A stretch of 64,000 bases of DNA from an uncultured Oscillospiraceae bacterium (GTDB lineage: Bacteria; Bacillota; Clostridia; Oscillospirales; Oscillospiraceae): positions 62,001-126,000 of the forward strand of contig CANRLF010000004.1 of assembly GCA_947631395.1 (NCBI GenBank), given 5' to 3'. Position numbers and translations under genes: made by a program. Under the pieces are notes generated by a model. It ran no database searches. It was not told where the DNA came from and saw only the letters and a list, made by a program, of their open reading frames with translations. Shown here in pieces: positions 1 through 64,000 of this stretch. Within the stretch, counting starts at the first letter, position 1, and each line of letters begins with the position of its first letter.

Positions 1-783
1 AAGGGCAGACCCTTGAAAATAGGACATGACCATGAGTATGCCGAGTTTTTAGACAAGAAGATGAAGCTTGAGAGATATTCACCAGCGGCGGCGCTGGAGG
101 AGGCGAGGAAGGCGGGATATACGACTAAGCTGTCAGTACAGACTATCTACAACTACATAGATAATGGCTTTTTCCTTCGGATGAATAATGATGACCTTTG
201 GGAAAAATGCAAGAGATCTCCGCGCCGGTCGACGCCGGAGCCGAAGGTGGCGCATAAAGACCTTCCGAGCATAGAGGAGCGGCCGGTGTGGATAGACGAT
301 CGCTCCGTGCTGGGACACTGGGAGGGAGATTTAATAGTCGGGTGTAGAGGATCCTCGCCGGTACTGCTCACCTTGACCGAAAGAGTGATGCGGGAGGAGA
401 TGATCATTAAATTACCGGACAGGAAGGCGGCGACGGTGCGCGGTGCTTTTGACCGGCTGGAGAGGCAGATGGGAAAAAGGGCGTTCCGTGAGAAGTTCCA
501 AAGCGTAACTCTGGATAACGGGTCAGAGTTCATGGAGTATGAGGAGCTTGTAAGGTCCATATACGGCGGCAGGCGCTTTGACGTCTGGTATACTCACGCC
601 GGAGCGCCGTATGAGAAAGGAGCCAATGAGAACCACAACAGGATGATCAGAAGGTTCCTACCGAAAGGCACGGACTTCACAAAGGTCAGCAAAAAGCGGA
701 TAGCCGAGATCCAAAACTGGATGAACGACTATCCGCGAAAGTCTTTAGGCTGGCTTACGCCGAGGGAAGTGGGGAGGATGTAA
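1..783 (+). CDS. IS30-family DDE transposase, N-terminus cut by the window edge
   Basis: The reading frame is open at base 1 (K-G-R-P-L-K-I-G, a run typical of IS30 transposases just after the N-terminal HTH), so the DNA-binding domain lies outside the window. Counting from the TTG at 13, the catalytic DDE residues appear as D106 in GHWEGDLIVG, D168 in TLDNGSEF and E206 in GANENHN. This is a complete IS30-type catalytic core of about 256 visible residues ending at a TAA. Nothing in the visible part is broken. It converges on the Zot gene with only 43 bp between. Some inoviruses, including Spiroplasma phages, carry IS30-like transposases for integration, so it may belong to the prophage rather than being a chance insertion. 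Confidence 0.9.
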   Translation, partial: KGRPLKIGHDHEYAEFLDKKMKLERYSPAAALEEARKAGYTTKLSVQTIYNYIDNGFFLRMNNDDLWEKCKRSPRRSTPEPKVAHKDLPSIEERPVWIDDRSVLGHWEGDLIVGCRGSSPVLLTLTERVMREEMIIKLPDRKAATVRGAFDRLERQMGKRAFREKFQSVTLDNGSEFMEYEELVRSIYGGRRFDVWYTHAGAPYEKGANENHNRMIRRFLPKGTDFTKVSKKRIAEIQNWMNDYPRKSLGWLTPREVGRM

Positions 784-829
784 CACAAGCGGATTTCAGC
801 TGGATCCGGATCCGCGGGAAGTTGTGTTA
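781..829. terminator. Hairpin between convergent transposase and Zot genes
   Basis: An outer stem TAACACAA (781-788) pairs with TTGTGTTA (822-829), and an inner stem GCGGAT (789-794) pairs with ATCCGC (809-814). The hairpin holds the stop codons of both convergent genes. No clear U-run follows on either strand. It could end transcription from both sides, or be part of the transposase-side terminal sequence. The function is inferred. Confidence 0.5.
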
Positions 830-1726
830 CACCTTACGTTTCTGCCTCCGGAGCCAACGCTTGGAGGGCTTAGAAACAGCGTCCATATTGGCCTGAGCGG
901 TGTTCTGCTGGAGCTTCAATATTTCCTCCTCAGTCATCATGTCGCCTTCCTTCATGGACTTTTTGAGATTACCAACGCAAGCAAGAGTATCGTAGGCGTC
1001 ATAATCGGCGTTAGTCACAAACCAACAGGAAGAAGCGAGGGGCCTGACCATCTGCGTGCTGGTCGCGTTCTCGAGATCCCAGGCGTCATATTTCTTCATC
1101 CGCTGGAACCGCCAGAGCTTGTCACACTCTATAACATAACTCGTAACCTGACGAAGGAGCGCGTCGACGTGGCCGAAACGCTGGGCGGTATAGTAGAGGC
1201 TTATGTAGTAATGGCGACAGGTGAGGATGGTGTTGAGGAACAGCGGGTCAATATTGGTCTTAAAATTCCTGCTGTTCATCTGCACGCTGAACTCGTCGCC
1301 CAGAACGAGGGTGACGGTGAGGGTGTCATTCTCATCGTCATATTCCCGGTTATGCTCTGCGGCAAGAACGATCTGCTCAAGACTAACAAGCTCCTCATAA
1401 GGAATGGCGAGAGCCACGTTGGAGATCACCTTCACGCGCTGGGTAACGAGCTTGCGGCGCCGGGGACACCAGACTTTTTTATCGTTATATTGCTTATACG
1501 CAGTAACTACACGGTGGACGGCACTCAGGGTCTTGCCTTTGCCAAACAGGCCGGTATACGCCACAAGCTCACCAGTGCCGTATAAGTTGCCTTCACGGTG
1601 CCGGTAATAGTGCCATAGATCTACAACGCCATTTTTTATGACCTTAAAGGGATGAAACAAAGCGCACCGGAGAGTAGGAAAGGAGAAAACGACGATCGCC
1701 ACAAGGATCAGTAAGATAAGCGTCAC
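827..1726 (-). CDS. Zot/pI-like inovirus assembly ATPase
   Basis: 299 aa. An N-terminal membrane helix (about residues 3-17) is followed by a P-loop ATPase domain with Walker A GLFGKGKT (about residues 59-66) and a Walker B-like hydrophobic strand ending in LVLGDEFS (about 142-149). The C-terminus is strongly basic. In filamentous phages the pI/Zot protein is an inner-membrane ATPase that drives virion assembly and export. Here it is the last gene of the structural/assembly block, as expected. The start is GTG and overlaps the stop of the upstream 41-codon ORF in a GTGA arrangement, which suggests translational coupling. This is the strongest single marker of the prophage. Confidence 0.88.
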   Translation of the reverse strand: MTLILLILVAIVVFSFPTLRCALFHPFKVIKNGVVDLWHYYRHREGNLYGTGELVAYTGLFGKGKTLSAVHRVVTAYKQYNDKKVWCPRRRKLVTQRVKVISNVALAIPYEELVSLEQIVLAAEHNREYDDENDTLTVTLVLGDEFSVQMNSRNFKTNIDPLFLNTILTCRHYYISLYYTAQRFGHVDALLRQVTSYVIECDKLWRFQRMKKYDAWDLENATSTQMVRPLASSCWFVTNADYDAYDTLACVGNLKKSMKEGDMMTEEEILKLQQNTAQANMDAVSKPSKRWLRRQKRKV

Positions 1727-1848
1727 TTCTTATCCCCCCTGAGCTCGCGGACACGCCGGACGGTATCCTTAACGATGAATACAAAGCCGATCGACCAGGG
1801 GACGGCGAAGGCGACGCATAACATGACGATAAAAAGAAGCTCAGCCAT
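1723..1848 (-). CDS. Small phage membrane protein, 41 aa
   Basis: Starts ATG at 1848 and ends TGA at 1723-1725, overlapping the GTG start of the Zot gene. The product begins MAELLFIVMLCVAFAV, has one hydrophobic helix of about 22 residues and a short basic/charged tail (RRVRELRGDKK). The upstream gene ends five bases before the start, so the reading is continuous across the cluster. The family is not recognised. By position and size it could be a minor virion or assembly protein. Single-pass topology is inferred from hydrophobicity. Confidence 0.62.
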   Translation of the reverse strand: MAELLFIVMLCVAFAVPWSIGFVFIVKDTVRRVRELRGDKK

Positions 1849-1852
1849 CAGC

Positions 1853-2035
1853 TCACCACCTCCTCACGCTGTTTATGAACGCCTCGGCGATCTTGCCGAT
1901 GACACGAAAGACGCCAGAGACAAGGACGACACCAATCAGAAGCTCCAAAAGATACGGGATGAGCTCCACCATAGTCGTTGGCGGATAAATATCCAGGCCA
2001 ATAAGGCCCAAAAACTGACCAATCACAGAAGCCAA
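1853..2035 (-). CDS. Small phage membrane protein, 60 aa (minor coat-like)
   Basis: Begins with TTG at 2035, chosen because an excellent AAGGAGG site lies about 7 bases upstream. The product has a hydrophobic N-terminal segment (IGQFLGLIGLDI) and a longer central helix (LLELLIGVVLVSGVFRVI), followed by a short basic end (NSVRRW). Its first 13 bases overlap the end of the 75-aa upstream gene. The family is not recognised. Two small hydrophobic segments in this position fit a minor coat (pVI/pVII/pIX-type) protein, but this is inference from context only. Confidence 0.62.
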   Translation of the reverse strand: MASVIGQFLGLIGLDIYPPTTMVELIPYLLELLIGVVLVSGVFRVIGKIAEAFINSVRRW

Positions 2036-2250
2036 TAAAATCCCTCCTTCAGGATCTTAATAATGGTTTTCGCGAATACACAGAGAAACAGCGCCAGAAG
2101 AAATCCCTCCGTAACACTGTACTCCTCAAATGGAGTTGTAAGAAAGGGCCGAGGATCATCCTGGATCTGAAGCTGCTCCTGCACGTCGTCCACGTCACCC
2201 AGCAGAGTCTCAAGAGCGGTAACAATAAAATCTATCGTTTCAGTCTCCAC
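2023..2250 (-). CDS. Small phage membrane protein, 75 aa
   Basis: Starts with GTG at 2250, with GGAGG eight bases upstream. The N-terminal 45 residues are acidic and polar (ETLLGDVDDVQEQLQIQ). A single hydrophobic helix follows (about residues 48-63) and a short end with basic residues. It overlaps the neighbours on both sides: its start lies inside the end of the 52-aa ORF, and its end overlaps the 60-aa ORF. An acidic head, membrane helix and basic tail is a coat-like layout, but no family could be named. Confidence 0.62.
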   Translation of the reverse strand: METETIDFIVTALETLLGDVDDVQEQLQIQDDPRPFLTTPFEEYSVTEGFLLALFLCVFAKTIIKILKEGFYWLL

Positions 2251-2398
2251 CTAAAAAACCTCCAATTATGTACGTCAACAACCCAACGACAAAGCAGAAA
2301 ACAAAGACCTCCCAGAAGGAGAAAGTAAAACCAAATATGGTAAAATCCATACGGAAAAGGGAAAACGCTGACGAAAGGATATTACCGAATATCTCCAT
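2240..2398 (-). CDS. Small phage membrane protein, 52 aa
   Basis: ATG at 2398 overlaps the TAA of the pIII-like gene (TAATG), and the TGA at 2240-2242 lies inside the start of the next gene. The product is rich in Phe and strongly hydrophobic from about residue 20 on (FWEVFVFCFVVGLLTYIIGG). Its placement in an unbroken chain of overlapping starts and stops makes it credible despite its size. No family recognised; it is probably a minor virion or assembly component. Confidence 0.6.
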   Translation of the reverse strand: MEIFGNILSSAFSLFRMDFTIFGFTFSFWEVFVFCFVVGLLTYIIGGFLGGD

Positions 2399-4125
2399 TA
2401 CCGCCTCACCGCCTTCCAGATGCCGATAGCCACAACGGAGAAAACGCCGAAGGTCAACAATAGAACGATCTCCTCTGGAAGATAGGAGAAGGCCGAGGAG
2501 AGAAATTCAGAAAATCGACTGAACCAATCAGGGAGAGAAGCAAAAGATGAGGCGATATTTTTGAAGAAATCCGCGATAGAATCCCAGATGGAATCTCCAT
2601 CATCCCCACCTGAATCGGTACCTCCTCCGGATCCGGTGCCGGGATTCATCCCTCCGGGCGGGCCGGAGCTGTCGGTAGATTTGTATTGCTCACCGCAACG
2701 CTCGCACTCATAGATGGTATAGCCCTGCTGGAGGAGCTCGCCATTTTCGTCATACTTGGTTTGAATGGACTGCTTGACCTTCCACTTATGACCGAGGGCG
2801 GGAAGCTCAGTAGTGCGCTCCTCGCCGCACTTGGAACAGGTCTCAGTCTTAAAGCCGGCGACGGTGCAGGTGGCGTCGACCGTCTCGCCGGCCTGCCAGT
2901 CATGCGCTCCGCCTTCAGGGCAGGAATCAGTAGAAGCGGAGCCTTCTATGATGTAATAGACGTTATATGTAGTGTCACCCTCTTGAATGGTTATGTTCTC
3001 GTCGCCGTAGGTGACGGTGACCGTATCGCCGCTCTCAAGAGTCAAATGATAGGAGCGATCGGAATAGTCATAGAACCAATCGGTGACGGTACTGGTGGTG
3101 CCGGTGGAGGGGTTATAGTAGTTGTTAGTGGTCTCATTGAATATCTGATTGCCCTCGACCTTGGTCAGCTGACCGTTGTCGCCAATGATACCGATGTCGC
3201 CGGTGAAGGAGGTGGGACGGGAGGACATGCCGCCGATCGGAGAAGTAAAATTTTCTACATGATAATCATGGGGAACCACTTTGAAGAAAAAATAGCCACG
3301 AACAGAGGAATTGCGATCAGAATCAACAGCATCAAAGTAAAGCAAACAAGAGATATAATTGTCCCCTCCACGTTTAAGCCCTGTTACCGAAAAAATATTT
3401 TGACCTTTAACGACAGAATAAGATTTAGAAATATCAATCGACTTATAATCATACAAAATACAATTAACTAAAGAAAAATCATAAACAAGTGTATATTCAC
3501 CAGAAACCGGAGCCAAAAAATTAGGACTATAGGACCCAAAGCCCATAGCACCACGTTTCCATAAAAAAGAGGCATAAGGTGGGTTAAGAACTGAATCGGG
3601 GTCAAGATTGTCAGTATCACCCCAAGGATCACATATTTTAAAACCAGGTATAGGCAAATAGAAGCCATCTTTACCTACAACCGTTGTGCCGAGCTCGCTC
3701 TGTACGTGATTAACGAATCCAGTAGCCTCGGAATCATTTGTAGAAGGGGTGCCGTAGACTTCATTAAGAACCTCGTCACCATATTTCCCGCAATACTGAC
3801 ATACAAAAACCATACGAGAACTATTTCCATCTACATTTTGAGGCTTGAAGTCATGTCGATGACTATCGGTATTATAGGGACAAATATCATCAAAAATAAG
3901 CCCACCAAGAAAACCGGCAACATCCATAGATTGATCAAGCATCCAGTCAAAGCCTTGACTAATAATCCAATCACCTAAAGTAGAAGTTATATAGGGAACA
4001 AAGCCGGGATAAGAACCGCCGCTTCCAGGTAAAAATAACGCTTGAGCGGAAGGAGCAACAAAAGAGCCTAAACAGACCATCACAAGGGCCAAAGAAATTA
4101 TGATAGAAAACTTTTTGAAACGCAT
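2398..4125 (-). CDS. pIII-like adsorption/attachment protein with signal peptide and C-terminal anchor
   Basis: 575 aa from the ATG at 4125, which has GGGAGG seven bases upstream (an ATG 15 bases earlier lies before that site). Layout: a signal peptide (MRFKKFSIIISLAL to about A30 in PSAQA), a long extracellular region, a part with paired Cys motifs (CSKCGEE, CERCGEQ, and an earlier CQYCGKYG) resembling zinc-ribbon or disulfide knuckles of Gram-positive surface proteins, a Gly/Ser/Asp linker (PGTGSGGGTDSGG), and a C-terminal membrane helix with a basic end (IGIWKAVRR). Signal peptide, glycine linker and C-terminal anchor match the layout of pIII, the host-recognition tip protein of filamentous phages. 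The sequence itself is not recognised; the role comes from layout and position before the Zot block. Confidence 0.72.
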   Translation of the reverse strand: MRFKKFSIIISLALVMVCLGSFVAPSAQALFLPGSGGSYPGFVPYITSTLGDWIISQGFDWMLDQSMDVAGFLGGLIFDDICPYNTDSHRHDFKPQNVDGNSSRMVFVCQYCGKYGDEVLNEVYGTPSTNDSEATGFVNHVQSELGTTVVGKDGFYLPIPGFKICDPWGDTDNLDPDSVLNPPYASFLWKRGAMGFGSYSPNFLAPVSGEYTLVYDFSLVNCILYDYKSIDISKSYSVVKGQNIFSVTGLKRGGDNYISCLLYFDAVDSDRNSSVRGYFFFKVVPHDYHVENFTSPIGGMSSRPTSFTGDIGIIGDNGQLTKVEGNQIFNETTNNYYNPSTGTTSTVTDWFYDYSDRSYHLTLESGDTVTVTYGDENITIQEGDTTYNVYYIIEGSASTDSCPEGGAHDWQAGETVDATCTVAGFKTETCSKCGEERTTELPALGHKWKVKQSIQTKYDENGELLQQGYTIYECERCGEQYKSTDSSGPPGGMNPGTGSGGGTDSGGDDGDSIWDSIADFFKNIASSFASLPDWFSRFSEFLSSAFSYLPEEIVLLLTFGVFSVVAIGIWKAVRR

Positions 4126-4153
4126 TGAAAAGCCTCCCATGATGGTGTAAAAT
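4125..4153 (+). promoter_or_regulatory. Sigma-A-type promoter for the plus-strand phage ORF
   Basis: TTGAAA (4125-4130), a 17-bp spacer and TAAAAT (4148-4153). It points to the right and would start transcription about 12 bases before the ATG at 4172, leaving just enough leader for the GAGGTG ribosome site. It overlaps the start of the pIII-like gene on the other strand. Functional status is inferred from the match and spacing. Confidence 0.55.
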
Positions 4154-4171
4154 ATTTACGAGGTGATAAAA

Positions 4172-4363
4172 ATGGACCCATTGTATGTAATGTCAGTTAT
4201 AGTACTTATTTTGGAAATAGTTTTAGTCGTATGGCTCGTTAAGAAATTAACTCGCTGGATACGGAGAGTAGTAGACAAACAGCAGGAAATATCAATGATC
4301 AAAGCCCAGGCAATGAAAACAGCCGCAGAGAACGCGCAGAAGAAGGATGATACATCGACGTAA
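4172..4363 (+). CDS. Small membrane protein transcribed against the phage operon, 63 aa
   Basis: ATG at 4172 preceded by ACGAGGTG about 8 bases away; a GTG at 4163 is possible but would sit inside that ribosome site. The product has one N-terminal helix (YVMSVIVLILEIVLVVWLV), a basic stretch (KKLTRWIRRVV) and a hydrophilic, probably helical tail rich in Ala, Lys and Glu. It is the only phage-region gene on the plus strand apart from the transposase, with its own promoter. It ends exactly where the opposing 46-aa ORF ends. A counter-transcribed accessory such as a holin, superinfection-exclusion or regulatory peptide is possible, but nothing proves it. Confidence 0.58.
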   Translation: MDPLYVMSVIVLILEIVLVVWLVKKLTRWIRRVVDKQQEISMIKAQAMKTAAENAQKKDDTST

Positions 4364-4504
4364 TCACTCGTCATCATCAAGCTCAGAATGCTCATCATAT
4401 TCAAAATAATCAAAGTATCGAGGACGGCATATTATCGCAAGTGCAATAACAAATAAAATTAAGCAAGAGTAAAACCAAATAAAAATTTCAATAAGAGTAT
4501 ACAT
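4364..4504 (-). CDS. Small phage membrane protein with acidic tail, 46 aa
   Basis: ATG at 4504, TGA at 4364-4366, eight bases after the preceding coat-like gene. One hydrophobic helix (about residues 5-26, rich in Ile, Leu and Phe) is followed by an aromatic/acidic tail (YFDYFEYDEHSELDDDE). The ribosome site is weak (AAGGA about 12 bases upstream), so it may depend on coupling to the gene before it. It abuts the opposing ORF with no gap. Not recognised. Confidence 0.5.
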   Translation of the reverse strand: MYTLIEIFIWFYSCLILFVIALAIICRPRYFDYFEYDEHSELDDDE

Positions 4505-4511
4505 AAAATAA

Positions 4512-4673
4512 TCACATCCTTTTCACACTACGAACCACGAAACCAGTCATGGTCACCAGAACGATAGCTAAAGCAGATCCGGCGAAGAAAACCATCACCG
4601 GCTGACCGAGAACAGCGGATAAGGAGCCGGAAAAGAGCTCTATACAGTCATTCAAAAATCCAATAGCGGACAT
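4512..4673 (-). CDS. Second coat-like small protein, 53 aa
   Basis: ATG at 4673 with an AAGGAGG site five bases upstream, TGA at 4512-4514. The product has a polar, weakly acidic N-terminus (FLNDCIELF), a central hydrophobic helix (about residues 26-48) and a basic C-terminus (RSVKRM). This is the charge pattern of filamentous-phage coat proteins. It follows the pVIII-like gene, after a strong hairpin, and could be a minor coat protein. The exact virion role is inference. Confidence 0.62.
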   Translation of the reverse strand: MSAIGFLNDCIELFSGSLSAVLGQPVMVFFAGSALAIVLVTMTGFVVRSVKRM

Positions 4674-4692
4674 AATACCTCCTTCGGGGATC

Positions 4693-4715
4693 GGGGCGCG
4701 GTGACACCGCGCCCC
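4693..4715 (-). terminator. Strong GC hairpin after the coat gene
   Basis: GGGGCGCGG (4693-4701) pairs with CCGCGCCCC (4707-4715) around a 5-base loop, seven bases past the coat gene stop. No U-run follows on the minus strand, so read-through is likely. M13-type phages place a partial terminator after gene VIII to raise coat expression over pIII; the position here is the same. Confidence 0.6.
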
Positions 4716-4721
4716 TTACTC

Positions 4722-4883
4722 TTACTTGGTCGCCGCGTGCTTCAACCATCTAAAGACGCGAACACCCAGATAGATGAACCCTGCCGCCATGAAGGTGGCA
4801 AGGTAGGCATTGGACGTCATAAGCGTGAAAATGTCGTCCATGAAGCCCGTAACCGTGGTCATGCCAGTCTGAATTGCTTCCAT
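4722..4883 (-). CDS. Major coat protein (pVIII-like), 53 aa
   Basis: Start ATG at 4883, with GGAGG nine bases upstream; an earlier in-frame start at 4919 lies before that site. The product begins MEAIQTGMTTVTGFMDDIF, then has a hydrophobic helix (about residues 25-41) and a basic C-terminal segment (RVFRWLKHAATK). Acidic N-terminal half, membrane-spanning middle and basic DNA-contacting tail are the hallmarks of pVIII, and the tail resembles the M13 type. No signal peptide is visible. It lies between the tRNA and a strong hairpin, the expected place for a highly expressed coat gene. Confidence 0.72.
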   Translation of the reverse strand: MEAIQTGMTTVTGFMDDIFTLMTSNAYLATFMAAGFIYLGVRVFRWLKHAATK

Positions 4884-4940
4884 GCTAACTACCTCCTGTA
4901 ACTGAGGAATCACCCCCATTATTTATTTGGGCAATGCCCA

Positions 4941-5014
4941 TGGTTGCGGGAGCCCGAATCGAACAGGCATCGCAGGAGTCAGAGTCCTGTATGCTACCGT
5001 TACACCATCCCGCA
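4941..5014 (-). tRNA. tRNA-Gln (anticodon CUG) with encoded CCA
   Basis: A complete 74-base cloverleaf: acceptor TGCGGGA (5008-5014) with TCCCGCA (4945-4951), anticodon stem CAGGA/TCCTG around CTCTGAC (anticodon CTG, U33 present), T arm GCCTG TTCGATT CGGGC, discriminator A and an encoded CCA (4941-4943). U1-A72 is normal for bacterial tRNA-Gln. It lies in the same direction as the phage genes, 24 bases after rep and about 57 bases before the coat ATG. No separate promoter or terminator is obvious, so it is probably cut out of the phage transcript. It is not a suppressor. Confidence 0.93.
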
Positions 5015-5038
5015 ATATATATAAAACAACAATGACCG

Positions 5039-6103
5039 TCAAAGCTCCGGATCCGGAGAGCCTGGATCATCATCGTGCGTTACAAACTCAATCAGACCGG
5101 GGAATTTAGCGGCGAGATCCGTGATCTTGCGCATACACTTCTCCGCCTTGTGCTCCTCTACTATCCGAAGGTACTTCGGGTTTGGCGCGCATGGACGGTC
5201 ACGGAGCATACGCATGAACTCAACAGGTCCGTACATCTGGATACAGGCGTCAACAGCATTACCGGCCATTTCAAAAACATAGCGAGCACATGCCTGCTCG
5301 TTGTACTCCATGCCGGGAGAGGTAAATAAGCGTATCCTGCTCACATCTCCGAGGAAGTTATACCAATAGTCCGCAGTCGTCCAGCGGCTGCGATTGCTGT
5401 CCGTCTCGTCAGGGACCACATAGCGGAGATAATTGAGCAGGACGCCTGCGTAGACTTCACCGATGGGCAGTCCGCTCTTGAAAATGGCCTCGGCAAATGC
5501 GGCGGCGCGATCATCACGGGCTTGCGTCTCTACGCGCACCCAATGACGGCCATCGGTATATCCGCGCTCAGCGGCCTTGTCGTAGATCCTGACAAGGATC
5601 TTGCCCTTCATAGAGCCGACAGTGGCAGAAAGGGCCTCGATGCCGTACTTGTTGTGAGTAGCCGTCACGGAATCGGTACGGAAGGGGCTTATGTAGAGAT
5701 GATTGAATGTGTCGGCGCATACGCGCTTTATATCTAAAAGGCCGGTGTGGTCGTCATAGGCCACGTCCAGGCGGCAAATATTCAAATTGTTAGCAAAAAT
5801 GAAGTGAAAGAGATCCATCCACTTATTTTTGAGGGTAGTATTGCTCTCAAATACACGGCAACCTTGACCGGACATAAAGACGTTAACGCCCATTCCGCCG
5901 TGGTCCTCGTTGCCGCCATTGTAGCAGACATGGATATGATCAAAGTAGAGGCGGCAATTATACCCGTTTACGCCAGTGTCAAGCTCAGTGAAGGGGAGAT
6001 GCGAAAGGCCAAGAGCGGATATAAGCTCCTGGGGTGTGTGCTGTTTGCTGGTGAACGATAGCCAGTCAAAAAGAATGACATTTTCATCAATATTACTTTT
6101 CAT
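5039..6103 (-). CDS. Rep_trans-family replication initiator (RstA/Rep-like)
   Basis: 354 aa with the features of the Rep_trans (replication initiation factor) family used by filamentous phages and rolling-circle plasmids: an N-terminal FDWLSFT strand, the ICRLDVAYDDH motif about residues 109-119, and RIYDKAAERGY further on. ATG at 6103 has an AGGGGG site upstream. These proteins nick one strand to start rolling-circle replication of the phage genome. It is downstream of the ssDNA-binding-like gene, with the hairpin region just before it as a candidate target, and is directly followed by the tRNA-Gln. It appears intact. Confidence 0.85.
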   Translation of the reverse strand: MKSNIDENVILFDWLSFTSKQHTPQELISALGLSHLPFTELDTGVNGYNCRLYFDHIHVCYNGGNEDHGGMGVNVFMSGQGCRVFESNTTLKNKWMDLFHFIFANNLNICRLDVAYDDHTGLLDIKRVCADTFNHLYISPFRTDSVTATHNKYGIEALSATVGSMKGKILVRIYDKAAERGYTDGRHWVRVETQARDDRAAAFAEAIFKSGLPIGEVYAGVLLNYLRYVVPDETDSNRSRWTTADYWYNFLGDVSRIRLFTSPGMEYNEQACARYVFEMAGNAVDACIQMYGPVEFMRMLRDRPCAPNPKYLRIVEEHKAEKCMRKITDLAAKFPGLIEFVTHDDDPGSPDPEL

Positions 6104-6135
6104 TTTCGCGACCCCCTGCGTGTATTGTAGATAGA

Positions 6136-6184
6136 GCCCCCTTGCTAATGGGAGGGGGCCTCCCCCGGGGAGCGACCCCGGGGG
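6136..6184. other. Tandem GC hairpins; candidate phage origin or packaging signal
   Basis: GCCCCCT (6136-6142) pairs with AGGGGGC (6153-6159), followed by CCCCCGGGG (6162-6170) pairing with CCCCGGGGG (6176-6184) around AGCGA. They fill the largest untranslated gap in the replication side of the prophage, between the Cys-rich ORF and rep. In ssDNA phages, origins and packaging signals are paired hairpins in such gaps. A transcription attenuator before rep is the alternative. Confidence 0.5.
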
Positions 6185-6208
6185 TTGAAAAGGAGAATAA
6201 AAAATGAC

Positions 6209-6355
6209 TCAGGATCTGTCTGGATTGCTTTTGGCCCTGTTCTCATTGTTATACTTCCAGCACCAGGGCCGATGCTGGCACTTCCCGCACTTGGCGGGAT
6301 AGTGAGGACATAACTTAGTTATATCGTTGTAAGTCGGCTGTTTAGTCAACGACAC
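6209..6355 (-). CDS. Cys-rich small phage protein, 48 aa
   Basis: Best start is GTG at 6355, with GAGG six bases upstream and overlapping the last codons of the ssDNA-binding-like gene; a TTG at 6349 is the alternative. The product has four cysteines in the pattern C-x6-C-x2-C-x5-C within LCPHYPAKCGKCQHRPWCW, which looks like a small zinc knuckle or ribbon, then a polar tail. The tight overlap with its neighbour and the ordered Cys pattern support a real gene. It could bind DNA or regulate phage replication; no family is recognised. Confidence 0.58.
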   Translation of the reverse strand: MSLTKQPTYNDITKLCPHYPAKCGKCQHRPWCWKYNNENRAKSNPDRS

Positions 6356-6629
6356 CGACCGCCTCAACGCGACCGTACCGGTCAAAGAGGATCTTAAGCT
6401 TGTCCCCAGGCTTAAGGCCGTTCCAAACATCGTTAGAAACGCACTTAAGCTTCTCGGCCTTGAGGCCGATAGGGTGATTGTTGCCACCGGTGCCGAAAGG
6501 AGAAAGGACAAACATATTGCAGTAGTCCCTCTCTCTCGTCTCGCCCTGCGGCGTAAACCGCCCATACTGAGCGCCAACGAAGGTGTAACCTCCAAAGCTT
6601 GTGTCAATGATGATCTCTTTCTCGTCCAT
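6342..6629 (-). CDS. Putative phage ssDNA-binding protein (gpV-like), 95 aa
   Basis: ATG at 6629 with AAGGAG seven bases upstream. The protein is short and rich in beta-strand patterns, with aromatic residues (FGGYTFVGAQYGRF, YCNMFVLSPF) and a C-terminal strand KLKILFDRYGRVEAVGVV. A small beta-barrel of this size just upstream of rep fits the gpV-type ssDNA-binding protein that coats replicating phage DNA. Identity is inferred from size, fold pattern and position. A perfect dyad AGGGCA-C-TGCCCT (6646-6658) sits just upstream, where an operator could lie. Confidence 0.55.
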   Translation of the reverse strand: MDEKEIIIDTSFGGYTFVGAQYGRFTPQGETRERDYCNMFVLSPFGTGGNNHPIGLKAEKLKCVSNDVWNGLKPGDKLKILFDRYGRVEAVGVVD

Positions 6630-6753
6630 ATCCGGACTCCTTCCCAGGGCACTGCCCTAAATAAAGTAACAGGCGGATCAGTCACCGCATGTCCTAAATA
6701 CATTTTAGAATCTGCCCGCTTTTGGGGGGAGGCGGAAAGTGGTTGTTTTTGTA

Positions 6754-6782
6754 TTGCAAGACGGGGAAATATAATGTATAAT
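6754..6782 (+). promoter_or_regulatory. Sigma-A promoter of the HAD gene run
   Basis: TTGCAA (6754-6759), a 17-bp spacer and TATAAT (6777-6782), with the start expected near 6790, about 45 bases before the HAD gene. It marks the return to host sequence after the prophage. Confidence 0.72.
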
Positions 6783-6832
6783 GTTATATAATTACAGATA
6801 TACCATTTCCTGAGCGAAAGGCGACGTGTGAC

Positions 6833-7447
6833 ATGATACGCAACGTGGTTTTTGACTTCGGCGGCGTGGTGGTCGGATATGACCCGGAGGGGTATATGAA
6901 AAAGCTCTACGGCGACGGGCCGGCGGGGAGGTATATACTTGACGGGCTTTTCGGCTCCGAGCTGTGGCGCGACCTTGACCTTGGCCTTGTCACAAGGAGG
7001 GAGGCTTACGCGCCGATACTTGAGAGGGCCGACGCGGCGGGCTTCGGTTCTGAGATGCGCTTCGTCATGGACCACTGGTTCGAGGACATGATGGGCACCA
7101 GAGAGGACACCGTGGCACTGGCGCGAAAGCTCCGGGACAGGGGCACGCACGTATTTTACCTTACGAACATGCAGAGGGATGTATGGGAAAAGCTCATTGC
7201 CCGGGGACTCAGGGACATATTTGAGGGGGGCATCACGTCCTTTGAGGCGCGGATGACAAAGCCGGACATACGCATTTACCGCCGCCTGCTCAGTAAGCTT
7301 CGGATAAGGCCGGAGGAGACGGTGTTTTTCGACGACATGGAGCGCAATGTGGCCGGAGCAAGGGCCGCGGGCATCCGTGGCGAGCTTTTCACCGACGCCG
7401 GGAGCGCCGAGGACACGCTGAGGGCCCTTGGCGTATTTGAGGGGTGA
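6833..7447 (+). CDS. HAD-superfamily (YihX-like, subfamily IA) phosphatase
   Basis: 204 aa of the HAD hydrolase fold. Motif I is VVFDFGGVVV, with the nucleophile Asp at residue 8; the second Asp usual in HAD motif I is Gly, as in YihX-type enzymes. Motif II is FYLTNM (about 110), motif III Lys lies in TKPDIRIY (about 143) and motif IV is VFFDDMERN (about 165). A helical cap lies between motifs I and II. YihX-type proteins remove phosphate from sugar phosphates, but the substrate cannot be read from sequence. The gene starts the plus-strand run after the prophage and is three bases from the next gene, so they are probably co-transcribed. Confidence 0.85.
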   Translation: MIRNVVFDFGGVVVGYDPEGYMKKLYGDGPAGRYILDGLFGSELWRDLDLGLVTRREAYAPILERADAAGFGSEMRFVMDHWFEDMMGTREDTVALARKLRDRGTHVFYLTNMQRDVWEKLIARGLRDIFEGGITSFEARMTKPDIRIYRRLLSKLRIRPEETVFFDDMERNVAGARAAGIRGELFTDAGSAEDTLRALGVFEG

Positions 7448-7450
7448 AGG

Positions 7451-8197
7451 ATGGACATAACGAGCCGTAAAAATGAGCGCGTGGCGCACTTTAAAAAGCT
7501 GGCCGCCTCCTCTGGTTACAGGCGAGAGAGGGGCGAGTATCTCTGCGACAGTCCGAAGCTCCTTGACGAGGCGGTAAAGCACGGCGCTGAGATACGCGAG
7601 GTCATGTACACAGACGGCATACGCGGGGACCTGCCGGAGGGCGTCCGGGCCTACTGCGTGACGCGCGAGGTCATGGAGGCCGTGTCACCCATGAGGACGC
7701 CACAGGGCGTGGTGTTCACGGTGGCGATGGGCGACAGCGCACCGTGCCGCGATATGGCAGGCGCGCTGATAATTGAAAATCTCCAGGATCCCGGCAACGT
7801 GGGGACGATCCTGCGCACGGCAAACGCCTTTGGCGTACCCGCCGTGCTTTTGGTCGGCGACTGCGCCGACATATATAACCCCAAGGCCGTGCGGGCGTCA
7901 ATGGGCGCGGTTTTCCGCCAGAAGGTGGCGGCGCTGAGCTATGAGGATCTGGCGGCTATGGCGGAGAGGACGCCGCTTTACGGCGCGGCGCTCCGGGAGG
8001 ATGCCGTGGACATACGCTCAGCGGATCTTACGTCGGCGGCGGTGGCCATCGGGAATGAGGGCTCCGGACTTTCGGACAGACTGCTTTCCCTGTGCCGCGG
8101 GACGGTGATAATACCAATGCGCCGGGAGTGTGAGTCCCTGAACGCCGCGGCCGCGGCGGCGGTGGTCATGTGGGAGATGTCCGGCAGAGGACTTTAA
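7451..8197 (+). CDS. TrmH/SpoU-family RNA 2'-O-methyltransferase (YsgA-type)
   Basis: 248 aa. An N-terminal substrate-binding part (begins MDITSRKNERVAHFKKL) is followed by the knotted SPOUT domain: NLQDPGNVGTILRTANAFG (about residues 109-127), AIGNEGSGLS (about 197-206) and IPMRRECESLNAAAAA (about 220-235). These are the three classic SpoU motifs, so it should methylate a ribose 2'-OH in rRNA or tRNA with SAM. A second SpoU paralogue of RlmB type follows metK in this window. The target nucleotide is not evident. It begins right after the HAD gene and leads into dprA. Confidence 0.9.
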   Translation: MDITSRKNERVAHFKKLAASSGYRRERGEYLCDSPKLLDEAVKHGAEIREVMYTDGIRGDLPEGVRAYCVTREVMEAVSPMRTPQGVVFTVAMGDSAPCRDMAGALIIENLQDPGNVGTILRTANAFGVPAVLLVGDCADIYNPKAVRASMGAVFRQKVAALSYEDLAAMAERTPLYGAALREDAVDIRSADLTSAAVAIGNEGSGLSDRLLSLCRGTVIIPMRRECESLNAAAAAAVVMWEMSGRGL

Positions 8198-8214
8198 AAA
8201 GAGAGGTGAGTCAA

Positions 8215-9480
8215 GTGGCGGAGCTTAAATACTGGCTGTGGTTTTCAAATATCCGCGGAGTGGCGAAGGCGGACCAGCTGGCGCTCCTGGACCACTTCGG
8301 CTCGCCGGAGGAGATATATTTCGCCAGGGAGAGCGAGCTTAAAAACGTGCTGGAGGGCGGCTACGAGCCACTTCTAAACAAGGATATGGCCGAGTCACGC
8401 AAGATCCTGCGCCTGTGCGAGGATGGCGGCTACACCATAATGACTATGGCCGACGCGGCCTATCCCACGAGGCTCCGGAACATATTCGACCCGCCGCTGG
8501 TGCTATACATACGCGGGAAGCTCCCGACCGTTGACGAGGAGGCCGCCGTGGCGGTCGTCGGCACCAGGAGCTGTACGCCCTACGGCATCGTCACCGCCGA
8601 GAAGATCGGCTATGAGATGGCCAGGTGCGGGGCGGTGGTCGTCACGGGCCTTGCCAGGGGCATAGATTCCGCCGCGGCCCAGGGGGCCCTGCGGGCCGGG
8701 GGAAGGGTAGTAGGCGTACTGGGAAACGGCATCGACGTGGTGTATCCCAAATCAAACGAGCGGCTATACGACGACGTGGCGGCCACAGGCGCGATAATAA
8801 CGGAATTTCCGCCCAAGACACCGCCGGAGGGGAAGAATTTTCCCATCAGGAACAGGATACTTTCAGGCATAAGCCTGGGAGTCACGCTCATAGAGGCGCC
8901 GGAACGCTCCGGCGCGCTGATAACCGCCGCCCTGGCTCTGGAGCAGGGCAGGGACGTATTTGTGGTGCCGGGGAATATCGACGCGGACTCCTGCCGCGGG
9001 TCCAACGGACTTCTGCGTGAGGGCGCGTACCCGGTCTTTTCCGGCTGGGACATAGTCAGCCAGTATGAGGCCCTGTACCCGGACAAGGTCCGCGCGCCGG
9101 CCCAGGGGAAGCTCCGGCGGCTGGAGCCCGACGCTGAGGAGCGGCTCGTGGAGGGGGAGATGGCCGAGGCCGCCCGCCAGCGGCCCAAAAAGCCGGCCAA
9201 GCCCGCGCCGGAGCCGCGTATAGCGACAAAAAAAGCAATTGACAACGGTGAGCCCGGGGGTTATATTGACATAATAGTGGACCCGGGTACGCTGACCCTC
9301 GATGAGCGGACAGTGCTGTCGGCTATGGACGGCAAGACACACATAGATGAGATCACCGTGAAGAGCGGCCTGCCGCCACAGGCGGTGATGTCGGCCCTGA
9401 CGATGCTGGAGATCACCGGCTGTGTGACTCAGGAGCCCGGGAAGTATTTCGTGGCCCACTATAAGTTCAAGGACGTCTGA
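8215..9480 (+). CDS. dprA: DprA/Smf DNA-processing protein
   Basis: 421 aa from the GTG at 8215, preceded by a GAGAGGTGAG site. An N-terminal HhH/SAM-like region leads into the Rossmann-like DprA fold: VAVVGTRSCTPYG, VVVTGLARGIDSAAA, GNGIDVVYPKSN, FPIRNRILSG and IEAPERSGALITA, and ends with VFVVPGN. A C-terminal winged helix (SAMDGKTHIDEITVKSGL) follows a lysine/proline-rich linker. DprA protects incoming single strands and loads RecA in natural transformation. It lies directly upstream of topA, a gene order common in Firmicutes, and comEC is also present in the window. Confidence 0.95.
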   Translation: MAELKYWLWFSNIRGVAKADQLALLDHFGSPEEIYFARESELKNVLEGGYEPLLNKDMAESRKILRLCEDGGYTIMTMADAAYPTRLRNIFDPPLVLYIRGKLPTVDEEAAVAVVGTRSCTPYGIVTAEKIGYEMARCGAVVVTGLARGIDSAAAQGALRAGGRVVGVLGNGIDVVYPKSNERLYDDVAATGAIITEFPPKTPPEGKNFPIRNRILSGISLGVTLIEAPERSGALITAALALEQGRDVFVVPGNIDADSCRGSNGLLREGAYPVFSGWDIVSQYEALYPDKVRAPAQGKLRRLEPDAEERLVEGEMAEAARQRPKKPAKPAPEPRIATKKAIDNGEPGGYIDIIVDPGTLTLDERTVLSAMDGKTHIDEITVKSGLPPQAVMSALTMLEITGCVTQEPGKYFVAHYKFKDV

Positions 9481-9506
9481 ATGTTTTAAGAAGGATAGGT
9501 TTTGAA

Positions 9507-11747
9507 ATGGCGAAGGCAAGCAATCTGGTGATAGTCGAGTCCCCCGCGAAGGCCAAGACTATCGGAAAATATCTTGGGCCGGACTATAAGGTCACGGCCT
9601 CAATGGGACATCTGCGCGATCTGCCCAAGTCCACAATGGGCGTGGACATCGACGCGGGCTTTGTCCCCGATTACCAGCCCGTGAAGGGCCGTGAGGACAC
9701 CATACGGGAGCTCGAAAAGGCCGCCAGGGCCTCAAACCGCGTGTACTTGGCCACCGACCCGGACCGTGAGGGCGAGGCGATAAGCTGGCACCTGAAGGAG
9801 CTTTTGCACATCCCCGACGACGAGGTGTACAGGGTGACCTTCAACGAGATAACGAAGAGGGTCGTGAACGAGAGTATCAAGCACCCGCGGCCAATAGATC
9901 AGGACCTGGTGGACGCCCAGCAGGCGAGGAGGATACTTGACCGCATCGTGGGCTATAAGCTCTCGCCGCTGCTCTGGACGAAGATCAAGTACGGCCTCTC
10001 CGCCGGACGTGTGCAGTCCGTGGCCACAAGGCTGGTGGTGGACAGGGAGGAGGAGATCCGGGCCTTCGTACCGGAGGAGTACTGGACTCTGGACGCCCGC
10101 CTGCGGCACGGCTCCGGCGAGGTCTTTACCGCCAAATATGTGGGCCCACAGGGGAAGAAGGCGGAGCTCAGGACCGAGGACGACGTGAAGGCCGTGGAGG
10201 CCGCCGTGAAGGGCGCAGACTTTACCGTGGCGTCAGTTAAGCGCAAGGACGTGAAGCGATCTCCGGCGCCGCCGTTCATCACCTCCAGCTTACAGCAGGA
10301 GGCCAGCAGGAAGCTGGGGATGACGCCGAAGCGCACAATGGCCGTGGCCCAACAGCTGTATGAGGGCGTGGACATCGAGGGCGAGGGCACCGTGGGACTT
10401 ATAACCTACATGCGTACCGACTCACTGCGCCTGTCCGAGGAGGCCATCGCCGCCGCCGGAGGGCTGATAAAAGCCAGGTTCGGCGCTGAATATTACGACG
10501 GCGCGAGGCGCTTCAAAAACAAAAATTCCGCTCAGGACGCTCACGAGGCCATAAGGCCCTCCGTCCCTGAGCTCACTCCGGAGAGGGTCCGGACGTCACT
10601 GCCGATGGAGCAGTACAAGCTGTACAGGCTAATATGGAACCGGTTCATCGCAAGCCAAATGGCCCAGGCCGTATACGACAGCGTTTCACTGGACATAGAC
10701 GCCGCGGGGCACACCTTCCGCGCGTCCTATCAGGCCGTAAAATTCCCGGGCTTCACCGCCGTGTATGAGGAGGGCCGTGACGAGGAGTCCAGCGAGCGCC
10801 AGACGGCGCTTCCAGTGATGGCGGAGGGGGAGAGCGTTAAGCTCGTTGAGCTTATCAAGGAGCAGAAATTCACTCAGCCGCCCACAAGGTACACCGAGGC
10901 GAGCCTTATAAGGGAGATGGAGGAGACGGGCATAGGCCGACCCTCCACCTACGCACCAACAATATCCACCATACTTGACAGGGAGTACGTGGTGAAGGAG
11001 GGCAAGAGCCTGAAGCCCACGCCACTGGGGGAGGTGGTCACGAGGCTTATGAAGGAACGCTTCGCGGACATCGTATCCCCGGGCTTTACCGCCGGGATGG
11101 AGGAGACGCTGGACAGCGTCGAGAAGGGCGAGAGACCCTGGAAGCAGGTGCTGTCGGAGTTCTACGGCGGCTTTGCCGAGGCCCTTCAGGAGGCCGAGAG
11201 GGACCTTGAGGGCACACATATCAAGGTGCCTGATGAGGAGACCGACGAGGTATGCGACCTGTGCGGCAGGAAGCTCGTGGTGAAGAGCGGCCGGTACGGG
11301 CGTTTCCTGGCCTGCCCCGGGTATCCGGAATGTACCTTCACAAAGCCGCTCGTTATCGAGATGCCCGGTAAATGCCCGAAATGCGGCTCGCGCATCCTGA
11401 AGAAAACGAGCAAGAACGGATATACCTACTACGCCTGTGAAAAGCGGGAGTGCGGATTTATGACCTGGGACGTGCCCACAAAGGACAACTGCCCCGAGTG
11501 CGGCCACACCATGTTCAAGAAAAACGGCAGGGGATTTAATAAGGCCTTCTGCATAAACGAGAAGTGCTCACGCTTCGTCCCCGAGGACAAGAGGGGATAT
11601 AAGCGCAAGACAGAGGACACCGGGGACAAGGCGGCTGAAAAAACAGGCGCTTCCGGCAAGGCAAAAAAGCCGGCCTCCAAAAAACCGGCGGCCAAAAAGC
11701 CTGCCGCGAAAAAGCCCGCCGCGCGTAAGACCGGGGGAGAGAGCTGA
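9507..11747 (+). CDS. topA: DNA topoisomerase I
   Basis: 746 aa, full length for bacterial type IA topoisomerase. The Toprim domain starts at [17 protein letters not shown], with [12 protein letters not shown] about residues 89-100. The active-site Tyr lies in [13 protein letters not shown] (about residue 301). The C-terminus has three Cys4 zinc ribbons (CDLCGRK...CPGYPEC; CPKCGSR...CEKREC; CPECGHT...CINEKC) and a low-complexity Lys/Ala/Pro tail. The enzyme relaxes negative supercoils by cutting one strand. It overlaps trmFO by one base, so the pair is co-translated. Confidence 0.97.
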
Positions 11748-13054
11748 TGGAGGCTACGGTCATCGGGGCGGGACTCGCCGGGTGTGAGGCCGCCTGGCAG
11801 CTGGCGGAGCGGGGAGTCAAGGTGACGCTTTGCGAGATGAAGCCGGAAAAGCGGTCCCCGGCGCATGTGTCGGACAGCTTTGCCGAGCTTGTGTGCTCAA
11901 ACTCCTTAAGGTCCGACGAGCTTTCAAACGCCGTGGGGCTTTTGAAGGAGGAGATGCGCCGCCTGGGCTCCGTTATCATGGCCTGCGCCGATGAGCACCG
12001 GGTACCCGCCGGAGGGGCCCTGGCCGTGGACAGAGAGGGCTTTTCAAATGCCGTCACCGAGAGGATAAAGGGCCACCCGAACATAGAAGTTATGGAGGGC
12101 GAGGTCACGAAAATACCGGAGGGACGCGTGATAATCGCCACAGGGCCCCTGACCGAGGGGGCAATGGCGGAGGAGATCGAGGGGCTTTGCCCGGGCACGG
12201 ACCTTCACTTTTTCGACGCGGTGGCGCCCATCGTGACGCTGGAGAGCGTTGATATGACAAGCGCCTGGTTCGCCTCACGGTATGACAAGGGCACGGCGGA
12301 TTATGTAAACTGCCCCATGGAGAGGGACGAGTACATCGCCTTTGTAAATGAGCTTTGCGAGGCGCAACAGGCGGAGCTTCACGGATTTGAGGATTCGGGA
12401 GTTTTCGAGGGGTGTATGCCGGTGGAGGTCATGGCAAGACGCGGCGTTGACACGCTTCGCTACGGGCCGCTGAAGCCAGTGGGGCTCAGGGACCCGAAAA
12501 CGGGCCGGGAGCCCTACGCCGTGGTACAGCTTCGGATGGACAACGCCGAGGGTACGTTATATAACATGGTGGGATTTCAGACCCACCTTAAATTCCCCGA
12601 GCAACGGCGGGTATTTTCCATGATACCGGCCCTTAAAAACGCGGAGTTTGTACGCTATGGGGTAATGCACCGGAATACTTATCTGAACTCACCGGCGCTC
12701 CTTGACCGGTACTACCGGCTGAAGGCCGAGCCGAGAATATCATTTGCCGGCCAGATGACGGGAGTGGAGGGCTACATCGAGTCCGCCGCCTCCGGTATGC
12801 TGGCGGGCATAGAGACGGCGCGGGAGCTTCATGGGGAGGCGCCTGTGGATTTCCCCCGGGAGACGGCCATCGGAGCACTGGCGATGTATGTATCCGGCGG
12901 CAGTGTCGGGGATTTTCAGCCGATGAACATAAATTTCGGCATCATAGCGCCGCTGGGCTACAAGGTCCGCGGCAAGCGCAACAAAAACGCCGCCATATCC
13001 CAGCGCAGTCTGGAGATCATAGACGCGTTGAGGAGCGGCGCGCGGGCTGACTGA
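11747..13054 (+). CDS. trmFO: TrmFO, folate/FAD-dependent tRNA (uracil-54 C5)-methyltransferase
   Basis: 435 aa. The FAD-binding N-terminus reads [19 protein letters not shown], followed by the family-specific [20 protein letters not shown] conserved [21 protein letters not shown] region lies near residue 330. It places the m5U54 methyl group of the tRNA T-loop with methylene-THF as donor, the usual route in Firmicutes. Its ATG shares a base with the topA stop. The stop lies inside a short tandem repeat (13047-13086). Order dprA-topA-trmFO is conserved in many Firmicutes. Confidence 0.96.
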
Positions 13055-13086
13055 CCGTCGGCCTGACTGACCGTCGGCCTGACTGA
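13047..13086. repeat. 16-bp tandem repeat, 2.5 copies, at the trmFO stop
   Basis: The unit CTGACTGACCGTCGGC occurs at 13047-13062 and 13063-13078, and half again at 13079-13086. Each copy holds TGA codons, so the repeat replicates the stop and trailing sequence of trmFO. A local slippage duplication is the simplest reading. Confidence 0.85.
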
Positions 13087-13129
13087 TCCCCTGATAAAGC
13101 ACAAATGCCAAGAGAAAGAGGGACCGAAT

Positions 13130-14158
13130 ATGAAAATTATCGTAGACGCAATGGGAGGGGACAACGCCCCGTTGGAGATCGTCAAGGGCGCGCTCATGGC
13201 CGCAAAGGAGTTTGAGGTTGACATAACTCTGGTGGGCCGGGGCGAGGACATACTGCGATCCCTTGAGGAGCTGGGGGAGGGGGACCTTCCGGGCAATGTG
13301 GAGATAGCCAACGCCACCGAGGTCGTGGAGATGGAGGATGACCCCGCCACCGTGACGAAGGTAAAGGCCGATTCCTCCATGACCGTGGGGCTGAAGCTAC
13401 TGCATGACGGCAAGGCCGACGCCATGGTATCCGCCGGTTCCACCGGGGCATTGCTATCCGGCGCTACACTTGTGGTAAAGCGCATAAAGGGCGTTCGCCG
13501 GGCGGCTCTGGCGCCTGTCGCGCCAACGCCGTCTAACGGCGGCACGGTTCTGGTGGACGTTGGGGCCAACGCCGAGTGCACACCGGAATATCTCCTTCAG
13601 TTTGCCTTTATGGGCTACTATTTCGCCAAGTCCGTCAAGAACGTGGAGGACCCGAAGGTGGGACTTCTAAACATCGGCACGGAGGAGACCAAGGGCAACG
13701 AGCTATATAAGGAGACGTACAAGCTCCTCAAAAAGGCCGGGGAAGAGGGAAGGCTGAACTTCATCGGCAATGTGGAGGCCAGGGACGTGCTGAACGGCAC
13801 CTGTGACGTGCTGGTGTCCGACGGATTTACCGGAAACGTGCTTTTGAAATCCATCGAGGGCATGGGGATATTCTTTATGAGAGAGCTCAAGGGGATGCTG
13901 AAAAAGAACGCCATGTCCAAGGTCGCGGCCCTTATCCTGAAGAAGGACCTGATGGGCCTGAAGCGGATGGTGAGCTCCGACGAGGTTGGCGGCACGGCGC
14001 TTTTAGGTATCCAGAAGCCAGTCATAAAGGCCCACGGTTCCTCTGACGCCTACGCCATACGCTCGGCCATACGCCAGGCGATGAACGCGGTGGAGAGCGG
14101 CGTTGCGAGGAGCATCGAGGACAACATAGAGTACATGAAGGTGGATGCGGCCCAGTAA
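13130..14158 (+). CDS. plsX: Phosphate acyltransferase PlsX
   Basis: 342 aa with the PlsX signatures: IIVDAMGGDNAP at the start, VSAGSTGALLSGA about residues 102-114, LVDVGANAECTPE, and the C-terminal KPVIKAHGSSDAYAIRSAIRQA. It makes acyl-phosphate from acyl-ACP as the first step of phosphatidic acid synthesis in Gram-positive bacteria. It is followed after 12 bases by rnc, giving a plsX-rnc pair; no acyl carrier protein gene lies between, although one often does. The 75-base leader carries the tandem repeat. Confidence 0.96.
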   Translation: MKIIVDAMGGDNAPLEIVKGALMAAKEFEVDITLVGRGEDILRSLEELGEGDLPGNVEIANATEVVEMEDDPATVTKVKADSSMTVGLKLLHDGKADAMVSAGSTGALLSGATLVVKRIKGVRRAALAPVAPTPSNGGTVLVDVGANAECTPEYLLQFAFMGYYFAKSVKNVEDPKVGLLNIGTEETKGNELYKETYKLLKKAGEEGRLNFIGNVEARDVLNGTCDVLVSDGFTGNVLLKSIEGMGIFFMRELKGMLKKNAMSKVAALILKKDLMGLKRMVSSDEVGGTALLGIQKPVIKAHGSSDAYAIRSAIRQAMNAVESGVARSIEDNIEYMKVDAAQ

Positions 14159-14170
14159 AGGAGCGCGTAT

Positions 14171-14845
14171 ATGAGAGAGATCGAAGAGCGGATAGGCTAC
14201 CGCTTTAAAAACCCGGAGCTTCTGACGAACGCCCTGACGCACAGCTCATACTTCAACGAGAACCGCGGCACGGCCAGCGTGTGCAACGAGCGGCTGGAGT
14301 TTTTGGGCGACGCGGTGGTGGGCTTTATCGTGGCGGGGTACCTCTACGAGAAATTCCCGGACCTGCCGGAGGGGCGCATGACGCGGCTCCGGGCGGAGCT
14401 CGTGTGCGAGCGGGGACTAAACGACGTGTCCCGGGCCATTGGCCTTGGCAGATACCTGCTTTTAGGCCACGGCGAGGACGTGAACGGAGGCCGCTCAAGG
14501 CCATCCATAAACGCCGACGCGGTGGAGGCGGTCATAGCCGCCATATACTTAGACGGCGGTCTGGAGGCCGCGGAGAGGTTCGTGCGCAGATTTATTATCG
14601 ACGTATTCGAGGCGGGGAACTCCCACCCGGAGCGGGATTACAAGTCCGAGCTTCAGGAGCTCGTACAGCAAAAGAGCGGCCGGATCCTGGAGTACCGCCA
14701 TGTGGGCGAGTCAGGTCCGGATCACATGAAAACCTTCACCGTTGAGGTGACGCTCAACGGCGAGAGCGTATCCCGGGGCGAGGGCCGGAGCAAGAAGGAC
14801 GCCGAGCAACACGCCGCCGCCGCGGCGCTGGAGGCGCTGAAGTGA
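14171..14845 (+). CDS. rnc: Ribonuclease III
   Basis: 224 aa, normal size. The endonuclease domain starts IEERIGYRFKNPELL and holds the signature CNERLEFLGDAVVGF (about residues 38-52) with the metal-binding acidic residues; a second acidic motif is NADAVEAVIAAIYLDGG. The C-terminal dsRNA-binding domain begins DYKSELQELVQQ and ends GEGRSKKDAEQHAAAAALEAL. The enzyme cuts double-stranded RNA in rRNA processing. Its last codons overlap the next gene by four bases. Confidence 0.96.
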   Translation: MREIEERIGYRFKNPELLTNALTHSSYFNENRGTASVCNERLEFLGDAVVGFIVAGYLYEKFPDLPEGRMTRLRAELVCERGLNDVSRAIGLGRYLLLGHGEDVNGGRSRPSINADAVEAVIAAIYLDGGLEAAERFVRRFIIDVFEAGNSHPERDYKSELQELVQQKSGRILEYRHVGESGPDHMKTFTVEVTLNGESVSRGEGRSKKDAEQHAAAAALEALK

Positions 14846-15846
14846 CCCCCCGCCGCAGGATAATCCCGGTCTTTGTGCCGCATCTCGGGTGCCCGCATAT
14901 GTGCGTGTTCTGCAACCAGCGGCGCATATCCGGCGAGCAGTCGCCGGCCGGAGCCGGGGATGTGGAGAGGGCCGTTACAGCGGGCCTTGAGAGGCTTGGC
15001 GACAATGAGACGGCTACGCTCGCCTTTTACGGCGGGAGCTTTACGGCAATACCGGCCAGGGAGCAGGAGGAGCTGCTGGGCGCGGCGTTGCCTTTTTTGC
15101 GCTCAGGGAGGATAAGGGACATACGCCTGTCCACGCGGCCGGACGCCATAGACGAGGAGACCCTTGACAGGCTGGAGAGATACGGCGTCAGGACAGTGGA
15201 GCTGGGAGTACAGTCCATGGACGAGGAGGTGCTTCGCCTGTCCGAGCGGGGCCATTCGGCCCGCGATGCCCAGATCGCGGCGGCAATGGTGAAGGACCGG
15301 GGATTTGAGCTGATACTCCAGATGATGACCGGCCTTCCGGGGGACACTCTGGAAAAGAGCGTGGCCACCGCCGGGAAATTCGTAAAAATGCGGCCGGACG
15401 GCGTGAGGATATACCCGACGGTGATAATAAGGGACACGCCGTTATATGATATGTGGCTGAGCGGCGCTTACCGCCAGCACACCGTGGAAGAGGCCGTGGA
15501 GTGGGGAGCCATACTGACCGACATGTTTGACGAGGCCCACATTGCAGTGGTCCGGTTCGGACTCAATCCCACCGACGACCTTTCAGCCGGTGACGCCGTG
15601 GCCGGCGCATACCACCCGGCCCTGGGGGAGCTTGTGCTGGCAAGGCGCTTTTTAAAAAGGGAACGCCGGCTCCTTAACGGGGATGACCGGGGAGCCGACG
15701 TGGTGTTCACCGTGAAAAAGGGCCGCGTTTCCGCCGCCACAGGGCAGAAACGCGGGAATGTAGAGGCACTAAAAGCCGAGTTCGGCCTTAGGAGCGTGAA
15801 ATTCATCGAGGCCGACATGCCGGATGTGACGGTGAGGAGAGCTTGA
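14842..15846 (+). CDS. Elp3-like radical SAM protein
   Basis: 334 aa from a GTG overlapping the rnc stop (GTGA). The radical SAM cluster motif is CPHMCVFCNQ (residues about 19-28). A long TIM-barrel follows with LAFYGGSFTAIP and VELGVQSMDEEVLRLSERGH, typical of COG1243/Elp3-like proteins. The acetyltransferase domain of true Elp3 is absent, which is common in bacteria. These proteins often lie next to rnc and before smc in Clostridia; here smc is not present after it. The substrate is unknown. Confidence 0.88.
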   Translation: MTPRRRIIPVFVPHLGCPHMCVFCNQRRISGEQSPAGAGDVERAVTAGLERLGDNETATLAFYGGSFTAIPAREQEELLGAALPFLRSGRIRDIRLSTRPDAIDEETLDRLERYGVRTVELGVQSMDEEVLRLSERGHSARDAQIAAAMVKDRGFELILQMMTGLPGDTLEKSVATAGKFVKMRPDGVRIYPTVIIRDTPLYDMWLSGAYRQHTVEEAVEWGAILTDMFDEAHIAVVRFGLNPTDDLSAGDAVAGAYHPALGELVLARRFLKRERRLLNGDDRGADVVFTVKKGRVSAATGQKRGNVEALKAEFGLRSVKFIEADMPDVTVRRA

Positions 15847-15908
15847 GATAGGGAGCAAAAACGGGAGGGCAGATGCCCAATGGCATTAAGATAAAGCCAT
15901 ACAAAGCG

Positions 15909-15937
15909 GGAAGGGCGGGGTTGAAACCCGCCCTTCC
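15909..15937 (+). terminator. Intrinsic terminator after the rnc-radical SAM run
   Basis: GGAAGGGCGGG (15909-15919) pairs with CCCGCCCTTCC (15927-15937) around GTTGAAA, followed by TTT. A very similar hairpin occurs at 33335 after queA. Confidence 0.85.
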
Positions 15938-15960
15938 TTTGTCCACGCCCTCAGGCGAAA

Positions 15961-16144
15961 AGACTCACCTCTCTGAGGGGAGTCTACAACCAGACTCCTC
16001 CCCCTGCCCCCTCCTCAGAGAGGAGGGGCTGACCGCGCGGCGGGGACGGGGGAATATTGTTGCGGCTGGCGCCGCGGATCCCACCTCATCCCTGCCCTTC
16101 CCCGCCCGGGCGGGGAAGGCGAAAAAGGTTGCGGCTACGCCGCG
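15961..16144. repeat. Repeat-rich intergenic element with palindromes
   Basis: In the gap between the radical SAM gene and the rhomboid-like gene: inverted arms CCTCTCTGAGG (15968-15978) and CCTCAGAGAGG (16012-16022); AGACTC at 15961 and 15992 with GAGTCT at 15980; a perfect 24-bp palindrome at 16096-16119 centred on CCCGGG; and two copies of GTTGCGGCT...CGCCGCG at 16059-16076 and 16128-16144. No ORF is credible here. It looks like an extragenic palindromic or MITE-like repeat family. No other copy was noticed in this window. Confidence 0.65.
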
Positions 16145-16178
16145 TTTTGCGCGCGGCGGGGAAGGGGTGGGTTTGTTA

Positions 16179-17060
16179 TTACTCGGTGAAGTGCACGTGG
16201 GAGTTTATGTGGTCCTGGCAGAAGCAGTGGTAGCCCTGGCACTTGGAGCAGTAGCGAAATTCGAGCTCGGGGTTGGTGACGTCGGTCCTGCCGCATACGG
16301 AGCACTTGTGGCGGTAGGGCTGGGACTGCTCCTCCCGCTTTGCCTCGTTCACGGCCCTGTCCCACTGGGCGCGGCGCTTGTATACCGCCCGGTCACGGCG
16401 GAAGTGGGAGAAGAGCTCCGCCCCACAGAATACGAAGAAGTTGAGTATGGCCACCAGCGGCAGGAGGTTCAGGGGGAATATGGACATGTTTCTGAGTATG
16501 GAGAAGATGAAGAAGGCCGCGTCCACCAGGGCGAGCCACTTCATCTTGATGGGGATGAAGAAAAAGAGCAGGACCCGGGCGTCAGGCCAGATGGAGGCGA
16601 AGGCGAAGAACATGCTGAGGTTGAGATAAGAGGCGTTCATGCTGCCGCCGAGCATGGGCCCGGCCATGGCCCCGACTGAGGGGCGGACAACGAAATAGAG
16701 GATAAAGCCGAAGATGATATTGAACAGGACGCCGGAGAGATAGTAGATGGTGAAACGGGCCTTGCCCCACTGGTGCTCAAGGCTGGAGCCGATGAAATAG
16801 TAGAAGTAGAGGGCGACGGCCTCAAAGAGTATGTTACCGTCGATGGGCATGAGCAGAAAGGTCACAAGCCGCCACAGCTGGCCGTGAAGTATCATATTGG
16901 GGTCAAAATAGATGTAGGACATGAGCGTCCCGGTGCTGTCCATCATGTAAAAGACGTAGAATATGCCGCTGGCCGCCACCAGATACAGCATCAGGTTCCT
17001 GATGCCGAAGTTGGGGTGCTTGTGACAAAAACGTGTTATGGCTCTGTCGAGAGACTTCAA
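16179..17060 (-). CDS. Rhomboid-like membrane protein with C-terminal zinc ribbon
   Basis: 293 aa from the TTG at 17060, chosen because AGAGGTG lies about 7 bases upstream; the GTG at 17069 would be too close. It has about six membrane helices with the rhomboid-like GQLWRLVTFLLMP and GSSLEHQWGKARF patterns. Where rhomboid proteases have GxSG, this protein reads GGSMNASYLNLS, and no matching His motif is obvious, so it may be an inactive member (derlin/pseudoprotease-like). The cytoplasmic tail has CSVCGRTD and CSKCQGYHCFCQDH, a Cys/His metal-binding knuckle. Convergent with the preceding operon. The function is unknown. Confidence 0.72.
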   Translation of the reverse strand: MKSLDRAITRFCHKHPNFGIRNLMLYLVAASGIFYVFYMMDSTGTLMSYIYFDPNMILHGQLWRLVTFLLMPIDGNILFEAVALYFYYFIGSSLEHQWGKARFTIYYLSGVLFNIIFGFILYFVVRPSVGAMAGPMLGGSMNASYLNLSMFFAFASIWPDARVLLFFFIPIKMKWLALVDAAFFIFSILRNMSIFPLNLLPLVAILNFFVFCGAELFSHFRRDRAVYKRRAQWDRAVNEAKREEQSQPYRHKCSVCGRTDVTNPELEFRYCSKCQGYHCFCQDHINSHVHFTE

Positions 17061-17300
17061 AGCTATCACCTCTAATTGGATATTATAGCCTGTTTGAGGG
17101 AAAAAGTCTATAATATAACGGCAAACATTTTATTAATAAAGGGGCGTTGGCCGGTATTGCGGGAGGTTTTTTGCTGAAATGGCGAAAAAAGAATAAATTA
17201 TTACAAAAAGTTTCAAATATATGTGGCCTTTTTCGGAAATGTGTGCTACAATATAATGTATATTGCCATAACCATATGTTTTTACGCACGGAGGACAGCT

Positions 17301-18461
17301 ATGTCGAGCAGAATATTCACATCAGAATCGGTGACGGAGGGACATCCGGATAAGATCTGCGATCAGATCTCCGACGCGGTCCTTGACTTTATAATCTCCC
17401 AGGACAAGCGGGCGAGAGTGGCCTGCGAGACGATTTGCACCACGGGGATGGTCCTGGTGATGGGGGAGATAACCACCGAGTGCTACGCGGATATACCGGC
17501 CATCGCCAGAAAGACCATAAAGGACATCGGCTATGATAAGCCTGAGTACGGCTTTGACGGTAACTCCTGCGCGGTGCTCACGAGCATAGATGAGCAGTCC
17601 CCGGACATCGCCATGGGCGTAAATTCCGCCTACGACGACGCCAGCGACGAGGGGGCGGGCGACCAGGGTATGATGTTTGGCTACGCCTGCGACGAGACGC
17701 CGGAGCTGATGCCGGCGCCCATATCAATGGCGCATAAGCTGTCAAGGAGGCTTGCACAGGTCAGAAAGAGCGGGGAGCTTGACTTTTTGCGGCCCGACGG
17801 CAAGACACAGGTCACGGTCAGATATGACGACGGGGGCCATGTGGAGAGCTGCCCGGCCATCGTGGTGTCCTCACAGCACTCGCCTGACATATCCATAGAG
17901 AGGCTCCGGGAGGCCATAGTCGAGACGGTCATAAAGCCGGTCATACCCGGGAAATTCATAACGCGCGACACGAAGCTTTTTGTGAACCCCACCGGCAGAT
18001 TTGTGGTGGGCGGCCCGGTGGGCGACTCGGGCCTTACGGGCAGGAAGATAATCGTCGACACCTATGGCGGTGTAGGCGGTCACGGGGGCGGGTGCTTCTC
18101 CGGTAAGGACCCCAGCAAGGTCGACAGGTCCGGGGCGTATATGGCCCGGTATATCGCCAAGAACATCGTGGGCGCGGGACTTGCCCGCAGGTGCCAGATA
18201 GAGATAGCCTACGCCATCGGCGTGGCAAGGCCCGTGAGCGTACACATCGACACCATGGGCACCGGGGTCATGGAGGACGAGAGGCTGGCGAAGCTCGTTC
18301 AGGAGCTTTTTGATATGCGTCCGGCAAGGATAATCGAGAAGCTGGGACTGCTGGCACCAATCTATCTGAATACAGCGGCCTACGGCCACTTCGGAAGGAC
18401 AGACGTGGATCTGCCCTGGGAGAGGCTTGACATGGTGGACGCGCTGAAGGAGCGCATGTGA
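17301..18461 (+). CDS. metK: S-adenosylmethionine synthetase
   Basis: 386 aa from the ATG at 17301, which has GGAGG (17290-17294) upstream; longer in-frame starts lack a site. Signatures: [24 protein letters not shown] at the N-terminus (here written only in part by position 5-28), [12 protein letters not shown] about residues 117-128 and [19 protein letters not shown] about 257-275. It makes SAM from ATP and methionine. A TATAAT -10 box lies at 17252-17257, with a weak -35. The leader is only about 40 bases, too short for a SAM riboswitch. It is followed by an overlapping SAM-using methyltransferase gene. Confidence 0.97.
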
Positions 18462-19288
18462 TGGAGGACAGAAGAAGGCCGTACAGGGACTACAAAAGGC
18501 GTCAGGACACCCGGGAGGACAACAGGGAGACCGAGACCGACGAGAGCGTTATCGAGGGCCGCAACGCGGTGACCGAGGCCCTGAGGGCCGGAAGGACCCT
18601 CAATAAGGTTTTTGTGGCATCGGGCGACACGGACGCGGGGCTCAGACGGCTTGCCGCCCAGGCCCGGGACGCCGGGGCCGTGGTGGTGGAGACGGACAGG
18701 CGGAAGCTCGACCAGATGAGCGCCACCGGGGCCCACCAGGGGATAATCGCCAGGGCCGCGGTGAAGGAGTATTGCTCCGTTGAGGATATACTGGCTTACG
18801 CCCGGGAGAGGGGAGAGCCGCCGCTGATAGTCATATGCGACGAGGTATCGGACGACCACAACCTGGGGGCCATAATCCGCACGGCGGAGTGCGTCGGGGC
18901 CCACGGGGTGGTGATCCCGAAGCGCCGCAGCGCGAGCTTAAATGCCGTGGTGGCGAAAACCTCGGCCGGGGCGGTGGAGTATATGCGCGTGGCGAGAGTC
19001 GCGAATTTGGCCTCCGCCATCCGGGAGCTGAAGGACGCCGGCGTGTGGATTTACGGCACGGCCGCGGACGGGGAGAACGACCTGTGGTCCACGGACCTGA
19101 CGGGGCCGATGGCCCTGGTCATCGGTTCCGAGGGCGAGGGGATGAGGAGGATAGTCACCGAAAATTGCGATTTCGGTGTGTCGATACCGATGGCGGGACG
19201 GATCTCGTCCCTGAACGCCTCCGCCAGCGCCGCCATTGTGCTCTATGAGGCCATGAGGCAGAGAACGAAAAAACAGCAAAACCACTGA
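18461..19288 (+). CDS. rlmB: RlmB/TrmH-type 23S rRNA (guanosine-2'-O)-methyltransferase
   Basis: 275 aa from the ATG that overlaps the metK stop. An Arg/Asp-rich N-terminal tail (about 30 residues) precedes the substrate-binding motif VIEGRNAVTEALRAG. SPOUT motifs follow: DEVSDDHNLGAIIRTAECVGA (in sequence about residues 127-147), VIGSEGEGMRR and IPMAGRISSLNASASAAI. This matches RlmB, which methylates G2251 in the 23S peptidyl-transferase loop, though TrmH paralogues exist. Coupling to metK would link the enzyme to its SAM supply. Confidence 0.86.
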   Translation: MEDRRRPYRDYKRRQDTREDNRETETDESVIEGRNAVTEALRAGRTLNKVFVASGDTDAGLRRLAAQARDAGAVVVETDRRKLDQMSATGAHQGIIARAAVKEYCSVEDILAYARERGEPPLIVICDEVSDDHNLGAIIRTAECVGAHGVVIPKRRSASLNAVVAKTSAGAVEYMRVARVANLASAIRELKDAGVWIYGTAADGENDLWSTDLTGPMALVIGSEGEGMRRIVTENCDFGVSIPMAGRISSLNASASAAIVLYEAMRQRTKKQQNH

Positions 19289-19335
19289 TACTACCGAGGC
19301 CCCGCCGGTCACCCCGCGGGGAGAAGGGAGATGCT

Positions 19336-21801
19336 ATGGCTAAAGATAAATACATTTTTGACGACCTGGAGCTCTCGGGGGACTACGAGACGGATGAGAG
19401 CTTCGACCTGGACTCCATCCTCGCCGAGTTCCACGGCGGCGCGGACGGGACGACGGGTCCCCGGGCATCGGAAGCGTCTGCCGAGATCCCCGGAAGGCCG
19501 CCGCGCCAGGGCCAGGATGTAACTTCGACACGGCCTGAGCCGCCCGAAGTGCTCGAGACGGCCAAGCCGGAGCTCGAGGCCACAAGGCAGTTCGCGCCGG
19601 TGGCCCGTGAGCCTGAGCCGGAGCCGGAGGAGCCGGTGAAGCGCGGGCTTTTCCGCCGCGGAAGGTCAAAGCGCCGTGAGGATGAGCCGGAGAAGGCTGA
19701 GGCCCCGGAGCCGGAGCTCAGGACGGAGCGGTTCGTTGTGAAGCTCCACGACGAGAAGCCGGCCTATGAGACGAAGCCGGACATAGACCTGTCTGTCTTT
19801 GAGGAGCCGGAGGAGGAACGCTGGGATCGCCGGATGGAGGAATTTTTAAATTCCATTGACGACGGGCCCTCCGCCGGGGACAGTGAGCCGGAGTATTCCG
19901 CACCGGATACCTCGGAGCTCCGGGAGGAGGTCAGCAGGACCGAGGACCTGGGCGAGGAGCTGATGGAGGAGGACGAGGGCCGCCGCAGACGGGGCATATT
20001 CGGACTTTTCCGCCGCCGTGACCGGGAGTCGGAGGACGAGATCGACGATGCGGAGATAGAGGACGACGATGAGCTCACCTTTGACGAGAGCCTATGGGAG
20101 GACGAGGGGCCGGAGTATATAGACGACGAGGACTTCTATGTCAACGAGTCAGACCCGGATTTCAAGCGGGAGTCGGCCAAATACGCGGCCAGAGTACCGT
20201 CACTCAGGTTCAGGATATTGGGCCTTGCGGTCATCTGTATAGCCATGTTTTTCGTCAGCCTTGCCGGGATACGCGGTACGCCGGGGCTTTTCGGCATCGG
20301 TGATAACCACAGGGCCTCCGTGGCGACACTTCTTATAATGGAGCTCGTGGCCGTCGGGTTGGGGCTGGACGTTATGATACGCGGGCTGGAGGACATACTG
20401 ACCTTCTCCGCCGGAGCGGAGTCGCTGGTGTTCGTATCATGCGTTATGAGTATCCTTGACGGCTTTACCATGCTGACAGGCGGCGGACGGGGCCTGGGTA
20501 TGCCCATGGCGCTGGTGTCGTCCGTGTCGCTGTTGGGGGCGCTGGCGGCGAGGAAATCCTTCTATATGGCCATGTGCGACTCATTAAGGGCATCCCGGGC
20601 GTCGTCCACGACCTACGGTGTCACGGCGGATTTTGAGAGCATGGAGGCCCGCCATATCCTGAAGAAGGTGACCGGCGCTGACCAGGGCTTCTATACAAAG
20701 CTCACCGGCCGGGACAAGGGCGAGAAGATATACGACAGGCTCACGCCGCTCATGCTTATCGTAGCCTTTGTGCTGGCGTCGCTGGCGTGTATACGCCAGG
20801 GCAAGGCGGGATATTTTGCCCACAGCTTCTCCATAATGACCGCCGTGGCGGCGTCGTTTTCCGCCACATTCCTCTTCGCCCTGCCGTTCAGATACGCCGC
20901 GTCCAACCTGAAGAAGGCCGGCGGGGCACTGGCCGGATTCATCGGCGCAAGGGAGATATATTACACCGACGGGGCGCTAATAACCGATCAGGACATTTTC
21001 CCCACGGGCTCCGTGACGCTGAGCGGCCTTAAGATATTCGAGGGAGTGAACCAGCAGAAGGTAATAGTGGACACCGCGTCCCTCATTATCGCCTCGGACT
21101 CCGGCCTCAGGCGGGTGTTTGAGGAGCTACTAAAGTCCCAGGGCCTCACGCGCCGCAGGACGGACGACTTCTCCTGCTACGACGGAGGAGGCATCGGGGC
21201 GCTCGTGGACGGGGAGAGGGTGCTGGTGGGCACCGGGGCGTTTATGAACCTGATGGGCATTCGGGTACCCGACAGCGTGAATACAAGCAGCAGTGTGTTC
21301 ACCGACATAAACGACGAGCTGGCCGGGGTGTTCTCGCTGAATTATATCCCATCCAACTCGGTGCAGTCGGCCCTCGTGGCACTGCTCAACACAAAGACGA
21401 ATCTGCTGATGGCGGTCCGGGACTTCAACGTCACGCCCAACACCGTAAAGCAGAAGTTCAAGGTCAGCATGGACGGGGTGGAGTACCTGCCCATCGAGAC
21501 CACATATGACCTGAGCCAGAACGTGATCTCACCTGAGAACGGCGTTTCCGCGGTGCTGTGCCGCGGGGGACTGGCGCCCTTCGCCGAGGTCATCACAAGG
21601 GGAAGGCTGCTGAAGCTCATCACGGAGCTGAACACCTGGCTCACGGTGGCCGGTACGGCCATAGGCGGCATCATCATGTTCTTCCTGTGCTGGACCGGAG
21701 CTTTTGCCTCGGCCACGGCGGTGAACATATTCCTCTTCATGGGCGTTATAGCCCTGGCGGTTTACATAATATCGCAAGGAACCCGCAGGAGGATGAAGTG
21801 A
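19336..21801 (+). CDS. Degenerate P1B-type ATPase-like membrane protein with acidic N-terminal tail
   Basis: 821 aa. Residues 1 to about 285 are disordered-looking and strongly charged, with short basic patches (RGLFRRGRSKRRE, RRRRGIFGLFRRRD). Then come about four helices (from about 291), a small soluble loop, two helices, a soluble domain and two final helices: the 4+2+2 layout of P1B ATPases. The soluble domain keeps N-domain-like GIGALVDGERVLVGTGAFM and P-domain-like VFTDINDELAGVFSLNY, but where DKTGT is expected it reads ITDQDIFPTGS, and GDGxND is missing. I infer a pump-like fold without ATPase chemistry. SD AGAAGGGAG precedes the ATG. It is followed by the EF-G paralogue's own promoter. 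Confidence 0.6.
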   Translation: MAKDKYIFDDLELSGDYETDESFDLDSILAEFHGGADGTTGPRASEASAEIPGRPPRQGQDVTSTRPEPPEVLETAKPELEATRQFAPVAREPEPEPEEPVKRGLFRRGRSKRREDEPEKAEAPEPELRTERFVVKLHDEKPAYETKPDIDLSVFEEPEEERWDRRMEEFLNSIDDGPSAGDSEPEYSAPDTSELREEVSRTEDLGEELMEEDEGRRRRGIFGLFRRRDRESEDEIDDAEIEDDDELTFDESLWEDEGPEYIDDEDFYVNESDPDFKRESAKYAARVPSLRFRILGLAVICIAMFFVSLAGIRGTPGLFGIGDNHRASVATLLIMELVAVGLGLDVMIRGLEDILTFSAGAESLVFVSCVMSILDGFTMLTGGGRGLGMPMALVSSVSLLGALAARKSFYMAMCDSLRASRASSTTYGVTADFESMEARHILKKVTGADQGFYTKLTGRDKGEKIYDRLTPLMLIVAFVLASLACIRQGKAGYFAHSFSIMTAVAASFSATFLFALPFRYAASNLKKAGGALAGFIGAREIYYTDGALITDQDIFPTGSVTLSGLKIFEGVNQQKVIVDTASLIIASDSGLRRVFEELLKSQGLTRRRTDDFSCYDGGGIGALVDGERVLVGTGAFMNLMGIRVPDSVNTSSSVFTDINDELAGVFSLNYIPSNSVQSALVALLNTKTNLLMAVRDFNVTPNTVKQKFKVSMDGVEYLPIETTYDLSQNVISPENGVSAVLCRGGLAPFAEVITRGRLLKLITELNTWLTVAGTAIGGIIMFFLCWTGAFASATAVNIFLFMGVIALAVYIISQGTRRRMK

Positions 21802-21835
21802 TCGGGGGAGGAAATGATAAAAAATCCCCAAAAAA

Positions 21836-21878
21836 ACGGCAAAAATATATTGTGTTTGCCGTCATGTTGTAGTATAAT
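21836..21878 (+). promoter_or_regulatory. Promoter of the EF-G-like gene with overlapping inverted repeat
   Basis: TTGTGT (21850-21855), a 17-bp spacer and TATAAT (21873-21878). An inverted repeat, ACGGCAAA (21836-21843) and TTTGCCGT (21855-21862), straddles the -35 box and could be a repressor site or the end of the upstream transcript. Confidence 0.65.
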
Positions 21879-21942
21879 GTACCTTTAGTACGGGTCTTTT
21901 TTTCCACAGACTCAACAAAATTACGAGAGGATCTTGAAACTT

Positions 21943-23970
21943 ATGGGCTACGCTGTTGAAAAAATCCGCAACATCGCGCTCCTTGGCCACGGCGGGAGCG
22001 GCAAGACCACTTTAGCCGAGAGTATGCTTTTCGTCTCCGGCGCTACCTCCCGTCAGGGCACCGTCGGCGCCGGGAATACCGTTTCCGACTATGACGCCGA
22101 GGAGATCAAACGTCAGACCAGTATCTCCGCCACCACCATGTTCGCGGAGTTCAAGGGAAACAAGATAAACATCATCGACACCCCGGGCTACTTCGACTTT
22201 GTGGGCGAGGTATTTGAGGCCCTGCGTGTGGCGGATACCGCGGTCATATGCGTTTCCGCCAAGGACCAGATGAATGTCGGCGCCGAGAAGGCATGGAAAT
22301 ACGTGAATGACAGGAGCCTTCCCAGGGCAATCTACATCTCCAAGGTGGACGAGGAGCACGCCAACTTCGAGAAGGCCTTTGACACCCTTCGCAACACCTT
22401 CGGGTCCTCCGTCTGCGCCCTTATGGAGCCCATCATGGAGGGCGAGAAGGTCGTGGGCCTTGTGGACGTGCTGAAGAAGAAGGCCTACAAGTTCGTATCC
22501 GGCAAGCGCCAGGAGGTCCCCATGCCCGGTGACATCGCCGGAAAGGTGGAGGAGCACTACTCCGAGCTCGTTGAGAACGCCGCCGGCACCAGCGAGGAGC
22601 TGATGGAGAAGTACTTCGAGGAGGGCGACCTCTCGGAGCAGGAGGTCTACGACGCCCTCGGTACCGGCATCGCCGCCGGTGAGATCTGCCCCGTGTTCTT
22701 CGGCAGTGCCGCCACAGGCATGGGCACCGAGGTGTTCATGGACAGCGTCATCAACCTGTTCCCCGCGCCCCATGAGAACGGCGAGCCCGTCAACGTATCC
22801 GGCCCCACCAAGCTCATAGTTTACAAGACTATTTCCGACCAGTTCGGCAAGTTCAGCCTCTTTAAGGTCGTATCCGGCAAGGTCAGCGCGGACATGACCC
22901 TCACCAACGCCCGCAGTGGCGCTCAGGAGAAGCTGGGACATATATACACCATGCGCGGCAAGCAGAACATCGAGGTCCCGGAGCTTGCCTGCGGCGACAT
23001 CGGCGCCGTTTCAAAGCTTTCCGACACCAAGACCGGCGACACCCTGTGCGATCCCAAGGCTGTCGAGGCCATTCCCGGCATCGACTTCCCGGCCCCCTGC
23101 TACTCCATGGCCATCCGTCCCAAGACCAAGGGCCAGGAGGACAAGGTGGCTCAGGGCCTTACGAGACTGCGCGAGGAGGACGTGACTTTCACCGTCCAGA
23201 ACAACGCCGAGACCCGCCAGATGGTCATATCCGGCGCCGGCGACATGCAGCTTGACGTGCTCTGCTCAAAGCTGAAGAACAAGTTCGGCGTTGAGGTGGA
23301 GCTTATCCCGGCGAAGGTCCCCTACCGTGAGAAGATACGCAAAAAGATCGAGGCCCACGGCCGCCACAAGAAGCAGTCCGGCGGTCACGGCCAGTTCGGC
23401 GACGTGTGGATCCGCTTCGAGCCCCAGGACGAGAGCGAGGACCTGATCTTCGCCGAGGAGGTGTTCGGCGGCTCCGTGCCGAAGAACTTCTTCCCCGCCG
23501 TCGAGAAGGGCCTGAGGGAGTCAGTGGGCCGCGGCGTTCTGGCCGGGTACCCCATGGTCTATCTGAAGGCCACCCTTTACGATGGCTCCTATCACCCCGT
23601 TGACTCCTCCGAAATGGCCTTTAAGACCGCCGCGAATCTGGCCTTCAAGGAGCTCGTCAACGCAAGCCCCGCCCTTTTGGAGCCTATCGGACTTCTGAAG
23701 GTCACCATCCCCGATGCCAACATGGGCGATATAATGTCCGACCTCTCGAAGCGCCGTGGTAGCCCCATGGGCATGAGCGTGGAGAACGGTATGCAGGTGG
23801 TGGAGGCCGAGGTCCCCATGGCCGAGATGGGCTCCTACGCTATCGACCTGCGCAGTATGACCCAGGGCCGCGGGTCCTTCACCTTCGAGTTCGTCCGCTA
23901 CGACGAGGCTCCGCTGAATGTCCAGCAGAAGGTCATGGAGGAAGCCAAGTCCGCCGCTGAGGACGAGTAA
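21943..23970 (+). CDS. Elongation factor G paralogue (EF-G-like GTPase)
   Basis: 675 aa from the ATG at 21943; GAGAGG lies 12 bases upstream, and a TTG at 21934 is too close to it. Five EF-G domains are present. G motifs are altered from canonical fusA: the P-loop is GHGGSGKTTLAE, G3 reads DTPGYFDFVGEV with Tyr where the catalytic His usually is, and G4 reads SKVD instead of NKxD. The C-terminal domains are normal (KKQSGGHGQFGDVW; TQGRGSFTFEFVRYD). It is not in a str operon. I read it as an EF-G2/FusA2-type factor with unusual or slow GTP hydrolysis; its exact job is not evident. Confidence 0.88.
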   Translation: MGYAVEKIRNIALLGHGGSGKTTLAESMLFVSGATSRQGTVGAGNTVSDYDAEEIKRQTSISATTMFAEFKGNKINIIDTPGYFDFVGEVFEALRVADTAVICVSAKDQMNVGAEKAWKYVNDRSLPRAIYISKVDEEHANFEKAFDTLRNTFGSSVCALMEPIMEGEKVVGLVDVLKKKAYKFVSGKRQEVPMPGDIAGKVEEHYSELVENAAGTSEELMEKYFEEGDLSEQEVYDALGTGIAAGEICPVFFGSAATGMGTEVFMDSVINLFPAPHENGEPVNVSGPTKLIVYKTISDQFGKFSLFKVVSGKVSADMTLTNARSGAQEKLGHIYTMRGKQNIEVPELACGDIGAVSKLSDTKTGDTLCDPKAVEAIPGIDFPAPCYSMAIRPKTKGQEDKVAQGLTRLREEDVTFTVQNNAETRQMVISGAGDMQLDVLCSKLKNKFGVEVELIPAKVPYREKIRKKIEAHGRHKKQSGGHGQFGDVWIRFEPQDESEDLIFAEEVFGGSVPKNFFPAVEKGLRESVGRGVLAGYPMVYLKATLYDGSYHPVDSSEMAFKTAANLAFKELVNASPALLEPIGLLKVTIPDANMGDIMSDLSKRRGSPMGMSVENGMQVVEAEVPMAEMGSYAIDLRSMTQGRGSFTFEFVRYDEAPLNVQQKVMEEAKSAAEDE

Positions 23971-23984
23971 ACTTCCAAAATACG

Positions 23985-24014
23985 AACCCTCCCGGTTTGA
24001 ACCGGGAGGGTTTT
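23985..24014 (+). terminator. Intrinsic terminator after the EF-G-like gene
   Basis: AACCCTCCCGGT (23985-23996) pairs with ACCGGGAGGGTT (24001-24012) around TTGA, followed by TT. It also ends the convergent toxin gene from the right. Confidence 0.85.
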
Positions 24015-24032
24015 CGCGTTTTGTGAGGTTTA

Positions 24033-24326
24033 TCAACTGTTCCTGCGGCCGTCGACTACGGCGTCAATGTAGACGGTGGTGTCCTCTATGTAGTAGTAGA
24101 TTTTATACCACTTCCCGAAAAGCGCCCTGCGGTAGACGCCCTCGGGGAGGATAGGGTCGTCACAGATGGGGAACATGTAGGGATTTTCGACAATTTCTTT
24201 GGTGGTGGAGATGTATTCGCGAAGGAACCTCCTGGCCGCCGGGAAGCTTACCCTTTTTATGAAGGCAAGATGCTCCTCAAGCTGACTTCCGAGGTCCTCC
24301 GAGACAATGAGCTTATATCTGGGCAA
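24033..24326 (-). CDS. RelE/ParE-family toxin
   Basis: 97 aa with the compact RelE/ParE fold: YKLIVSEDLGSQLEEHLAFI helix start, RRFLREYISTTKEIVENP, and the C-terminal strands YRRALFGKWYKIYYYIEDTTVYIDAVVDGRR. The Arg and Tyr-rich C-terminal strands are typical. ParE members block gyrase, RelE members cut mRNA on the ribosome; these residues do not separate the two. It overlaps the antitoxin by 14 bases on the same strand. Confidence 0.82.
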   Translation of the reverse strand: MPRYKLIVSEDLGSQLEEHLAFIKRVSFPAARRFLREYISTTKEIVENPYMFPICDDPILPEGVYRRALFGKWYKIYYYIEDTTVYIDAVVDGRRNS

Positions 24327-24621
24327 CGTCGTCTACCTCCTCATTATCCTCATCCAGAATCTGCTGAAGTCTGGCTATGAGCTCATCATTGGGAATATAT
24401 TTCGCTCCGTTGGCTCTGGCTATACGGCGGCGCATAAGGTCCGCGTACAGGGATTTTTCGGAGCTCAGGGACAGGGAGAGAGGGACGGCGCGGTCACGGA
24501 CTATCTGATTTAAGAACATGTTTATGGCTCCGTTCATGGTCATGCCCAATTTGGAAAGGATTTCCTCGGCCTGGGCCTTGAGCTCGGAGTCGGTGCGGAT
24601 GGACATATTTACGCTTGACAT
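24313..24621 (-). CDS. RelB/DinJ-family antitoxin
   Basis: 102 aa from the ATG at 24621 with GGGGGTGA upstream. The N-terminus is the ribbon-helix-helix type (VNMSIRTDSELKAQAEEILSKLGMTMNGAINMFL), as in RelB/DinJ, which binds operator DNA as a dimer. The C-terminal part, ending in acidic residues (ILDEDNEEVDDVAQI), would wrap the toxin. It precedes the toxin in a two-gene operon with a perfect consensus promoter and an inverted-repeat operator. Confidence 0.85.
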   Translation of the reverse strand: MSSVNMSIRTDSELKAQAEEILSKLGMTMNGAINMFLNQIVRDRAVPLSLSLSSEKSLYADLMRRRIARANGAKYIPNDELIARLQQILDEDNEEVDDVAQI

Positions 24622-24639
24622 TTTATCACCCCCTTCACG

Positions 24640-24671
24640 CATATTATACCCAATAATATGTGCAATGTCAA
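24640..24671 (-). promoter_or_regulatory. Consensus promoter and inverted-repeat operator of the toxin-antitoxin operon
   Basis: On the minus strand TTGACA (24666-24671), a 17-bp spacer and TATAAT (24643-24648): a perfect consensus sigma-A promoter. CATATTAT (24640-24647) and ATAATATG (24653-24660) form a perfect 8-bp inverted repeat over the -10 box, where RelB-type autorepression is expected. Confidence 0.85.
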
Positions 24672-24696
24672 TACAAACGCCCCGGAAATTCGAGTT

Positions 24697-24725
24697 TTGA
24701 CATTTCTCTATCTTTTGTGTATAAT
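24697..24725 (+). promoter_or_regulatory. Consensus sigma-A promoter of the GH13 gene
   Basis: TTGACA (24697-24702), 17 bp, TATAAT (24720-24725): full consensus. It is divergent from the toxin-antitoxin promoter, with the two -35 boxes 25 bp apart. Confidence 0.88.
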
Positions 24726-24760
24726 AGCCGAGTGAAATTTTTATGGCAAAGGAGTTACAT

Positions 24761-26056
24761 ATGTGGTTTGACGAGGCGACAGTTTATCAGATATATCCTC
24801 TTGGCATGTGCGGCGCTATGGAGGGGGAGGGGAGCCGGATACTTCGGGTCCTTGACTGGGTGGAGCACATAAAGGCCCTGGGCTGTGATACGGTGCTCTT
24901 TAACCCCGTATTTGACAGCGACTGGCACGGGTATGACACTAAGGATTATTTTAAGATAGACCCGCGGCTTGGCACGGAGGAGGATTTCAAGAGGGTCTGC
25001 GACGCCCTGCACGACAACGGCATACGGGTGATGCTGGACGCGGTCCTCAACCACGTGGGCCGGGGGTTCTGGGCATTTCAGGACGTGCGGGAGCGCAAGT
25101 GGGACAGTCAGTACAAGGACTGGTTCCACGTGGACTTCGGCGGGAACACGGGCTACAACGACGGCTTTTGGTACAAGAGCTGGGAGGGCCACGAGGAGCT
25201 GGTGGAGCTCAATATATGGAACGACGCGGTGGTGGAGCACCAGTTCGCCGCCATACGCTCATGGGTGGAGCGGTTTGACATTGACGGACTGCGCCTTGAC
25301 GTGGCCTACTGTCTGCCACAGGAGTATTTGAGGCGGCTTCGGGGCTTTGCAAACGGCTTGAAGCCTGACTTTGTGCTCATGGGGGAGACGCTCCACGGGG
25401 ATTATAACCGATGGATGGGCGATGATATGTGCCACTCGGTGACGAATTACGAGTGCTACAAGGGCCTTTGGTCGAGCCTCAACGACATGAACCTATTTGA
25501 GATCGGCCACTCACTGTCCAGGCAGTTCGGGCCGGAGCAGTGGACGCTATATAAGGGAAGGCATATGCTGAGCTTCCTTGATAATCACGACGTGGAGAGG
25601 ATAGCAAGCAAGCTCAGGGATAAAAATCAGCTAAACGCCGCCTGGGGACTGCTATTCGGTATGCCAGGGGTGCCATGCGTCTATTACGGAAGCGAGTGGG
25701 GGATAGAGGGGCGCAAATCGGATGGGGATCAGGCCCTGAGACCCTCCATAGAGCTGCCCGAGAGCAACGGCCTTACGGAGTTTATATCGAGGCTCGCCGC
25801 GGCCAGGAGGTCAAGCGTGGCACTGAAATACGGCGCTTACAGGAACCTTCAGATACAAAATAAGTACCTCGTTTTTGAGCGGGAGCGCGACGGTGAGCGG
25901 GTGATCGTGGCGGTCAACGCCTCCCCGGAGACCCAGTGGGCACACTTTGACGCGAGGGCCGGCAGGGGCGTGGACCTTATAAGCGGTGAGACACACGATT
26001 TTGGCGGAGGCAGCGAGCTTGCGCCGTACAGCGTCCACTTCTGGCGGGCGGAATAA
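24761..26056 (+). CDS. Glycoside hydrolase family 13 alpha-amylase-like enzyme
   Basis: 431 aa from the ATG at 24761; AAAGGAG lies seven bases upstream, and the earlier ATG at 24743 precedes that site. The (beta/alpha)8 barrel shows the four GH13 regions: DAVLNHV (about 96-102), GLRLDVAYCL with the nucleophile Asp (about 178), LMGETLHGDY with the acid Glu (about 207), and FLDNHDVERI with the transition-state Asp (about 273). No signal peptide, so it acts in the cytoplasm on maltodextrins or similar. The protein is short and lacks extra carbohydrate-binding domains, resembling cytoplasmic maltogenic or cyclodextrin-active amylases. It is transcribed alone. Confidence 0.88.
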   Translation: MWFDEATVYQIYPLGMCGAMEGEGSRILRVLDWVEHIKALGCDTVLFNPVFDSDWHGYDTKDYFKIDPRLGTEEDFKRVCDALHDNGIRVMLDAVLNHVGRGFWAFQDVRERKWDSQYKDWFHVDFGGNTGYNDGFWYKSWEGHEELVELNIWNDAVVEHQFAAIRSWVERFDIDGLRLDVAYCLPQEYLRRLRGFANGLKPDFVLMGETLHGDYNRWMGDDMCHSVTNYECYKGLWSSLNDMNLFEIGHSLSRQFGPEQWTLYKGRHMLSFLDNHDVERIASKLRDKNQLNAAWGLLFGMPGVPCVYYGSEWGIEGRKSDGDQALRPSIELPESNGLTEFISRLAAARRSSVALKYGAYRNLQIQNKYLVFERERDGERVIVAVNASPETQWAHFDARAGRGVDLISGETHDFGGGSELAPYSVHFWRAE

Positions 26057-26180
26057 GCAAAAAGGTCAAAATTCTCGGATTACGAGAGACATTCTGTGTC
26101 TCATGGGTGTAATTCTCTCCGACGTGACAGTAGAATCAAGCCATCAACGGGACAAGGTCCCGGAAGGAGGATGGTTTTCA

Positions 26181-27386
26181 ATGGAAAAGAAAACGATAGG
26201 GGCCTTCATCGCCGCCTTGAGACGGGCAAACGGCATGACCCAGAGGGAGCTTGCCGACAGGCTAAATGTGTCAGACAAGACGGTGAGCCGCTGGGAGCGG
26301 GACGACGGGGCGCCGGATATTTCACTGATCCCGGCAATCGCGGAGATATTCGGCGTGACCTGCGATGAGCTCCTGCGGGGCGAGCGCCGGAGCGCGGAGG
26401 AGAGGGAGGAGCCCAGCGCCAAGGGGGAACAGCAGAGAAAATACCTTATGCGCAGGGCAATGTCATCGTATGAGATACGCTCCGCCATATCCGCGGGCGT
26501 AATGTGTGTGGGGCTAATCACCGCGTTCATATGCAATTTCGCCTTTTTGCGGTCGAAGCTTGGCTTTTTCCTTGGGATGACGTTCTATTTAGCCGGGGTA
26601 TTTTGCCAGGGGATCTTCGTGAACCGGGCACTTCTGAGCGTTGAGGAGGTTCAGGGGAGGGAGGGCTTTAAAAACCGTGTTATCCGTTTGGCGGCCCTTG
26701 TTTTCGGCCTTGCCGTGGGGCTTTTGGCCTTCACATGGCCCATGGCGCTGGTGGACGCTTACGCGGGGATCAAAGCTGAGCCTCTTTTCAGGATGGGGCT
26801 TATTTTAGCCGCCGGGGTGCTCGCGTTCTACGGCATCGCTTGTGAGCTCGTTATGAGGTCCATGATAAAAAGGGGAGTATACTTCCTCGACGACAGGGGA
26901 ATGGACGTTTACCGGCACAATTTTAAGCTCAGAAGGATCCTGGCTATCGTGCTTGCGGGCATCATCGCGGTGACGGCTGTCGCCCACGGGTATTTTAGGG
27001 ATAATCCGGAGATATTTGTCCGGGATCATAAGTTCTATGACAGTGAAAGCTTCGTGGAGTTTATGGGCGGTCCGCCGGTACAAATTGGAGATGTGCCGCC
27101 GGCGCCTGAGGATCCGGACGCGGTTAAGGAGCCGGAGGAGCCAGTGCTGACATTGAAGGACAAAAACGGTAACACGGTCTGTAAGTATGTCTGGCGAAAC
27201 TACACAGTCGAGTCCGTTAGGGTCAATGAGCGAGGCGACTCGCCCTTCCCAATAACCGTTGCGGTAAAGAGGGCTTACACCAACGCCTGGCAACTCGTTT
27301 TCATAATAGACAACTGTGCCCTCGCGATCTACGGTGTTGAGATCGTTACGGTTATCGCGATATATTTCAAAAAGCGGAGGAAATAG
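26181..27386 (+). CDS. Membrane-bound XRE-family regulator
   Basis: 401 aa from the ATG at 26181, with AAGGAGG ten bases upstream. An N-terminal HTH of the Cro/CI type (GMTQRELADRLNVSDKTVSRWERDDGAP) is followed by a charged linker and about five membrane helices (residues about 105-270), then an extracellular-like stretch, a C-terminal helix and a basic end (YFKKRRK). HTH-membrane fusions like this are usual in Clostridia and may sense envelope signals. Upstream lies GAGACA-TTCTG-TGTCTC (26086-26102), a 6-bp dyad that may be an operator. A strong terminator follows. Confidence 0.8.
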   Translation: MEKKTIGAFIAALRRANGMTQRELADRLNVSDKTVSRWERDDGAPDISLIPAIAEIFGVTCDELLRGERRSAEEREEPSAKGEQQRKYLMRRAMSSYEIRSAISAGVMCVGLITAFICNFAFLRSKLGFFLGMTFYLAGVFCQGIFVNRALLSVEEVQGREGFKNRVIRLAALVFGLAVGLLAFTWPMALVDAYAGIKAEPLFRMGLILAAGVLAFYGIACELVMRSMIKRGVYFLDDRGMDVYRHNFKLRRILAIVLAGIIAVTAVAHGYFRDNPEIFVRDHKFYDSESFVEFMGGPPVQIGDVPPAPEDPDAVKEPEEPVLTLKDKNGNTVCKYVWRNYTVESVRVNERGDSPFPITVAVKRAYTNAWQLVFIIDNCALAIYGVEIVTVIAIYFKKRRK

Positions 27387-27397
27387 ACAACATAAAA

Positions 27398-27429
27398 AAG
27401 GACGGTGCGCACTATGACGCACCGTCCTT
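27398..27429. terminator. Bidirectional terminator
   Basis: AAGGACGGTGCG (27398-27409) pairs with CGCACCGTCCTT (27418-27429). Six A precede it and a T-rich run follows, so it can end the XRE gene from the left and the GNAT gene from the right. Confidence 0.85.
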
Positions 27430-27524
27430 GACTTTTATTGATCTTGCGATTTCGTTTTGTGTTTCCGGGATAGAGAGGCTATGAACGGGGATTTGTAAGC
27501 TTAATAAGTTTGCTTAGATCCGAA

Positions 27525-27992
27525 TTACAGCTTCTTTTCAAGCACATATTGCTGGGGCGTCATGCCCATTGTCTCATACATGGCGATGGCACCCTTATTG
27601 AAGGCCCAAGTGTACACATCCAGGCGAACGGCTTCCTGCTCCCTGGCCCAGGCTTCAACCTCGGCAAAGAGCTTTGCCGCGATGCCCCGGCGGCGGCAGG
27701 CGGGCAAAACATAGATGTCATCGAGGCACACGACCTTGAGACCCTTGACCATACCGCTTTCGTTCCAAAGTGTCGCCCTGACAATGCCCACGAGCTGTCC
27801 GTCCTCAAAGGCCCCCAGTTCAAAATCGTCCGGGCGGGCCAAATTTTCAGTGTAGGCATCCCTGGGATATGTTTCGTTCTTATCCCGACATACGCAACAG
27901 TCGGGTCTCGCCTGCGCATGAAGCTCATCCAAAGCCACATACAGTTCAAGTACCTGATCATAATCGGGTTCCGTCAGTTTTCTGATCTCCAT
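27525..27992 (-). CDS. GNAT-family N-acetyltransferase
   Basis: 155 aa with AAAAGGAG upstream of the ATG. The GNAT fold is seen in VVCLDDIYVLPACRRRGIAAKLFAEVEAWAREQ, which holds the acetyl-CoA pyrophosphate loop (RRRGIA, about residues 101-106), followed by LDVYTWAFNKGAIAMYETMGM, the common NxxAxxfYe-type end. The region is short of clues to the acceptor. Convergent with the XRE gene, with a shared terminator; the neighbour on the same strand is an aldo-keto reductase. Confidence 0.85.
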   Translation of the reverse strand: MEIRKLTEPDYDQVLELYVALDELHAQARPDCCVCRDKNETYPRDAYTENLARPDDFELGAFEDGQLVGIVRATLWNESGMVKGLKVVCLDDIYVLPACRRRGIAAKLFAEVEAWAREQEAVRLDVYTWAFNKGAIAMYETMGMTPQQYVLEKKL

Positions 27993-28073
27993 ATGTTTTG
28001 ACTCCTTTTTGGTAAATACCGATCTGTCGGGAGGGTAGGATTGAAGATTATTGATTTTGCAAGACGCGGGACG

Positions 28074-29063
28074 TCAGGCGTTGAGGATGGAGTCGATTTT
28101 GGAAAGCTCCTCGGGGGAGAGGGGGAGATTTGTGATGCAGCCGACGTTTTCGATTATCTGCTCCGGGCGGCTGGCGCCGATGAGGACGGTGGCGACGGCG
28201 GGGTTGCGGAGGACCCAGCTGAGGGCCAGCTGGGGCATGGACTGGCCGCGGTCAAGGGCGATGTCGTTGAGTGCCCGGAGCTTGGCAAGGGTATTGCCGT
28301 CAAGCTGGGCGGCCAGGCCGGCCTTTGAGGAGGCCCGGGAGCCCGCGGGGATGCCGTTTATGTATTTGCCGGTGAGAAGTCCCTGGGCCAGGGGGCAGAA
28401 TACGGCCAGACCTATGCCGTTGTCGAGGCAGAATTTGTCAAGGCCGTCCTCCTCCACCCGGCGATTGAGCATGTTGTAGGAGGGCTGATTGAGGATGAAG
28501 GGCGTTTTGAGCTCGCGGAATATTGAAAGTATATCCTGGGTCTGGGCCTTTGTGTAGTTGGAGATGCCAACATAGAGGGCCTTGCCCTGCTTCACCGCGT
28601 TATCCAGGGCCAGGGCCGTCTCCTCCATGGGAGTGTGGGGGTCGAAGATGTGGTGGTAGTATATGTCCACGTAGTCAAGGCCCATGCGGCGGAGGGACTG
28701 GTCGAGGGAGGCGGTCAGGTACTTGCGGGAGCCATTCCTTGTGCCGTAGGGGCCGGGCCACATGTCGTAACCGGCCTTGGTGGAGATGCAAAGCTCGTCA
28801 CGAAGGCCGGGCATTCCACGAAGTATGCGGCCGAAATTTTCCTCGGCGCTTCCGTTATAGGGGTCGCCGTAGTTGTTGGCAAGGTCAAAGTGGGTTATGC
28901 CAAGGTCGAAGGCCGTGTGGACCATGGCCTCCATGTTGGCGAAATTCCCGGTGTGGCCAAAGTTCTGCCAAAGGCCAAGAGATAAAACCGGGAGCTTAAG
29001 GCCGCTTTTTCCGGCATTGCGGTAGACCATGGCGTCATATCTTTTTTCGTTCGGTACGTACAT
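28074..29063 (-). CDS. Aldo-keto reductase (YghZ/Gpr-like)
   Basis: 329 aa (beta/alpha)8 NADPH-dependent reductase. Opening signature VYRNAGKSGLKLPVLSLGLWQNFG, catalytic residues Asp and Tyr in HFDLANNYGDPYNGSAEENFG (about residues 59-79), Lys in STKAGYDMW and His in DIYYHHIFDPHTP. It matches the YghZ group, which can reduce L-glyceraldehyde 3-phosphate and methylglyoxal. A C-terminal cofactor loop ends with IGASRPEQIIENVGC. It lies 57 bases downstream of asd on the same strand, perhaps with its own ribosome site. Confidence 0.9.
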   Translation of the reverse strand: MYVPNEKRYDAMVYRNAGKSGLKLPVLSLGLWQNFGHTGNFANMEAMVHTAFDLGITHFDLANNYGDPYNGSAEENFGRILRGMPGLRDELCISTKAGYDMWPGPYGTRNGSRKYLTASLDQSLRRMGLDYVDIYYHHIFDPHTPMEETALALDNAVKQGKALYVGISNYTKAQTQDILSIFRELKTPFILNQPSYNMLNRRVEEDGLDKFCLDNGIGLAVFCPLAQGLLTGKYINGIPAGSRASSKAGLAAQLDGNTLAKLRALNDIALDRGQSMPQLALSWVLRNPAVATVLIGASRPEQIIENVGCITNLPLSPEELSKIDSILNA

Positions 29064-29119
29064 TTTTTATCCCCCTCAATTATGAAATACCGGCGGAGTA
29101 GAGCTCCACCGGTGATTTT

Positions 29120-30202
29120 TTAGTCCATATAGCCCTGGGCGCAGAGAAGCTCGGCTAAGAGTATTGCCCCGCCGGCGGCGCCGCGGAGGGTGTTGTGGGA
29201 AAGGCAGACGAACTTGTAGTCGTACTGGGTGTCCTCACGGAGCCGGCCGACGCTGACGGCCATGCCGTTTTCGAGCATACGGTCCAGCTTCGTCTGGGGA
29301 CGGTTGTCCTCCTCAAAGTAGTGGATGAACTGCTTCGGGGCGGAGGGGAGCGCGAGCTTTTGGGGCAGGGCGGAGAAGCTCGCCCAGCGGGCTTTGATCT
29401 CCTCAACAGTGGGCTTTTTGGCGAAGGAGGCGAACACGGCGGCCATGTGGCCGTCGGAGCAGGCCACGCGGAAGCACTGGGCGGTGATGGACGGCGTCTC
29501 GGCGCTGACTATCTTGCCGTTCTCCACATGGCCCCAGAGCTTTAAGGGCTCCTGCTCGCTCTTCTCCTCCTCGCCGCCGATGAAGGGGATCACGTTGTCA
29601 ACGATGTCGGGGAAGGTCTCGAAGGTCTTGCCCGCGCCGGAGATGGCCTGATAGGTGCACACAAGGGCCTTCATGAGGCCGAACTCGTCCTTTAAGGGGT
29701 GGAGGGCCGGGACGTAGCTCTGAAGGGAGCAGTTGGACTTCACGGCGACAAAGCCCCGCTTTGTGCCGAGGCGGGCACGCTGGGAGGGGATGACCTCAAG
29801 GTGCTCCGGGTTTATCTCCGGCACCACCATGGGCACGTCGGGGGTCCAGCGGTGGGCGGAGTTATTGGAAACCACGGGGCACTCGCGCCTGGCGTATGCC
29901 TCCTCCAGGGCCTTTATCTCCTCCTTTTTCATGTCAACGGCGGAGAAAACGAAGTCCACGTTACCGGCAACGGCGTCGATGTCCGTCTCGGCGCATCTGA
30001 CGGTGAGCTTTTTGGCGCACTCCGGCACCGGGGCCTGCATGAGCCAACGGCCGCTCACGGCCTCCTCATATGTCTTTCCGGCGCTCCGGGCGCTGGCGGC
30101 CACCTCGGTGAGCTCAAACCAGGGGTGCTGGGCGATGAGGGTCACGAACCGCTGACCCACCATTCCGGTGGCGCCGATGACGCCGACCTTGTATTTTTTC
30201 AT
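29120..30202 (-). CDS. asd: Aspartate-semialdehyde dehydrogenase, archaeal/fungal-type
   Basis: 360 aa from the ATG at 30202 with GGAGGG upstream; longer starts in the same frame are not supported. The NADP-binding N-terminus is YKVGVIGATGMVGQRFV; the catalytic Cys lies in VKSNCSLQSYVPALHPL, and QAISGAGKTFETFPDI is the substrate loop. It belongs to the archaeal/fungal type known in some Clostridia. It makes the branch-point aldehyde for lysine, threonine and methionine. The leader upstream carries a dyad with a T-run (30313-30344); no lysine riboswitch is evident. Confidence 0.92.
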   Translation of the reverse strand: MKKYKVGVIGATGMVGQRFVTLIAQHPWFELTEVAASARSAGKTYEEAVSGRWLMQAPVPECAKKLTVRCAETDIDAVAGNVDFVFSAVDMKKEEIKALEEAYARRECPVVSNNSAHRWTPDVPMVVPEINPEHLEVIPSQRARLGTKRGFVAVKSNCSLQSYVPALHPLKDEFGLMKALVCTYQAISGAGKTFETFPDIVDNVIPFIGGEEEKSEQEPLKLWGHVENGKIVSAETPSITAQCFRVACSDGHMAAVFASFAKKPTVEEIKARWASFSALPQKLALPSAPKQFIHYFEEDNRPQTKLDRMLENGMAVSVGRLREDTQYDYKFVCLSHNTLRGAAGGAILLAELLCAQGYMD

Positions 30203-30295
30203 ATAATTCCCTCCATTTTCACGGTTTTGAGAAAAAAAGAAACAAATAGTTACAAAATTTTTTAAAAAAGTGTAGCCAAAACGAAAAAGATGTTG

Positions 30296-30345
30296 TATAA
30301 TAGGGTTTACATAAGTCACATTACCGGATAAACCGTGACTTTTTG
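30296..30345 (+). promoter_or_regulatory. Putative promoter with early hairpin in the spoIID-like leader
   Basis: TATAAT at 30296-30301 (weak -35) faces right, and AAGTCAC (30313-30319) pairs with GTGACTT (30335-30341), followed by TTT. A transcript from this promoter would meet a short terminator-like hairpin at its very start, 140 bases before the gene. It may instead be an operator shared with asd. Low certainty. Confidence 0.35.
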
Positions 30346-30480
30346 ATATGCTAACACAAAAAAGGCTTGTCTGTCAACGGCGAATTGACGCAAAATCCGG
30401 GTAAATTTATGCCGTCGGCGTGTTAAACCGCCATTATACGTCTGTACGGAGAGCCATTTTCCCTTGATTTGGAGGATACC

Positions 30481-32235
30481 ATGAAAGCTGAGAGAAAAAT
30501 AGTTATTTCACTGGCGCTTGCCCTTGTGATGGCGGTGTCGATGATACCCGCCTCGAAGCCCGCGGAGGCCACGTACACTCCGCCATTTCAGACGGTGAAG
30601 ATCGGACTTTTCTCTTACAAGGACGACGGCAACATCGATCAGAGAAACTTCCCCTCAGCCAATCTCGAGTACGCGTCCGGCAAGGGCGAGGGATATGAGC
30701 TGGGCTATTACGACGGGAACAGACAGTTTGTCCCCATCGGCGTTCAAATAGTCGGTACGTCGAAGATAACAGTCATAATGGACAGGACGATGAGATACGT
30801 ATCCACATCCAATTCATATGTGGAGGACAAGACCAACATTGACGATAAGACGGTGGGGTGCATACACTTAAAGCTGAACGCCAGCTATCCCACGTATGAC
30901 GAGGCGGTCTCATCCATGGCCGCCAACGGCGGGGATTTCGTGAGATATGAAAACGGCTCATTCTATGTGCTCCGCGACCAGTACACCACCCAGGAGGACG
31001 CCGCCGCCGCGGCCGGCGGGATGACGGACTGGACCGTGGACGACGGATTGTCCTATACCGTCACCGTGGTAAAGACAGGCACGAATAACATACTTTTTGA
31101 GTACGACTGCGGGTCGGCCTCCAGCCTTGCCATACGGACCTTTACCACAAACGGCGTGGCCCCCCAGACCTGGCACAGGAATTGCCGTTACTACGGCGGA
31201 TTTTCCTTCACCAGACTTACCGGCGGGAATATAACCGTTGTGAATTACGTGGACATTGACGACTATATAAAGGGAGTTGTCCCCTGGGAGATGAGCGCCA
31301 GCTGGCCCAGGGAGGCCCTGAAGGCCCAGGCCATCACCGCAAGGACCTTCCTTATGACAAACATAACGAAGCACCGCGCCGAGGGCTTTGACATATGCAA
31401 CACCATCCACTGCCAGGCGTACCACGGCAACGATAGGGCCACGGATAATTCCGACGCCGCCGTCACCGAGACGGCGGGGCAGTACCTTATGTACGACGGG
31501 AAGCTCTGCGAGACGTACTACGCCTCCTCCGACGGCGGGGCCACGGAGAACGTGGAGAACATATGGGGCTCCAACGCGATACCGTATCTCAGGGGCGTAA
31601 TTGACCCATATGAGGCGGAGCTTTTTGACAGCTCCTCGAGCTATTACTGGAAAAAGGAGTTTACGCCGGCATCACTGGGTGCGCAGATAAGATCAAAGGA
31701 TCGGTCCTGCGGCGATATAGTGAAGGTTTCCATCACCTTTACCGAGCTTGGGAATGTTAGGTCCATAACCTTTATAGATGAAAGCGGGAAAAAGAACACC
31801 TTTGATAAATCAAACTGCCGGAGCGCGATAGGAAGCGGCCTGAGCAACAGGTATACGGTGAACGGCATCACCCCCTACGGCACCTCGTCGAGCCTATATG
31901 TGAATAAGGGCACGGCGCTGGACGCCGGCCTTGACGAGGTGTGCGCCATCGGCGGGAACGGGGCCGTGGAACAGCTTCCGTCAGGCGATGTATACGCCAT
32001 CAGCGGAAAGGGCACAGTAAGTAAGTTAGACGTTGCCACCACCGGTACGGGCACCAGCAGGACCGTCACCACCGGGGTCAACGCGCAGGGGAAGTTCGTG
32101 TTCACCGGCTCCGGCCACGGGCACAATGTGGGCATGAGCCAGTGGGGGGCATACTCCATGGCGAAATACCACAACAAGACATGTGAGGATATACTTACCT
32201 TCTACTACACCGGCTCCCAGGTGGTGAGCGCCTGA
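30481..32235 (+). CDS. Secreted SpoIID/LytB-domain protein
   Basis: 584 aa from the ATG at 30481, preceded by GGAGGATACC. A signal peptide (about residues 1-30, [16 protein letters not shown]) is followed by an SPOR-like N-terminal region, a long linker, and the SpoIID/LytB domain with [33 protein letters not shown] (in part about residues 258-290) including the catalytic Glu. The C-terminus has [17 protein letters not shown], the family end motif. SpoIID-type enzymes are lytic transglycosylases that trim peptidoglycan; the size suggests a wall-remodelling or sporulation role. It is alone in front of queA, 19 bases away. Confidence 0.88.
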
Positions 32236-32254
32236 GCTTTTTTCGGAGAGGACA

Positions 32255-33277
32255 ATGAAAACATCGGACTTTTATTATGAGCTTCCAGAGGAGCTCATCG
32301 CCCAGACACCACTGGAAAGGCGTGACTCCTCACGGCTCATGCTTCTTGATAAGGATACGGGAAAGACGGAGCACCGGCGGTTTTATGAGCTGCCGGAGCT
32401 TCTTCATGCCGGGGATTGCCTGGTGCTAAATGACTCCCGGGTACTGCCGGCGCGGCTTTTCGGGCGTCGTCCCACCGGCGGGGCGGTGGAGGTGCTTTTG
32501 CTCACCGACAAGGGGGACAAGTGCTGGGAGTGCCTCGTGCGGCCGGGGAGGAAGGCCCGCCCCGGGGACAGGCTAATATTCGGGGACGGAGAGCTCAAGG
32601 CGGAGATAACGGGCGTCCTTGAGGGCGGCAACAGGCTTATACGTTTTGAATACGAGGGCATATTCCTTGAGACCCTGGAGCGACTGGGCCGTATGCCGCT
32701 GCCGCCATATATCCACGAGGAGCTTCAGGACGCGGAGAGGTATCAGACGGTCTATTCCCGTGAGCTGGGCTCAGCGGCGGCCCCCACGGCGGGACTGCAC
32801 TTCACACCGGAGCTGCTGGATAAAATAAGAGCGAGGGGGGTAAAGACCGCCTTCGTGACACTCCATGTGGGCCTGGGGACCTTCAGACCAGTGAAGGAGG
32901 AGGAAATAGAGGACCACGACATGCACTCCGAGTTTTGCGTGATACCCAAAGAAGCCGCCGAGCTCGTAAATGAGACAAAGGACAAGGGCGGGCGAGTTGT
33001 GTGCGTGGGGACCACATCCCTTCGGACAGTGGAGAGCTTCGCCGATGAGCGTGGGCATCTCCGGGAGTCCTCGGGCTGGACGGATATTTTCATCTATCCG
33101 GGATATAAATTTAAATGCGTGGACGCGCTCATAACAAACTTTCACCTCCCCGAGAGCACACTGGTCATGCTCGTCTCGGCCCTGGCGGGCCGCGAAAATG
33201 TCCTCAACGCTTACGCCGAGGCGGTGCGGGAGAGGTACAGATTTTTCTCCTTCGGGGACGCGATGTTCATACACTGA
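32255..33277 (+). CDS. queA: S-adenosylmethionine:tRNA ribosyltransferase-isomerase
   Basis: 340 aa with GGAGAGG upstream. The family start [19 protein letters not shown], the [21 protein letters not shown] region and [10 protein letters not shown] (about residues 174-183), followed by [12 protein letters not shown] and [19 protein letters not shown], are diagnostic. It makes epoxyqueuosine from preQ1-modified tRNA and SAM. Its usual partner tgt is not next to it here: the gene ends before a strong terminator, so the pathway is split. Confidence 0.97.
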
Positions 33278-33334
33278 CGCGGTCCTTAGCGTCAATAGGG
33301 ACGGAGCGTAAACAGGGCCGGTAATTACGGTTTG

Positions 33335-33358
33335 AAGGGCGGGGTTTGACCCGCCCTT
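33335..33358. terminator. Bidirectional terminator between queA and the DUF305 gene
   Basis: AAGGGCGGG (33335-33343) pairs with CCCGCCCTT (33350-33358) around GTTTGA, nearly the same hairpin as at 15909. Confidence 0.8.
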
Positions 33359-33366
33359 TGTTCGCG

Positions 33367-33942
33367 TCAGGCCCGGTCGGAGAGGCGGTTATAAAGCTCG
33401 CTGAGCTCGCGGACGCCACGGGACTGAGTGGAGATAATGTCGTTCAGTATGGGCACGAGGCCGGGGCAGAGGGAGTATTGCAGGGCCGTCCGGGACATGC
33501 GTATGGCCCCCTCGTGGTGTGGGATCATCTCGAGGATGAAGTCGCAGTCGATGCTGTTGCGGGCGGGGGCGGACTCCATTCGGTTGAACATCGTGGCGAT
33601 CACCGACGAGACGCGGGCGTTGTAGGCGCTGACGGAGTCACGGGAGTTTACGGTCCTGGCGCAGGTACGGCGGATCCGCTCCATGGCCGCGATGCTATCG
33701 GTCTGGGTGGAGATGATATTCTCCGCTATGCGCTGGAGTGACAAATTCGTCGTGTACCGCAAAAGGTTCCGGCTCATCTCAATGGCGGCCCGGTGGTGGG
33801 GGAGCATCAGGGATATGAAGCCGCCGGATATGGAATTTGTGGGCTCAACGGACTCCATGGCGCTTATCATATCGGAGAGTATCCCCCGGTAAGCGGTCAG
33901 GTATCTTTGGGCGTTGTCGCTTAAAGGGCATGAGAAATTCAT
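33367..33942 (-). CDS. Tandem DUF305 (ferritin-like) protein
   Basis: 191 aa from the ATG at 33942 with GGGAGGT seven bases upstream. The DUF305 helical domain occurs twice: FISLMLPHHRAAIEMS (about residues 42-57) and FILEMIPHHEGAIRMS (about 136-151). The paired His residues (PHH) resemble metal-binding motifs of this ferritin-like family, which is often linked to copper or stress but has no fixed function. There is no signal peptide, so the protein is probably cytoplasmic. It is transcribed alone and converges on queA. Confidence 0.85.
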   Translation of the reverse strand: MNFSCPLSDNAQRYLTAYRGILSDMISAMESVEPTNSISGGFISLMLPHHRAAIEMSRNLLRYTTNLSLQRIAENIISTQTDSIAAMERIRRTCARTVNSRDSVSAYNARVSSVIATMFNRMESAPARNSIDCDFILEMIPHHEGAIRMSRTALQYSLCPGLVPILNDIISTQSRGVRELSELYNRLSDRA

Positions 33943-34059
33943 AAAATGTACCTCCCACACAGTATATGCCCGTGAAAGTTTATTTGTTTGACCAGTAGCG
34001 GAAATGAAAAGTTTGTGCTATACTTGGTTTATAAAAAAATTTACGGAGGGCACAGGAAC

Positions 34060-35736
34060 ATGGAGCTCAAGACCGACATTGAAATAGCCCAGGCGTCAAG
34101 GATGGAGCACATCGCGAAAATTGCGGAGATGTGCGGGATAGACGAAAAATATGTGGAGCAGTACGGAAATTATAAGGCGAAGATCGACTTAAAGCTCCTG
34201 TCCGACCGGGCGGACAGGCCCGACGGGAAGCTGGTGCTGGTCACCGCCATAACCCCCACCCCGGCGGGGGAGGGCAAGACCACCACCACGGTGGGACTTG
34301 GGGATGCCCTCCGGAAGATAGGTAAGAGATCCGTCATCGCCCTCCGGGAGCCCAGCCTTGGCCCGGTGTTCGGCGTCAAGGGCGGCGCCGCCGGCGGCGG
34401 ATACGCCCAGGTGGTGCCCATGGAGGACATAAACCTCCACTTCACCGGGGACTTCCACGCCATAGGCGCGGCTAATAATCTGCTGGCGGCAATGCTGGAT
34501 AACCACATATATCAGGGCAACGCCCTGCGTATCGACCCCAAGACCATCACCTGGCGCAGGTGCGTGGACATGAACGACCGTCAGCTCAGGTTCGTGGTGG
34601 ACGGCCTCGGCGGGAAGGTCAACGGCACACCCAGAGAGGACGGCTACGACATAACCGTGGCCAGCGAGATAATGGCGGTGTTCTGCCTTTCAAATGACAT
34701 TATGGACCTCAAACGGCGGCTGGCATCCATAATCGTGGCCTATACCTACGAGGGCGAGCCCGTCACAGCAGGTGACCTGAAGGCCGCGGGGGCGATGGCG
34801 GCCCTTTTGAAGGACGCGTTGAAGCCAAATCTCGTACAGACACTGGAGCACACGCCGGCCTTCGTCCACGGCGGGCCCTTCGCCAACATAGCCCACGGAT
34901 GTAACTCCATCGTGGCCACGAAAATGGCCATGAAGCTCGGGGAGTACTGCGTCACCGAGGCGGGCTTCGGCGCGGACCTGGGCGCGGAGAAGTTTCTTGA
35001 TATAAAGTGCCGCATGGCGGGCTTAAAGCCCGACGCGGTGGTCATCGTGGCCACCGTCAGGGCCCTGAAGATGCACGGGGGCCTCGATAAAAAGGAGCTG
35101 GGGACGGAGGATCTGGAGGCTCTAAAGCGGGGCCTTCCGAACCTGCTCCAGCATGTGGAGAACATTACGAAGGTATATAACCTGCCTGCCGTAGTGGCTA
35201 TAAACCGCTTCCCCACGGACACCGAGGCGGAGCTGAAGCTCGTTGAGGACGAGTGCCGCAAGCTTGGCGTAAACGTGGCCCTCTCCGAGGTATGGGGCAA
35301 GGGCGGCGAGGGAGGCATAGAGCTTGCCCGGGAGGTGGTAAGGCTCTGCTCGGAGCCCAACGGCTTTACCTTCTCCTATGACCTTGACAGGTCTATCGTT
35401 GAAAAGCTTGAGACCATCTCAAAGCGCGTATACCACGCCGACGGGGTGGAGCTCACGGCCAACGCCAAAAAGCAGGCCAAGAAGCTTACGGAGCTGGGCT
35501 TTGGCGGGATGCCCATCTGCATGGCAAAGACGCAGTACAGCTTTTCCGACGACCCCAAGCTCCTGGGCGCGCCGAAGGGCTTTAAGATAACCGTCCGGAA
35601 TTTGAAGGTATCAGCCGGGGCCGGGTTCATCGTGGCCCTCACCGGGGATGTGATGACCATGCCGGGCCTTCCCAAGGTTCCGGCGGCGGAGAAGATCGAT
35701 GTGGACGAAAACGGGGTCATTTCGGGCCTATTTTGA
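34060..35736 (+). CDS. fhs: Formate-tetrahydrofolate ligase
   Basis: 558 aa from the ATG at 34060; ACGGAGGG lies upstream, and an earlier in-frame start has none. Diagnostic motifs are [20 protein letters not shown] (P-loop, about residues 65-84), [14 protein letters not shown], and the long conserved MRTDTA-free middle with [17 protein letters not shown]. It makes 10-formyl-THF from formate and ATP. An extended -10, TGCTATACT, lies at about 34016-34024. It is followed by the FTCD-like cyclohydrolase, forming a one-carbon pair. Confidence 0.97.
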
Positions 35737-35747
35737 TGAGGAACATC

Positions 35748-36371
35748 ATGGAAAACAAGATGGTTGAAAATACTCTCACTGACTTCACATCCGCTCTCGC
35801 CTCCAGAGCCCCGGTGCCGGGGGGAGGGGGAGCGGCGGCGCTGGGCGGGGCGCTGGCCTCTTCGCTTGCGTCAATGGTGTGCGCCCTGACCTCCGGGAAG
35901 AAGAAATACGCGGAGTTTGAGGACGACATACAGCGGATAGCAAAGAGGGCGGAGGAGCTGAGGATGGCTCTTCTGGCCGGTATCGACGAGGACGCCGCGG
36001 CCTTTGAGCCGCTGTCCCGGGCGTACTCCATACCCAAGGACGCGCCGGAGCGGGCACGGGTCATGGAGGAGGCCCTTCGGGACGCCTGCAGGCCGCCCAT
36101 GGACATCGCGGAGCGGTGCGGACAGGTGATTGAGCTGCTGGCGGAGCTTTCACGGAAGGGGAGCGCCATAGCGGTGTCGGATGTGGGCGTGGGGGCACAG
36201 CTTGCCCGGGCGGCGCTAATATCCGCGGGGCTAAATGTAAGGATAAATCTAAGGTCCATGGCCGACAGGGAATACGCCCTTTCGCTGAGGGAGCGACTTG
36301 ACGCCCTTGAGGAGAAGTACATCCCCATGGCCGACGGGGCTTTCGGCCACGTAATGGAGAGAATAGGTTAG
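35748..36371 (+). CDS. fchA: Cyclodeaminase/cyclohydrolase (FTCD-C/FchA-like)
   Basis: 207 aa from the ATG at 35748, where GAGGA sits six bases upstream. The family motif APVPGGGGAAALGGALASSLASMVCALTSGKKKYA spans about residues 21-55, followed by helical bundle repeats. FchA turns methenyl-THF into formyl-THF in acetogenic and glycine-using Clostridia. It begins 11 bases after fhs, so the two form one operon around C1-folate units. FchA versus formimidoyl-THF cyclodeaminase cannot be separated by sequence here; the neighbour favours FchA. Confidence 0.85.
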   Translation: MENKMVENTLTDFTSALASRAPVPGGGGAAALGGALASSLASMVCALTSGKKKYAEFEDDIQRIAKRAEELRMALLAGIDEDAAAFEPLSRAYSIPKDAPERARVMEEALRDACRPPMDIAERCGQVIELLAELSRKGSAIAVSDVGVGAQLARAALISAGLNVRINLRSMADREYALSLRERLDALEEKYIPMADGAFGHVMERIG

Positions 36372-36389
36372 AAAGAGGGGTGAAGGGTA

Positions 36390-38663
36390 GTGAGAAAGCT
36401 GTGCTTTTTCTCATTCTCCTTCGCCCTCGCTGTATTTGCGTGTCAGTACTTCCTCGAGCCCAACTGGGAGCTGGCGGCGGCGGGAGGGGCGCTGGCGCTG
36501 ATGGCCGTGGCGGCAATATCCGTGAGGGGCGCGAGACGCCTTGGGGCGGTGATTGCCGCCGCGGGCGTGGCGGCGGGGTGCCTATATAATTTCGGCTACG
36601 ACAGGCTGATATTCTCAAGCGCCCTGGAGCTCGACGGCGTGACAGAGGAGTTTACAGCCAAGGTGGCGGATTTCCCGGTGGCCACGGACTACGGCTCCTA
36701 TGTGGATATAAGGATCGACGCGGACAGGGGACCTGATCTGAAGGCCCGGGCATACGTCTTTGACGACGCCGCGGACAAGCTACGCCCGGGCGATGTGATA
36801 CGCATGACCGCGGACCTGGGAAGGGCCGACCGGGTTGGGGAGCGGGAGATAACCGGCTATACGTCAAAGGGCTATATGCTGTTCGCCTCCGACGGGAGGG
36901 AAATTGAGCTTGTATCCTCAGACGGCGTGACGGTGACGAATTTCCACAGGTATCTGGCCAAGGCCATACGCGACAGGATAGACGAGATATTCCCGCTGGG
37001 GACAGGGGATTTCATGCGGGCACTGCTGACAGGTGACAGGACGGGGCTCAACGAGGACGTGGAGCTGGACTCCGCCATGGAGCGGGCCGGGGTGAGCCAC
37101 ATCGTGGCCGTCTCGGGCCTGCATGTGTCAATACTGGCGGGGTGCCTTCTGACGGTGCTGGGACGCCGCCGCTGGGCGGTGATGGCGACAATGCCGGTAC
37201 TGCTGTTGTTCATGGCCGTCTCGGGCTTCTCGCCGTCGGTGGTGCGGGCGGTGGTCATGCAGTTATTTGTGCTGACTGCGCCGCTTATAATGCGGGAGAG
37301 CGACAGTCTGACGAGCCTGGCCGCGGCGCTTCTTTTATTACTGCTCATAAACCCCTACGCCGTCACGGGCGTTGGTATGCAGCTGTCGTTCCTGGCGACG
37401 CTTGGCATAATCGTGTTCACGCCGAGGATAAACGGTTTTCTGACGAAAGGCGTAAAGAAGGGGAAAAAGCTCCTGAGCCGCGCGGTGAGATGGGTGGCCG
37501 GGACGCTGTCCGCCACATTGGGGGCACTGCTTCTGACTACGCCGGTGTCGGCGTATTATTTCGGGTGCGTGTCAATAATAGCCCCGGTCACGAATATTCT
37601 GGTGCTCTGGGCGGTGACGCCGGCATTTTTCCTGGGGGCACTGGCGGTTGGGGCCGGGTTTTTATACCTGCCCGCGGGGGCGGCGGTGGCCTACGCGCCG
37701 GCGGTGCTGGTCAGGTACATCATGTGGGTGGTGAAGCTCCTGGCAAAGCCGTTCCTGGCGGCGGTGTATCTGGACGGGACGGCGGCTGTCGTGTGGTTCA
37801 CTGTGACATATCTGTCGGTGGTGCTCATCGCGGCGCTGAGGCTTGGCGCCATATGGCTACTGCGCGTGGGATGCCTGTCGGCCACGGCGCTGTGCGTCAT
37901 GTTCGTATGGAAGGACGTCGCGCTGTCCGCCGGGGGCGGCTATACCATGACGGTGCTCGACGTGGGCCAGGGACAGGGGATAGTGGTGACGGCCGGTGAC
38001 CACACGGCGGTGATCGACTGCGGCTCCATGAGCGGCGAGAACGCCGGCCGGATAGCGGAGCGATATATAAGGGCCATGGGCCGGGACAGGGTGGACGTGC
38101 TGATACTGACACATTATCACACAGACCACGCCAACGGCGCGGAGCGGCTGATAGCGAATCTGGATGTGGACACCCTAATCCTCCCGGAGCCGCGGTTTGC
38201 CGAGAGCGACCTTGACGAGGAAGTAATCGCCGCCGGTGAGAGGGCCGGGTGCGGCGTTATATATGTGACGGACAAGCTGACCGTGGCACTGGGGGACACC
38301 AGCGTCACAGTATATCCGCCCCTTGGCGAGGAAACGGAGAACGAGCGGGGACTTATTATGACCCTTGAGCACGACAGGTTTGAGACGCTTATAACAGGAG
38401 ACGCGCCGGGGTATCTGGAGCTTCAGTTCATCGACAGGTACGACGTGGGCGACATCGAGTGCATGGTCGTCGGCCACCACGGCTCGGCCGGTTCGACTAC
38501 CGAGGAGCTGCTTGACGCCGTGACCCCGGAGGTGGCGGTCATATCGGTGGGGGAGAACAGCTACGGCCACCCCACCGAGGCAGTATTGGAGCGGCTCCGG
38601 GAGAGGGACATACAGATATTGCGCACAGACGAGAGCGGGAATATCAAGATAAGATCGAGGTGA
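36390..38663 (+). CDS. comEC: ComEC/Rec2 competence channel protein
   Basis: 757 aa from the GTG at 36390. An N-terminal DUF4131 region with two helices leads into the ComEC channel domain, about ten helices; its hallmark is FMRALLTGDRTGL and VSHIVAVSGLHVSILAG (about residues 236-252). From about residue 512 a metallo-beta-lactamase domain begins: LDVGQGQGIVVTAG, LTHYHTDHANG (about 573) and MVVGHHGSAGS. The protein moves single-stranded DNA across the membrane in transformation. With dprA it indicates a DNA-uptake system. It is next to holA. Confidence 0.94.
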   Translation: MRKLCFFSFSFALAVFACQYFLEPNWELAAAGGALALMAVAAISVRGARRLGAVIAAAGVAAGCLYNFGYDRLIFSSALELDGVTEEFTAKVADFPVATDYGSYVDIRIDADRGPDLKARAYVFDDAADKLRPGDVIRMTADLGRADRVGEREITGYTSKGYMLFASDGREIELVSSDGVTVTNFHRYLAKAIRDRIDEIFPLGTGDFMRALLTGDRTGLNEDVELDSAMERAGVSHIVAVSGLHVSILAGCLLTVLGRRRWAVMATMPVLLLFMAVSGFSPSVVRAVVMQLFVLTAPLIMRESDSLTSLAAALLLLLLINPYAVTGVGMQLSFLATLGIIVFTPRINGFLTKGVKKGKKLLSRAVRWVAGTLSATLGALLLTTPVSAYYFGCVSIIAPVTNILVLWAVTPAFFLGALAVGAGFLYLPAGAAVAYAPAVLVRYIMWVVKLLAKPFLAAVYLDGTAAVVWFTVTYLSVVLIAALRLGAIWLLRVGCLSATALCVMFVWKDVALSAGGGYTMTVLDVGQGQGIVVTAGDHTAVIDCGSMSGENAGRIAERYIRAMGRDRVDVLILTHYHTDHANGAERLIANLDVDTLILPEPRFAESDLDEEVIAAGERAGCGVIYVTDKLTVALGDTSVTVYPPLGEETENERGLIMTLEHDRFETLITGDAPGYLELQFIDRYDVGDIECMVVGHHGSAGSTTEELLDAVTPEVAVISVGENSYGHPTEAVLERLRERDIQILRTDESGNIKIRSR

Positions 38664-38667
38664 GACC

Positions 38668-39720
38668 ATGGCGAAGAAAAATCAGGACAGCAACGGGCCG
38701 TACCTGAAGCTCCGGGCGGACCTGAAGGCCGGGAAGCCGGAGCGGGTCTACGCGTTTTACGGGGAGGAGCGTTATCTGCTTGAGGATGCGGTCAGAAAGC
38801 TCCGGGCCACGGTGGCGGAGGGGACGGAGGAGTTCAACCACCACGTAATGGACGGCCGGGGACTGTCCATGGACGACCTTGCCGAGGCGGTGGACGCCCT
38901 GCCGGTGTTCTCCGAGAGGACATTGACGGAGATCACTGACTTCGACCTTGCGCGAATGGGCGAGGACACACGGGAGGAGCTTTCGCGGATACTTTCGGAT
39001 GTGCCGGAGTACGCCACCGTGGTGTTCATATTCGATACGACGGAATTTAAGCTCGATGGCCGCGTGAAGGCCAATCAGCGGCTAATAGAGCTCATGCACC
39101 GCGTGGAGTTCACCCCCCAGGACGAGATCGCGCTTGTGAAATGGCTGGACAAGGGCTTCGCCACCGGCGGAAAGCGCGTGACCCGGGAGGGGGCCAGGCG
39201 TCTCATAGAGATGACCGGGGGACTTATGACCGGCATGAAAACCGAGGTGGAAAAGCTGATCTCCTATGTCCCCGGCGACACGGTGGAGGTCGGAGATGTG
39301 GAGGCCGTGGTGACGCCGGTGCCGGACGCGGCACTGTGGCAGTTGACGGACGCGCTTCTGGAGGGCCGTGGCGACACGGCCATGGAGAAGCTGAGGGAGC
39401 TGGAGGCCATGGACGTGGCCCCACACGCCGTGGTGGCAAAGGTGTCGGAAAAGCTCCGGCAGCTGATGACAGCTAAGATATACCAAAGCTCCGGCCTGGG
39501 ACTCAGGGAGTTCATGGGCGCTACCGGTATCAGATACGAGTTCCAGGCCAAGGCCATATTCTCCGCCGCCAGGCGCGTGAGCTTGGAAAAGTGCGCGGAT
39601 CTTGCCGTAATGGCCGCCAGGACAGCATATAAGCTCAACAGCTCCGCCGCCGGTGAGAACACGGATCTCACCCGGGAGATGGCGGTGGGGATACTGCTCG
39701 TGACGGGGACAAGGGCATGA
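38668..39720 (+). CDS. holA: DNA polymerase III subunit delta
   Basis: 350 aa, the usual size. The AAA+ core begins ERVYAFYGEERYLLEDAVRKLRA and contains TVVFIFDTTEFKLDGRVKAN (about 112-131) and the helical linker DEIALVKWLDKGFATGGKRVT. The C-terminal helical collar starts about residue 215. It loads the sliding clamp. It starts four bases after comEC, a common order, and overlaps the RNase M5-like gene by four bases. Confidence 0.93.
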   Translation: MAKKNQDSNGPYLKLRADLKAGKPERVYAFYGEERYLLEDAVRKLRATVAEGTEEFNHHVMDGRGLSMDDLAEAVDALPVFSERTLTEITDFDLARMGEDTREELSRILSDVPEYATVVFIFDTTEFKLDGRVKANQRLIELMHRVEFTPQDEIALVKWLDKGFATGGKRVTREGARRLIEMTGGLMTGMKTEVEKLISYVPGDTVEVGDVEAVVTPVPDAALWQLTDALLEGRGDTAMEKLRELEAMDVAPHAVVAKVSEKLRQLMTAKIYQSSGLGLREFMGATGIRYEFQAKAIFSAARRVSLEKCADLAVMAARTAYKLNSSAAGENTDLTREMAVGILLVTGTRA

Positions 39721-40301
39721 AAAGACGTGTAAAAGAGGCCATCGTAGTGGAGGGGCGCTATGACAAAAACACCCTGAGCCAGGTGCTGGACGCGGTGATC
39801 ATAGAGACAGGCGGCTTCGGGGTGTTTTCGGATGATGAGAAGATAAAGCTGATAAGAAGGCTCGCCGAAAAGCGGGGAGTCATAATAATGACGGACCCCG
39901 ACTCCGCCGGGTTCCTCATCAGAAATCACCTGAAGGGGCAGCTTGCCGGCGCGGATATTAAGCACGCGTATATCCCGGACATACCGGGAAGGGAGCGGCG
40001 AAAGGCCGCCCCGTCAAAGGAGGGACTGCTGGGCGTGGAGGGCGTGAGCCCGGAGGTGCTGATCTCGGCCCTGCGCCGGGCGGGAGCTACCTTTGAGGAC
40101 GAGGCGGCTATACCCGCCGCCGGAGGGATAACAAAGGCGGATATGTTTGAGCTGGGCCTCTCGGGCGGTGCGGGGAGCCGGGACAAGCGGCGGGAGCTTA
40201 CAAAAAAGCTGGACCTTCCGGAGAGGCTGAGCGCCAACGCGCTTTTGGAGGTGCTGAACGCCATAATGACGAGGGAGGAGCTTATCGACCTTGCTTTATG
40301 A
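39717..40301 (+). CDS. rnmV: RNase M5-like Toprim protein
   Basis: 194 aa with an ATGA overlap with holA. The N-terminal Toprim domain shows KEAIVVEGRYDKNTLSQ (catalytic Glu), VIIETGGFGVF, and GVIIMTDPDSAGFLIRN (about residues 56-72), as in RNase M5. The C-terminal DUF4093 part follows. RNase M5 matures 5S rRNA in Firmicutes. Its stop overlaps by about 20 bases the end of the opposite small membrane gene. Confidence 0.85.
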   Translation: MKRRVKEAIVVEGRYDKNTLSQVLDAVIIETGGFGVFSDDEKIKLIRRLAEKRGVIIMTDPDSAGFLIRNHLKGQLAGADIKHAYIPDIPGRERRKAAPSKEGLLGVEGVSPEVLISALRRAGATFEDEAAIPAAGGITKADMFELGLSGGAGSRDKRRELTKKLDLPERLSANALLEVLNAIMTREELIDLAL

Positions 40302-40542
40302 GTCCGTCCACTATGAGGGAGCCAAGGGATATGACGAGCAGGATGCTCTGGGGCTCGCGGTATAAGAGGGCCATCAGGGAGTAGAGCTTGTGATTATGTA
40401 AACTTGGCGGCCCGATATACACGGCGATGAGCAGACACGCGGCAAGCATGACGGCGCAGAGAGCAAGTCCGTACCGCATGATAAGATAAGCCGGTCTTGA
40501 GATACCGGCTCCGGTAAACAGTCGCCTCAGTTTATTTTTCAT
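40282..40542 (-). CDS. Small two-helix membrane protein, unknown function
   Basis: 86 aa with a basic start (MKNKLRRLFTGAG), two membrane helices (about residues 22-44 and 63-80) separated by a polar segment (SLHNHKLYSL), and a short basic end (LIKQGR). The ribosome site GGGGGT lies eight bases before the ATG. It converges with and overlaps the end of the RNase M5-like gene by 20 bases. I do not recognise a family. Coding status is supported by ribosome site and topology, but is not certain. Confidence 0.55.
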   Translation of the reverse strand: MKNKLRRLFTGAGISRPAYLIMRYGLALCAVMLAACLLIAVYIGPPSLHNHKLYSLMALLYREPQSILLVISLGSLIVDGLIKQGR

Positions 40543-40738
40543 GGTATGTACCCCCGGGTCGTGATAAGGATATTTTAACGCCAGCGGCCTTGGGGGGCAA
40601 GGCGAAAGATATTCCAGCCGTGGTCTTACAAGGGCAGGACATTTTTTCCTGAAAATTTTTTAAAAATATGTATGTACAACGGTATTTTTATTTGTTATAA
40701 TCAAATATACAGAGAAAAAATGCCAGGGAGGCCCTTTT

Positions 40739-41188
40739 ATGAAATGTCCGTATTGCGGTTTTTCTGAGAGCAAGGTAGTGGACTCAAGGCCCACAGATGA
40801 CAATATACGCCGCCGCCGGGAGTGCATGTCCTGCGGAAAACGCTTCACCACCTATGAGTCCGTGGAGCGTATGCCCATTGTGGTCGTGAAGAAGGACGGC
40901 AGCCGACAGGCGTTTGACAAGGTGAAGATAATCAACTCCATGCTACACGCCTGCGAAAAGCGCACCGTGGGCCTTTCGGAGATCGAGGCCGTTGCCAACG
41001 AGATCGAGCAGGAGGCCCAGAACTACCCCGAGCGGGAGATACCATCAAGCTACATAGGCGAGCTGGTGATGCACCACTTAAAGCAGCTTGACGAGGTGGC
41101 CTACGTCCGATTTGCCTCGGTGTACAGGCAATTCAAGGACATAAATACCTTCATGGAGGAGCTCAATAAGCTCCTGCTTGAAAAATAA
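40739..41188 (+). CDS. nrdR: Transcriptional regulator NrdR
   Basis: 149 aa. It has the zinc ribbon [13 protein letters not shown]... [12 protein letters not shown] (Cys pairs at about residues 3, 6, 31 and 34) followed by the ATP-cone domain ([18 protein letters not shown]). NrdR represses ribonucleotide reductase genes when dATP is high. A -10 TATAAT lies at about 40697-40702, with GTACAA 16 bases upstream, and the gene is closed by a strong terminator, so it is a single-gene unit. Confidence 0.97.
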
Positions 41189-41196
41189 GGATAAAC

Positions 41197-41224
41197 AAAA
41201 AGGACAGCTGAGGCTGTCCTTTTT
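41197..41224. terminator. Bidirectional terminator after nrdR
   Basis: AAAAAGGACAGC (41197-41208) pairs with GCTGTCCTTTTT (41213-41224) around TGAG. A-tract on one side and T-tract on the other, so it serves both nrdR and the convergent DUF4363 gene. Confidence 0.9.
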
Positions 41225-41247
41225 TGCGGTATTGGGACGAGGGGAGA

Positions 41248-41628
41248 TCAAAATATGCTCCCGAAATTTATGGACTCCATCTCGGCGATGTCCTTTAAAT
41301 GCTCGCCCACAAGCTCAACGGCGCTTTTTGTAGCGCCGGGGTCCTGGGTGTATATATGCTCCGTGAGCTCATAGAAGTCGTCCACCAGAGTCTCTATGTC
41401 GGTGTGGCGCAGGACTATTTTAAGGTATCCGTCGTTGGAGCGCCACAGCTCCAGGGCCCTTTGGACGTCGTTTTGGGCCCGGGCCCAGTCGCCGGAACCG
41501 GCGGCGGAGCCGGCGTCACGGACGACGGACTCTATATCGGAGCAAAGCCCGTCTATCACCGCCGTGTTTACGGCGGAGAGGATGAGAAGGGCCAAGAGCA
41601 GGGCGGCGGCGAAGAGCTCCTTTTTCAC
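41248..41628 (-). CDS. DUF4363 family protein
   Basis: 126 aa from the GTG at 41628, with GGAGGG six bases upstream and overlapping the DUF421 stop (GTGA). One N-terminal helix (about residues 5-25, LFAAALLLALLILSAVNT) anchors a mainly helical, polar domain. DUF4363 proteins are usually paired with DUF421, as here. No enzymatic motif is present. It probably sits outside the membrane with the DUF421 partner. Confidence 0.82.
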   Translation of the reverse strand: MKKELFAAALLLALLILSAVNTAVIDGLCSDIESVVRDAGSAAGSGDWARAQNDVQRALELWRSNDGYLKIVLRHTDIETLVDDFYELTEHIYTQDPGATKSAVELVGEHLKDIAEMESINFGSIF

Positions 41629-42305
41629 TTTACGCCCTCCTTTTTCGCGAAATAGATGTTCCCCTGGGCGTCGACGGTCATAAGGTACACCTCGCTTATA
41701 TCCCCGGCGCCGCGCTTTTTGACCTGGTTTTTGAGCCACTTTTCGTCACGCTTCAAGAGGGTCAGATTGTCGCTGAGCACCCGCCCGTCGGTGATGACCG
41801 TGACGGGAAGGCCGCTGTCGGGAGCGTCGATATTGAGCTCCTGGGGCGTGACGGGTGAGAACTTGGCGTAGGGCAGTACGGAAAGGGTCCCGTCTGTCTC
41901 AAGTATGGCGTGGCGCACGTTTGATATATCAGTTATGCCGTTTATCCGGAGCTCAACGTAGAGCTCGTCAACGGATATGCGGCATTTTTTCATCTCCGAC
42001 TGTACTATCACGCCGTTGTCCACGAGTATGCTGGGTTTACCGGACACCAGCCGCCGGAACCGTCCGTGCTTCACGGAAATGCCGGATATTATGAGCTGGC
42101 AGGCGAGCAGTGTCAGCACCGGTATTATGCCGTACAGAAGGGGAGTGCCGGTGTCCTGAAGGGGCTGGGCGGCCAGGTTCGATATGAGCACGGCCACGAC
42201 CAGCTCCAGGGGCTCCAGCTCACCAAGCTGGCGCTTGCCCATGATCCGGATGGACACTATGAGCAGAAGAAAAATTATCACAGTACGTACAAAGCTCACT
42301 CCCAT
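41625..42305 (-). CDS. DUF421 (YetF-like) membrane protein
   Basis: 226 aa from the ATG at 42305; GGAGGTG lies ten bases upstream, and longer starts lack a site. Three helices form the N-terminal half, with the conserved IRIMGKRQLGELEPLELVVAVLISNLA (in part about residues 19-45). A soluble domain follows with the KPSILVDNG and KCRISVDELYVELR motifs. YetF-type proteins are widespread in spore-formers and their function is not settled. It is followed by its overlapping DUF4363 partner and lies divergent from glmM. Confidence 0.9.
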   Translation of the reverse strand: MGVSFVRTVIIFLLLIVSIRIMGKRQLGELEPLELVVAVLISNLAAQPLQDTGTPLLYGIIPVLTLLACQLIISGISVKHGRFRRLVSGKPSILVDNGVIVQSEMKKCRISVDELYVELRINGITDISNVRHAILETDGTLSVLPYAKFSPVTPQELNIDAPDSGLPVTVITDGRVLSDNLTLLKRDEKWLKNQVKKRGAGDISEVYLMTVDAQGNIYFAKKEGVK

Positions 42306-42386
42306 TGGCGCACCTCCATATATATGAGTATCCCCGGCCGGGAGGCGATTATTCCGAAGAAAAAGCCGGCGTGGAGTGGGATTTGC

Positions 42387-42415
42387 TTGACAGTCGGGGG
42401 ATTGAGGGATAAAAT
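42387..42415 (+). promoter_or_regulatory. Sigma-A promoter of glmM
   Basis: TTGACA (42387-42392), a 17-bp spacer and TAAAAT (42410-42415). It is 30 bases from the glmM ATG, which has GGAGG upstream. Confidence 0.8.
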
Positions 42416-42444
42416 AGATTGACAAGGTATTTTTGGAGGCTAAT

Positions 42445-43794
42445 ATGGGTAAATATTTTGGCACAGACGGATTTCGCGGCGAGGCAAATGTTGGCCTTAC
42501 CGTTGACCATGCCTTTAAGATAGGACGATTTCTCGGCAGTTATTTCGGCGGCGACCACAAGTGCCGCGTGGTCATCGGGAAGGACACGAGAAGGTCCAGC
42601 TATATGTACGAGGCGGCCCTGACCGCCGGTCTCACCGGCTCCGGGGCGGATGTGTATCTTCTGCACGTCACCACCACGCCGTCGGTGAGCTACATAACCA
42701 GGATCGACGATTTTGACTGCGGGATAATGATCTCCGCCAGCCACAATCCCTATTACGACAACGGCATCAAGCTTTTAAATTCCGGCGGCGAGAAGATGGA
42801 GGAGGAGGTCCTTGACGAGATAGAGAGGTACTTGGACGGCGAGAGCGGCGAGGTCCCATACGCCACCAGGGCGGAGATCGGCCGCACCATAGATTTCTCC
42901 GCCGGACGCAACAGGTATATAGGCTACCTCATATCCCTTGCCACCCACTCCTATAAGGGCAAGAAGGTGGGTTTGGACTGCGCAAACGGCTCCACATGGA
43001 TGATAGCCAAGAGCGTATTTGACGCGCTGGGGGCGGACACCTACGTCATAAACTCCAACCCCAACGGCCTCAACATAAATTTAAACTGCGGCTCCACCCA
43101 CATCGAGGGCCTTCAGAGGCTGGTCGTGGGCAACGGCCTTGACGTGGGATTCGCCTTTGACGGCGACGCAGACAGGTGCCTTGCAGTGGACGAGAAGGGG
43201 CAGCTGGTGGACGGCGACAAGATAATGTACATCTACGGACGCCACATGTTCGAGCGGGGGAAGCTGGAGGGCACCAGAGTCGTCACCACCGTAATGTCAA
43301 ATATCGGCCTCTATAAGGCCCTTGACGAGATAGGCATAGGCTACGAGATCACGGACGTGGGGGATAAGTACGTCTGGGAGAATATGCGCCGCACCGGTAA
43401 CCGCATCGGCGGGGAGCAGTCCGGCCATATAATTTTCGGAAAGTACGCCACCACCGGCGACGGGGTGCTGACGGCCATAAAGCTCATGCAGGCAATGATA
43501 GACAAGAAGATGCCCCTTTCAAAGCTTGCAGAGCCCGTGAAGATCTATCCTCAGGTCCTCCGGAACGTGAAGGTGGAGGACAAGGACGGGGCCCTTTCGG
43601 ACATGGACGTGCGCAGGGCCGAGCAGGAGGCCAAGGAGCTTCTGGGCCTCAACGGGCGGGTGCTCCTCCGGAAGAGCGGCACGGAGCCACTTATACGGGT
43701 GATGGCCGAGGCGCCAACGGAAAAGGAGTGCAACGCCGCCATCGACATCATCGTAAATATGCTTGAAAAGAAGGGGTACACTCAGCATGTATAA
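42445..43794 (+). CDS. glmM: Phosphoglucosamine mutase
   Basis: 449 aa from the ATG at 42445 with GGAGG seven bases upstream. Hallmarks are KYFGTDGFRGEAN at the start, the phosphoserine loop MISASHNPYYDNGIKL (about residues 96-111), the metal loop DGDADRCLAVDE (about 239-250) and the C-terminal LRKSGTEPLIRVM. It makes glucosamine 1-phosphate for UDP-GlcNAc and wall synthesis. It overlaps the following beta-helix transferase gene by eight bases, which suggests a linked route to UDP-GlcNAc. Confidence 0.95.
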   Translation: MGKYFGTDGFRGEANVGLTVDHAFKIGRFLGSYFGGDHKCRVVIGKDTRRSSYMYEAALTAGLTGSGADVYLLHVTTTPSVSYITRIDDFDCGIMISASHNPYYDNGIKLLNSGGEKMEEEVLDEIERYLDGESGEVPYATRAEIGRTIDFSAGRNRYIGYLISLATHSYKGKKVGLDCANGSTWMIAKSVFDALGADTYVINSNPNGLNINLNCGSTHIEGLQRLVVGNGLDVGFAFDGDADRCLAVDEKGQLVDGDKIMYIYGRHMFERGKLEGTRVVTTVMSNIGLYKALDEIGIGYEITDVGDKYVWENMRRTGNRIGGEQSGHIIFGKYATTGDGVLTAIKLMQAMIDKKMPLSKLAEPVKIYPQVLRNVKVEDKDGALSDMDVRRAEQEAKELLGLNGRVLLRKSGTEPLIRVMAEAPTEKECNAAIDIIVNMLEKKGYTQHV

Positions 43795-44446
43795 GACGTC
43801 GGACCTTCTGGACCTTTCCCACTCCATAGCCGGGGAGCTTCTTGGAAAATGCGAGTACCCCTGGCAGGCACTGGAGCTCATATCGAAATGGTGCGTGGAG
43901 CTGGGAGAAAAGCTACCGGAGGATGAATACGACAGGGTGGGGGAGAACGTGTGGATAGCAAAGGACGCCACCGTGTTCCCAAGCGCCTACATCGGCGGGC
44001 CCTGCATAATAGGCCATAAGACCGAGGTCCGCCACGGGGCCTTCATCCGCGGCAGTGCCATAGTGGGGGATAACTGCGTGGTGGGCAACTCCGTGGAGCT
44101 TAAGAACGTCATTTTATTCGATAACGTCCAGACGCCCCACTATAACTACGTGGGGGACTCAATACTGGGCTACAAGTCCCACATGGGGGCGGGGTCCATC
44201 ACCTCAAATGTGAAGTCCGACAAGACCCTTGTGGTTGTCAAGGCCGGCGATGAGAAGATCGAGACGGGGCGGAAGAAGTTTGGGGCCATTCTGGGCGACC
44301 ATGTTGAGGTGGGCTGTAACTCCGTATTAAATCCCGGCACGGTTCTGGGCAGGGGAGCATCGGTCTATCCCACCTCCTGCGTCCGGGGCGTGGTGCCGGA
44401 AAACCACATATGGAAGGATAAGGACCACATTGTACCGAGAACGTAA
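43787..44446 (+). CDS. Left-handed beta-helix acyltransferase-like protein (GlmU C-terminal type)
   Basis: 219 aa from the ATG at 43787, inside the glmM end. An N-terminal helical part is followed by hexapeptide repeats of a left-handed parallel beta-helix (VFPSAYIGGPCIIGHKTEVRHGAFIRGSAIVG and onward), ending with VGCNSVLNPGTVLGRGASVYP. The region HYNYVGDSILG is like the GlmU acetyl-CoA site. It lacks the pyrophosphorylase half of GlmU. The neighbour glmM suggests it acts on an amino-sugar phosphate, but the reaction is inferred. Confidence 0.8.
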   Translation: MYKTSDLLDLSHSIAGELLGKCEYPWQALELISKWCVELGEKLPEDEYDRVGENVWIAKDATVFPSAYIGGPCIIGHKTEVRHGAFIRGSAIVGDNCVVGNSVELKNVILFDNVQTPHYNYVGDSILGYKSHMGAGSITSNVKSDKTLVVVKAGDEKIETGRKKFGAILGDHVEVGCNSVLNPGTVLGRGASVYPTSCVRGVVPENHIWKDKDHIVPRT

Positions 44447-44452
44447 AAAACC

Positions 44453-44479
44453 GGGCCGGACACGCGCCGGCCCTCTTTT
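44453..44479 (+). terminator. Intrinsic terminator after the glmM pair
   Basis: GGGCCGG (44453-44459) pairs with CCGGCCC (44467-44473), followed by TCTTTT. It separates the glmM pair from proB. Confidence 0.85.
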
Positions 44480-44568
44480 GAAATCGGGTTGTTTAAAGAG
44501 GTAAAGCAATGAAGCAAATCCCAACCGGCGGAACGGAGGGAAGTGGTTCATTGGACAAGGAGGATAAG

Positions 44569-45339
44569 ATGCGAATAGTTGTGAAGGTGGGGTCCTCGAC
44601 GCTGAGTTATCCCACGGGGAGGATGAATATAAGAAGGGTGGAGGACCTGGTCAGGGTACTCAGCGACCTTAAAAACGCGGGGCATGAGGTGATATTCGTG
44701 TCCTCCGGCGCTATTGCAATGGGCGTGGGGAAGCTGGGGCTTTCAAAGCGGCCGGAGGACATCCCAGGCAAGCAGGCCGCGGCGGCGGTGGGCCAGTGCG
44801 AGCTCATGTACACATACGACAAGCTCTTTTCAGAGTACAGCCACACCGTGGCGCAGATACTTTTGACCGCGGCGGACATAGAGGATGAGCGGCGGCACGA
44901 AAACTTCAAAAACACAATGCTACGGCTCCTTGAGATCGGCGCGGTGCCGGTGGTAAACGAGAACGACACCGTGGCCACGGAGGAGATAGTCATCGGAGAT
45001 AACGACACCCTGGCCGCGGTGGTGGCCGCCAGCGTGGACGCGGATCTGCTGATACTTATGAGCGACATCGACGGGCTATATACCGCCGACCCACGCCGGG
45101 ACGACAGGGCGGAGCTCATCGAGACGGTGGAGTCGCTGACCACGGGGATATATGAGCTCGCCGGGGAGAGCGGCAGTGCCCTGGGTACCGGGGGCATGAG
45201 GACGAAGCTCCACGCCGCGAAGATCGCCACGGAGGCCGGAGTGGACATGATCATTATGAACGGCAGAGACCCACAGCGGCTTTATGACGCAGTGGAGGGC
45301 AAGAGCGTCGGCACAAGATTTGCGGGGAGGAGAATATGA
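44569..45339 (+). CDS. proB: Glutamate 5-kinase
   Basis: 256 aa from the ATG at 44569 preceded by AAGGAGGATAAG; an earlier ATG at 44509 is not the likely start. The amino-acid kinase fold has [10 protein letters not shown] at the N-terminus, [16 protein letters not shown] (about 46-61), and [12 protein letters not shown] (about 129-140). The C-terminal PUA domain of many ProB proteins is missing: the protein ends just after [12 protein letters not shown]. This short form is known in Firmicutes. First step of proline synthesis; overlaps proA (ATGA). Confidence 0.94.
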
Positions 45340-46592
45340 CCACACTTGACATATTAAAGCGGGCCAAGGCCGCGGCACCGGGGCTTTCGGCGCTGTCCAC
45401 TGACCGCAAAAATAAGGCTATCATGGCTATGGCGTCGTCCCTGGAGGCGTCCTCCGGGGAGATACTCAGGGCGAACCTTGTGGACATGGAGGCCGCCCGG
45501 GGACACATAAGCGACGTGATGCTGGACAGGCTGCGCCTGACTGAGGAGAGGATCCGGTCCATGGCCGACGGGATGCGGGATGTGGCGAAGCTGCCAGACC
45601 CGGCCTGGACGACTCTTGAGAGCGTCACCAGGCCAAACGGATTGAGGCTATATAAGGTGGCGGTGCCGCTGGGCGTCATCGCGATCATCTATGAGTCACG
45701 GCCAAACGTGACCAGCGACGCCGCGGTGCTTGCCTTCAAGTCCGGCAACGTCTGCGTCCTGCGCTCCGGCAAGGAGGCCTGGCACAGCGCAGACGCCGTG
45801 ACAAGGGCACTGAGAAGGGGCCTTTCGGAGGTCGGACTTGATGAAAATTATGTAAACTTAATCGAGGATACAAGCCGAAATTCCGCTAATGAATTGATGA
45901 CTGCTACAAATTATGTCGACTTGCTCATACCACGCGGAGGCGCGGGACTCATCAGGGCATGTGTGGAGAACGCCACGGTGCCGTGCCTTGAGACCGGCAC
46001 GGGGATATGTCATGTGTACGTTGACGAGTACGCCGACCTTGACAAGGCCGTAAAAATAATCGTAAACGCCAAGACGAGCAGGCCCAGCGTCTGCAACGCC
46101 GAGGAGGTGTGCCTCGTCCACCGGGCCGTGGCGGCCAGGTTCCTGCCGATGCTCAAAAAGGCCCTGGTGGATGACCGCGCGGCGGCGGGTGCGATACCGG
46201 TGGAGCTCCGGCTTGACACCACTGCGGCGGAGATGATCCCCGGTACGCCTGCGGGCGATCGGGACTTCGACACGGAGTTTCTTGACTACATTCTGGCGGT
46301 GAAGGTGGTGGACAGCGTTGAGGAGGCCATAGAGCACATCGCCGCCCACTCAACACACCACTCCGAGGCCATCGTAACGGAGAACGGCGATAATCAGGAG
46401 AAATTCGTCCGGGCCGTGGACAGCGCGGCGGTGTATGTCAACGCCTCCACGCGCTTTACCGACGGCGGCGAGTTCGGCCTGGGGTGCGAGATGGGCATCT
46501 CCACTCAGAAGCTCCACGCCAGGGGCCCGGTGGGCCTTCGGGAGCTGACCACATACAAATACATTGTCCGCGGTGACGGACAAGTGCGCTAA
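45336..46592 (+). CDS. proA: Glutamate-5-semialdehyde dehydrogenase
   Basis: 418 aa, normal size. ALDH-like motifs: [21 protein letters not shown] (about residues 110-130), [45 protein letters not shown] with the catalytic Cys region ([10 protein letters not shown] lies later), and [16 protein letters not shown] near the C-terminus. It reduces glutamyl phosphate to the semialdehyde in proline synthesis. The proB-proA-proC order with overlaps is a tight operon. Confidence 0.96.
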
Positions 46593-46604
46593 GGGGGATA
46601 AGAC

Positions 46605-47411
46605 ATGTATAAATTCGGTTTTATCGGCGTGGGACACATGGGCGCCACGCTGGCCGACGCGGTGATAAAGGCCGAGGGGGCGGAAAATTGCGCCGTCTGC
46701 GACGCGGACGACGGCAGGGCAAAGCTATACGCCGCCGCTAAGGGCTGTGACGTGCTCAGCGCCCACTCCATAGCCGGGGAGTGCCGGTACATCATTCTCG
46801 GCGTGAAGCCCCAGAACATGGCGGAGCTAATGGCGGACATCGGGCCGATTTTGAAGGACAGGACGGATTTTGCCCTTGTGACCATGGCCGCGGGCGTCAC
46901 CATGGAGAGCCTTTGCGCCCTTATGGGCTTTGTCGCGCCGGTACTGCGGATAATGCCAAACACGCCCGCCGCCGTGGGCGCCGGGTGTATGCTGTACAGC
47001 GCCAATTCCCTGCTGGCCGCCGCAGATAAGGCCACGATCCTCGCCGCCCTGGCACCCACCGGGGAGCTGGTCGAGACGCCGGAGAGGCTGATTGACGCCG
47101 GCTGCGCCATATCCGGCTGTGGCCCGGCATTTGTCTACAAGTTCATCCTGGCCTTCGCCAAGGCCGGGGAGCGAGTGGGCCTTAAAAGCGACACGGCGCT
47201 GAAGCTTGCCGAACAGACGGTCCTCGGCGCGGCGAAGCTGGCTATTGAGTCAAAGGAGGACCCGCAGATACTGTGCGATCAGGTGTGCTCACCAGGCGGC
47301 TCCACTATCGAGGGCGTCCGCTCTCTGGATGCCGGCCCCTTCGCCGACGAGGTGGCGAAGGCCGTCGGCGCGTCCTTTGACCGCACCGTGGAGCTTGGGA
47401 AGGGGAAGTGA
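46605..47411 (+). CDS. proC: Pyrroline-5-carboxylate reductase
   Basis: 268 aa with GGGGATAAG upstream. Rossmann fold at KFGFIGVGHMGATLADAV, followed by LRIMPNTPAAVGAG (about residues 111-124) and the signature CSPGGSTIEGVRSLDAG near the C-terminus. It completes proline synthesis. The stop overlaps the start of the oxidoreductase by four bases, so that gene is probably in the same transcript. Confidence 0.95.
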   Translation: MYKFGFIGVGHMGATLADAVIKAEGAENCAVCDADDGRAKLYAAAKGCDVLSAHSIAGECRYIILGVKPQNMAELMADIGPILKDRTDFALVTMAAGVTMESLCALMGFVAPVLRIMPNTPAAVGAGCMLYSANSLLAAADKATILAALAPTGELVETPERLIDAGCAISGCGPAFVYKFILAFAKAGERVGLKSDTALKLAEQTVLGAAKLAIESKEDPQILCDQVCSPGGSTIEGVRSLDAGPFADEVAKAVGASFDRTVELGKGK

Positions 47412-48523
47412 CCGTGGAAAAACTGCGCTTCGGAGTAGTGGGCGTGGGTGCTATCGGCAAAAAGCATGTTGACATAATATCCTCGGGCCGCGTCCCCGGC
47501 GCGGAGCTTTCCGCCGTGGTGATACGCTCGGAAGATAAAAGGCGGGAGTTTGCGAAGGCTTACCCAGGCGTGGCTGTATTTGGCGATGACATATCCATGT
47601 TTCAAAGCGGAGCGATAGACGCCGCGCTGTTGGCGACGCCACACGGGGAGCACCCACAGGAGGCGGTCGCGGCCTTCGGGCGGGGTCTCCACGTCCTCAC
47701 GGAGAAGCCCGCGGCGATGGAGGTCGGGGACGCCCTTGTGATGAACGAGGCCGCGGAGAAAAGCGGAAAAATCTTCGGGATAATGTATAACCAGCGCACG
47801 GAACCGGTTTACATAACATTGAAGAAGCTCATAAGCTCCGGGGAGCTGGGGGCCATCAAGCGGATAACCTGGATCGTCACGGACTGGTACCGCTCCAGGG
47901 CATATCACCTGTCCTCACCCTGGCACTCCACCTGGCGGGGCGAGGGCGGCGGGGTGCTCATAAATCAGAGCATCCACCAGCTGGACCTGTGGCAGTGGCT
48001 TTTCGGTATGCCCTCACGGGTCTGGGCCCGGGCCGGATTTGGCAAATACCACGGCATCGAGGTGGAGGACGACGTGATGGCGTATTTTGAGTACGAAAGC
48101 GGCATTACCGGGGAATACATAACCTCCACCGGCGAGACCCCGGGCACAAACCGCCTTGAGATCGCCTGCGACATGGGCCGGGTGGTGGCCGAGGGGGGTA
48201 AAATCAGCTTTCTTAAAAACAGCGTTTCCGAGCGGGAGTTTGAGAAAATAAACCGGGAGCCCTTCGCAAGGCCCGACTGCGTTGCCACGGATGTGCCCAT
48301 AGAGCCCAAAGACCGGGTGGGGCACGAGGCGATAATCGCGAATTTCACCGATGTCTGTATCCACGGCGGCGAGCTTATAGCGCCGGGACGCGAGGGAGTT
48401 AACGCTTTGATGCTTGCAAACGGCGCGACCCTCTCGGCGTGGACAGGGCAGTGGGTGGAGCTTGAGGATTTCCCGGTGGAAGAGTATTTGAAGCGACTGC
48501 GGGAGCATATGGTAAAAGCGTAA
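47408..48523 (+). CDS. Gfo/Idh/MocA-family oxidoreductase
   Basis: 371 aa; starts GTG at 47408 overlapping proC (a GTG at 47414 is also possible). N-terminal NAD(P) Rossmann domain (LRFGVVGVGAIGKKHVDII, residues 5-23), the family motif LTEKPAAMEV with Lys (about 98-107) and a C-terminal alpha/beta domain ending in EEYLKRLR. This family oxidises sugars, inositols and similar polyols. Its link to proline genes is unclear; the overlap says only that they share expression. Confidence 0.88.
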   Translation: MTVEKLRFGVVGVGAIGKKHVDIISSGRVPGAELSAVVIRSEDKRREFAKAYPGVAVFGDDISMFQSGAIDAALLATPHGEHPQEAVAAFGRGLHVLTEKPAAMEVGDALVMNEAAEKSGKIFGIMYNQRTEPVYITLKKLISSGELGAIKRITWIVTDWYRSRAYHLSSPWHSTWRGEGGGVLINQSIHQLDLWQWLFGMPSRVWARAGFGKYHGIEVEDDVMAYFEYESGITGEYITSTGETPGTNRLEIACDMGRVVAEGGKISFLKNSVSEREFEKINREPFARPDCVATDVPIEPKDRVGHEAIIANFTDVCIHGGELIAPGREGVNALMLANGATLSAWTGQWVELEDFPVEEYLKRLREHMVKA

Positions 48524-48533
48524 ACTGCGGTTC

Positions 48534-48561
48534 AGCCCCTCCTTTTGGGAGGGGCTTTTTT
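48534..48561 (+). terminator. Intrinsic terminator of the pro operon
   Basis: AGCCCCTCC (48534-48542) pairs with GGAGGGGCT (48548-48556), then a T-run to 48561. Confidence 0.9.
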
Positions 48562-48583
48562 GCGCGGATCATTCAGGTTGCCG

Positions 48584-48612
48584 TTGACAACCGGCGGCTA
48601 CCGTGTTATTAT
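48584..48612 (+). promoter_or_regulatory. Sigma-A promoter of the first PadR operon
   Basis: TTGACA (48584-48589), a 17-bp spacer and TATTAT (48607-48612). A 10-bp palindrome CGATATATCG (48622-48631) lies just past the start and could be a PadR site. Confidence 0.75.
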
Positions 48613-48656
48613 CATGCCATGCGATATATCGTGACGCGTTATAGTGGGGTGATTGG

Positions 48657-48965
48657 ATGGGGAAGCTTGGGCCGATGACGGAGGCTATGTATTATGTGCT
48701 GTTGGCGCTGACGGAGCCGGATCACGGGTACGGGCTCATGGGGCGGATACGGGAGCTCACAGGCGGACGGGTGGTCATGGGACCGGGGACGCTGTATGGG
48801 CTGCTGACGAAGCTGCGTAAAGAGGGCTATATTTTGCTATCTGAGGAGGATAACAGGCGTAAGACGTATCTCATAACAGACGAGGGCAAGAGGGCTCTTT
48901 TAGACGAATACAGGCGCTTAAAGCGGCTTGTGGAGGACGGGGAGGTGCTGGAACATGAAATATAG
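48657..48965 (+). CDS. PadR-family transcriptional regulator
   Basis: 102 aa with the winged-helix PadR motif: MTEAMYYVLLALTEPDHGYGLMGRIRELTGGRVVMGPGTLYGLLTKLRKEGYI (in part about residues 7-59). A short C-terminal helix follows. PadR proteins repress their own operons and respond to ligands or stress. The next gene overlaps by 11 bases, so the regulator controls a DUF2812 protein and an MFS transporter. Confidence 0.9.
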   Translation: MGKLGPMTEAMYYVLLALTEPDHGYGLMGRIRELTGGRVVMGPGTLYGLLTKLRKEGYILLSEEDNRRKTYLITDEGKRALLDEYRRLKRLVEDGEVLEHEI

Positions 48966-50088
48966 CTGGTCTTTCCACCCGGCGGAATACAGGGTCAGGG
49001 AGAACGAGAGCTTTTACTCCGAAAAAACGCGGCAGGGCTGGGAGCTTCAGAAGCGGGGGATCTACTTAAGCCGCTTTGTCAAGGCGGAGCCACGGGACAT
49101 GATGTACAGGCTTGAGATAGACTCGGCTGAGCCAACAGATGAGAAGCTGGCCATTTATGAGGAGTGCGGCTGGGAGCCGGTACTGAGGCGGGGGATAGTG
49201 AACATCTACCGCGCCCCGGAGGGCTCGGGGGCGCCGGAGCTCTATACGGATACGGAGGGACAGCTTCGGTCCGTAAAGCGGCTTTTGCGGGGACACGTTA
49301 TCGACCTTGCGCTGTCGGTCCTGCTTCTGGGCCTTCTCGGCGTTCTTTTCGTAAAGGGGAGGCTGAGCCCGGGGGACTTCATAAGCTCGGTGATAACTAA
49401 GGCCGTGCTGATACCGGAGCTGTGCGTTTTCTACGCCGCGGGGCTTATTTTCGCGGTGGTGTCGGAGCTTATCGCGATAGTCCATTTAAGCCGCCTTATC
49501 CGGGACATAAGAAAGGGTAAGGAGCCGGACCGCTCCACGCGCGTAAGTAAGCCATGGGGGGCGAGGCTGCTCGTGCTCACGTGGGCGCTGTGCGTTGCGG
49601 TGTTTATACTTCAGCTCGCTCTCCACAAAAAGACGGACATGCCAACGGTGTCCGACGGGCCGTATATTACGCTTTCGGAGCTTAATTTTGACGGTGAGCG
49701 GACGGGGATATTTGGCAGTGAGCCGAACTGCGCAGTGAGATACGACTGGTCGCCGCTTTGCGGCACGGTCGAGACCCGGGAGACGGTGGAGCACGGCGGG
49801 AGCTGGGTGAGCCTTGACCAGAACGTGTATGACCTTCGCGTTCCGGGGCTGGCGGAGCCCTTCGCGAAGGGCATTATCGGCACTTCGGCTACGGACAGGG
49901 ACATTGAGGACTACGACGAGATAAGCGTACCCGGCTGGGATAAGGTATATGTGGCCTATATGGACTGCGTGGCCGTCAGGGGCGGGAGGGTCGTGCGCCT
50001 TTATATGCTGGCCCCCAAAGGGGAGAGTATGAGGAGCTATGTCCCGGAGATATTGAGGCTAATTGGAGGGCGCGGCGATGAAAAATAA
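48955..50088 (+). CDS. DUF2812 domain membrane protein
   Basis: 377 aa from the ATG at 48955, overlapping the padR stop. The N-terminal DUF2812 part reads YSWSFHPAEYRVRENESFY and GWELQKRGIYLSRF. About three helices follow (residues about 110-230), then a long soluble region. DUF2812 proteins are typically in PadR operons and often beside transporters, which fits here. No catalytic motif. The end overlaps the start of the MFS gene. Confidence 0.85.
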   Translation: MKYSWSFHPAEYRVRENESFYSEKTRQGWELQKRGIYLSRFVKAEPRDMMYRLEIDSAEPTDEKLAIYEECGWEPVLRRGIVNIYRAPEGSGAPELYTDTEGQLRSVKRLLRGHVIDLALSVLLLGLLGVLFVKGRLSPGDFISSVITKAVLIPELCVFYAAGLIFAVVSELIAIVHLSRLIRDIRKGKEPDRSTRVSKPWGARLLVLTWALCVAVFILQLALHKKTDMPTVSDGPYITLSELNFDGERTGIFGSEPNCAVRYDWSPLCGTVETRETVEHGGSWVSLDQNVYDLRVPGLAEPFAKGIIGTSATDRDIEDYDEISVPGWDKVYVAYMDCVAVRGGRVVRLYMLAPKGESMRSYVPEILRLIGGRGDEK

Positions 50089-51265
50089 CTACAACAGGAC
50101 CGTGACGGCATGCTTTACGGGGTATATCGTCCAGGCAATAGTCAATAACTTCGCGCCGCTTCTGTTCCTCTTCCTTCAGAATAGCTATAATATCCCGATC
50201 TCACAAATCACGCTGCTGGTGACATTCAACTTCGGGCTCCAGCTTCTGGTGGACATCGTGTCCGTTGGATTTGTGGATAAGATCGGCTACCGGGCGTCGG
50301 TGATATTGGCCCATGTCCTCGCCGCCGCGGGGCTCGCGCTGCTCACGTTTTTGCCGGATATTCTCCCGACGCCTTTTTTGGGGATACTTATTTCCGTGAT
50401 GGTCTACGCCGTGGGCGGCGGGCTTTTGGAGGTGCTGGTGAGCCCCATCGTGGAGTCGTGCCCATCGGATAACAAGGAGAAGGCCATGAGTATGCTCCAC
50501 TCCTTTTACTGCTGGGGACACGCGGGGGTGGTGCTCCTTTCCACCGCGTTTTTCTACACCGTCGGGATCGAAAGCTGGAGGCTCCTGGCGCTCATCTGGG
50601 CGCTTATCCCCGTTTATAACGCCTTCGTGTTCGCGAAGGTCCCCATAGTGCCCATTGTGGGAGAAGGAGAGCGGGGGCTTAAAATAGGGGAGCTATTCAG
50701 GGTAAGGACCTTCTGGATACTGCTGATAATGATGGTGTGCGCCGGGGCCAGCGAGCAGTCGGTGAGCCAGTGGGCCTCCACCTTCGCGGAGCGGGGACTG
50801 GGCATTTCAAAGGCGGCGGGGGACCTGGCGGGGCCCATGGCGTTTGCGGTATTGATGGGCATGTCGAGGCTATTTTACGGGAAATACGGCGATCGCGTGG
50901 ATCTGGAGCGATTTATGACATACAGCTGTTGCCTTTGCGTCCTGTCATACCTCGTCATCGCCCTGGCGCCGGTGCCGGTGCTCAGCCTGATAGCCTGCGC
51001 CATATGCGGGCTGTCGGTGGGCATAATGTGGCCCGGGACCTTCAGCCGCGCGTCAGCGGCTGTGCCCAGGGGCGGCACGGCTATGTTCGCCCTTTTGGCC
51101 CTGGGGGGCGATCTGGGCTGTACCGGAGGGCCCACATTGGTGGGAATGGTATCGGATATGGCGGGGGACAACATGAAGATCGGGATTTTGGTTGCGGTCG
51201 TATTTCCGGTTTTATTGCTTGCCGGGATATTTACTTTAAAGAGATCAAAAAAGAGGGAAAAATAA
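50078..51265 (+). CDS. Major facilitator superfamily transporter
   Basis: 395 aa from the ATG at 50078 with GGAGG upstream; the start overlaps the DUF2812 gene end. Twelve helices are expected: the first half has FGLQLLVDIVSVGFVDKIGYR (the loop 2-3 motif, about residues 55-75) and the second has LMGMSRLFYGKYGDRVDL. The substrate cannot be told; the two halves resemble FucP/sugar-like MFS proteins. It is the final gene of the PadR-controlled set, so it may be an efflux or uptake system under PadR control. Confidence 0.88.
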   Translation: MKNNYNRTVTACFTGYIVQAIVNNFAPLLFLFLQNSYNIPISQITLLVTFNFGLQLLVDIVSVGFVDKIGYRASVILAHVLAAAGLALLTFLPDILPTPFLGILISVMVYAVGGGLLEVLVSPIVESCPSDNKEKAMSMLHSFYCWGHAGVVLLSTAFFYTVGIESWRLLALIWALIPVYNAFVFAKVPIVPIVGEGERGLKIGELFRVRTFWILLIMMVCAGASEQSVSQWASTFAERGLGISKAAGDLAGPMAFAVLMGMSRLFYGKYGDRVDLERFMTYSCCLCVLSYLVIALAPVPVLSLIACAICGLSVGIMWPGTFSRASAAVPRGGTAMFALLALGGDLGCTGGPTLVGMVSDMAGDNMKIGILVAVVFPVLLLAGIFTLKRSKKREK

Positions 51266-51267
51266 TT

Positions 51268-51304
51268 AAACCGCTCCGGAATTTACATTCCGGGGCGGTT
51301 TTTT
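51268..51304. terminator. Bidirectional terminator of MFS and uraA-like genes
   Basis: AAACCGC-T-CCGGAAT (51268-51282) pairs with ATTCCGG-G-GCGGTTT (51287-51301) around TTAC, ending in a T-run. It sits between the two convergent genes. Confidence 0.88.
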
Positions 51305-51323
51305 GAAATGTACGTTTTTGGAT

Positions 51324-52658
51324 TTATTTCGTCTCGTCCTTCTCCTTGGAGAGCACGACGTTGGCGATGATGCCGAGGATAAGGGAGCAGGCCACGGTGC
51401 GGATCTCCACGGGGCCGAAGCTGACGGCAAGGCCGCCTACGCCGGTGATGAAGATGATGGAGGCCACGAAGAGGTTGCGGTTTTTGTTGAGGTCCACGCC
51501 CTGGAGCATCTTGAAGCCGCTCATGGCGATGAAGCCGTAGAGGGCCACGCAGACGCCGCCCATGACGCAGTTGGGGATGGTCTGGAGGAAGGCCATAAGG
51601 GGCCCGATGAAGCTGACAACGATGCACAGGGCCGCCGCGCCCCAGATGGAGATGACGGAGGCGTTGCGGGTGATGGCCACACAGCCGATGGACTCGCCGT
51701 AGGTGGTGTTGGGGCACCCGCCGAAGATAGCTCCGGCCATGGAGCCCACGCCGTCGCCAAGGAGGGTACGGGTGAGGCCCGGCTCCTCAAGAAGGTTGGT
51801 GCCGATGATGGAGGACAGGTTCTTGTGGTCGGCCAGGTGCTCGGCGAATACCACGAAGGCCACGGGCACATAGGCGGTGAACAGGGTCACGAGGTAGGTG
51901 CCGGAGATGTCCTTGAGGGAGGAGCCCTTGAGGAAGGTGAAGTCAGGCACAGCGAAGATCTTCATGCTCTCAAAGGCGGAGTAGTTGATGACGGTGAGGG
52001 CCGGGTTGCCGGTGAGCTTGCCGATAAGGGCGAATATGGAGGCGCAGGCGTAGCCGGCCAGGATGCCGAGAATGAAGGGGATGAGCTTTGCCATCTTCTT
52101 GCCGTAGGTGGAGCATATGATGGTGACGAAGAGAGTCACGAGGCCGCAGACGAGGGCCACGTAGACGCTACCGCCATCAACGGAGGAGGTGGTCAGGTCG
52201 CCCACGGCGTTACCGGCCAGGGAGAGCCCGATGATAGCCACGGTGGGCCCGATGATAACGGGGGGCATGAGCTTGTCGATCCACTTGACGCCGGCGAATT
52301 TGACAACGATGGCGATGACCACGTAGACAAGGCCAGCCATTATAGCGCCGATGATGAGCCCCCAGTAGCCGGCGGCCATGGAGTAGGCGCCGGTGAAGGC
52401 GCTGATCATGGAGCCGATGAAGGCGAAGGAGCTGCCGAGAAAGACGGGGCTTTTGCTCTTGGTGAAGAGAAGATAGACGAAGGTTCCAACACCGGCGCCG
52501 AAGATGGCGGCGGAGGCGGTGAGCTCAGAGCCGGTGCTTGAGTTTACAACCGCGGGGACCGCGATGGTGGCGGCCATGATGGCCAGGAGCTGCTGGATGG
52601 CGAAAAGAAGTATTTCGCCGGGCTTCGGTTTGTCCTTGATGTTGTAAATCAGGTTCAT
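51324..52658 (-). CDS. uraA: NCS2-family uracil permease (UraA-like)
   Basis: 444 aa with about 12-14 helices. Motifs for the nucleobase-cation symporter-2 family are TFVYLLFTKSKSPVFLGSSFAFIGS, PPVIIGPTVAIIGLSLA and FGGCPNTTYGESIGCVAITR (about residues 303-322), the last matching the uracil-permease NTTYGE signature. It imports uracil with protons. Its promoter (52704-52732) is flanked by a perfect 10-bp inverted repeat. No pyrimidine gene is nearby. Confidence 0.9.
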   Translation of the reverse strand: MNLIYNIKDKPKPGEILLFAIQQLLAIMAATIAVPAVVNSSTGSELTASAAIFGAGVGTFVYLLFTKSKSPVFLGSSFAFIGSMISAFTGAYSMAAGYWGLIIGAIMAGLVYVVIAIVVKFAGVKWIDKLMPPVIIGPTVAIIGLSLAGNAVGDLTTSSVDGGSVYVALVCGLVTLFVTIICSTYGKKMAKLIPFILGILAGYACASIFALIGKLTGNPALTVINYSAFESMKIFAVPDFTFLKGSSLKDISGTYLVTLFTAYVPVAFVVFAEHLADHKNLSSIIGTNLLEEPGLTRTLLGDGVGSMAGAIFGGCPNTTYGESIGCVAITRNASVISIWGAAALCIVVSFIGPLMAFLQTIPNCVMGGVCVALYGFIAMSGFKMLQGVDLNKNRNLFVASIIFITGVGGLAVSFGPVEIRTVACSLILGIIANVVLSKEKDETK

Positions 52659-52690
52659 ATTTGTTCCTTCTTCCCGTAACTTTATTTAGT

Positions 52691-52738
52691 TTTGCCTTGA
52701 AAAATATTACACTGAAAACCGTAAAACGTCAAGGCAAA
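52691..52738 (-). promoter_or_regulatory. Promoter of uraA flanked by a perfect 10-bp inverted repeat
   Basis: On the minus strand TTGACG (52727-52732), 17 bp, TAATAT (52704-52709). TTTGCCTTGA (52691-52700) and TCAAGGCAAA (52729-52738) are exact reverse complements, one arm over the -35 box and one just downstream of the -10, centres about 38 bp apart. The spacing suggests a regulator holding both sides. Confidence 0.7.
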
Positions 52739-52826
52739 CAGATTAATATCTGATTTTTTGTCGAAAAGGATAAAAAACCCCGCAAAACAGGGCAAAAATA
52801 GGTTTAATATTCTTTTGTACAAACGG

Positions 52827-52855
52827 TTGCAATAGGTGGGCAAATGTATTAAAAT
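52827..52855 (+). promoter_or_regulatory. Sigma-A promoter of the lysA-like gene
   Basis: TTGCAA (52827-52832), 17 bp, TAAAAT (52850-52855). The gene follows after 33 bases with GGAGGG upstream of the ATG. No L-box riboswitch fits in this leader. Confidence 0.78.
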
Positions 52856-52888
52856 GAATATGTATTATCACTTTGGAGGGTTAGTTCG

Positions 52889-54127
52889 ATGAAGAAAACC
52901 TTTGCCTCTAAGGAAAAATTTGAGGAGATCGCCGCCGAGTACGGCACGCCTGTACACGTATACGACGAGAAGGGCATCCGTGAGAACGCCAGGCGTCTAA
53001 ACAAGGCGTTTTCCTGGAACCCCGGTTATAAGGAATATTTCGCCGTGAAGGCCACCCCGACGCCGAAGATACTGAAGATCCTCAAGGAGGAGGGTTGCGG
53101 CGTCGACTGCTCCTCTCTCACTGAGCTTATGATGAGCGAAAGGTGCGGTTTTTCCGGTCACGATATAATGTTCTCCTCAAACGAGACCCCCGTGGCGGAC
53201 ATGAAAAAGGCCCGGGAGCTTGGGGCGTACATAAATCTGGACGACTACACCCATGTAAAATTTCTGAATGACATTTGCGGCATCCCGGAGTCCATCTGCT
53301 GTCGCTTCAACCCCGGCGGCGTGTTCTCGGTCGCGAACCAGATAATGGATAATCCCCGGGACGCCAAGTACGGCATGACCAGGGGACAGATGAAGAGCGC
53401 CTACCGCGATCTCCTCGCGCTGGGGGCAAAGGACTTCGGCATACACGCCTTTTTGGTATCCAACGCCACCTTCAACGAGTACTACCCCATGATGGCACGT
53501 CAGCTTTTTGAGCTGGCGGTGGAGCTACACCAGGCCACCGGGGCGCATATAGAGTTTGTGAACCTATCCGGCGGCATCGGCATACCCTATTACCCCGACC
53601 AGATAGCGCCCAATATCGAGGTCATAGCAAACGGCGTCCGGGAGGCATACAACGAGATACTTGTCCCCGCGGGGATGGGGGATGTGAAGATCTTCACGGA
53701 GCTGGGCCGTTATATGCTGGGCCCCTACGGTTGCCTCTTAACAAGGGCGGTACACGAAAAGCACATCTACAAGGAGTATATCGGCGTGGACGCCTGCGCC
53801 TGCAACCTGATGCGCCCGGCCATGTACGGGGCATATCACCACATAACTGTCCTTGGCAAGGAGAACGCGCCCCACGACCACCTCTACGACGTGGTGGGGA
53901 GCCTCTGCGAGAATAACGACAAGTTCGCCATAGACCGGGAGCTTCCGGAGATCGACATCGGGGACCTTCTGGTCATCCACGACACCGGCGCCCACGGCCA
54001 CGCCATGGGGTATAACTACAACGGCAAGCTGAGAAGCGCCGAGGTGCTTTTGAGGGAGGACGGCTCCACGGAGCTCATAAGGAGAGCGGAGACCCCGGAG
54101 GACTACTTCGCGACCATGGTGTTTTAA
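52889..54127 (+). CDS. lysA: Diaminopimelate decarboxylase-like PLP enzyme
   Basis: 412 aa of the fold-III PLP decarboxylase type. The Schiff-base Lys is in KEYFAVKATPTPKIL (about residue 54); later motifs are CRFNPGG, NLSGGIGIPY, DACACNLMRPAMYGAYHHI, and SLCENNDKFAID, which sits where CESGD is usually found and keeps the catalytic Cys. Diaminopimelate decarboxylase is the best match; a specialised ornithine/lysine-type decarboxylase is possible because the motif differs. It is a single-gene unit ending at a strong terminator. Confidence 0.82.
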   Translation: MKKTFASKEKFEEIAAEYGTPVHVYDEKGIRENARRLNKAFSWNPGYKEYFAVKATPTPKILKILKEEGCGVDCSSLTELMMSERCGFSGHDIMFSSNETPVADMKKARELGAYINLDDYTHVKFLNDICGIPESICCRFNPGGVFSVANQIMDNPRDAKYGMTRGQMKSAYRDLLALGAKDFGIHAFLVSNATFNEYYPMMARQLFELAVELHQATGAHIEFVNLSGGIGIPYYPDQIAPNIEVIANGVREAYNEILVPAGMGDVKIFTELGRYMLGPYGCLLTRAVHEKHIYKEYIGVDACACNLMRPAMYGAYHHITVLGKENAPHDHLYDVVGSLCENNDKFAIDRELPEIDIGDLLVIHDTGAHGHAMGYNYNGKLRSAEVLLREDGSTELIRRAETPEDYFATMVF

Positions 54128-54139
54128 AATAATTAAATT

Positions 54140-54181
54140 AAAACGGTGGGGATCCGAAAGCACGGATCTCCACCGTTTTTT
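54140..54181. terminator. Terminator after the lysA-like gene
   Basis: A 17-bp stem: AAAACGGTGG-G-GATCCG (54140-54156) with CGGATC-T-CCACCGTTTT (54163-54179), then T. It separates the gene from the opposing lipoprotein gene. Confidence 0.9.
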
Positions 54182-54205
54182 ATGGCGTTTTTCAAATGCG
54201 GCCGC

Positions 54206-55102
54206 TCAGGGATCAAGAGCGAAAATATCTTCAGGCCATTCCCCGGAGCTGAGTATTTCGGTACCTTTCACGTCATCATTCACCACGGTCAGTTTCCCGT
54301 CAATAAGCTTCTCCTCTGTATAATGGTTCTTCCCGTCGATAACCGATGCCGTCTGGGTGAGTATACCGATGAGAACGGCCTTAAAGTCCTGGATGGTGTA
54401 TTTCATATAGTAATGGGTCATCCCGTCCGGTTCCACGCCAATTATCTCGTTCCGTCCCTTGGAAGGTACGCCGTTAGGGATCTCCTGATAGCCCTCTACA
54501 TTGACAAAGCGGGCTGTCCCGGGGTCATACTGGAGACATGCCTCGGTCCCTATTTGTGCTCCAAAGCCCAGCTCAATGACAATATCCTCATATCCATCCG
54601 CATTCACATCCAGGATGCTGATTTTACGTATGTTATGGTGAAGGGAATATTCCTGCCTGTACTCATACCCCGACTCGCCGCACACGGCGCCTGAGGCCAC
54701 ATCGGTAACGATAACGTCAAGATGACCGTCGATCCACCAGGTATCCTCCCAGTTTTCCGGGCCGTCGAGCACGGCGCTGAACAGAAGTTCGCGGCCATTG
54801 ACGTCCAATATTCTATCCGGGTAGACATCGAAGATGCTGTCAACACGCGTTCCGGGACTCAGGTCCGGCTCGGTCTGTCCGTCGTCACCGGAGGGAGGGG
54901 AGATCTGATCGGGATCGGACTGACTGCCACCGTCGGATGGGGTATCCTCGCCCGCGTGGTCCGAGGCGCCGTCCCGCGGCGCGCCGCCATTGGCGAGGTC
55001 CGCCGCGCACGCGCAAAGGGTCGTAAGCAGGATCGCCGAGAGCACAAGAGCCAGAAGCCGCCTCCACCGCCCACCGGATAAAACACACGCGATGTTTCTC
55101 AT
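54206..55102 (-). CDS. Lipoprotein with possible FG-GAP/VCBS-like repeat
   Basis: 298 aa from the ATG at 55102 (GGGAGG ten bases upstream). An N-terminal lipobox follows a hydrophobic stretch (ALVLSAILLTTLCAC, Cys about 31). A low-complexity Asp/Ser/Pro linker follows, then a domain with DVNADGYEDIVIELGF, an FG-GAP/VCBS-like calcium motif. It is probably an envelope-anchored binding protein. Not recognised further. A good promoter faces it at 55184-55212. Confidence 0.68.
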   Translation of the reverse strand: MRNIACVLSGGRWRRLLALVLSAILLTTLCACAADLANGGAPRDGASDHAGEDTPSDGGSQSDPDQISPPSGDDGQTEPDLSPGTRVDSIFDVYPDRILDVNGRELLFSAVLDGPENWEDTWWIDGHLDVIVTDVASGAVCGESGYEYRQEYSLHHNIRKISILDVNADGYEDIVIELGFGAQIGTEACLQYDPGTARFVNVEGYQEIPNGVPSKGRNEIIGVEPDGMTHYYMKYTIQDFKAVLIGILTQTASVIDGKNHYTEEKLIDGKLTVVNDDVKGTEILSSGEWPEDIFALDP

Positions 55103-55183
55103 ATAGGTATCCTCCCGCTTTATACGTCTATACTGCCACGGATAAAACATTGAAACGGGTAAAATAAGCATTTTTATAAAATC

Positions 55184-55212
55184 AGTATATTATGTAGCCT
55201 TGGGAAAGTCAA
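55184..55212 (-). promoter_or_regulatory. Promoter of the lipoprotein gene
   Basis: On the minus strand TTGACT (55207-55212), 17 bp, TATACT (55184-55189). It points away from vanG, whose own candidate promoter (TTCACA, 17 bp, TATTAT) lies to the right at about 55226-55254. Confidence 0.7.
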
Positions 55213-55363
55213 CGGCGGTCTTAAAAAATTCACATTTACGCACCTTGTTTATATTATTTTGAAAAGATCCGGGAAGAGGAAATACTTTTGATACATTTTT
55301 GATGCAAAACATATGCCGGGTTGATGCACCCGGGGGGTATGGTTTTCCCGGAGGCGATGAAAA

Positions 55364-56407
55364 ATGTCGAAAAAGACTGTGGCGGTGCTGTTCGGGGGAC
55401 AGTCGAGCGAATACGGCGTGTCACTCCAGTCGGCGCTGTCGGTTTTGAAGAATATAAACAAGGAAAAATATGATGTGATACCTATCGGGATAACCGTGTC
55501 GGGGGACTGGTACAGGTTCACAGGGGACATAGACCGCATCGGCACGGATGACTGGTGGGAGAACGTGGGGAAGCTGATACCGGTGACGGTGTCGGTGAGC
55601 CGCTCCACCAGGGGACTTCTGGAGCTCCATGGGGCCAGGTGGAGCAGGGTGGAGGTGGACGCCGTATTCCCGGTGCTCCACGGCAGAAACGGAGAGGACG
55701 GGACCGTACAGGGGATGCTGGAGCTTGCGGGGATACCTGTCATCGGCTGTGGGACGCTGGCCTCAGCCGTGGGCATGGACAAGGAGCGGGCACATGTACT
55801 GGCGAAGGCCGCGGGAGTGGCTGTGCCAAGGTCAGTGGGATTTGTGTCGTCAAACCGCCTGCGGGCGGCGAGGAGAGCCGTAAAATTCGGGTTCCCGCTG
55901 TTTGTAAAGCCAGTCCGGGCGGGGTCGTCCTTCGGGGTCACAAGAGTCGACAGGGAGGAGGACTTGCCACCGGCCATGGACGAGGCGCTGCGCTATGACA
56001 GCAGGGCCGTTATCGAGAAGGCCGTGCCGGGCTTTGAGGTGGGCTGTGCCGTGATGGGAAAGGATCAGCTGACGGTCGGACGGGTGGACGAGATAGAGCT
56101 GGCAGGCGGGTTTTTCGATTTTCAGGAGAAATACGACACGAAAACAGCGAAGCTACACATGCCGGCCAGGATCCCCGCCGAGACGGAAAAGCGGATACAG
56201 GATACGGCAAAGACAGTCTATCGGGCGCTGGACTGCTCAGGCTTTGCAAGAGTGGACATGTTCCTGACGCCCGAGCAGGACATAGTTTTCAACGAGGTGA
56301 ACACCATACCCGGCCTTACGTCCCACAGCCGCTTCCCGGCGATGATGAGCGGAGTTGGGATCGACTTTCCGGATATGCTGGACAGGCTCCTGGAGATGTA
56401 CATATGA
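55364..56407 (+). CDS. vanG: VanG-type D-alanine-D-serine ligase
   Basis: 347 aa ATP-grasp ligase that reads like VanG: VAVLFGGQSSEYGVSLQSA, VFPVLHGRNGEDGTVQGMLELAGIPVIGC (in part about residues 101-129), KPVRAGSSFGVTRV, VGRVDEIELAGGFFDFQEKYD, and NEVNTIPGLTSHSRFPAMM. The GFFDFQEKY segment matches the VanC/E/G class that takes D-Ser, not the Ddl or VanA/B kind. It would build D-Ala-D-Ser, which weakens vancomycin binding. Upstream is a probable TTCACA/TATTAT promoter. It overlaps vanT (ATGA). No vanXY or vanRS lies in the window. Confidence 0.88.
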   Translation: MSKKTVAVLFGGQSSEYGVSLQSALSVLKNINKEKYDVIPIGITVSGDWYRFTGDIDRIGTDDWWENVGKLIPVTVSVSRSTRGLLELHGARWSRVEVDAVFPVLHGRNGEDGTVQGMLELAGIPVIGCGTLASAVGMDKERAHVLAKAAGVAVPRSVGFVSSNRLRAARRAVKFGFPLFVKPVRAGSSFGVTRVDREEDLPPAMDEALRYDSRAVIEKAVPGFEVGCAVMGKDQLTVGRVDEIELAGGFFDFQEKYDTKTAKLHMPARIPAETEKRIQDTAKTVYRALDCSGFARVDMFLTPEQDIVFNEVNTIPGLTSHSRFPAMMSGVGIDFPDMLDRLLEMYI

Positions 56408-58527
56408 GGGGCAGGGAGCCTGAGGGATACGCCGGGGTGGACCTGTTCCGCCTTATATCGGCGTTTTTGGTGGTGGCCATCCACACATCGCCGCTGGCGG
56501 ACATCACCCCGGTGGGGGATTTTGTGGTCACAAGCGTGATCGCCCGCCTTGCCGTGCCGTTTTTCTTTATGACAAGCGGATTTTTTACAGTGACGCGCTA
56601 CGCGAAGGACGCCTCGGCCTTGGCGGCATTTGAAAAAAGGACGCTCCTTGTCTATCTGGCAGCCACGGCGATATACCTGCCTGTAAATATAAGAAACGGA
56701 TATTTTACTCAGGCGGACCTGCTGACGAGGCTACTGAGGGACGTCCTTTTTGACGGGACGTTTTATCATCTGTGGTATCTTCCGGCGGCGGCGCTGGGGG
56801 CGGCCATAGCCTGGGCTCTTGTCCGCCGGGCCGATTACCCGGCGGCCTTCGCCGTGACTGGGGCCGTTTACCTTGTGGGCCTTTTCGGGGACAGCTGGTT
56901 TGGGGCGGCTGAGCCTGTGGCGGCGGGATTTTACGACGCTGTTTTTTGCCTCATGGACAGGACCAGGGTATTTATGGCGCCGCTTTTTTTCACGATGGGA
57001 GCCTTTATCCGGGACAGCCGGCGCAGGTTGCCCTGGTACGCCTCGGCGGCCGGAACGGGCGCGGCCCTGGCGCTTATGACCGGCGAGGCGCTGGAGCTTC
57101 GGGCCTTGGGTTGGGCGAGGTTTTATACCATTTACCTGACGCTGCCGATATGCGCATTCTTTATCTTTGAGCTTCTGCTCGGTACATCCAGGGGACGGAT
57201 GAGGTGGGCAAGGTCAATGGCCCTTTTGGTTTACATAATACATCCGCTGGCGATAATCGCCCTTCGGGGGGTAGCAAGGCCACTGGGGCTGTGGGAGGAG
57301 CTTATCGACGACAGCGTTGTGAATTTCCTGGCGGTATGCGCTCTGTCGGCCGTTGTGGCGTTGCCGGCGGCGCTGGTCCTGGAGCGCCTCCGGCCGAAGA
57401 AGGACCGGGCACCCACGGGAAGGGCCTGGAGGGAGCTTGACAGCTCCGCCCTGGAGCACAACGCGAGCACCATGGTGGCGCTCATGCCGGAGGGGTGCGA
57501 GCTCATGGCCGTCATAAAGGCCAACGCATACGGCCACGGGGAATTTGAGGCGGCCAGGGTCCTGGAGGCCCGGGGCGTCAGGAGCTGGGCCGTGGCCACG
57601 GCGGAGGAGGGCGTCGCCCTCCGGCGCTACGGCATACACGGCAGGATACTTGTTCTGGGATACACGCACCCCGGGCTTGCCGGGGAGCTACGGCGCTGCC
57701 GTCTGACCCAGACGGTAGTCAGCGTGGACCACGCCCGGGCGCTGAACGACACCGGGGTGAAGCTCGACGTACATCTGAAGATCGACACGGGTATGCACCG
57801 GCTTGGCGTCGGCTGGGCGGACAGTGAGGAAATAGTTGAGGTTTTCTCACTTAAAAATCTGAATGTAACAGGAGTTTATACCCATCTTGCCATGACGGAG
57901 AGCCGCGACAGGGAGGCCCAGGAGTTCACAAGGCAACAGAGGGACAGGCTCTTTGCCGCGCTAAGGGCTCTTGAGGAGGCCGGTATCGAGCTGCCGCCTT
58001 ATCACATACAGAGTACCTACGGCCTTTTGAACTATCCGGAGCTCAGCGTGGGGTATATCCGGGTGGGGCTGGGGATATACGGGGTCCTGTCGGCTCCGGG
58101 GGAGCAGACGGCCCTGCGGCCCGATCTGTGGCCGGCGTTGTCCCTCAGGGCGCGGGTGGCGCTTGTGCGTCAGGTACCGGAAGGGGAGGGGGTTGGCTAC
58201 GGAGGGCCATTCAGAAGGCCGGGGCCAGGCAGGATAGCCATCCTGCCCATAGGCTACGCCGACGGTTTTCCCCGGGAGCTCAGCGGCGGCGTGGGATATG
58301 TTCTAATCCGCGGCAAGCGGGCCCCGGTGGTCGGGGCGGTGTGTATGGACCAGCTGGCGGTGGACGTGACGGATATCCCGGAGGCCGCCCCCGGGGACAT
58401 CGCCACGGTAATCGGCCGCGACGGGGAGGAGGAGCTGACGGCCCCGGAGCTTGCGTCCATGGCCGGGACCATAACCAATGAGCTCCTGAGCCGCCTGGGA
58501 CCGAGACTTCCGGTGGTGGTGAAATAA
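56404..58527 (+). CDS. vanT: VanT-type membrane serine racemase (acyltransferase-like plus alanine racemase)
   Basis: 707 aa fusion. Residues about 1-335 are a multi-helix acyltransferase-3-like membrane part (GVDLFRLISAFLVVAIHTSPL, VPFFFMTSGFFTV). Residues about 340-707 are an alanine-racemase fold: WRELDSSALEHNASTMV, PLP Lys in MAVIKANAYGHGEFEAARVLE (about 367), GVGYGGPFRR with the catalytic Tyr area, and GAVCMDQLAVDVTD. This is the layout of VanT, which makes D-Ser for the VanG/VanC ligases, so the pair forms D-Ala-D-Ser precursors. It overlaps vanG and is followed by a strong hairpin. Confidence 0.9.
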   Translation: MRGREPEGYAGVDLFRLISAFLVVAIHTSPLADITPVGDFVVTSVIARLAVPFFFMTSGFFTVTRYAKDASALAAFEKRTLLVYLAATAIYLPVNIRNGYFTQADLLTRLLRDVLFDGTFYHLWYLPAAALGAAIAWALVRRADYPAAFAVTGAVYLVGLFGDSWFGAAEPVAAGFYDAVFCLMDRTRVFMAPLFFTMGAFIRDSRRRLPWYASAAGTGAALALMTGEALELRALGWARFYTIYLTLPICAFFIFELLLGTSRGRMRWARSMALLVYIIHPLAIIALRGVARPLGLWEELIDDSVVNFLAVCALSAVVALPAALVLERLRPKKDRAPTGRAWRELDSSALEHNASTMVALMPEGCELMAVIKANAYGHGEFEAARVLEARGVRSWAVATAEEGVALRRYGIHGRILVLGYTHPGLAGELRRCRLTQTVVSVDHARALNDTGVKLDVHLKIDTGMHRLGVGWADSEEIVEVFSLKNLNVTGVYTHLAMTESRDREAQEFTRQQRDRLFAALRALEEAGIELPPYHIQSTYGLLNYPELSVGYIRVGLGIYGVLSAPGEQTALRPDLWPALSLRARVALVRQVPEGEGVGYGGPFRRPGPGRIAILPIGYADGFPRELSGGVGYVLIRGKRAPVVGAVCMDQLAVDVTDIPEAAPGDIATVIGRDGEEELTAPELASMAGTITNELLSRLGPRLPVVVK

Positions 58528-58532
58528 TAATC

Positions 58533-58562
58533 GCCGCGGCAGAGCGTCGGTTCTGCCGCGGC
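58533..58562. terminator. Terminator after vanT
   Basis: GCCGCGGCAGA (58533-58543) pairs with TCTGCCGCGGC (58552-58562), followed by AAATTTT. It separates vanT from the opposing PadR operon. Confidence 0.85.
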
Positions 58563-58567
58563 AAATT

Positions 58568-59281
58568 TTAATAGAGATCCCAGAGGGCGTGCTCCTCGGC
58601 TATGAGATCGCCGCCCTCGCCGTAAAGTCTCAGGGAGAGGTCAACTCCCCATTTTAGGAGCGTGTCCTCGCCGTAATAAAAATCGTTCCCGAAGTGTCCG
58701 TCGACATCAAGGGCGTCCCTGTTTTGCGTATCCGATCCGAAAACGAAGGTGAACATGCCATCGATTTCGCGCATAGCCTCAAGCGTCAGGCACTCGCTGC
58801 CCGTGTCCGGATCGTCGCCGATGTACCGAAGCTCCAGCTCCGCCCGCCGGGCCAGGGGGTAGTCATCGAAAACGAAGAGGTAGTTTGGGCCTTCCGGGCC
58901 GCCGACTTGGGGACAGGCGGTGGCGAAGGTCACGCCGGGCCGCGTGTCCACCGGGAGGATGTGGGCGTCGGTGTGGGAGAAGCGGAAAATAGACCCAACT
59001 GTTTGGCGCTCGGTCACACCAAGGGCGAAGCCGTCGCCCTCACGGAGGACGTAGACGCCCTCGTGAAGCCCGTCGGAGATCGGGAGCTTCTCCACTATCT
59101 CACCGGGCCCCATGAAGGATGCCCGCTCGGCGCGGCGGAGGGCCTGCAGGCAGGTGCAGGGCTGACCGTCGCGGAGGATATACATGGCGAAGAGCATGAG
59201 CGCCGAGAGGGCGATATAAATGACAGTCTGGACTTTGGCGTTGACTCTCAGCCTGCGGAAAAAGGATTTAAACGCCATCAT
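58568..59281 (-). CDS. Membrane-anchored protein of unknown function, PadR operon
   Basis: 237 aa from the ATG at 59281, with GGGAGGTGATAGAA upstream, overlapping the preceding gene by 14 bases. One N-terminal helix (VIYIALSALMLFAMYIL, about residues 19-35) is followed by a soluble domain with a Cys pair (QPCTCLQ) near the membrane and an acidic, aromatic C-terminal half. No known domain was recognised. It is the last gene of a PadR-controlled set, so it may act with the HAAS-like protein before it. Confidence 0.6.
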   Translation of the reverse strand: MMAFKSFFRRLRVNAKVQTVIYIALSALMLFAMYILRDGQPCTCLQALRRAERASFMGPGEIVEKLPISDGLHEGVYVLREGDGFALGVTERQTVGSIFRFSHTDAHILPVDTRPGVTFATACPQVGGPEGPNYLFVFDDYPLARRAELELRYIGDDPDTGSECLTLEAMREIDGMFTFVFGSDTQNRDALDVDGHFGNDFYYGEDTLLKWGVDLSLRLYGEGGDLIAEEHALWDLY

Positions 59282-60026
59282 TTCTATCACCTCCCGGCTC
59301 CACTCTGAGACGAAGCTCACGGCCGTAGTCTGAGTACCTAAGCTCAAACCACGAAGCATCCTCAATACCCGTTACGGTTCCCTCATAATGGTCGGTGAGC
59401 GGGCCGGACCAGGCGTAGCTTATGTGCAGTGATCTATTACGGTCCCAGTCATCGTCGAGGGGCATTTTGTAGACATTGCCCCGGCTGTCCTCCACATAAA
59501 AGCCGTGGTCAAGGCTGGCCTTTTTTGACCAGGGCAGGGGCCGCCTGACATCCAGGGTGAAATAGACTGTACCGGCGGGGCCTTTGGTTACCCGGGCGAT
59601 ACCAAGGGTGTAGCCGTCAAGGTTGGCCTTGCAGTCTGGGTAGACGATAGATTGAGCGGCGGACCATATCTCGTTTTCCACGGGCCTTTGAAATCCGCCG
59701 TTGAGAGCAAAAGCCAGCAGAACGGCGGCGAACATAAGGGCAAAAATTATTAAAACGATTTTCGCCACAAGCTGTACCCGCCACCAGACGGGCTTATATA
59801 TCCCGGCAAGCTCCCGGCCGGTCTCGTTAAAGTCGCCCATGGCCCGGACCGTCATTGTCTGGGCCTCCTTTTTGCCGATACCGGCGGCCGTAAGATCGGA
59901 TAGTCTGTCCTCCATGTGGCCATAGAGCTCATTGTAGAGCTCCCGGCGGAGGCGCTTGCCCTTCACGTAGGTGAGGGCGCTCTCGCACCAGGCGGAGAGG
60001 ACAGGATCGTCCTCACGCTTTTTCAT
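59268..60026 (-). CDS. HAAS/DUF1700-like membrane protein
   Basis: 252 aa. Residues 1-80 form the HAAS-type domain of small helical pairs (YNELYGHMEDRLSDLTAAGIGKKEAQTMTVRAMGD), which often follows PadR. One or two helices (about residues 88-112) anchor a C-terminal domain rich in beta strands. The start overlaps the padR gene end by four bases. These proteins are thought to work with PadR regulators as sensors or envelope factors; the exact role is not known. Confidence 0.78.
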   Translation of the reverse strand: MKKREDDPVLSAWCESALTYVKGKRLRRELYNELYGHMEDRLSDLTAAGIGKKEAQTMTVRAMGDFNETGRELAGIYKPVWWRVQLVAKIVLIIFALMFAAVLLAFALNGGFQRPVENEIWSAAQSIVYPDCKANLDGYTLGIARVTKGPAGTVYFTLDVRRPLPWSKKASLDHGFYVEDSRGNVYKMPLDDDWDRNRSLHISYAWSGPLTDHYEGTVTGIEDASWFELRYSDYGRELRLRVEPGGDRNDGV

Positions 60027-60355
60027 GTGAGCCCCCTTACTACCGAGTCAACGGCCCGGGAAAAGGTCCGCCACTCCTGGGCCTTTTCGGAGAGGCGAAC
60101 AGCCCCTTTTTTTGTGAGGCTGTAGTATTTGCGCTCCCGGCCGCTCTCGGCCACCTTGAGGCTGGAGATGATTAGCCCATCCTTTTCAAGGGTGTGCAGG
60201 AGGGGATAGAGGGTGCCCTCCCTGAGGGAGAAGACGTTCTCCGAGCGGCGGTCAAGCTCGGAGATCATCTGGTAGCCGTACTTCTCGCCGTCTTTCAGAA
60301 GCGAGAGCACCAAAAGCGTGGTGCTGCCGGCAATGAGGGATCTGTCGATTTTCAT
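60023..60355 (-). CDS. PadR-family transcriptional regulator (second)
   Basis: 110 aa, classic PadR winged helix: LIAGSTTLLVLSLLKDGEKYGYQMISELDRRSENVFSLREGTLYPLLHTLEKDGLI (in part about residues 7-62). AAGGAGG lies nine bases upstream of the ATG at 60355. It heads an overlapping operon with the HAAS-like protein and a membrane-anchored protein. Its promoter contains a near-perfect 18-bp inverted repeat, so autorepression is likely. It converges on vanT. Confidence 0.92.
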   Translation of the reverse strand: MKIDRSLIAGSTTLLVLSLLKDGEKYGYQMISELDRRSENVFSLREGTLYPLLHTLEKDGLIISSLKVAESGRERKYYSLTKKGAVRLSEKAQEWRTFSRAVDSVVRGLT

Positions 60356-60374
60356 GGCTGTTCCTCCTTAAAAT

Positions 60375-60426
60375 ATACCTCGATAATCTATGCTTATAGT
60401 ATACATAGATTGTCGAGGTATGTCAA
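60375..60426 (-). promoter_or_regulatory. PadR operon promoter with 18-bp inverted-repeat operator
   Basis: On the minus strand TTGACA (60421-60426), 17 bp, TATACT (60398-60403). ATACCTCGATAATCTATG (60375-60392) and CATAGATTGTCGAGGTAT (60404-60421) are reverse complements at 17 of 18 positions, 11 bp apart. One arm fills the -10/-35 spacer; the other lies just past the -10 box. Confidence 0.85.
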
Positions 60427-60453
60427 GAAAATTTTTAAAATTAATAAAAAATC

Positions 60454-60477
60454 ACCCGGCACCTGACGGTACCGGGT
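60454..60477 (-). terminator. Terminator of the tilS-hpt-ftsH operon
   Basis: ACCCGGCACC (60454-60463) pairs with GGTACCGGGT (60468-60477) with a loop TGAC and a single mismatch, followed on the minus strand by GATTTTTT. Confidence 0.82.
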
Positions 60478-60486
60478 TTTTGGTTT

Positions 60487-62499
60487 TTATTTGTTCTCGT
60501 TGAAGGGGTTTTGGGCTTTCTTTTCTTCGAGCTCCTGGCGGCGGGCATCCTCGAGGGCTTCGGCTTTTATTTGGCGCATGATCTCGCTGTCCTCCTCGGG
60601 CTCCTTTGTATTCTCGGAGGTGGCCTCCGGGGAGTCGGGGGGGAGCTGGCCGTTGTTCTCGCACATATATTTGAACTGCTCGCCGGTCATGGACTCGTTC
60701 TCCAGAAGGTACTCGGCCACGGAGATGAGGAGGTCACGGTGCTCGGTCAGTATCTCCTCGCACTTTTTGGCGGCCTCGTCGAAGATGCGCTTGACCTCCT
60801 CGTCGATCATGGCCGCGGTCTCCTCGGAGTAGGACTTGGTGGTGCCGAAGTCACGGCCGATGAAGATGGAGTGGTCGGAGCTGTCGTAACTGATGGGGCC
60901 AAGGCGGTCGCTCATACCGTAACGGGTGACCATGCTCCGGGCGATGTTGGTGGCGGACTGTATATCGCCGGAGGCGCCGGTGGATATATCGTCGAGGAAC
61001 ATCTTCTCAGCGACGCGGCCGCCGAGGCTCATAACGATGGACTCGAACATCTCGGAGCGGGACTTGTAGTTTTCCAGATCCTCCTCGGGCCTGAAGAGGG
61101 TGTAGCCGCCGGCCTGGCCACGGGGGATGATGGTTATATAGTGGACGGGGTCCGCGTGCTCAAGGAACATGCCGGTTATCGCGTGGCCGGACTCGTGGTA
61201 GGCGGTGAGCTTCCGGGCCTTGTCGGACATCTTGCGGGACTTCTTCTCCGGGCCCATCTGGACCTTCAGAATGGCCTCATCCACGTCGTCCATGGTGATA
61301 AAGGGCCGGTTTTTGCGGGCCGCCAGAAGGGCGGACTCGTTCATCACGTTCTCCAGATCCGCGCCGGTGAAGCCCGGGGTCCCGCGGGCGATGCTCTTGA
61401 GGTCCACGTCGCTGCTGAGGGACTTGCCGCGGGAGTGGATCTTCAGAATTTCCTCGCGGCCGCGGATGTCGGGGACGCCCACGAATATCTGCCTGTCAAA
61501 GCGCCCGGGGCGCAGAAGGGCGGAGTCAAGGATGTCGGCGCGGTTTGTGGCCGCCATGACTATGACGCCCTCGTTAGTGGTGAAGCCGTCCATCTCCACA
61601 AGGAGCTGATTCAGGGTCTGCTCGCGCTCGTCGTGGCCGCCGCCAAGTCCGGAGCCGCGCTGACGGCCCACGGCGTCGATCTCGTCGATGAAGATGATGG
61701 CGGGGGAGAGCTTCTTGGCCTGCTCGAAGAGGTCGCGGACACGGGAGGCGCCCACGCCCACGTACAGCTCCACGAAGTCGGAGCCGGAGATGGACAAAAA
61801 CTGCACGTTCGCCTCACCGGCCACGGCCTTGGCAAGGAGAGTCTTACCTGTGCCCGGAGGGCCGACAAGCAGTACGCCCTTGGGTATGCGGGCGCCAAGA
61901 GCCGTGTATTTCTGGGGAGCCTTCAAAAAGTCGACTATCTCCTCAAGCTCCGCCTTCTCCTCGTCAGCTCCGGCCACGTCGGCGAAGGTGACCTTCTTCT
62001 TGTCGTCGGAGGCGAGACGCGTCCGGGCCTTGCCGAAGCGCCCCGCGCCGTTGCCGCCGCCACCGCCGCCGGCTCCGAGCCTGCTCATCATCACATACCA
62101 GATGACGATCATAACTATCATAATGACGACATAGGGGATGATGGATACCCACCAGGACTGATAGGTGGGCACGTAGTCGTAGGTCAGCGTACCGGCATCG
62201 AACTGCTCGGTGATGGTGTCACCAAGGTCCCGGTAGAAGAGATCCAGGCTGAGCAGCTGGTGGCGGACGTTTGTGGAGGACGTGCCCTCAATGGGCTTTT
62301 TGAGCTCCAGATAGACTTCTCCGTCCTCGATATAGAAGGTCACCACGTTTTTATCGACAAACTGCTGGCGCATCTCGGAGTAGCTGATGCTGGAGGTGGG
62401 GGTATCCGAGGAGCTGAGGAGGTAAATGGCCGCCACCAGTATGAGGAGGATGAATACGTAAAATCCTATATCCGGCTTACGGGTCGGCTTTTTGTTCAA
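60487..62499 (-). CDS. ftsH: ATP-dependent zinc metalloprotease FtsH
   Basis: 670 aa. Two membrane helices flank a short extracytoplasmic loop (residues about 11-30 and 115-138). The AAA+ domain has GPPGTGKT (about residues 211-218), [37 protein letters not shown], and the zinc site HESGH (about 434) followed by a downstream Asp. It degrades membrane and regulatory proteins. The C-terminus is a disordered Glu-rich tail. It follows hpt by 38 bases with no promoter seen, so the tilS-hpt-ftsH cluster is probably one transcript. Confidence 0.97.
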
Positions 62500-62537
62500 G
62501 AAACAATCACTTCTTTCCTATGGAATGAAAAACGCGC

Positions 62538-63077
62538 TCAGGCGTATATCTCGGGTTTCAGTACGCCGATGTAGGGCAGATTTCTGTACCTCTCGTCGTA
62601 ATCAAGGCCGTAGCCAACGATGAAGCTGTCGGGGCACTCAAAGCCCACATAGTTCGGGGTGATGTCCGCCCGGCGGCGGGCGGGCTTGTCAAGGAGAGTG
62701 CAGATGCCGATGGAGGCGGGCTTTCTCACCTCGATGTATTTTTTGAGGTACGACAGGGTCACTCCGGAGTCCAGGATGTCCTCGACAAGAAGCACATCCC
62801 GTCCCTCCACGTTGTAGGTCAGGTCCTTGTTTATCTTCACGGCGCCCGTTGTGGTGGTGCCGGCGCCGTAGGACGAGACGGCCATGAAGTCGATGTCGCA
62901 GTAGGTGTCCACATAGCGCATAAGATCGGCCATAAAGACGAAGGAGCCCTTCAGTATGCCAACGAAAAGGGGGTTCTTCCCGTCGTAGTCCCGGGTTATC
63001 TGCTCGCCGAGCTCGCGGACACGCGCGCTGATCTGGTCGGATGAGAAAAATACCCGCTCAATGTCCTTTTCTATCAT
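62538..63077 (-). CDS. hpt: Hypoxanthine phosphoribosyltransferase
   Basis: 179 aa. The PRPP-binding motif [14 protein letters not shown] (about residues 95-108) and a substrate region with [21 protein letters not shown] are typical of type I PRTases. It salvages hypoxanthine and guanine to nucleotides. ATG at 63077 overlaps the tilS stop (ATGA), a conserved coupling in Firmicutes. The order tilS-hpt-ftsH supports it. Confidence 0.96.
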
Positions 63078-64000
63078 CTCTTTCTCTCCTCTATTTCTAT
63101 TTTGATAGCCGGCTCTCCCAAAGCCGGAAGATATTTCACGTTTTGCCCCAGGGACCAGACCGCCAGCGGCCCTGAGTCGTCAGCCACAACGGGGATGGCG
63201 TCCCGCCGGGACCGGGGGATCTTGCGGTCTATCATAATTTTTTTAAGGCTCACCGTGCCGCCGGAAAGGGTGAGCGTGTCACCGGAGGAGCGGGGCCTGA
63301 CTATAAGCTTCCCTGCAATTTTATCGCGTTTTATATAAAAAGTAGTTAAGGAATTGTAAATCCCGCCGGAAAAGGCACATTCCTCACAGGTCACGGTAAA
63401 GTCCGTACCCTCTATTATAACAGAGCTGTCAAGTATTACCGGTGTGGGGGGGAAGGACCGCGCCGGGGCGTCGCCCTTTACGACTGTTGAGTACTCCCGG
63501 CGCAGTCTTGAACCGGGGATGTCAAGCTTTGCCGAGGGGTCGGGGCTCCTCATAAGGTCCAGCACCCGGTCCACATGGTCGCGGGTGAGCTCCCCGCCGC
63601 AAAAGTCACGGATCACCCGGGAGGCCACCGGGTAGGGGAGGGCCAGGACCTCAGGGGCGGGGAGGGCATCAACGATGCTGTTTTCCCGGATAAAGGCGCG
63701 GGCGAGCCCGTCAAGGTATTCCTCATCACGCCTCAGAAGTCTGGTCATGCCAGCCACGCTGAGGGCCGGGTTCAGCTCCCGGAGGACCGGGACCACGGCG
63801 TGGCGGATACGGTTCCTCGTGTAGTCGTCGGAGCTGTTGGAGGAGTCCTCACGGTGGGGGACGCCGTTTTCGGCGTTGTATGCCTCGATGTCGGCCCTTG
63901 TGAGCTCCAGGAGCGGCCGGATGAGCTTTCCGCGGGTGGGAGGTATGCCGCACAGGCCACGAAGGCCCGTGCCACGCGTAAGGCGCATGAGGACGGTCTC
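63074..64000 (-). CDS. tilS: tRNA(Ile)-lysidine synthase, cut by the window edge
   Basis: About 309 C-terminal residues. The frame is open to base 64000 ([15 protein letters not shown]), a TilS signature, so the ATP-PPase P-loop half lies beyond the window. What remains has [42 protein letters not shown], and a C-terminal substrate-binding region. TilS changes C34 of tRNA-Ile to lysidine. It is translationally coupled to hpt. Confidence 0.95.

Follow-up and report, generated by a model that had tools for sequence, protein, structure and literature searches.

An intact vanG-vanT gene pair without vanXY or adjacent regulators in an uncultured Oscillospiraceae bacterium

According to the available text of PMC4405338, vanG, vanXY and vanT are all strictly required for resistance. 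A stretch of 64,000 nucleotides of an uncultured, gut-type Oscillospiraceae bacterium (contig CANRLF010000004.1, hereafter the window) carries a vanG-type ligase gene followed by a vanT-type racemase gene, and the question raised by this locus is what such a pair does on its own. An earlier note on this DNA had offered three options: a constitutive pair that helps wall building, an incomplete resistance set, or a pair that uses a vanXY located elsewhere. The features of the region are listed in Table 1.

Table 1. Features of the vanG-vanT region (coordinates refer to the window)
Feature	Position	Strand	Details
lysA-like diaminopimelate decarboxylase, upstream of the pair	52889..54127	+	294 bits, cut-off 297.9 (just under)
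Promoter-like site upstream of vanG	55229..55257	+	TTCACA-17-TATTAT; consensus match only
vanG-type D-alanine:D-serine ligase gene	55364..56407	+	347 aa; NF000091, PDB 4fu0, D-Ser residues
vanT-type membrane serine racemase gene	56404..58527	+	707 aa; Pfam Acyl_transf_3 + Ala_racemase_N/C; NF033131
AT3 (TmAT) membrane domain of VanT	56431..57363	+	residues ~10-320; R16-X10-H27; Pfam match 10-320
Serine racemase catalytic domain of VanT	57412..58524	+	residues ~337-707
Terminator-like stem-loop directly 3' of vanT	58533..58562	+	13 pairs; consensus match

The ligase exceeded the cut-off of the NCBIfam VanG model NF000091 (521 bits, cut-off 495). Its top PDB match was 4fu0 (E 6e-135), which is named D-alanine--D-alanine ligase 7 in that database and which we take to be VanG. 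Specificity for D-Ser in VanG presumably resides in residues D243, F252 and R324 together with an EKY motif. In the alignment, the window VanG retains D242, F251, R323 and E255-K256-Y257, which confirms the earlier claim that the ligase matches VanG at the D-Ser-specificity segment. This residue set is kept in all 66 VanXY-bearing loci and, counted per column, in 42 to 45 of the 45 loci without VanXY.

For the racemase, the proposed VanT layout of a membrane part and a racemase part was borne out by the Pfam domains, with Acyl_transf_3 (the AT3 domain) at residues 10-320 and Ala_racemase_N/C at 346-705. The catalytic half scored 502 bits against the vanT-G catalytic model NF033131 (cut-off 460), and the top PDB match of the protein was 4ecl, named serine racemase. 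Against the full-length model NF033132 the score was 572 bits, below the cut-off of 900, a value reached by none of the 150 genomes in a sample of the family. The Asn that replaces the Tyr of Alr near the C-terminal end is presumably Asn696 in VanTG. In the window VanT an Asn is present at residue 692, in a column occupied by Tyr in the Alr of the same genome, and 31 of 33 VanXY-less loci have Asn in this column.

The two genes are situated on the same strand and overlap by four bases (ATGA), as the earlier note had stated, and they form an intact two-gene unit with what looks like translational coupling. Terminator-like matches in the region numbered four, compared with a mean of 4.2 in shuffled sequences, so that no excess was seen. 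The lysA-like gene upstream is the only match to its family genome-wide, and lysA also adjoins vanG-vanT in G020 (locus L110) and G050 (locus L114). A recent horizontal gain of the pair was considered and rejected, as the GC3 of vanG and vanT, 0.75 compared with 0.78-0.83 in lysA, hpt and ftsH, gives no clear indication of foreign composition.

Among the 282 window ORFs of at least 60 aa, no match to VanXY, VanR, VanS or VanW was obtained (single-seed phmmer, E 1e-3), in line with the earlier statement that VanXY and VanRS are not in the window. The same picture resulted from the genome-wide search for vanXY, vanY and vanR that the earlier note had proposed. In the whole draft genome (62 contigs, 97.6% complete), profile searches found no gene of PF02557, the VanY/VanXY family, and no VanR over the cut-off, the best VanR-like protein reaching 227 bits vs a cut-off of 350. 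The PF02557 model does detect VanXY beside vanG, with 87-108 bits, in 26 of the 37 genomes of the family sample that carry VanG over the NF000091 cut-off. The PF04951 peptidase was also absent from the window's genome, which holds a single VanX-type (PF01427) domain. A PF01427 domain with VanX-like motifs is present in all three genus members of the family sample (G000, G020 and G117), and from hydropathy and inspection by eye it is predicted to follow a membrane segment in G000 and G020 and a signal/lipobox in G117. In this position outside the membrane, it would not meet cytosolic D-Ala-D-Ala. A VanXY elsewhere in the window's genome was rejected on these grounds. A normal ddl, adjoining murF, and a separate alr are both kept in the genome.

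An assembly gap is an unlikely cause of the missing VanXY, since PF02557 is likewise absent from two congeners that have the pair (G020, 100% complete, and G117, 99% complete) and from the genome that holds the nearest VanG (L030), where the pair is also present. For this genus, the earlier option of a vanXY located elsewhere thus finds no support. In the VanG clade of the window (the window locus, L030, L110 and L111), VanT is found beside VanG in all four members and PF02557 in none of the four genomes. The pair does not keep a fixed setting: its neighbours differ in L030, and G117 carries VanS-like, VanW-like and VanG genes plus a VanT without the AT3 domain. In the family sample, 11 of the 37 VanG-bearing genomes have no adjacent PF02557 gene, and eight of these have none anywhere. 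Among other Clostridia, a PF02557 gene over the cut-off is present elsewhere in 17 of the 23 named genomes whose locus lacks VanXY, many of these genes being probably of the VanY type. The genome of L041 (by its record name Roseburia sp. 1XD42-69) has such a gene at another place; that of L076 (Desulfocucumis palustris NAW-5), whose VanT has no AT3 domain, gave only a weak and partial PF02557 match of 31 bits. The proposal that the stripped pair always goes with a genome-wide loss of VanXY was rejected because of the 17 genomes; the lack of VanXY is firm for the window's genus only, and in other Clostridia a vanXY elsewhere may serve the pair. VanR-like genes adjoin the locus less often when VanXY is missing (6/24) than when it is present (26/40; Fisher p 0.004, raw), but the association loses significance when relatedness is taken into account (8 independent pairs, drawn on starred branches; median p 0.25).

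Of the three options, a constitutive pair that helps wall building fits best. The pair is intact, shared by the sampled members of the genus and, in the window, has no regulators alongside; its constitutive role is what we infer from this. The option of an incomplete resistance set is literally true when held against the strict need for vanG, vanXY and vanT as given in the available text of PMC4405338. On balance, we are inclined to regard the pair as a lineage-fixed and probably constitutive supply of D-Ala-D-Ser beside the normal D-Ala-D-Ala, with low-level vancomycin tolerance at most. The membrane racemase VanT would convert L-Ser to D-Ser, and VanG would join D-Ser to D-Ala, by which some wall precursors would end in D-Ala-D-Ser. 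As ddl is retained and the searches of the genome turned up no cytosolic D-Ala-D-Ala peptidase, the precursor pool would be mixed at all times, and a mixed pool could lead to low-level vancomycin tolerance at most. The pair probably originated from a vanG-type operon by loss of vanXY and the regulators, a state common to every sampled member of the genus, and it is probably upkept for wall building or another constitutive purpose. Resistance screens of gut metagenomes that call vanG or vanT will score such pairs as vancomycin resistance despite the missing part, which is described as strictly required. Should wall building be what maintains the pair, vanG resistance may have arisen around a pre-existing wall pathway, and not the reverse.

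Clostridium innocuum has intrinsic D-Ala-D-Ser wall ends and a chromosomal ligase and racemase; it resembles the window pair at the level of this general description. The vanG operon of Enterococcus faecalis BM4518 consists of vanURS and vanY-W-G-XY-T. VanG and VanT of the same families, order and strand are shared with it, whereas no vanXY, vanR, vanW or vanY was found beside the window pair. With the vanG cluster of Clostridioides difficile (vanR, vanS, vanG, vanXY, vanT), the window shares a chromosomal location in Clostridia and an AT3-bearing VanT, as far as the available text of PMC12423673 describes it. C. difficile has vanXY and vanRS (PMC11326576, available part), whereas the window genome is without PF02557 and without VanR over the cut-off. 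Partial vanG-type sets in commensals have already been published, to judge from the accessible portions of two reports: a vanRG-UG-G-YG set without racemase in C. bolteae, called incomplete and non-functional (PMC5073890), and vanW, vanG and vanT as strict hits in a grouse MAG (PMC12366002). Unlike these sets, the window keeps exactly the ligase and the racemase, and two species of one genus have this pair next to lysA and ftsH.

It is unlikely that the pair is instead a decaying remnant, from which vanXY and the regulators were lost by drift and which is now disappearing without a present role. The piecemeal states seen in relatives would suit such decay, including seven distinct loci with VanG alone, one of which (L082) adjoins the window clade on the tree, and so would the racemase-less set of C. 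bolteae (PMC5073890, available part). The pN/pS ratios (0.25-0.41 for vanG and 0.37-0.59 for vanT) are also above those of the neighbours, the comparison with G020 giving 0.37 for vanG and 0.41 for vanT against 0.13 for lysA, 0.22 for hpt and 0.29 for ftsH. However, all values of the pair are well below 1 and both genes look to be under constraint. Moreover, vanG and vanT are full-length with their catalytic residues in place, and VanT has stayed beside VanG throughout the window's clade even though PF02557 is absent there.

Quite improbable is a working resistance in which another peptidase, either an extracytoplasmic VanX-type domain or a D,D-carboxypeptidase, removes D-Ala-D-Ala or the terminal D-Ala. 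The PF01427 domain shared by the genus members could point to it, as could C. difficile, in which alterations of a two-component system controlling a putative D,D-carboxypeptidase provide a further path to vancomycin resistance in addition to vanT (PMC11326576, available part). Against this, the domain is predicted to lie outside, away from cytosolic D-Ala-D-Ala, and it is missing from five of the eight family-sample genomes that carry VanG without PF02557, for which reason it was rejected as a general substitute for VanXY.

The remaining readings concern the AT3 domain. CysE has a catalytic His, which was not aligned in L041, the one hexapeptide protein compared. Where VanT lacks AT3, a hexapeptide acyltransferase gene is found in its slot at 20 of 30 loci, while none was seen beside an AT3-bearing VanT at 62 loci. 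Ten loci have neither, and no third acyltransferase was apparent there by eye. Analysed by independent pairs, the swap is represented by only 6 pairs (median p 0.25). That the hexapeptide gene encodes a plain serine acetyltransferase was rejected, as the six of 20 proteins that were scanned all scored below the EpsC and CysE cut-offs. In AT3/TmAT acyltransferases, R-X10-H is located in the first membrane helix and RXXR at the cytoplasmic face of helix 3 (PMC9833829, available text). The window VanT has the first motif; H27 is kept in all 65 aligned VanT membrane domains, and position 16 is R in 58 and K in seven of them. In residues 1-340 of the window VanT, candidates for the second motif (R..R) occur solely at 109, 203 and 267.

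It is very doubtful that, in much of Clostridia, VanG-VanT is no resistance remnant and forms a standing pathway that adds D-Ser to wall precursors with subsequent serine acylation, by AT3 (the window's case) or a stand-alone hexapeptide acyltransferase in its place, to which VanXY and VanRS are optional add-ons giving inducible vancomycin resistance; the PF02557 genes held elsewhere by genomes with a VanXY-less locus make this less likely. Least probable is that D-Ser is made or modified for a purpose other than escape from vancomycin, the serine hydroxyl, free or precursor-terminal, being acylated by AT3 or the hexapeptide enzyme: the invariant AT3 His and the swap agree with it, and the role of the domain in VanT is called unknown in the available text of PMC9558356 and is not considered in that of PMC12423673, but the loci with neither enzyme, the unaligned CysE His, the few independent pairs and the L-Ser transporter role proposed for the membrane domain (PMC9558356, same text) argue against it. 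The swap between AT3 and the hexapeptide gene itself offers a concrete test of AT3 domain function and bears on the question of its role.

Both open reading frames of the vanG-vanT pair lie exactly where the earlier note had placed them, and the sequence ATGA forms their four-base overlap. The ligase scored 521 bits against the curated NCBIfam VanG cut-off of 495, and its top match among solved structures was 4fu0, a structure of VanG. All positions aligned with the D-Ser specificity residues D243, F252 and R324 of VanG were kept, together with the EKY motif. In the racemase, a membrane half of the Acyl_transf_3 (AT3) type is joined to a half with the Alr fold, for which serine racemase 4ecl was the top solved-structure match. 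The racemase exceeded the vanT-G catalytic cut-off (502 versus 460 bits), and the column of its Asn692 holds Tyr in the genome's own alanine racemase.

Feature coordinates in the window and in related regions.
Feature	Region	Position	Strand	Remark
XAC2610-family domain ORF	window	54206-55171	-	between lysA and vanG; 38 bits, cut-off 35; not in G020
vanG	window	55364-56407	+	347 aa
vanT	window	56404-58527	+	707 aa
PadR regulator plus two more ORFs (permease-prefix domain in one of them)	window	58568-60355	-	convergent with vanT
ECF sigma factor, then anti-sigma-like membrane protein	L029 (G000:C6)	1471-2748 and 2745-3368	-	VanX-type D-Ala-D-Ala dipeptidase domain at the end of the anti-sigma-like protein; motifs H..G...D and EWWH
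Alr-like gene	L125 (G000:C15)	5526-6581	+	139 bits, cut-off 168; flanked by miaB and mutL; separate from the main alr
Hexapeptide acyltransferase gene	L041	3199-3657		next to a catalytic-only vanT; one of 20 such loci

A search of the window genome, a draft of 2.57 Mb in 62 contigs with 97.6% completeness in which the window belongs to contig C4, yielded no gene of PF02557, the VanY/VanXY family. None was present in its two sampled congeners, G020 and G117, either, and the suggestion that vanXY might be encoded elsewhere is thus not borne out for this genus. No VanR-like regulator of the window genome exceeded the family cut-off (top score 227 bits versus 350), and no PF04951 peptidase was found in it. 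VanS was searched for in the window and, with one seed, in the surroundings of related loci. The sole PF01427 (VanX-type) domain of the genome forms the outer part of the anti-sigma-like membrane protein, adjoining the ECF sigma factor gene; hydropathy and inspection by eye suggest its location outside the membrane. The same layout was seen in G020 (L147), while G117 carries a PF01427 protein in a signal/lipobox version.

In the proposed function, VanT would supply D-Ser, which VanG would couple to D-Ala alongside Ddl. A D-Ala-type ddl adjoins murF (382 bits, cut-off 289) in the window genome, and alr on contig C9 is over its cut-off; a fourth PF01168 match was taken for YggS by eye. PMC4405338 describes vanG, vanXY and vanT as each strictly needed for E. 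faecalis to be resistant. Based on gene content, the lack of VanXY leads us to expect a mixed precursor pool and vancomycin tolerance that is low-level at most.

Within the 150-genome family sample, VanG over the cut-off was found in 37 genomes; comparison of positions placed PF02557 next to it in 26 and not in the other 11. Eight of these 11 carry PF02557 nowhere in the genome (G000, G020, G117, G049, G050, G093, G105 and G123), including 3/3 sampled members of the window's genus. A wider collection of 94 VanG loci comprised the window, 80 named loci (the best 80 of at least 577 confirmed candidates) and 13 family loci picked for absence of adjacent VanXY. As L071 and L121 have identical VanG, 93 are distinct: 49 with VanXY, 27 with VanG and VanT without VanXY, six with a hexapeptide gene and VanT without VanXY, seven with VanG alone and four ending too early to tell, counts which are no estimate of prevalence. 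VanG alone, with neither VanXY nor VanT nearby on a contig running on for >3 kb, was seen at L031, L071, L081, L082, L095, L107 and L122. For the 23 named loci with VanT and no VanXY beside VanG, PF02557 was over the cut-off elsewhere in 17 genomes, VanY and VanXY types counted together; three of these matches scored 97-100 bits, like the vanG-adjacent VanXY of the family. The remaining six genomes showed a weak match in one and none in five, among them that of L030, whose VanG is nearest to the window's among the matches listed.

Gut anaerobes with partial vanG-type sets have been described before (PMC5073890 and a table of PMC12366002), and the window pair is therefore a variant of an already known kind of set. 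The present analysis adds that in the window's genus the stripped state is shared and intact, with no VanXY-family gene elsewhere to rescue it.

The gene order lysA, vanG-vanT, ftsH, hpt is identical in the window and G020, bar the extra minus-strand ORF of the window; ftsH and hpt of the window are both over their cut-offs. Judged by eye, both continue with a tilS-like gene; the window part gave no NCBIfam match at E 1e-30. lysA also adjoins the pair in G050, from another genus; L030 has different neighbours and a VanG 75% identical to the window's. At the G117 locus, VanG and a VanT without the AT3 domain are accompanied by a kinase resembling VanS, with 386 bits against a cut-off of 400, and by a VanW-like gene with 341 against 365. 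A promoter-like site precedes the window vanG, and a 13-pair terminator-like stem lies 3' of vanT. A VanR-like neighbour was present at 26/40 loci with VanXY versus 6/24 with VanT and without VanXY (Fisher p 0.004; not significant by independent pairs), a count that leaves out loci with <3 kb upstream, VanG-alone loci, edge loci and the 18 extra regions.

On the VanG tree, on which gain and loss of VanXY are not distinguishable, 22 changes of VanXY state are required if the count is confined to VanXY-bearing loci and those that have VanT but lack VanXY. Scoring VanG-alone and contig-edge rows as without VanXY gave 24 changes, a number which the four edge rows may inflate, 15 of them forced by starred branches. 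The window groups with L030, L110 (the G020 locus) and L111 (support 85, not starred); VanXY is absent from all four loci and PF02557 from all four genomes. Values of pN/pS, rough because synonymous changes are many, were 0.37, 0.25 and 0.41 for vanG and 0.41, 0.37 and 0.59 for vanT against G020, L030 and G117, respectively; the G020 comparison gave 0.13 for lysA, 0.29 for ftsH and 0.22 for hpt. These sequence comparisons speak for real constraint on vanG and vanT, weaker than on their neighbours.

A VanT catalytic domain lay nearby at 92 loci without duplicates (named loci again the best 80 of at least 577), with the AT3 half in 62 and without it in 30; this split is not a frequency, since L155 to L165 were included for their catalytic-only-looking VanT. 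L166, one of the 18 extra regions, has no VanG and was left out. A hexapeptide gene adjoined the racemase gene at 20/30 AT3-less loci (14 with VanXY, six without) versus 0/62 AT3-bearing ones, and at 13/17 AT3-less loci of the family regions. A plain serine acetyltransferase was rejected as the identity of its product: six of the 20 were scanned and EpsC and CysE were nearest, with scores under both cut-offs. In the L041 protein, the catalytic His of CysE is not aligned. The AT3/hexapeptide swap is not proven beyond relatedness (six independent pairs on firm branches, median p 0.25), and none of the six pairs runs contrary to it. In titles, abstract openings and a few passages of the literature that connects vanT to a gene for an acyltransferase or acetyltransferase, no report of such a swap was found; PMC9558356 describes the role of AT3 in VanT as unknown, and according to PMC12423673 it has not been considered. 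The AT3 motif is kept in VanT membrane domains, with H in 65/65 and, at the other motif position, R in 58 cases and K in seven.
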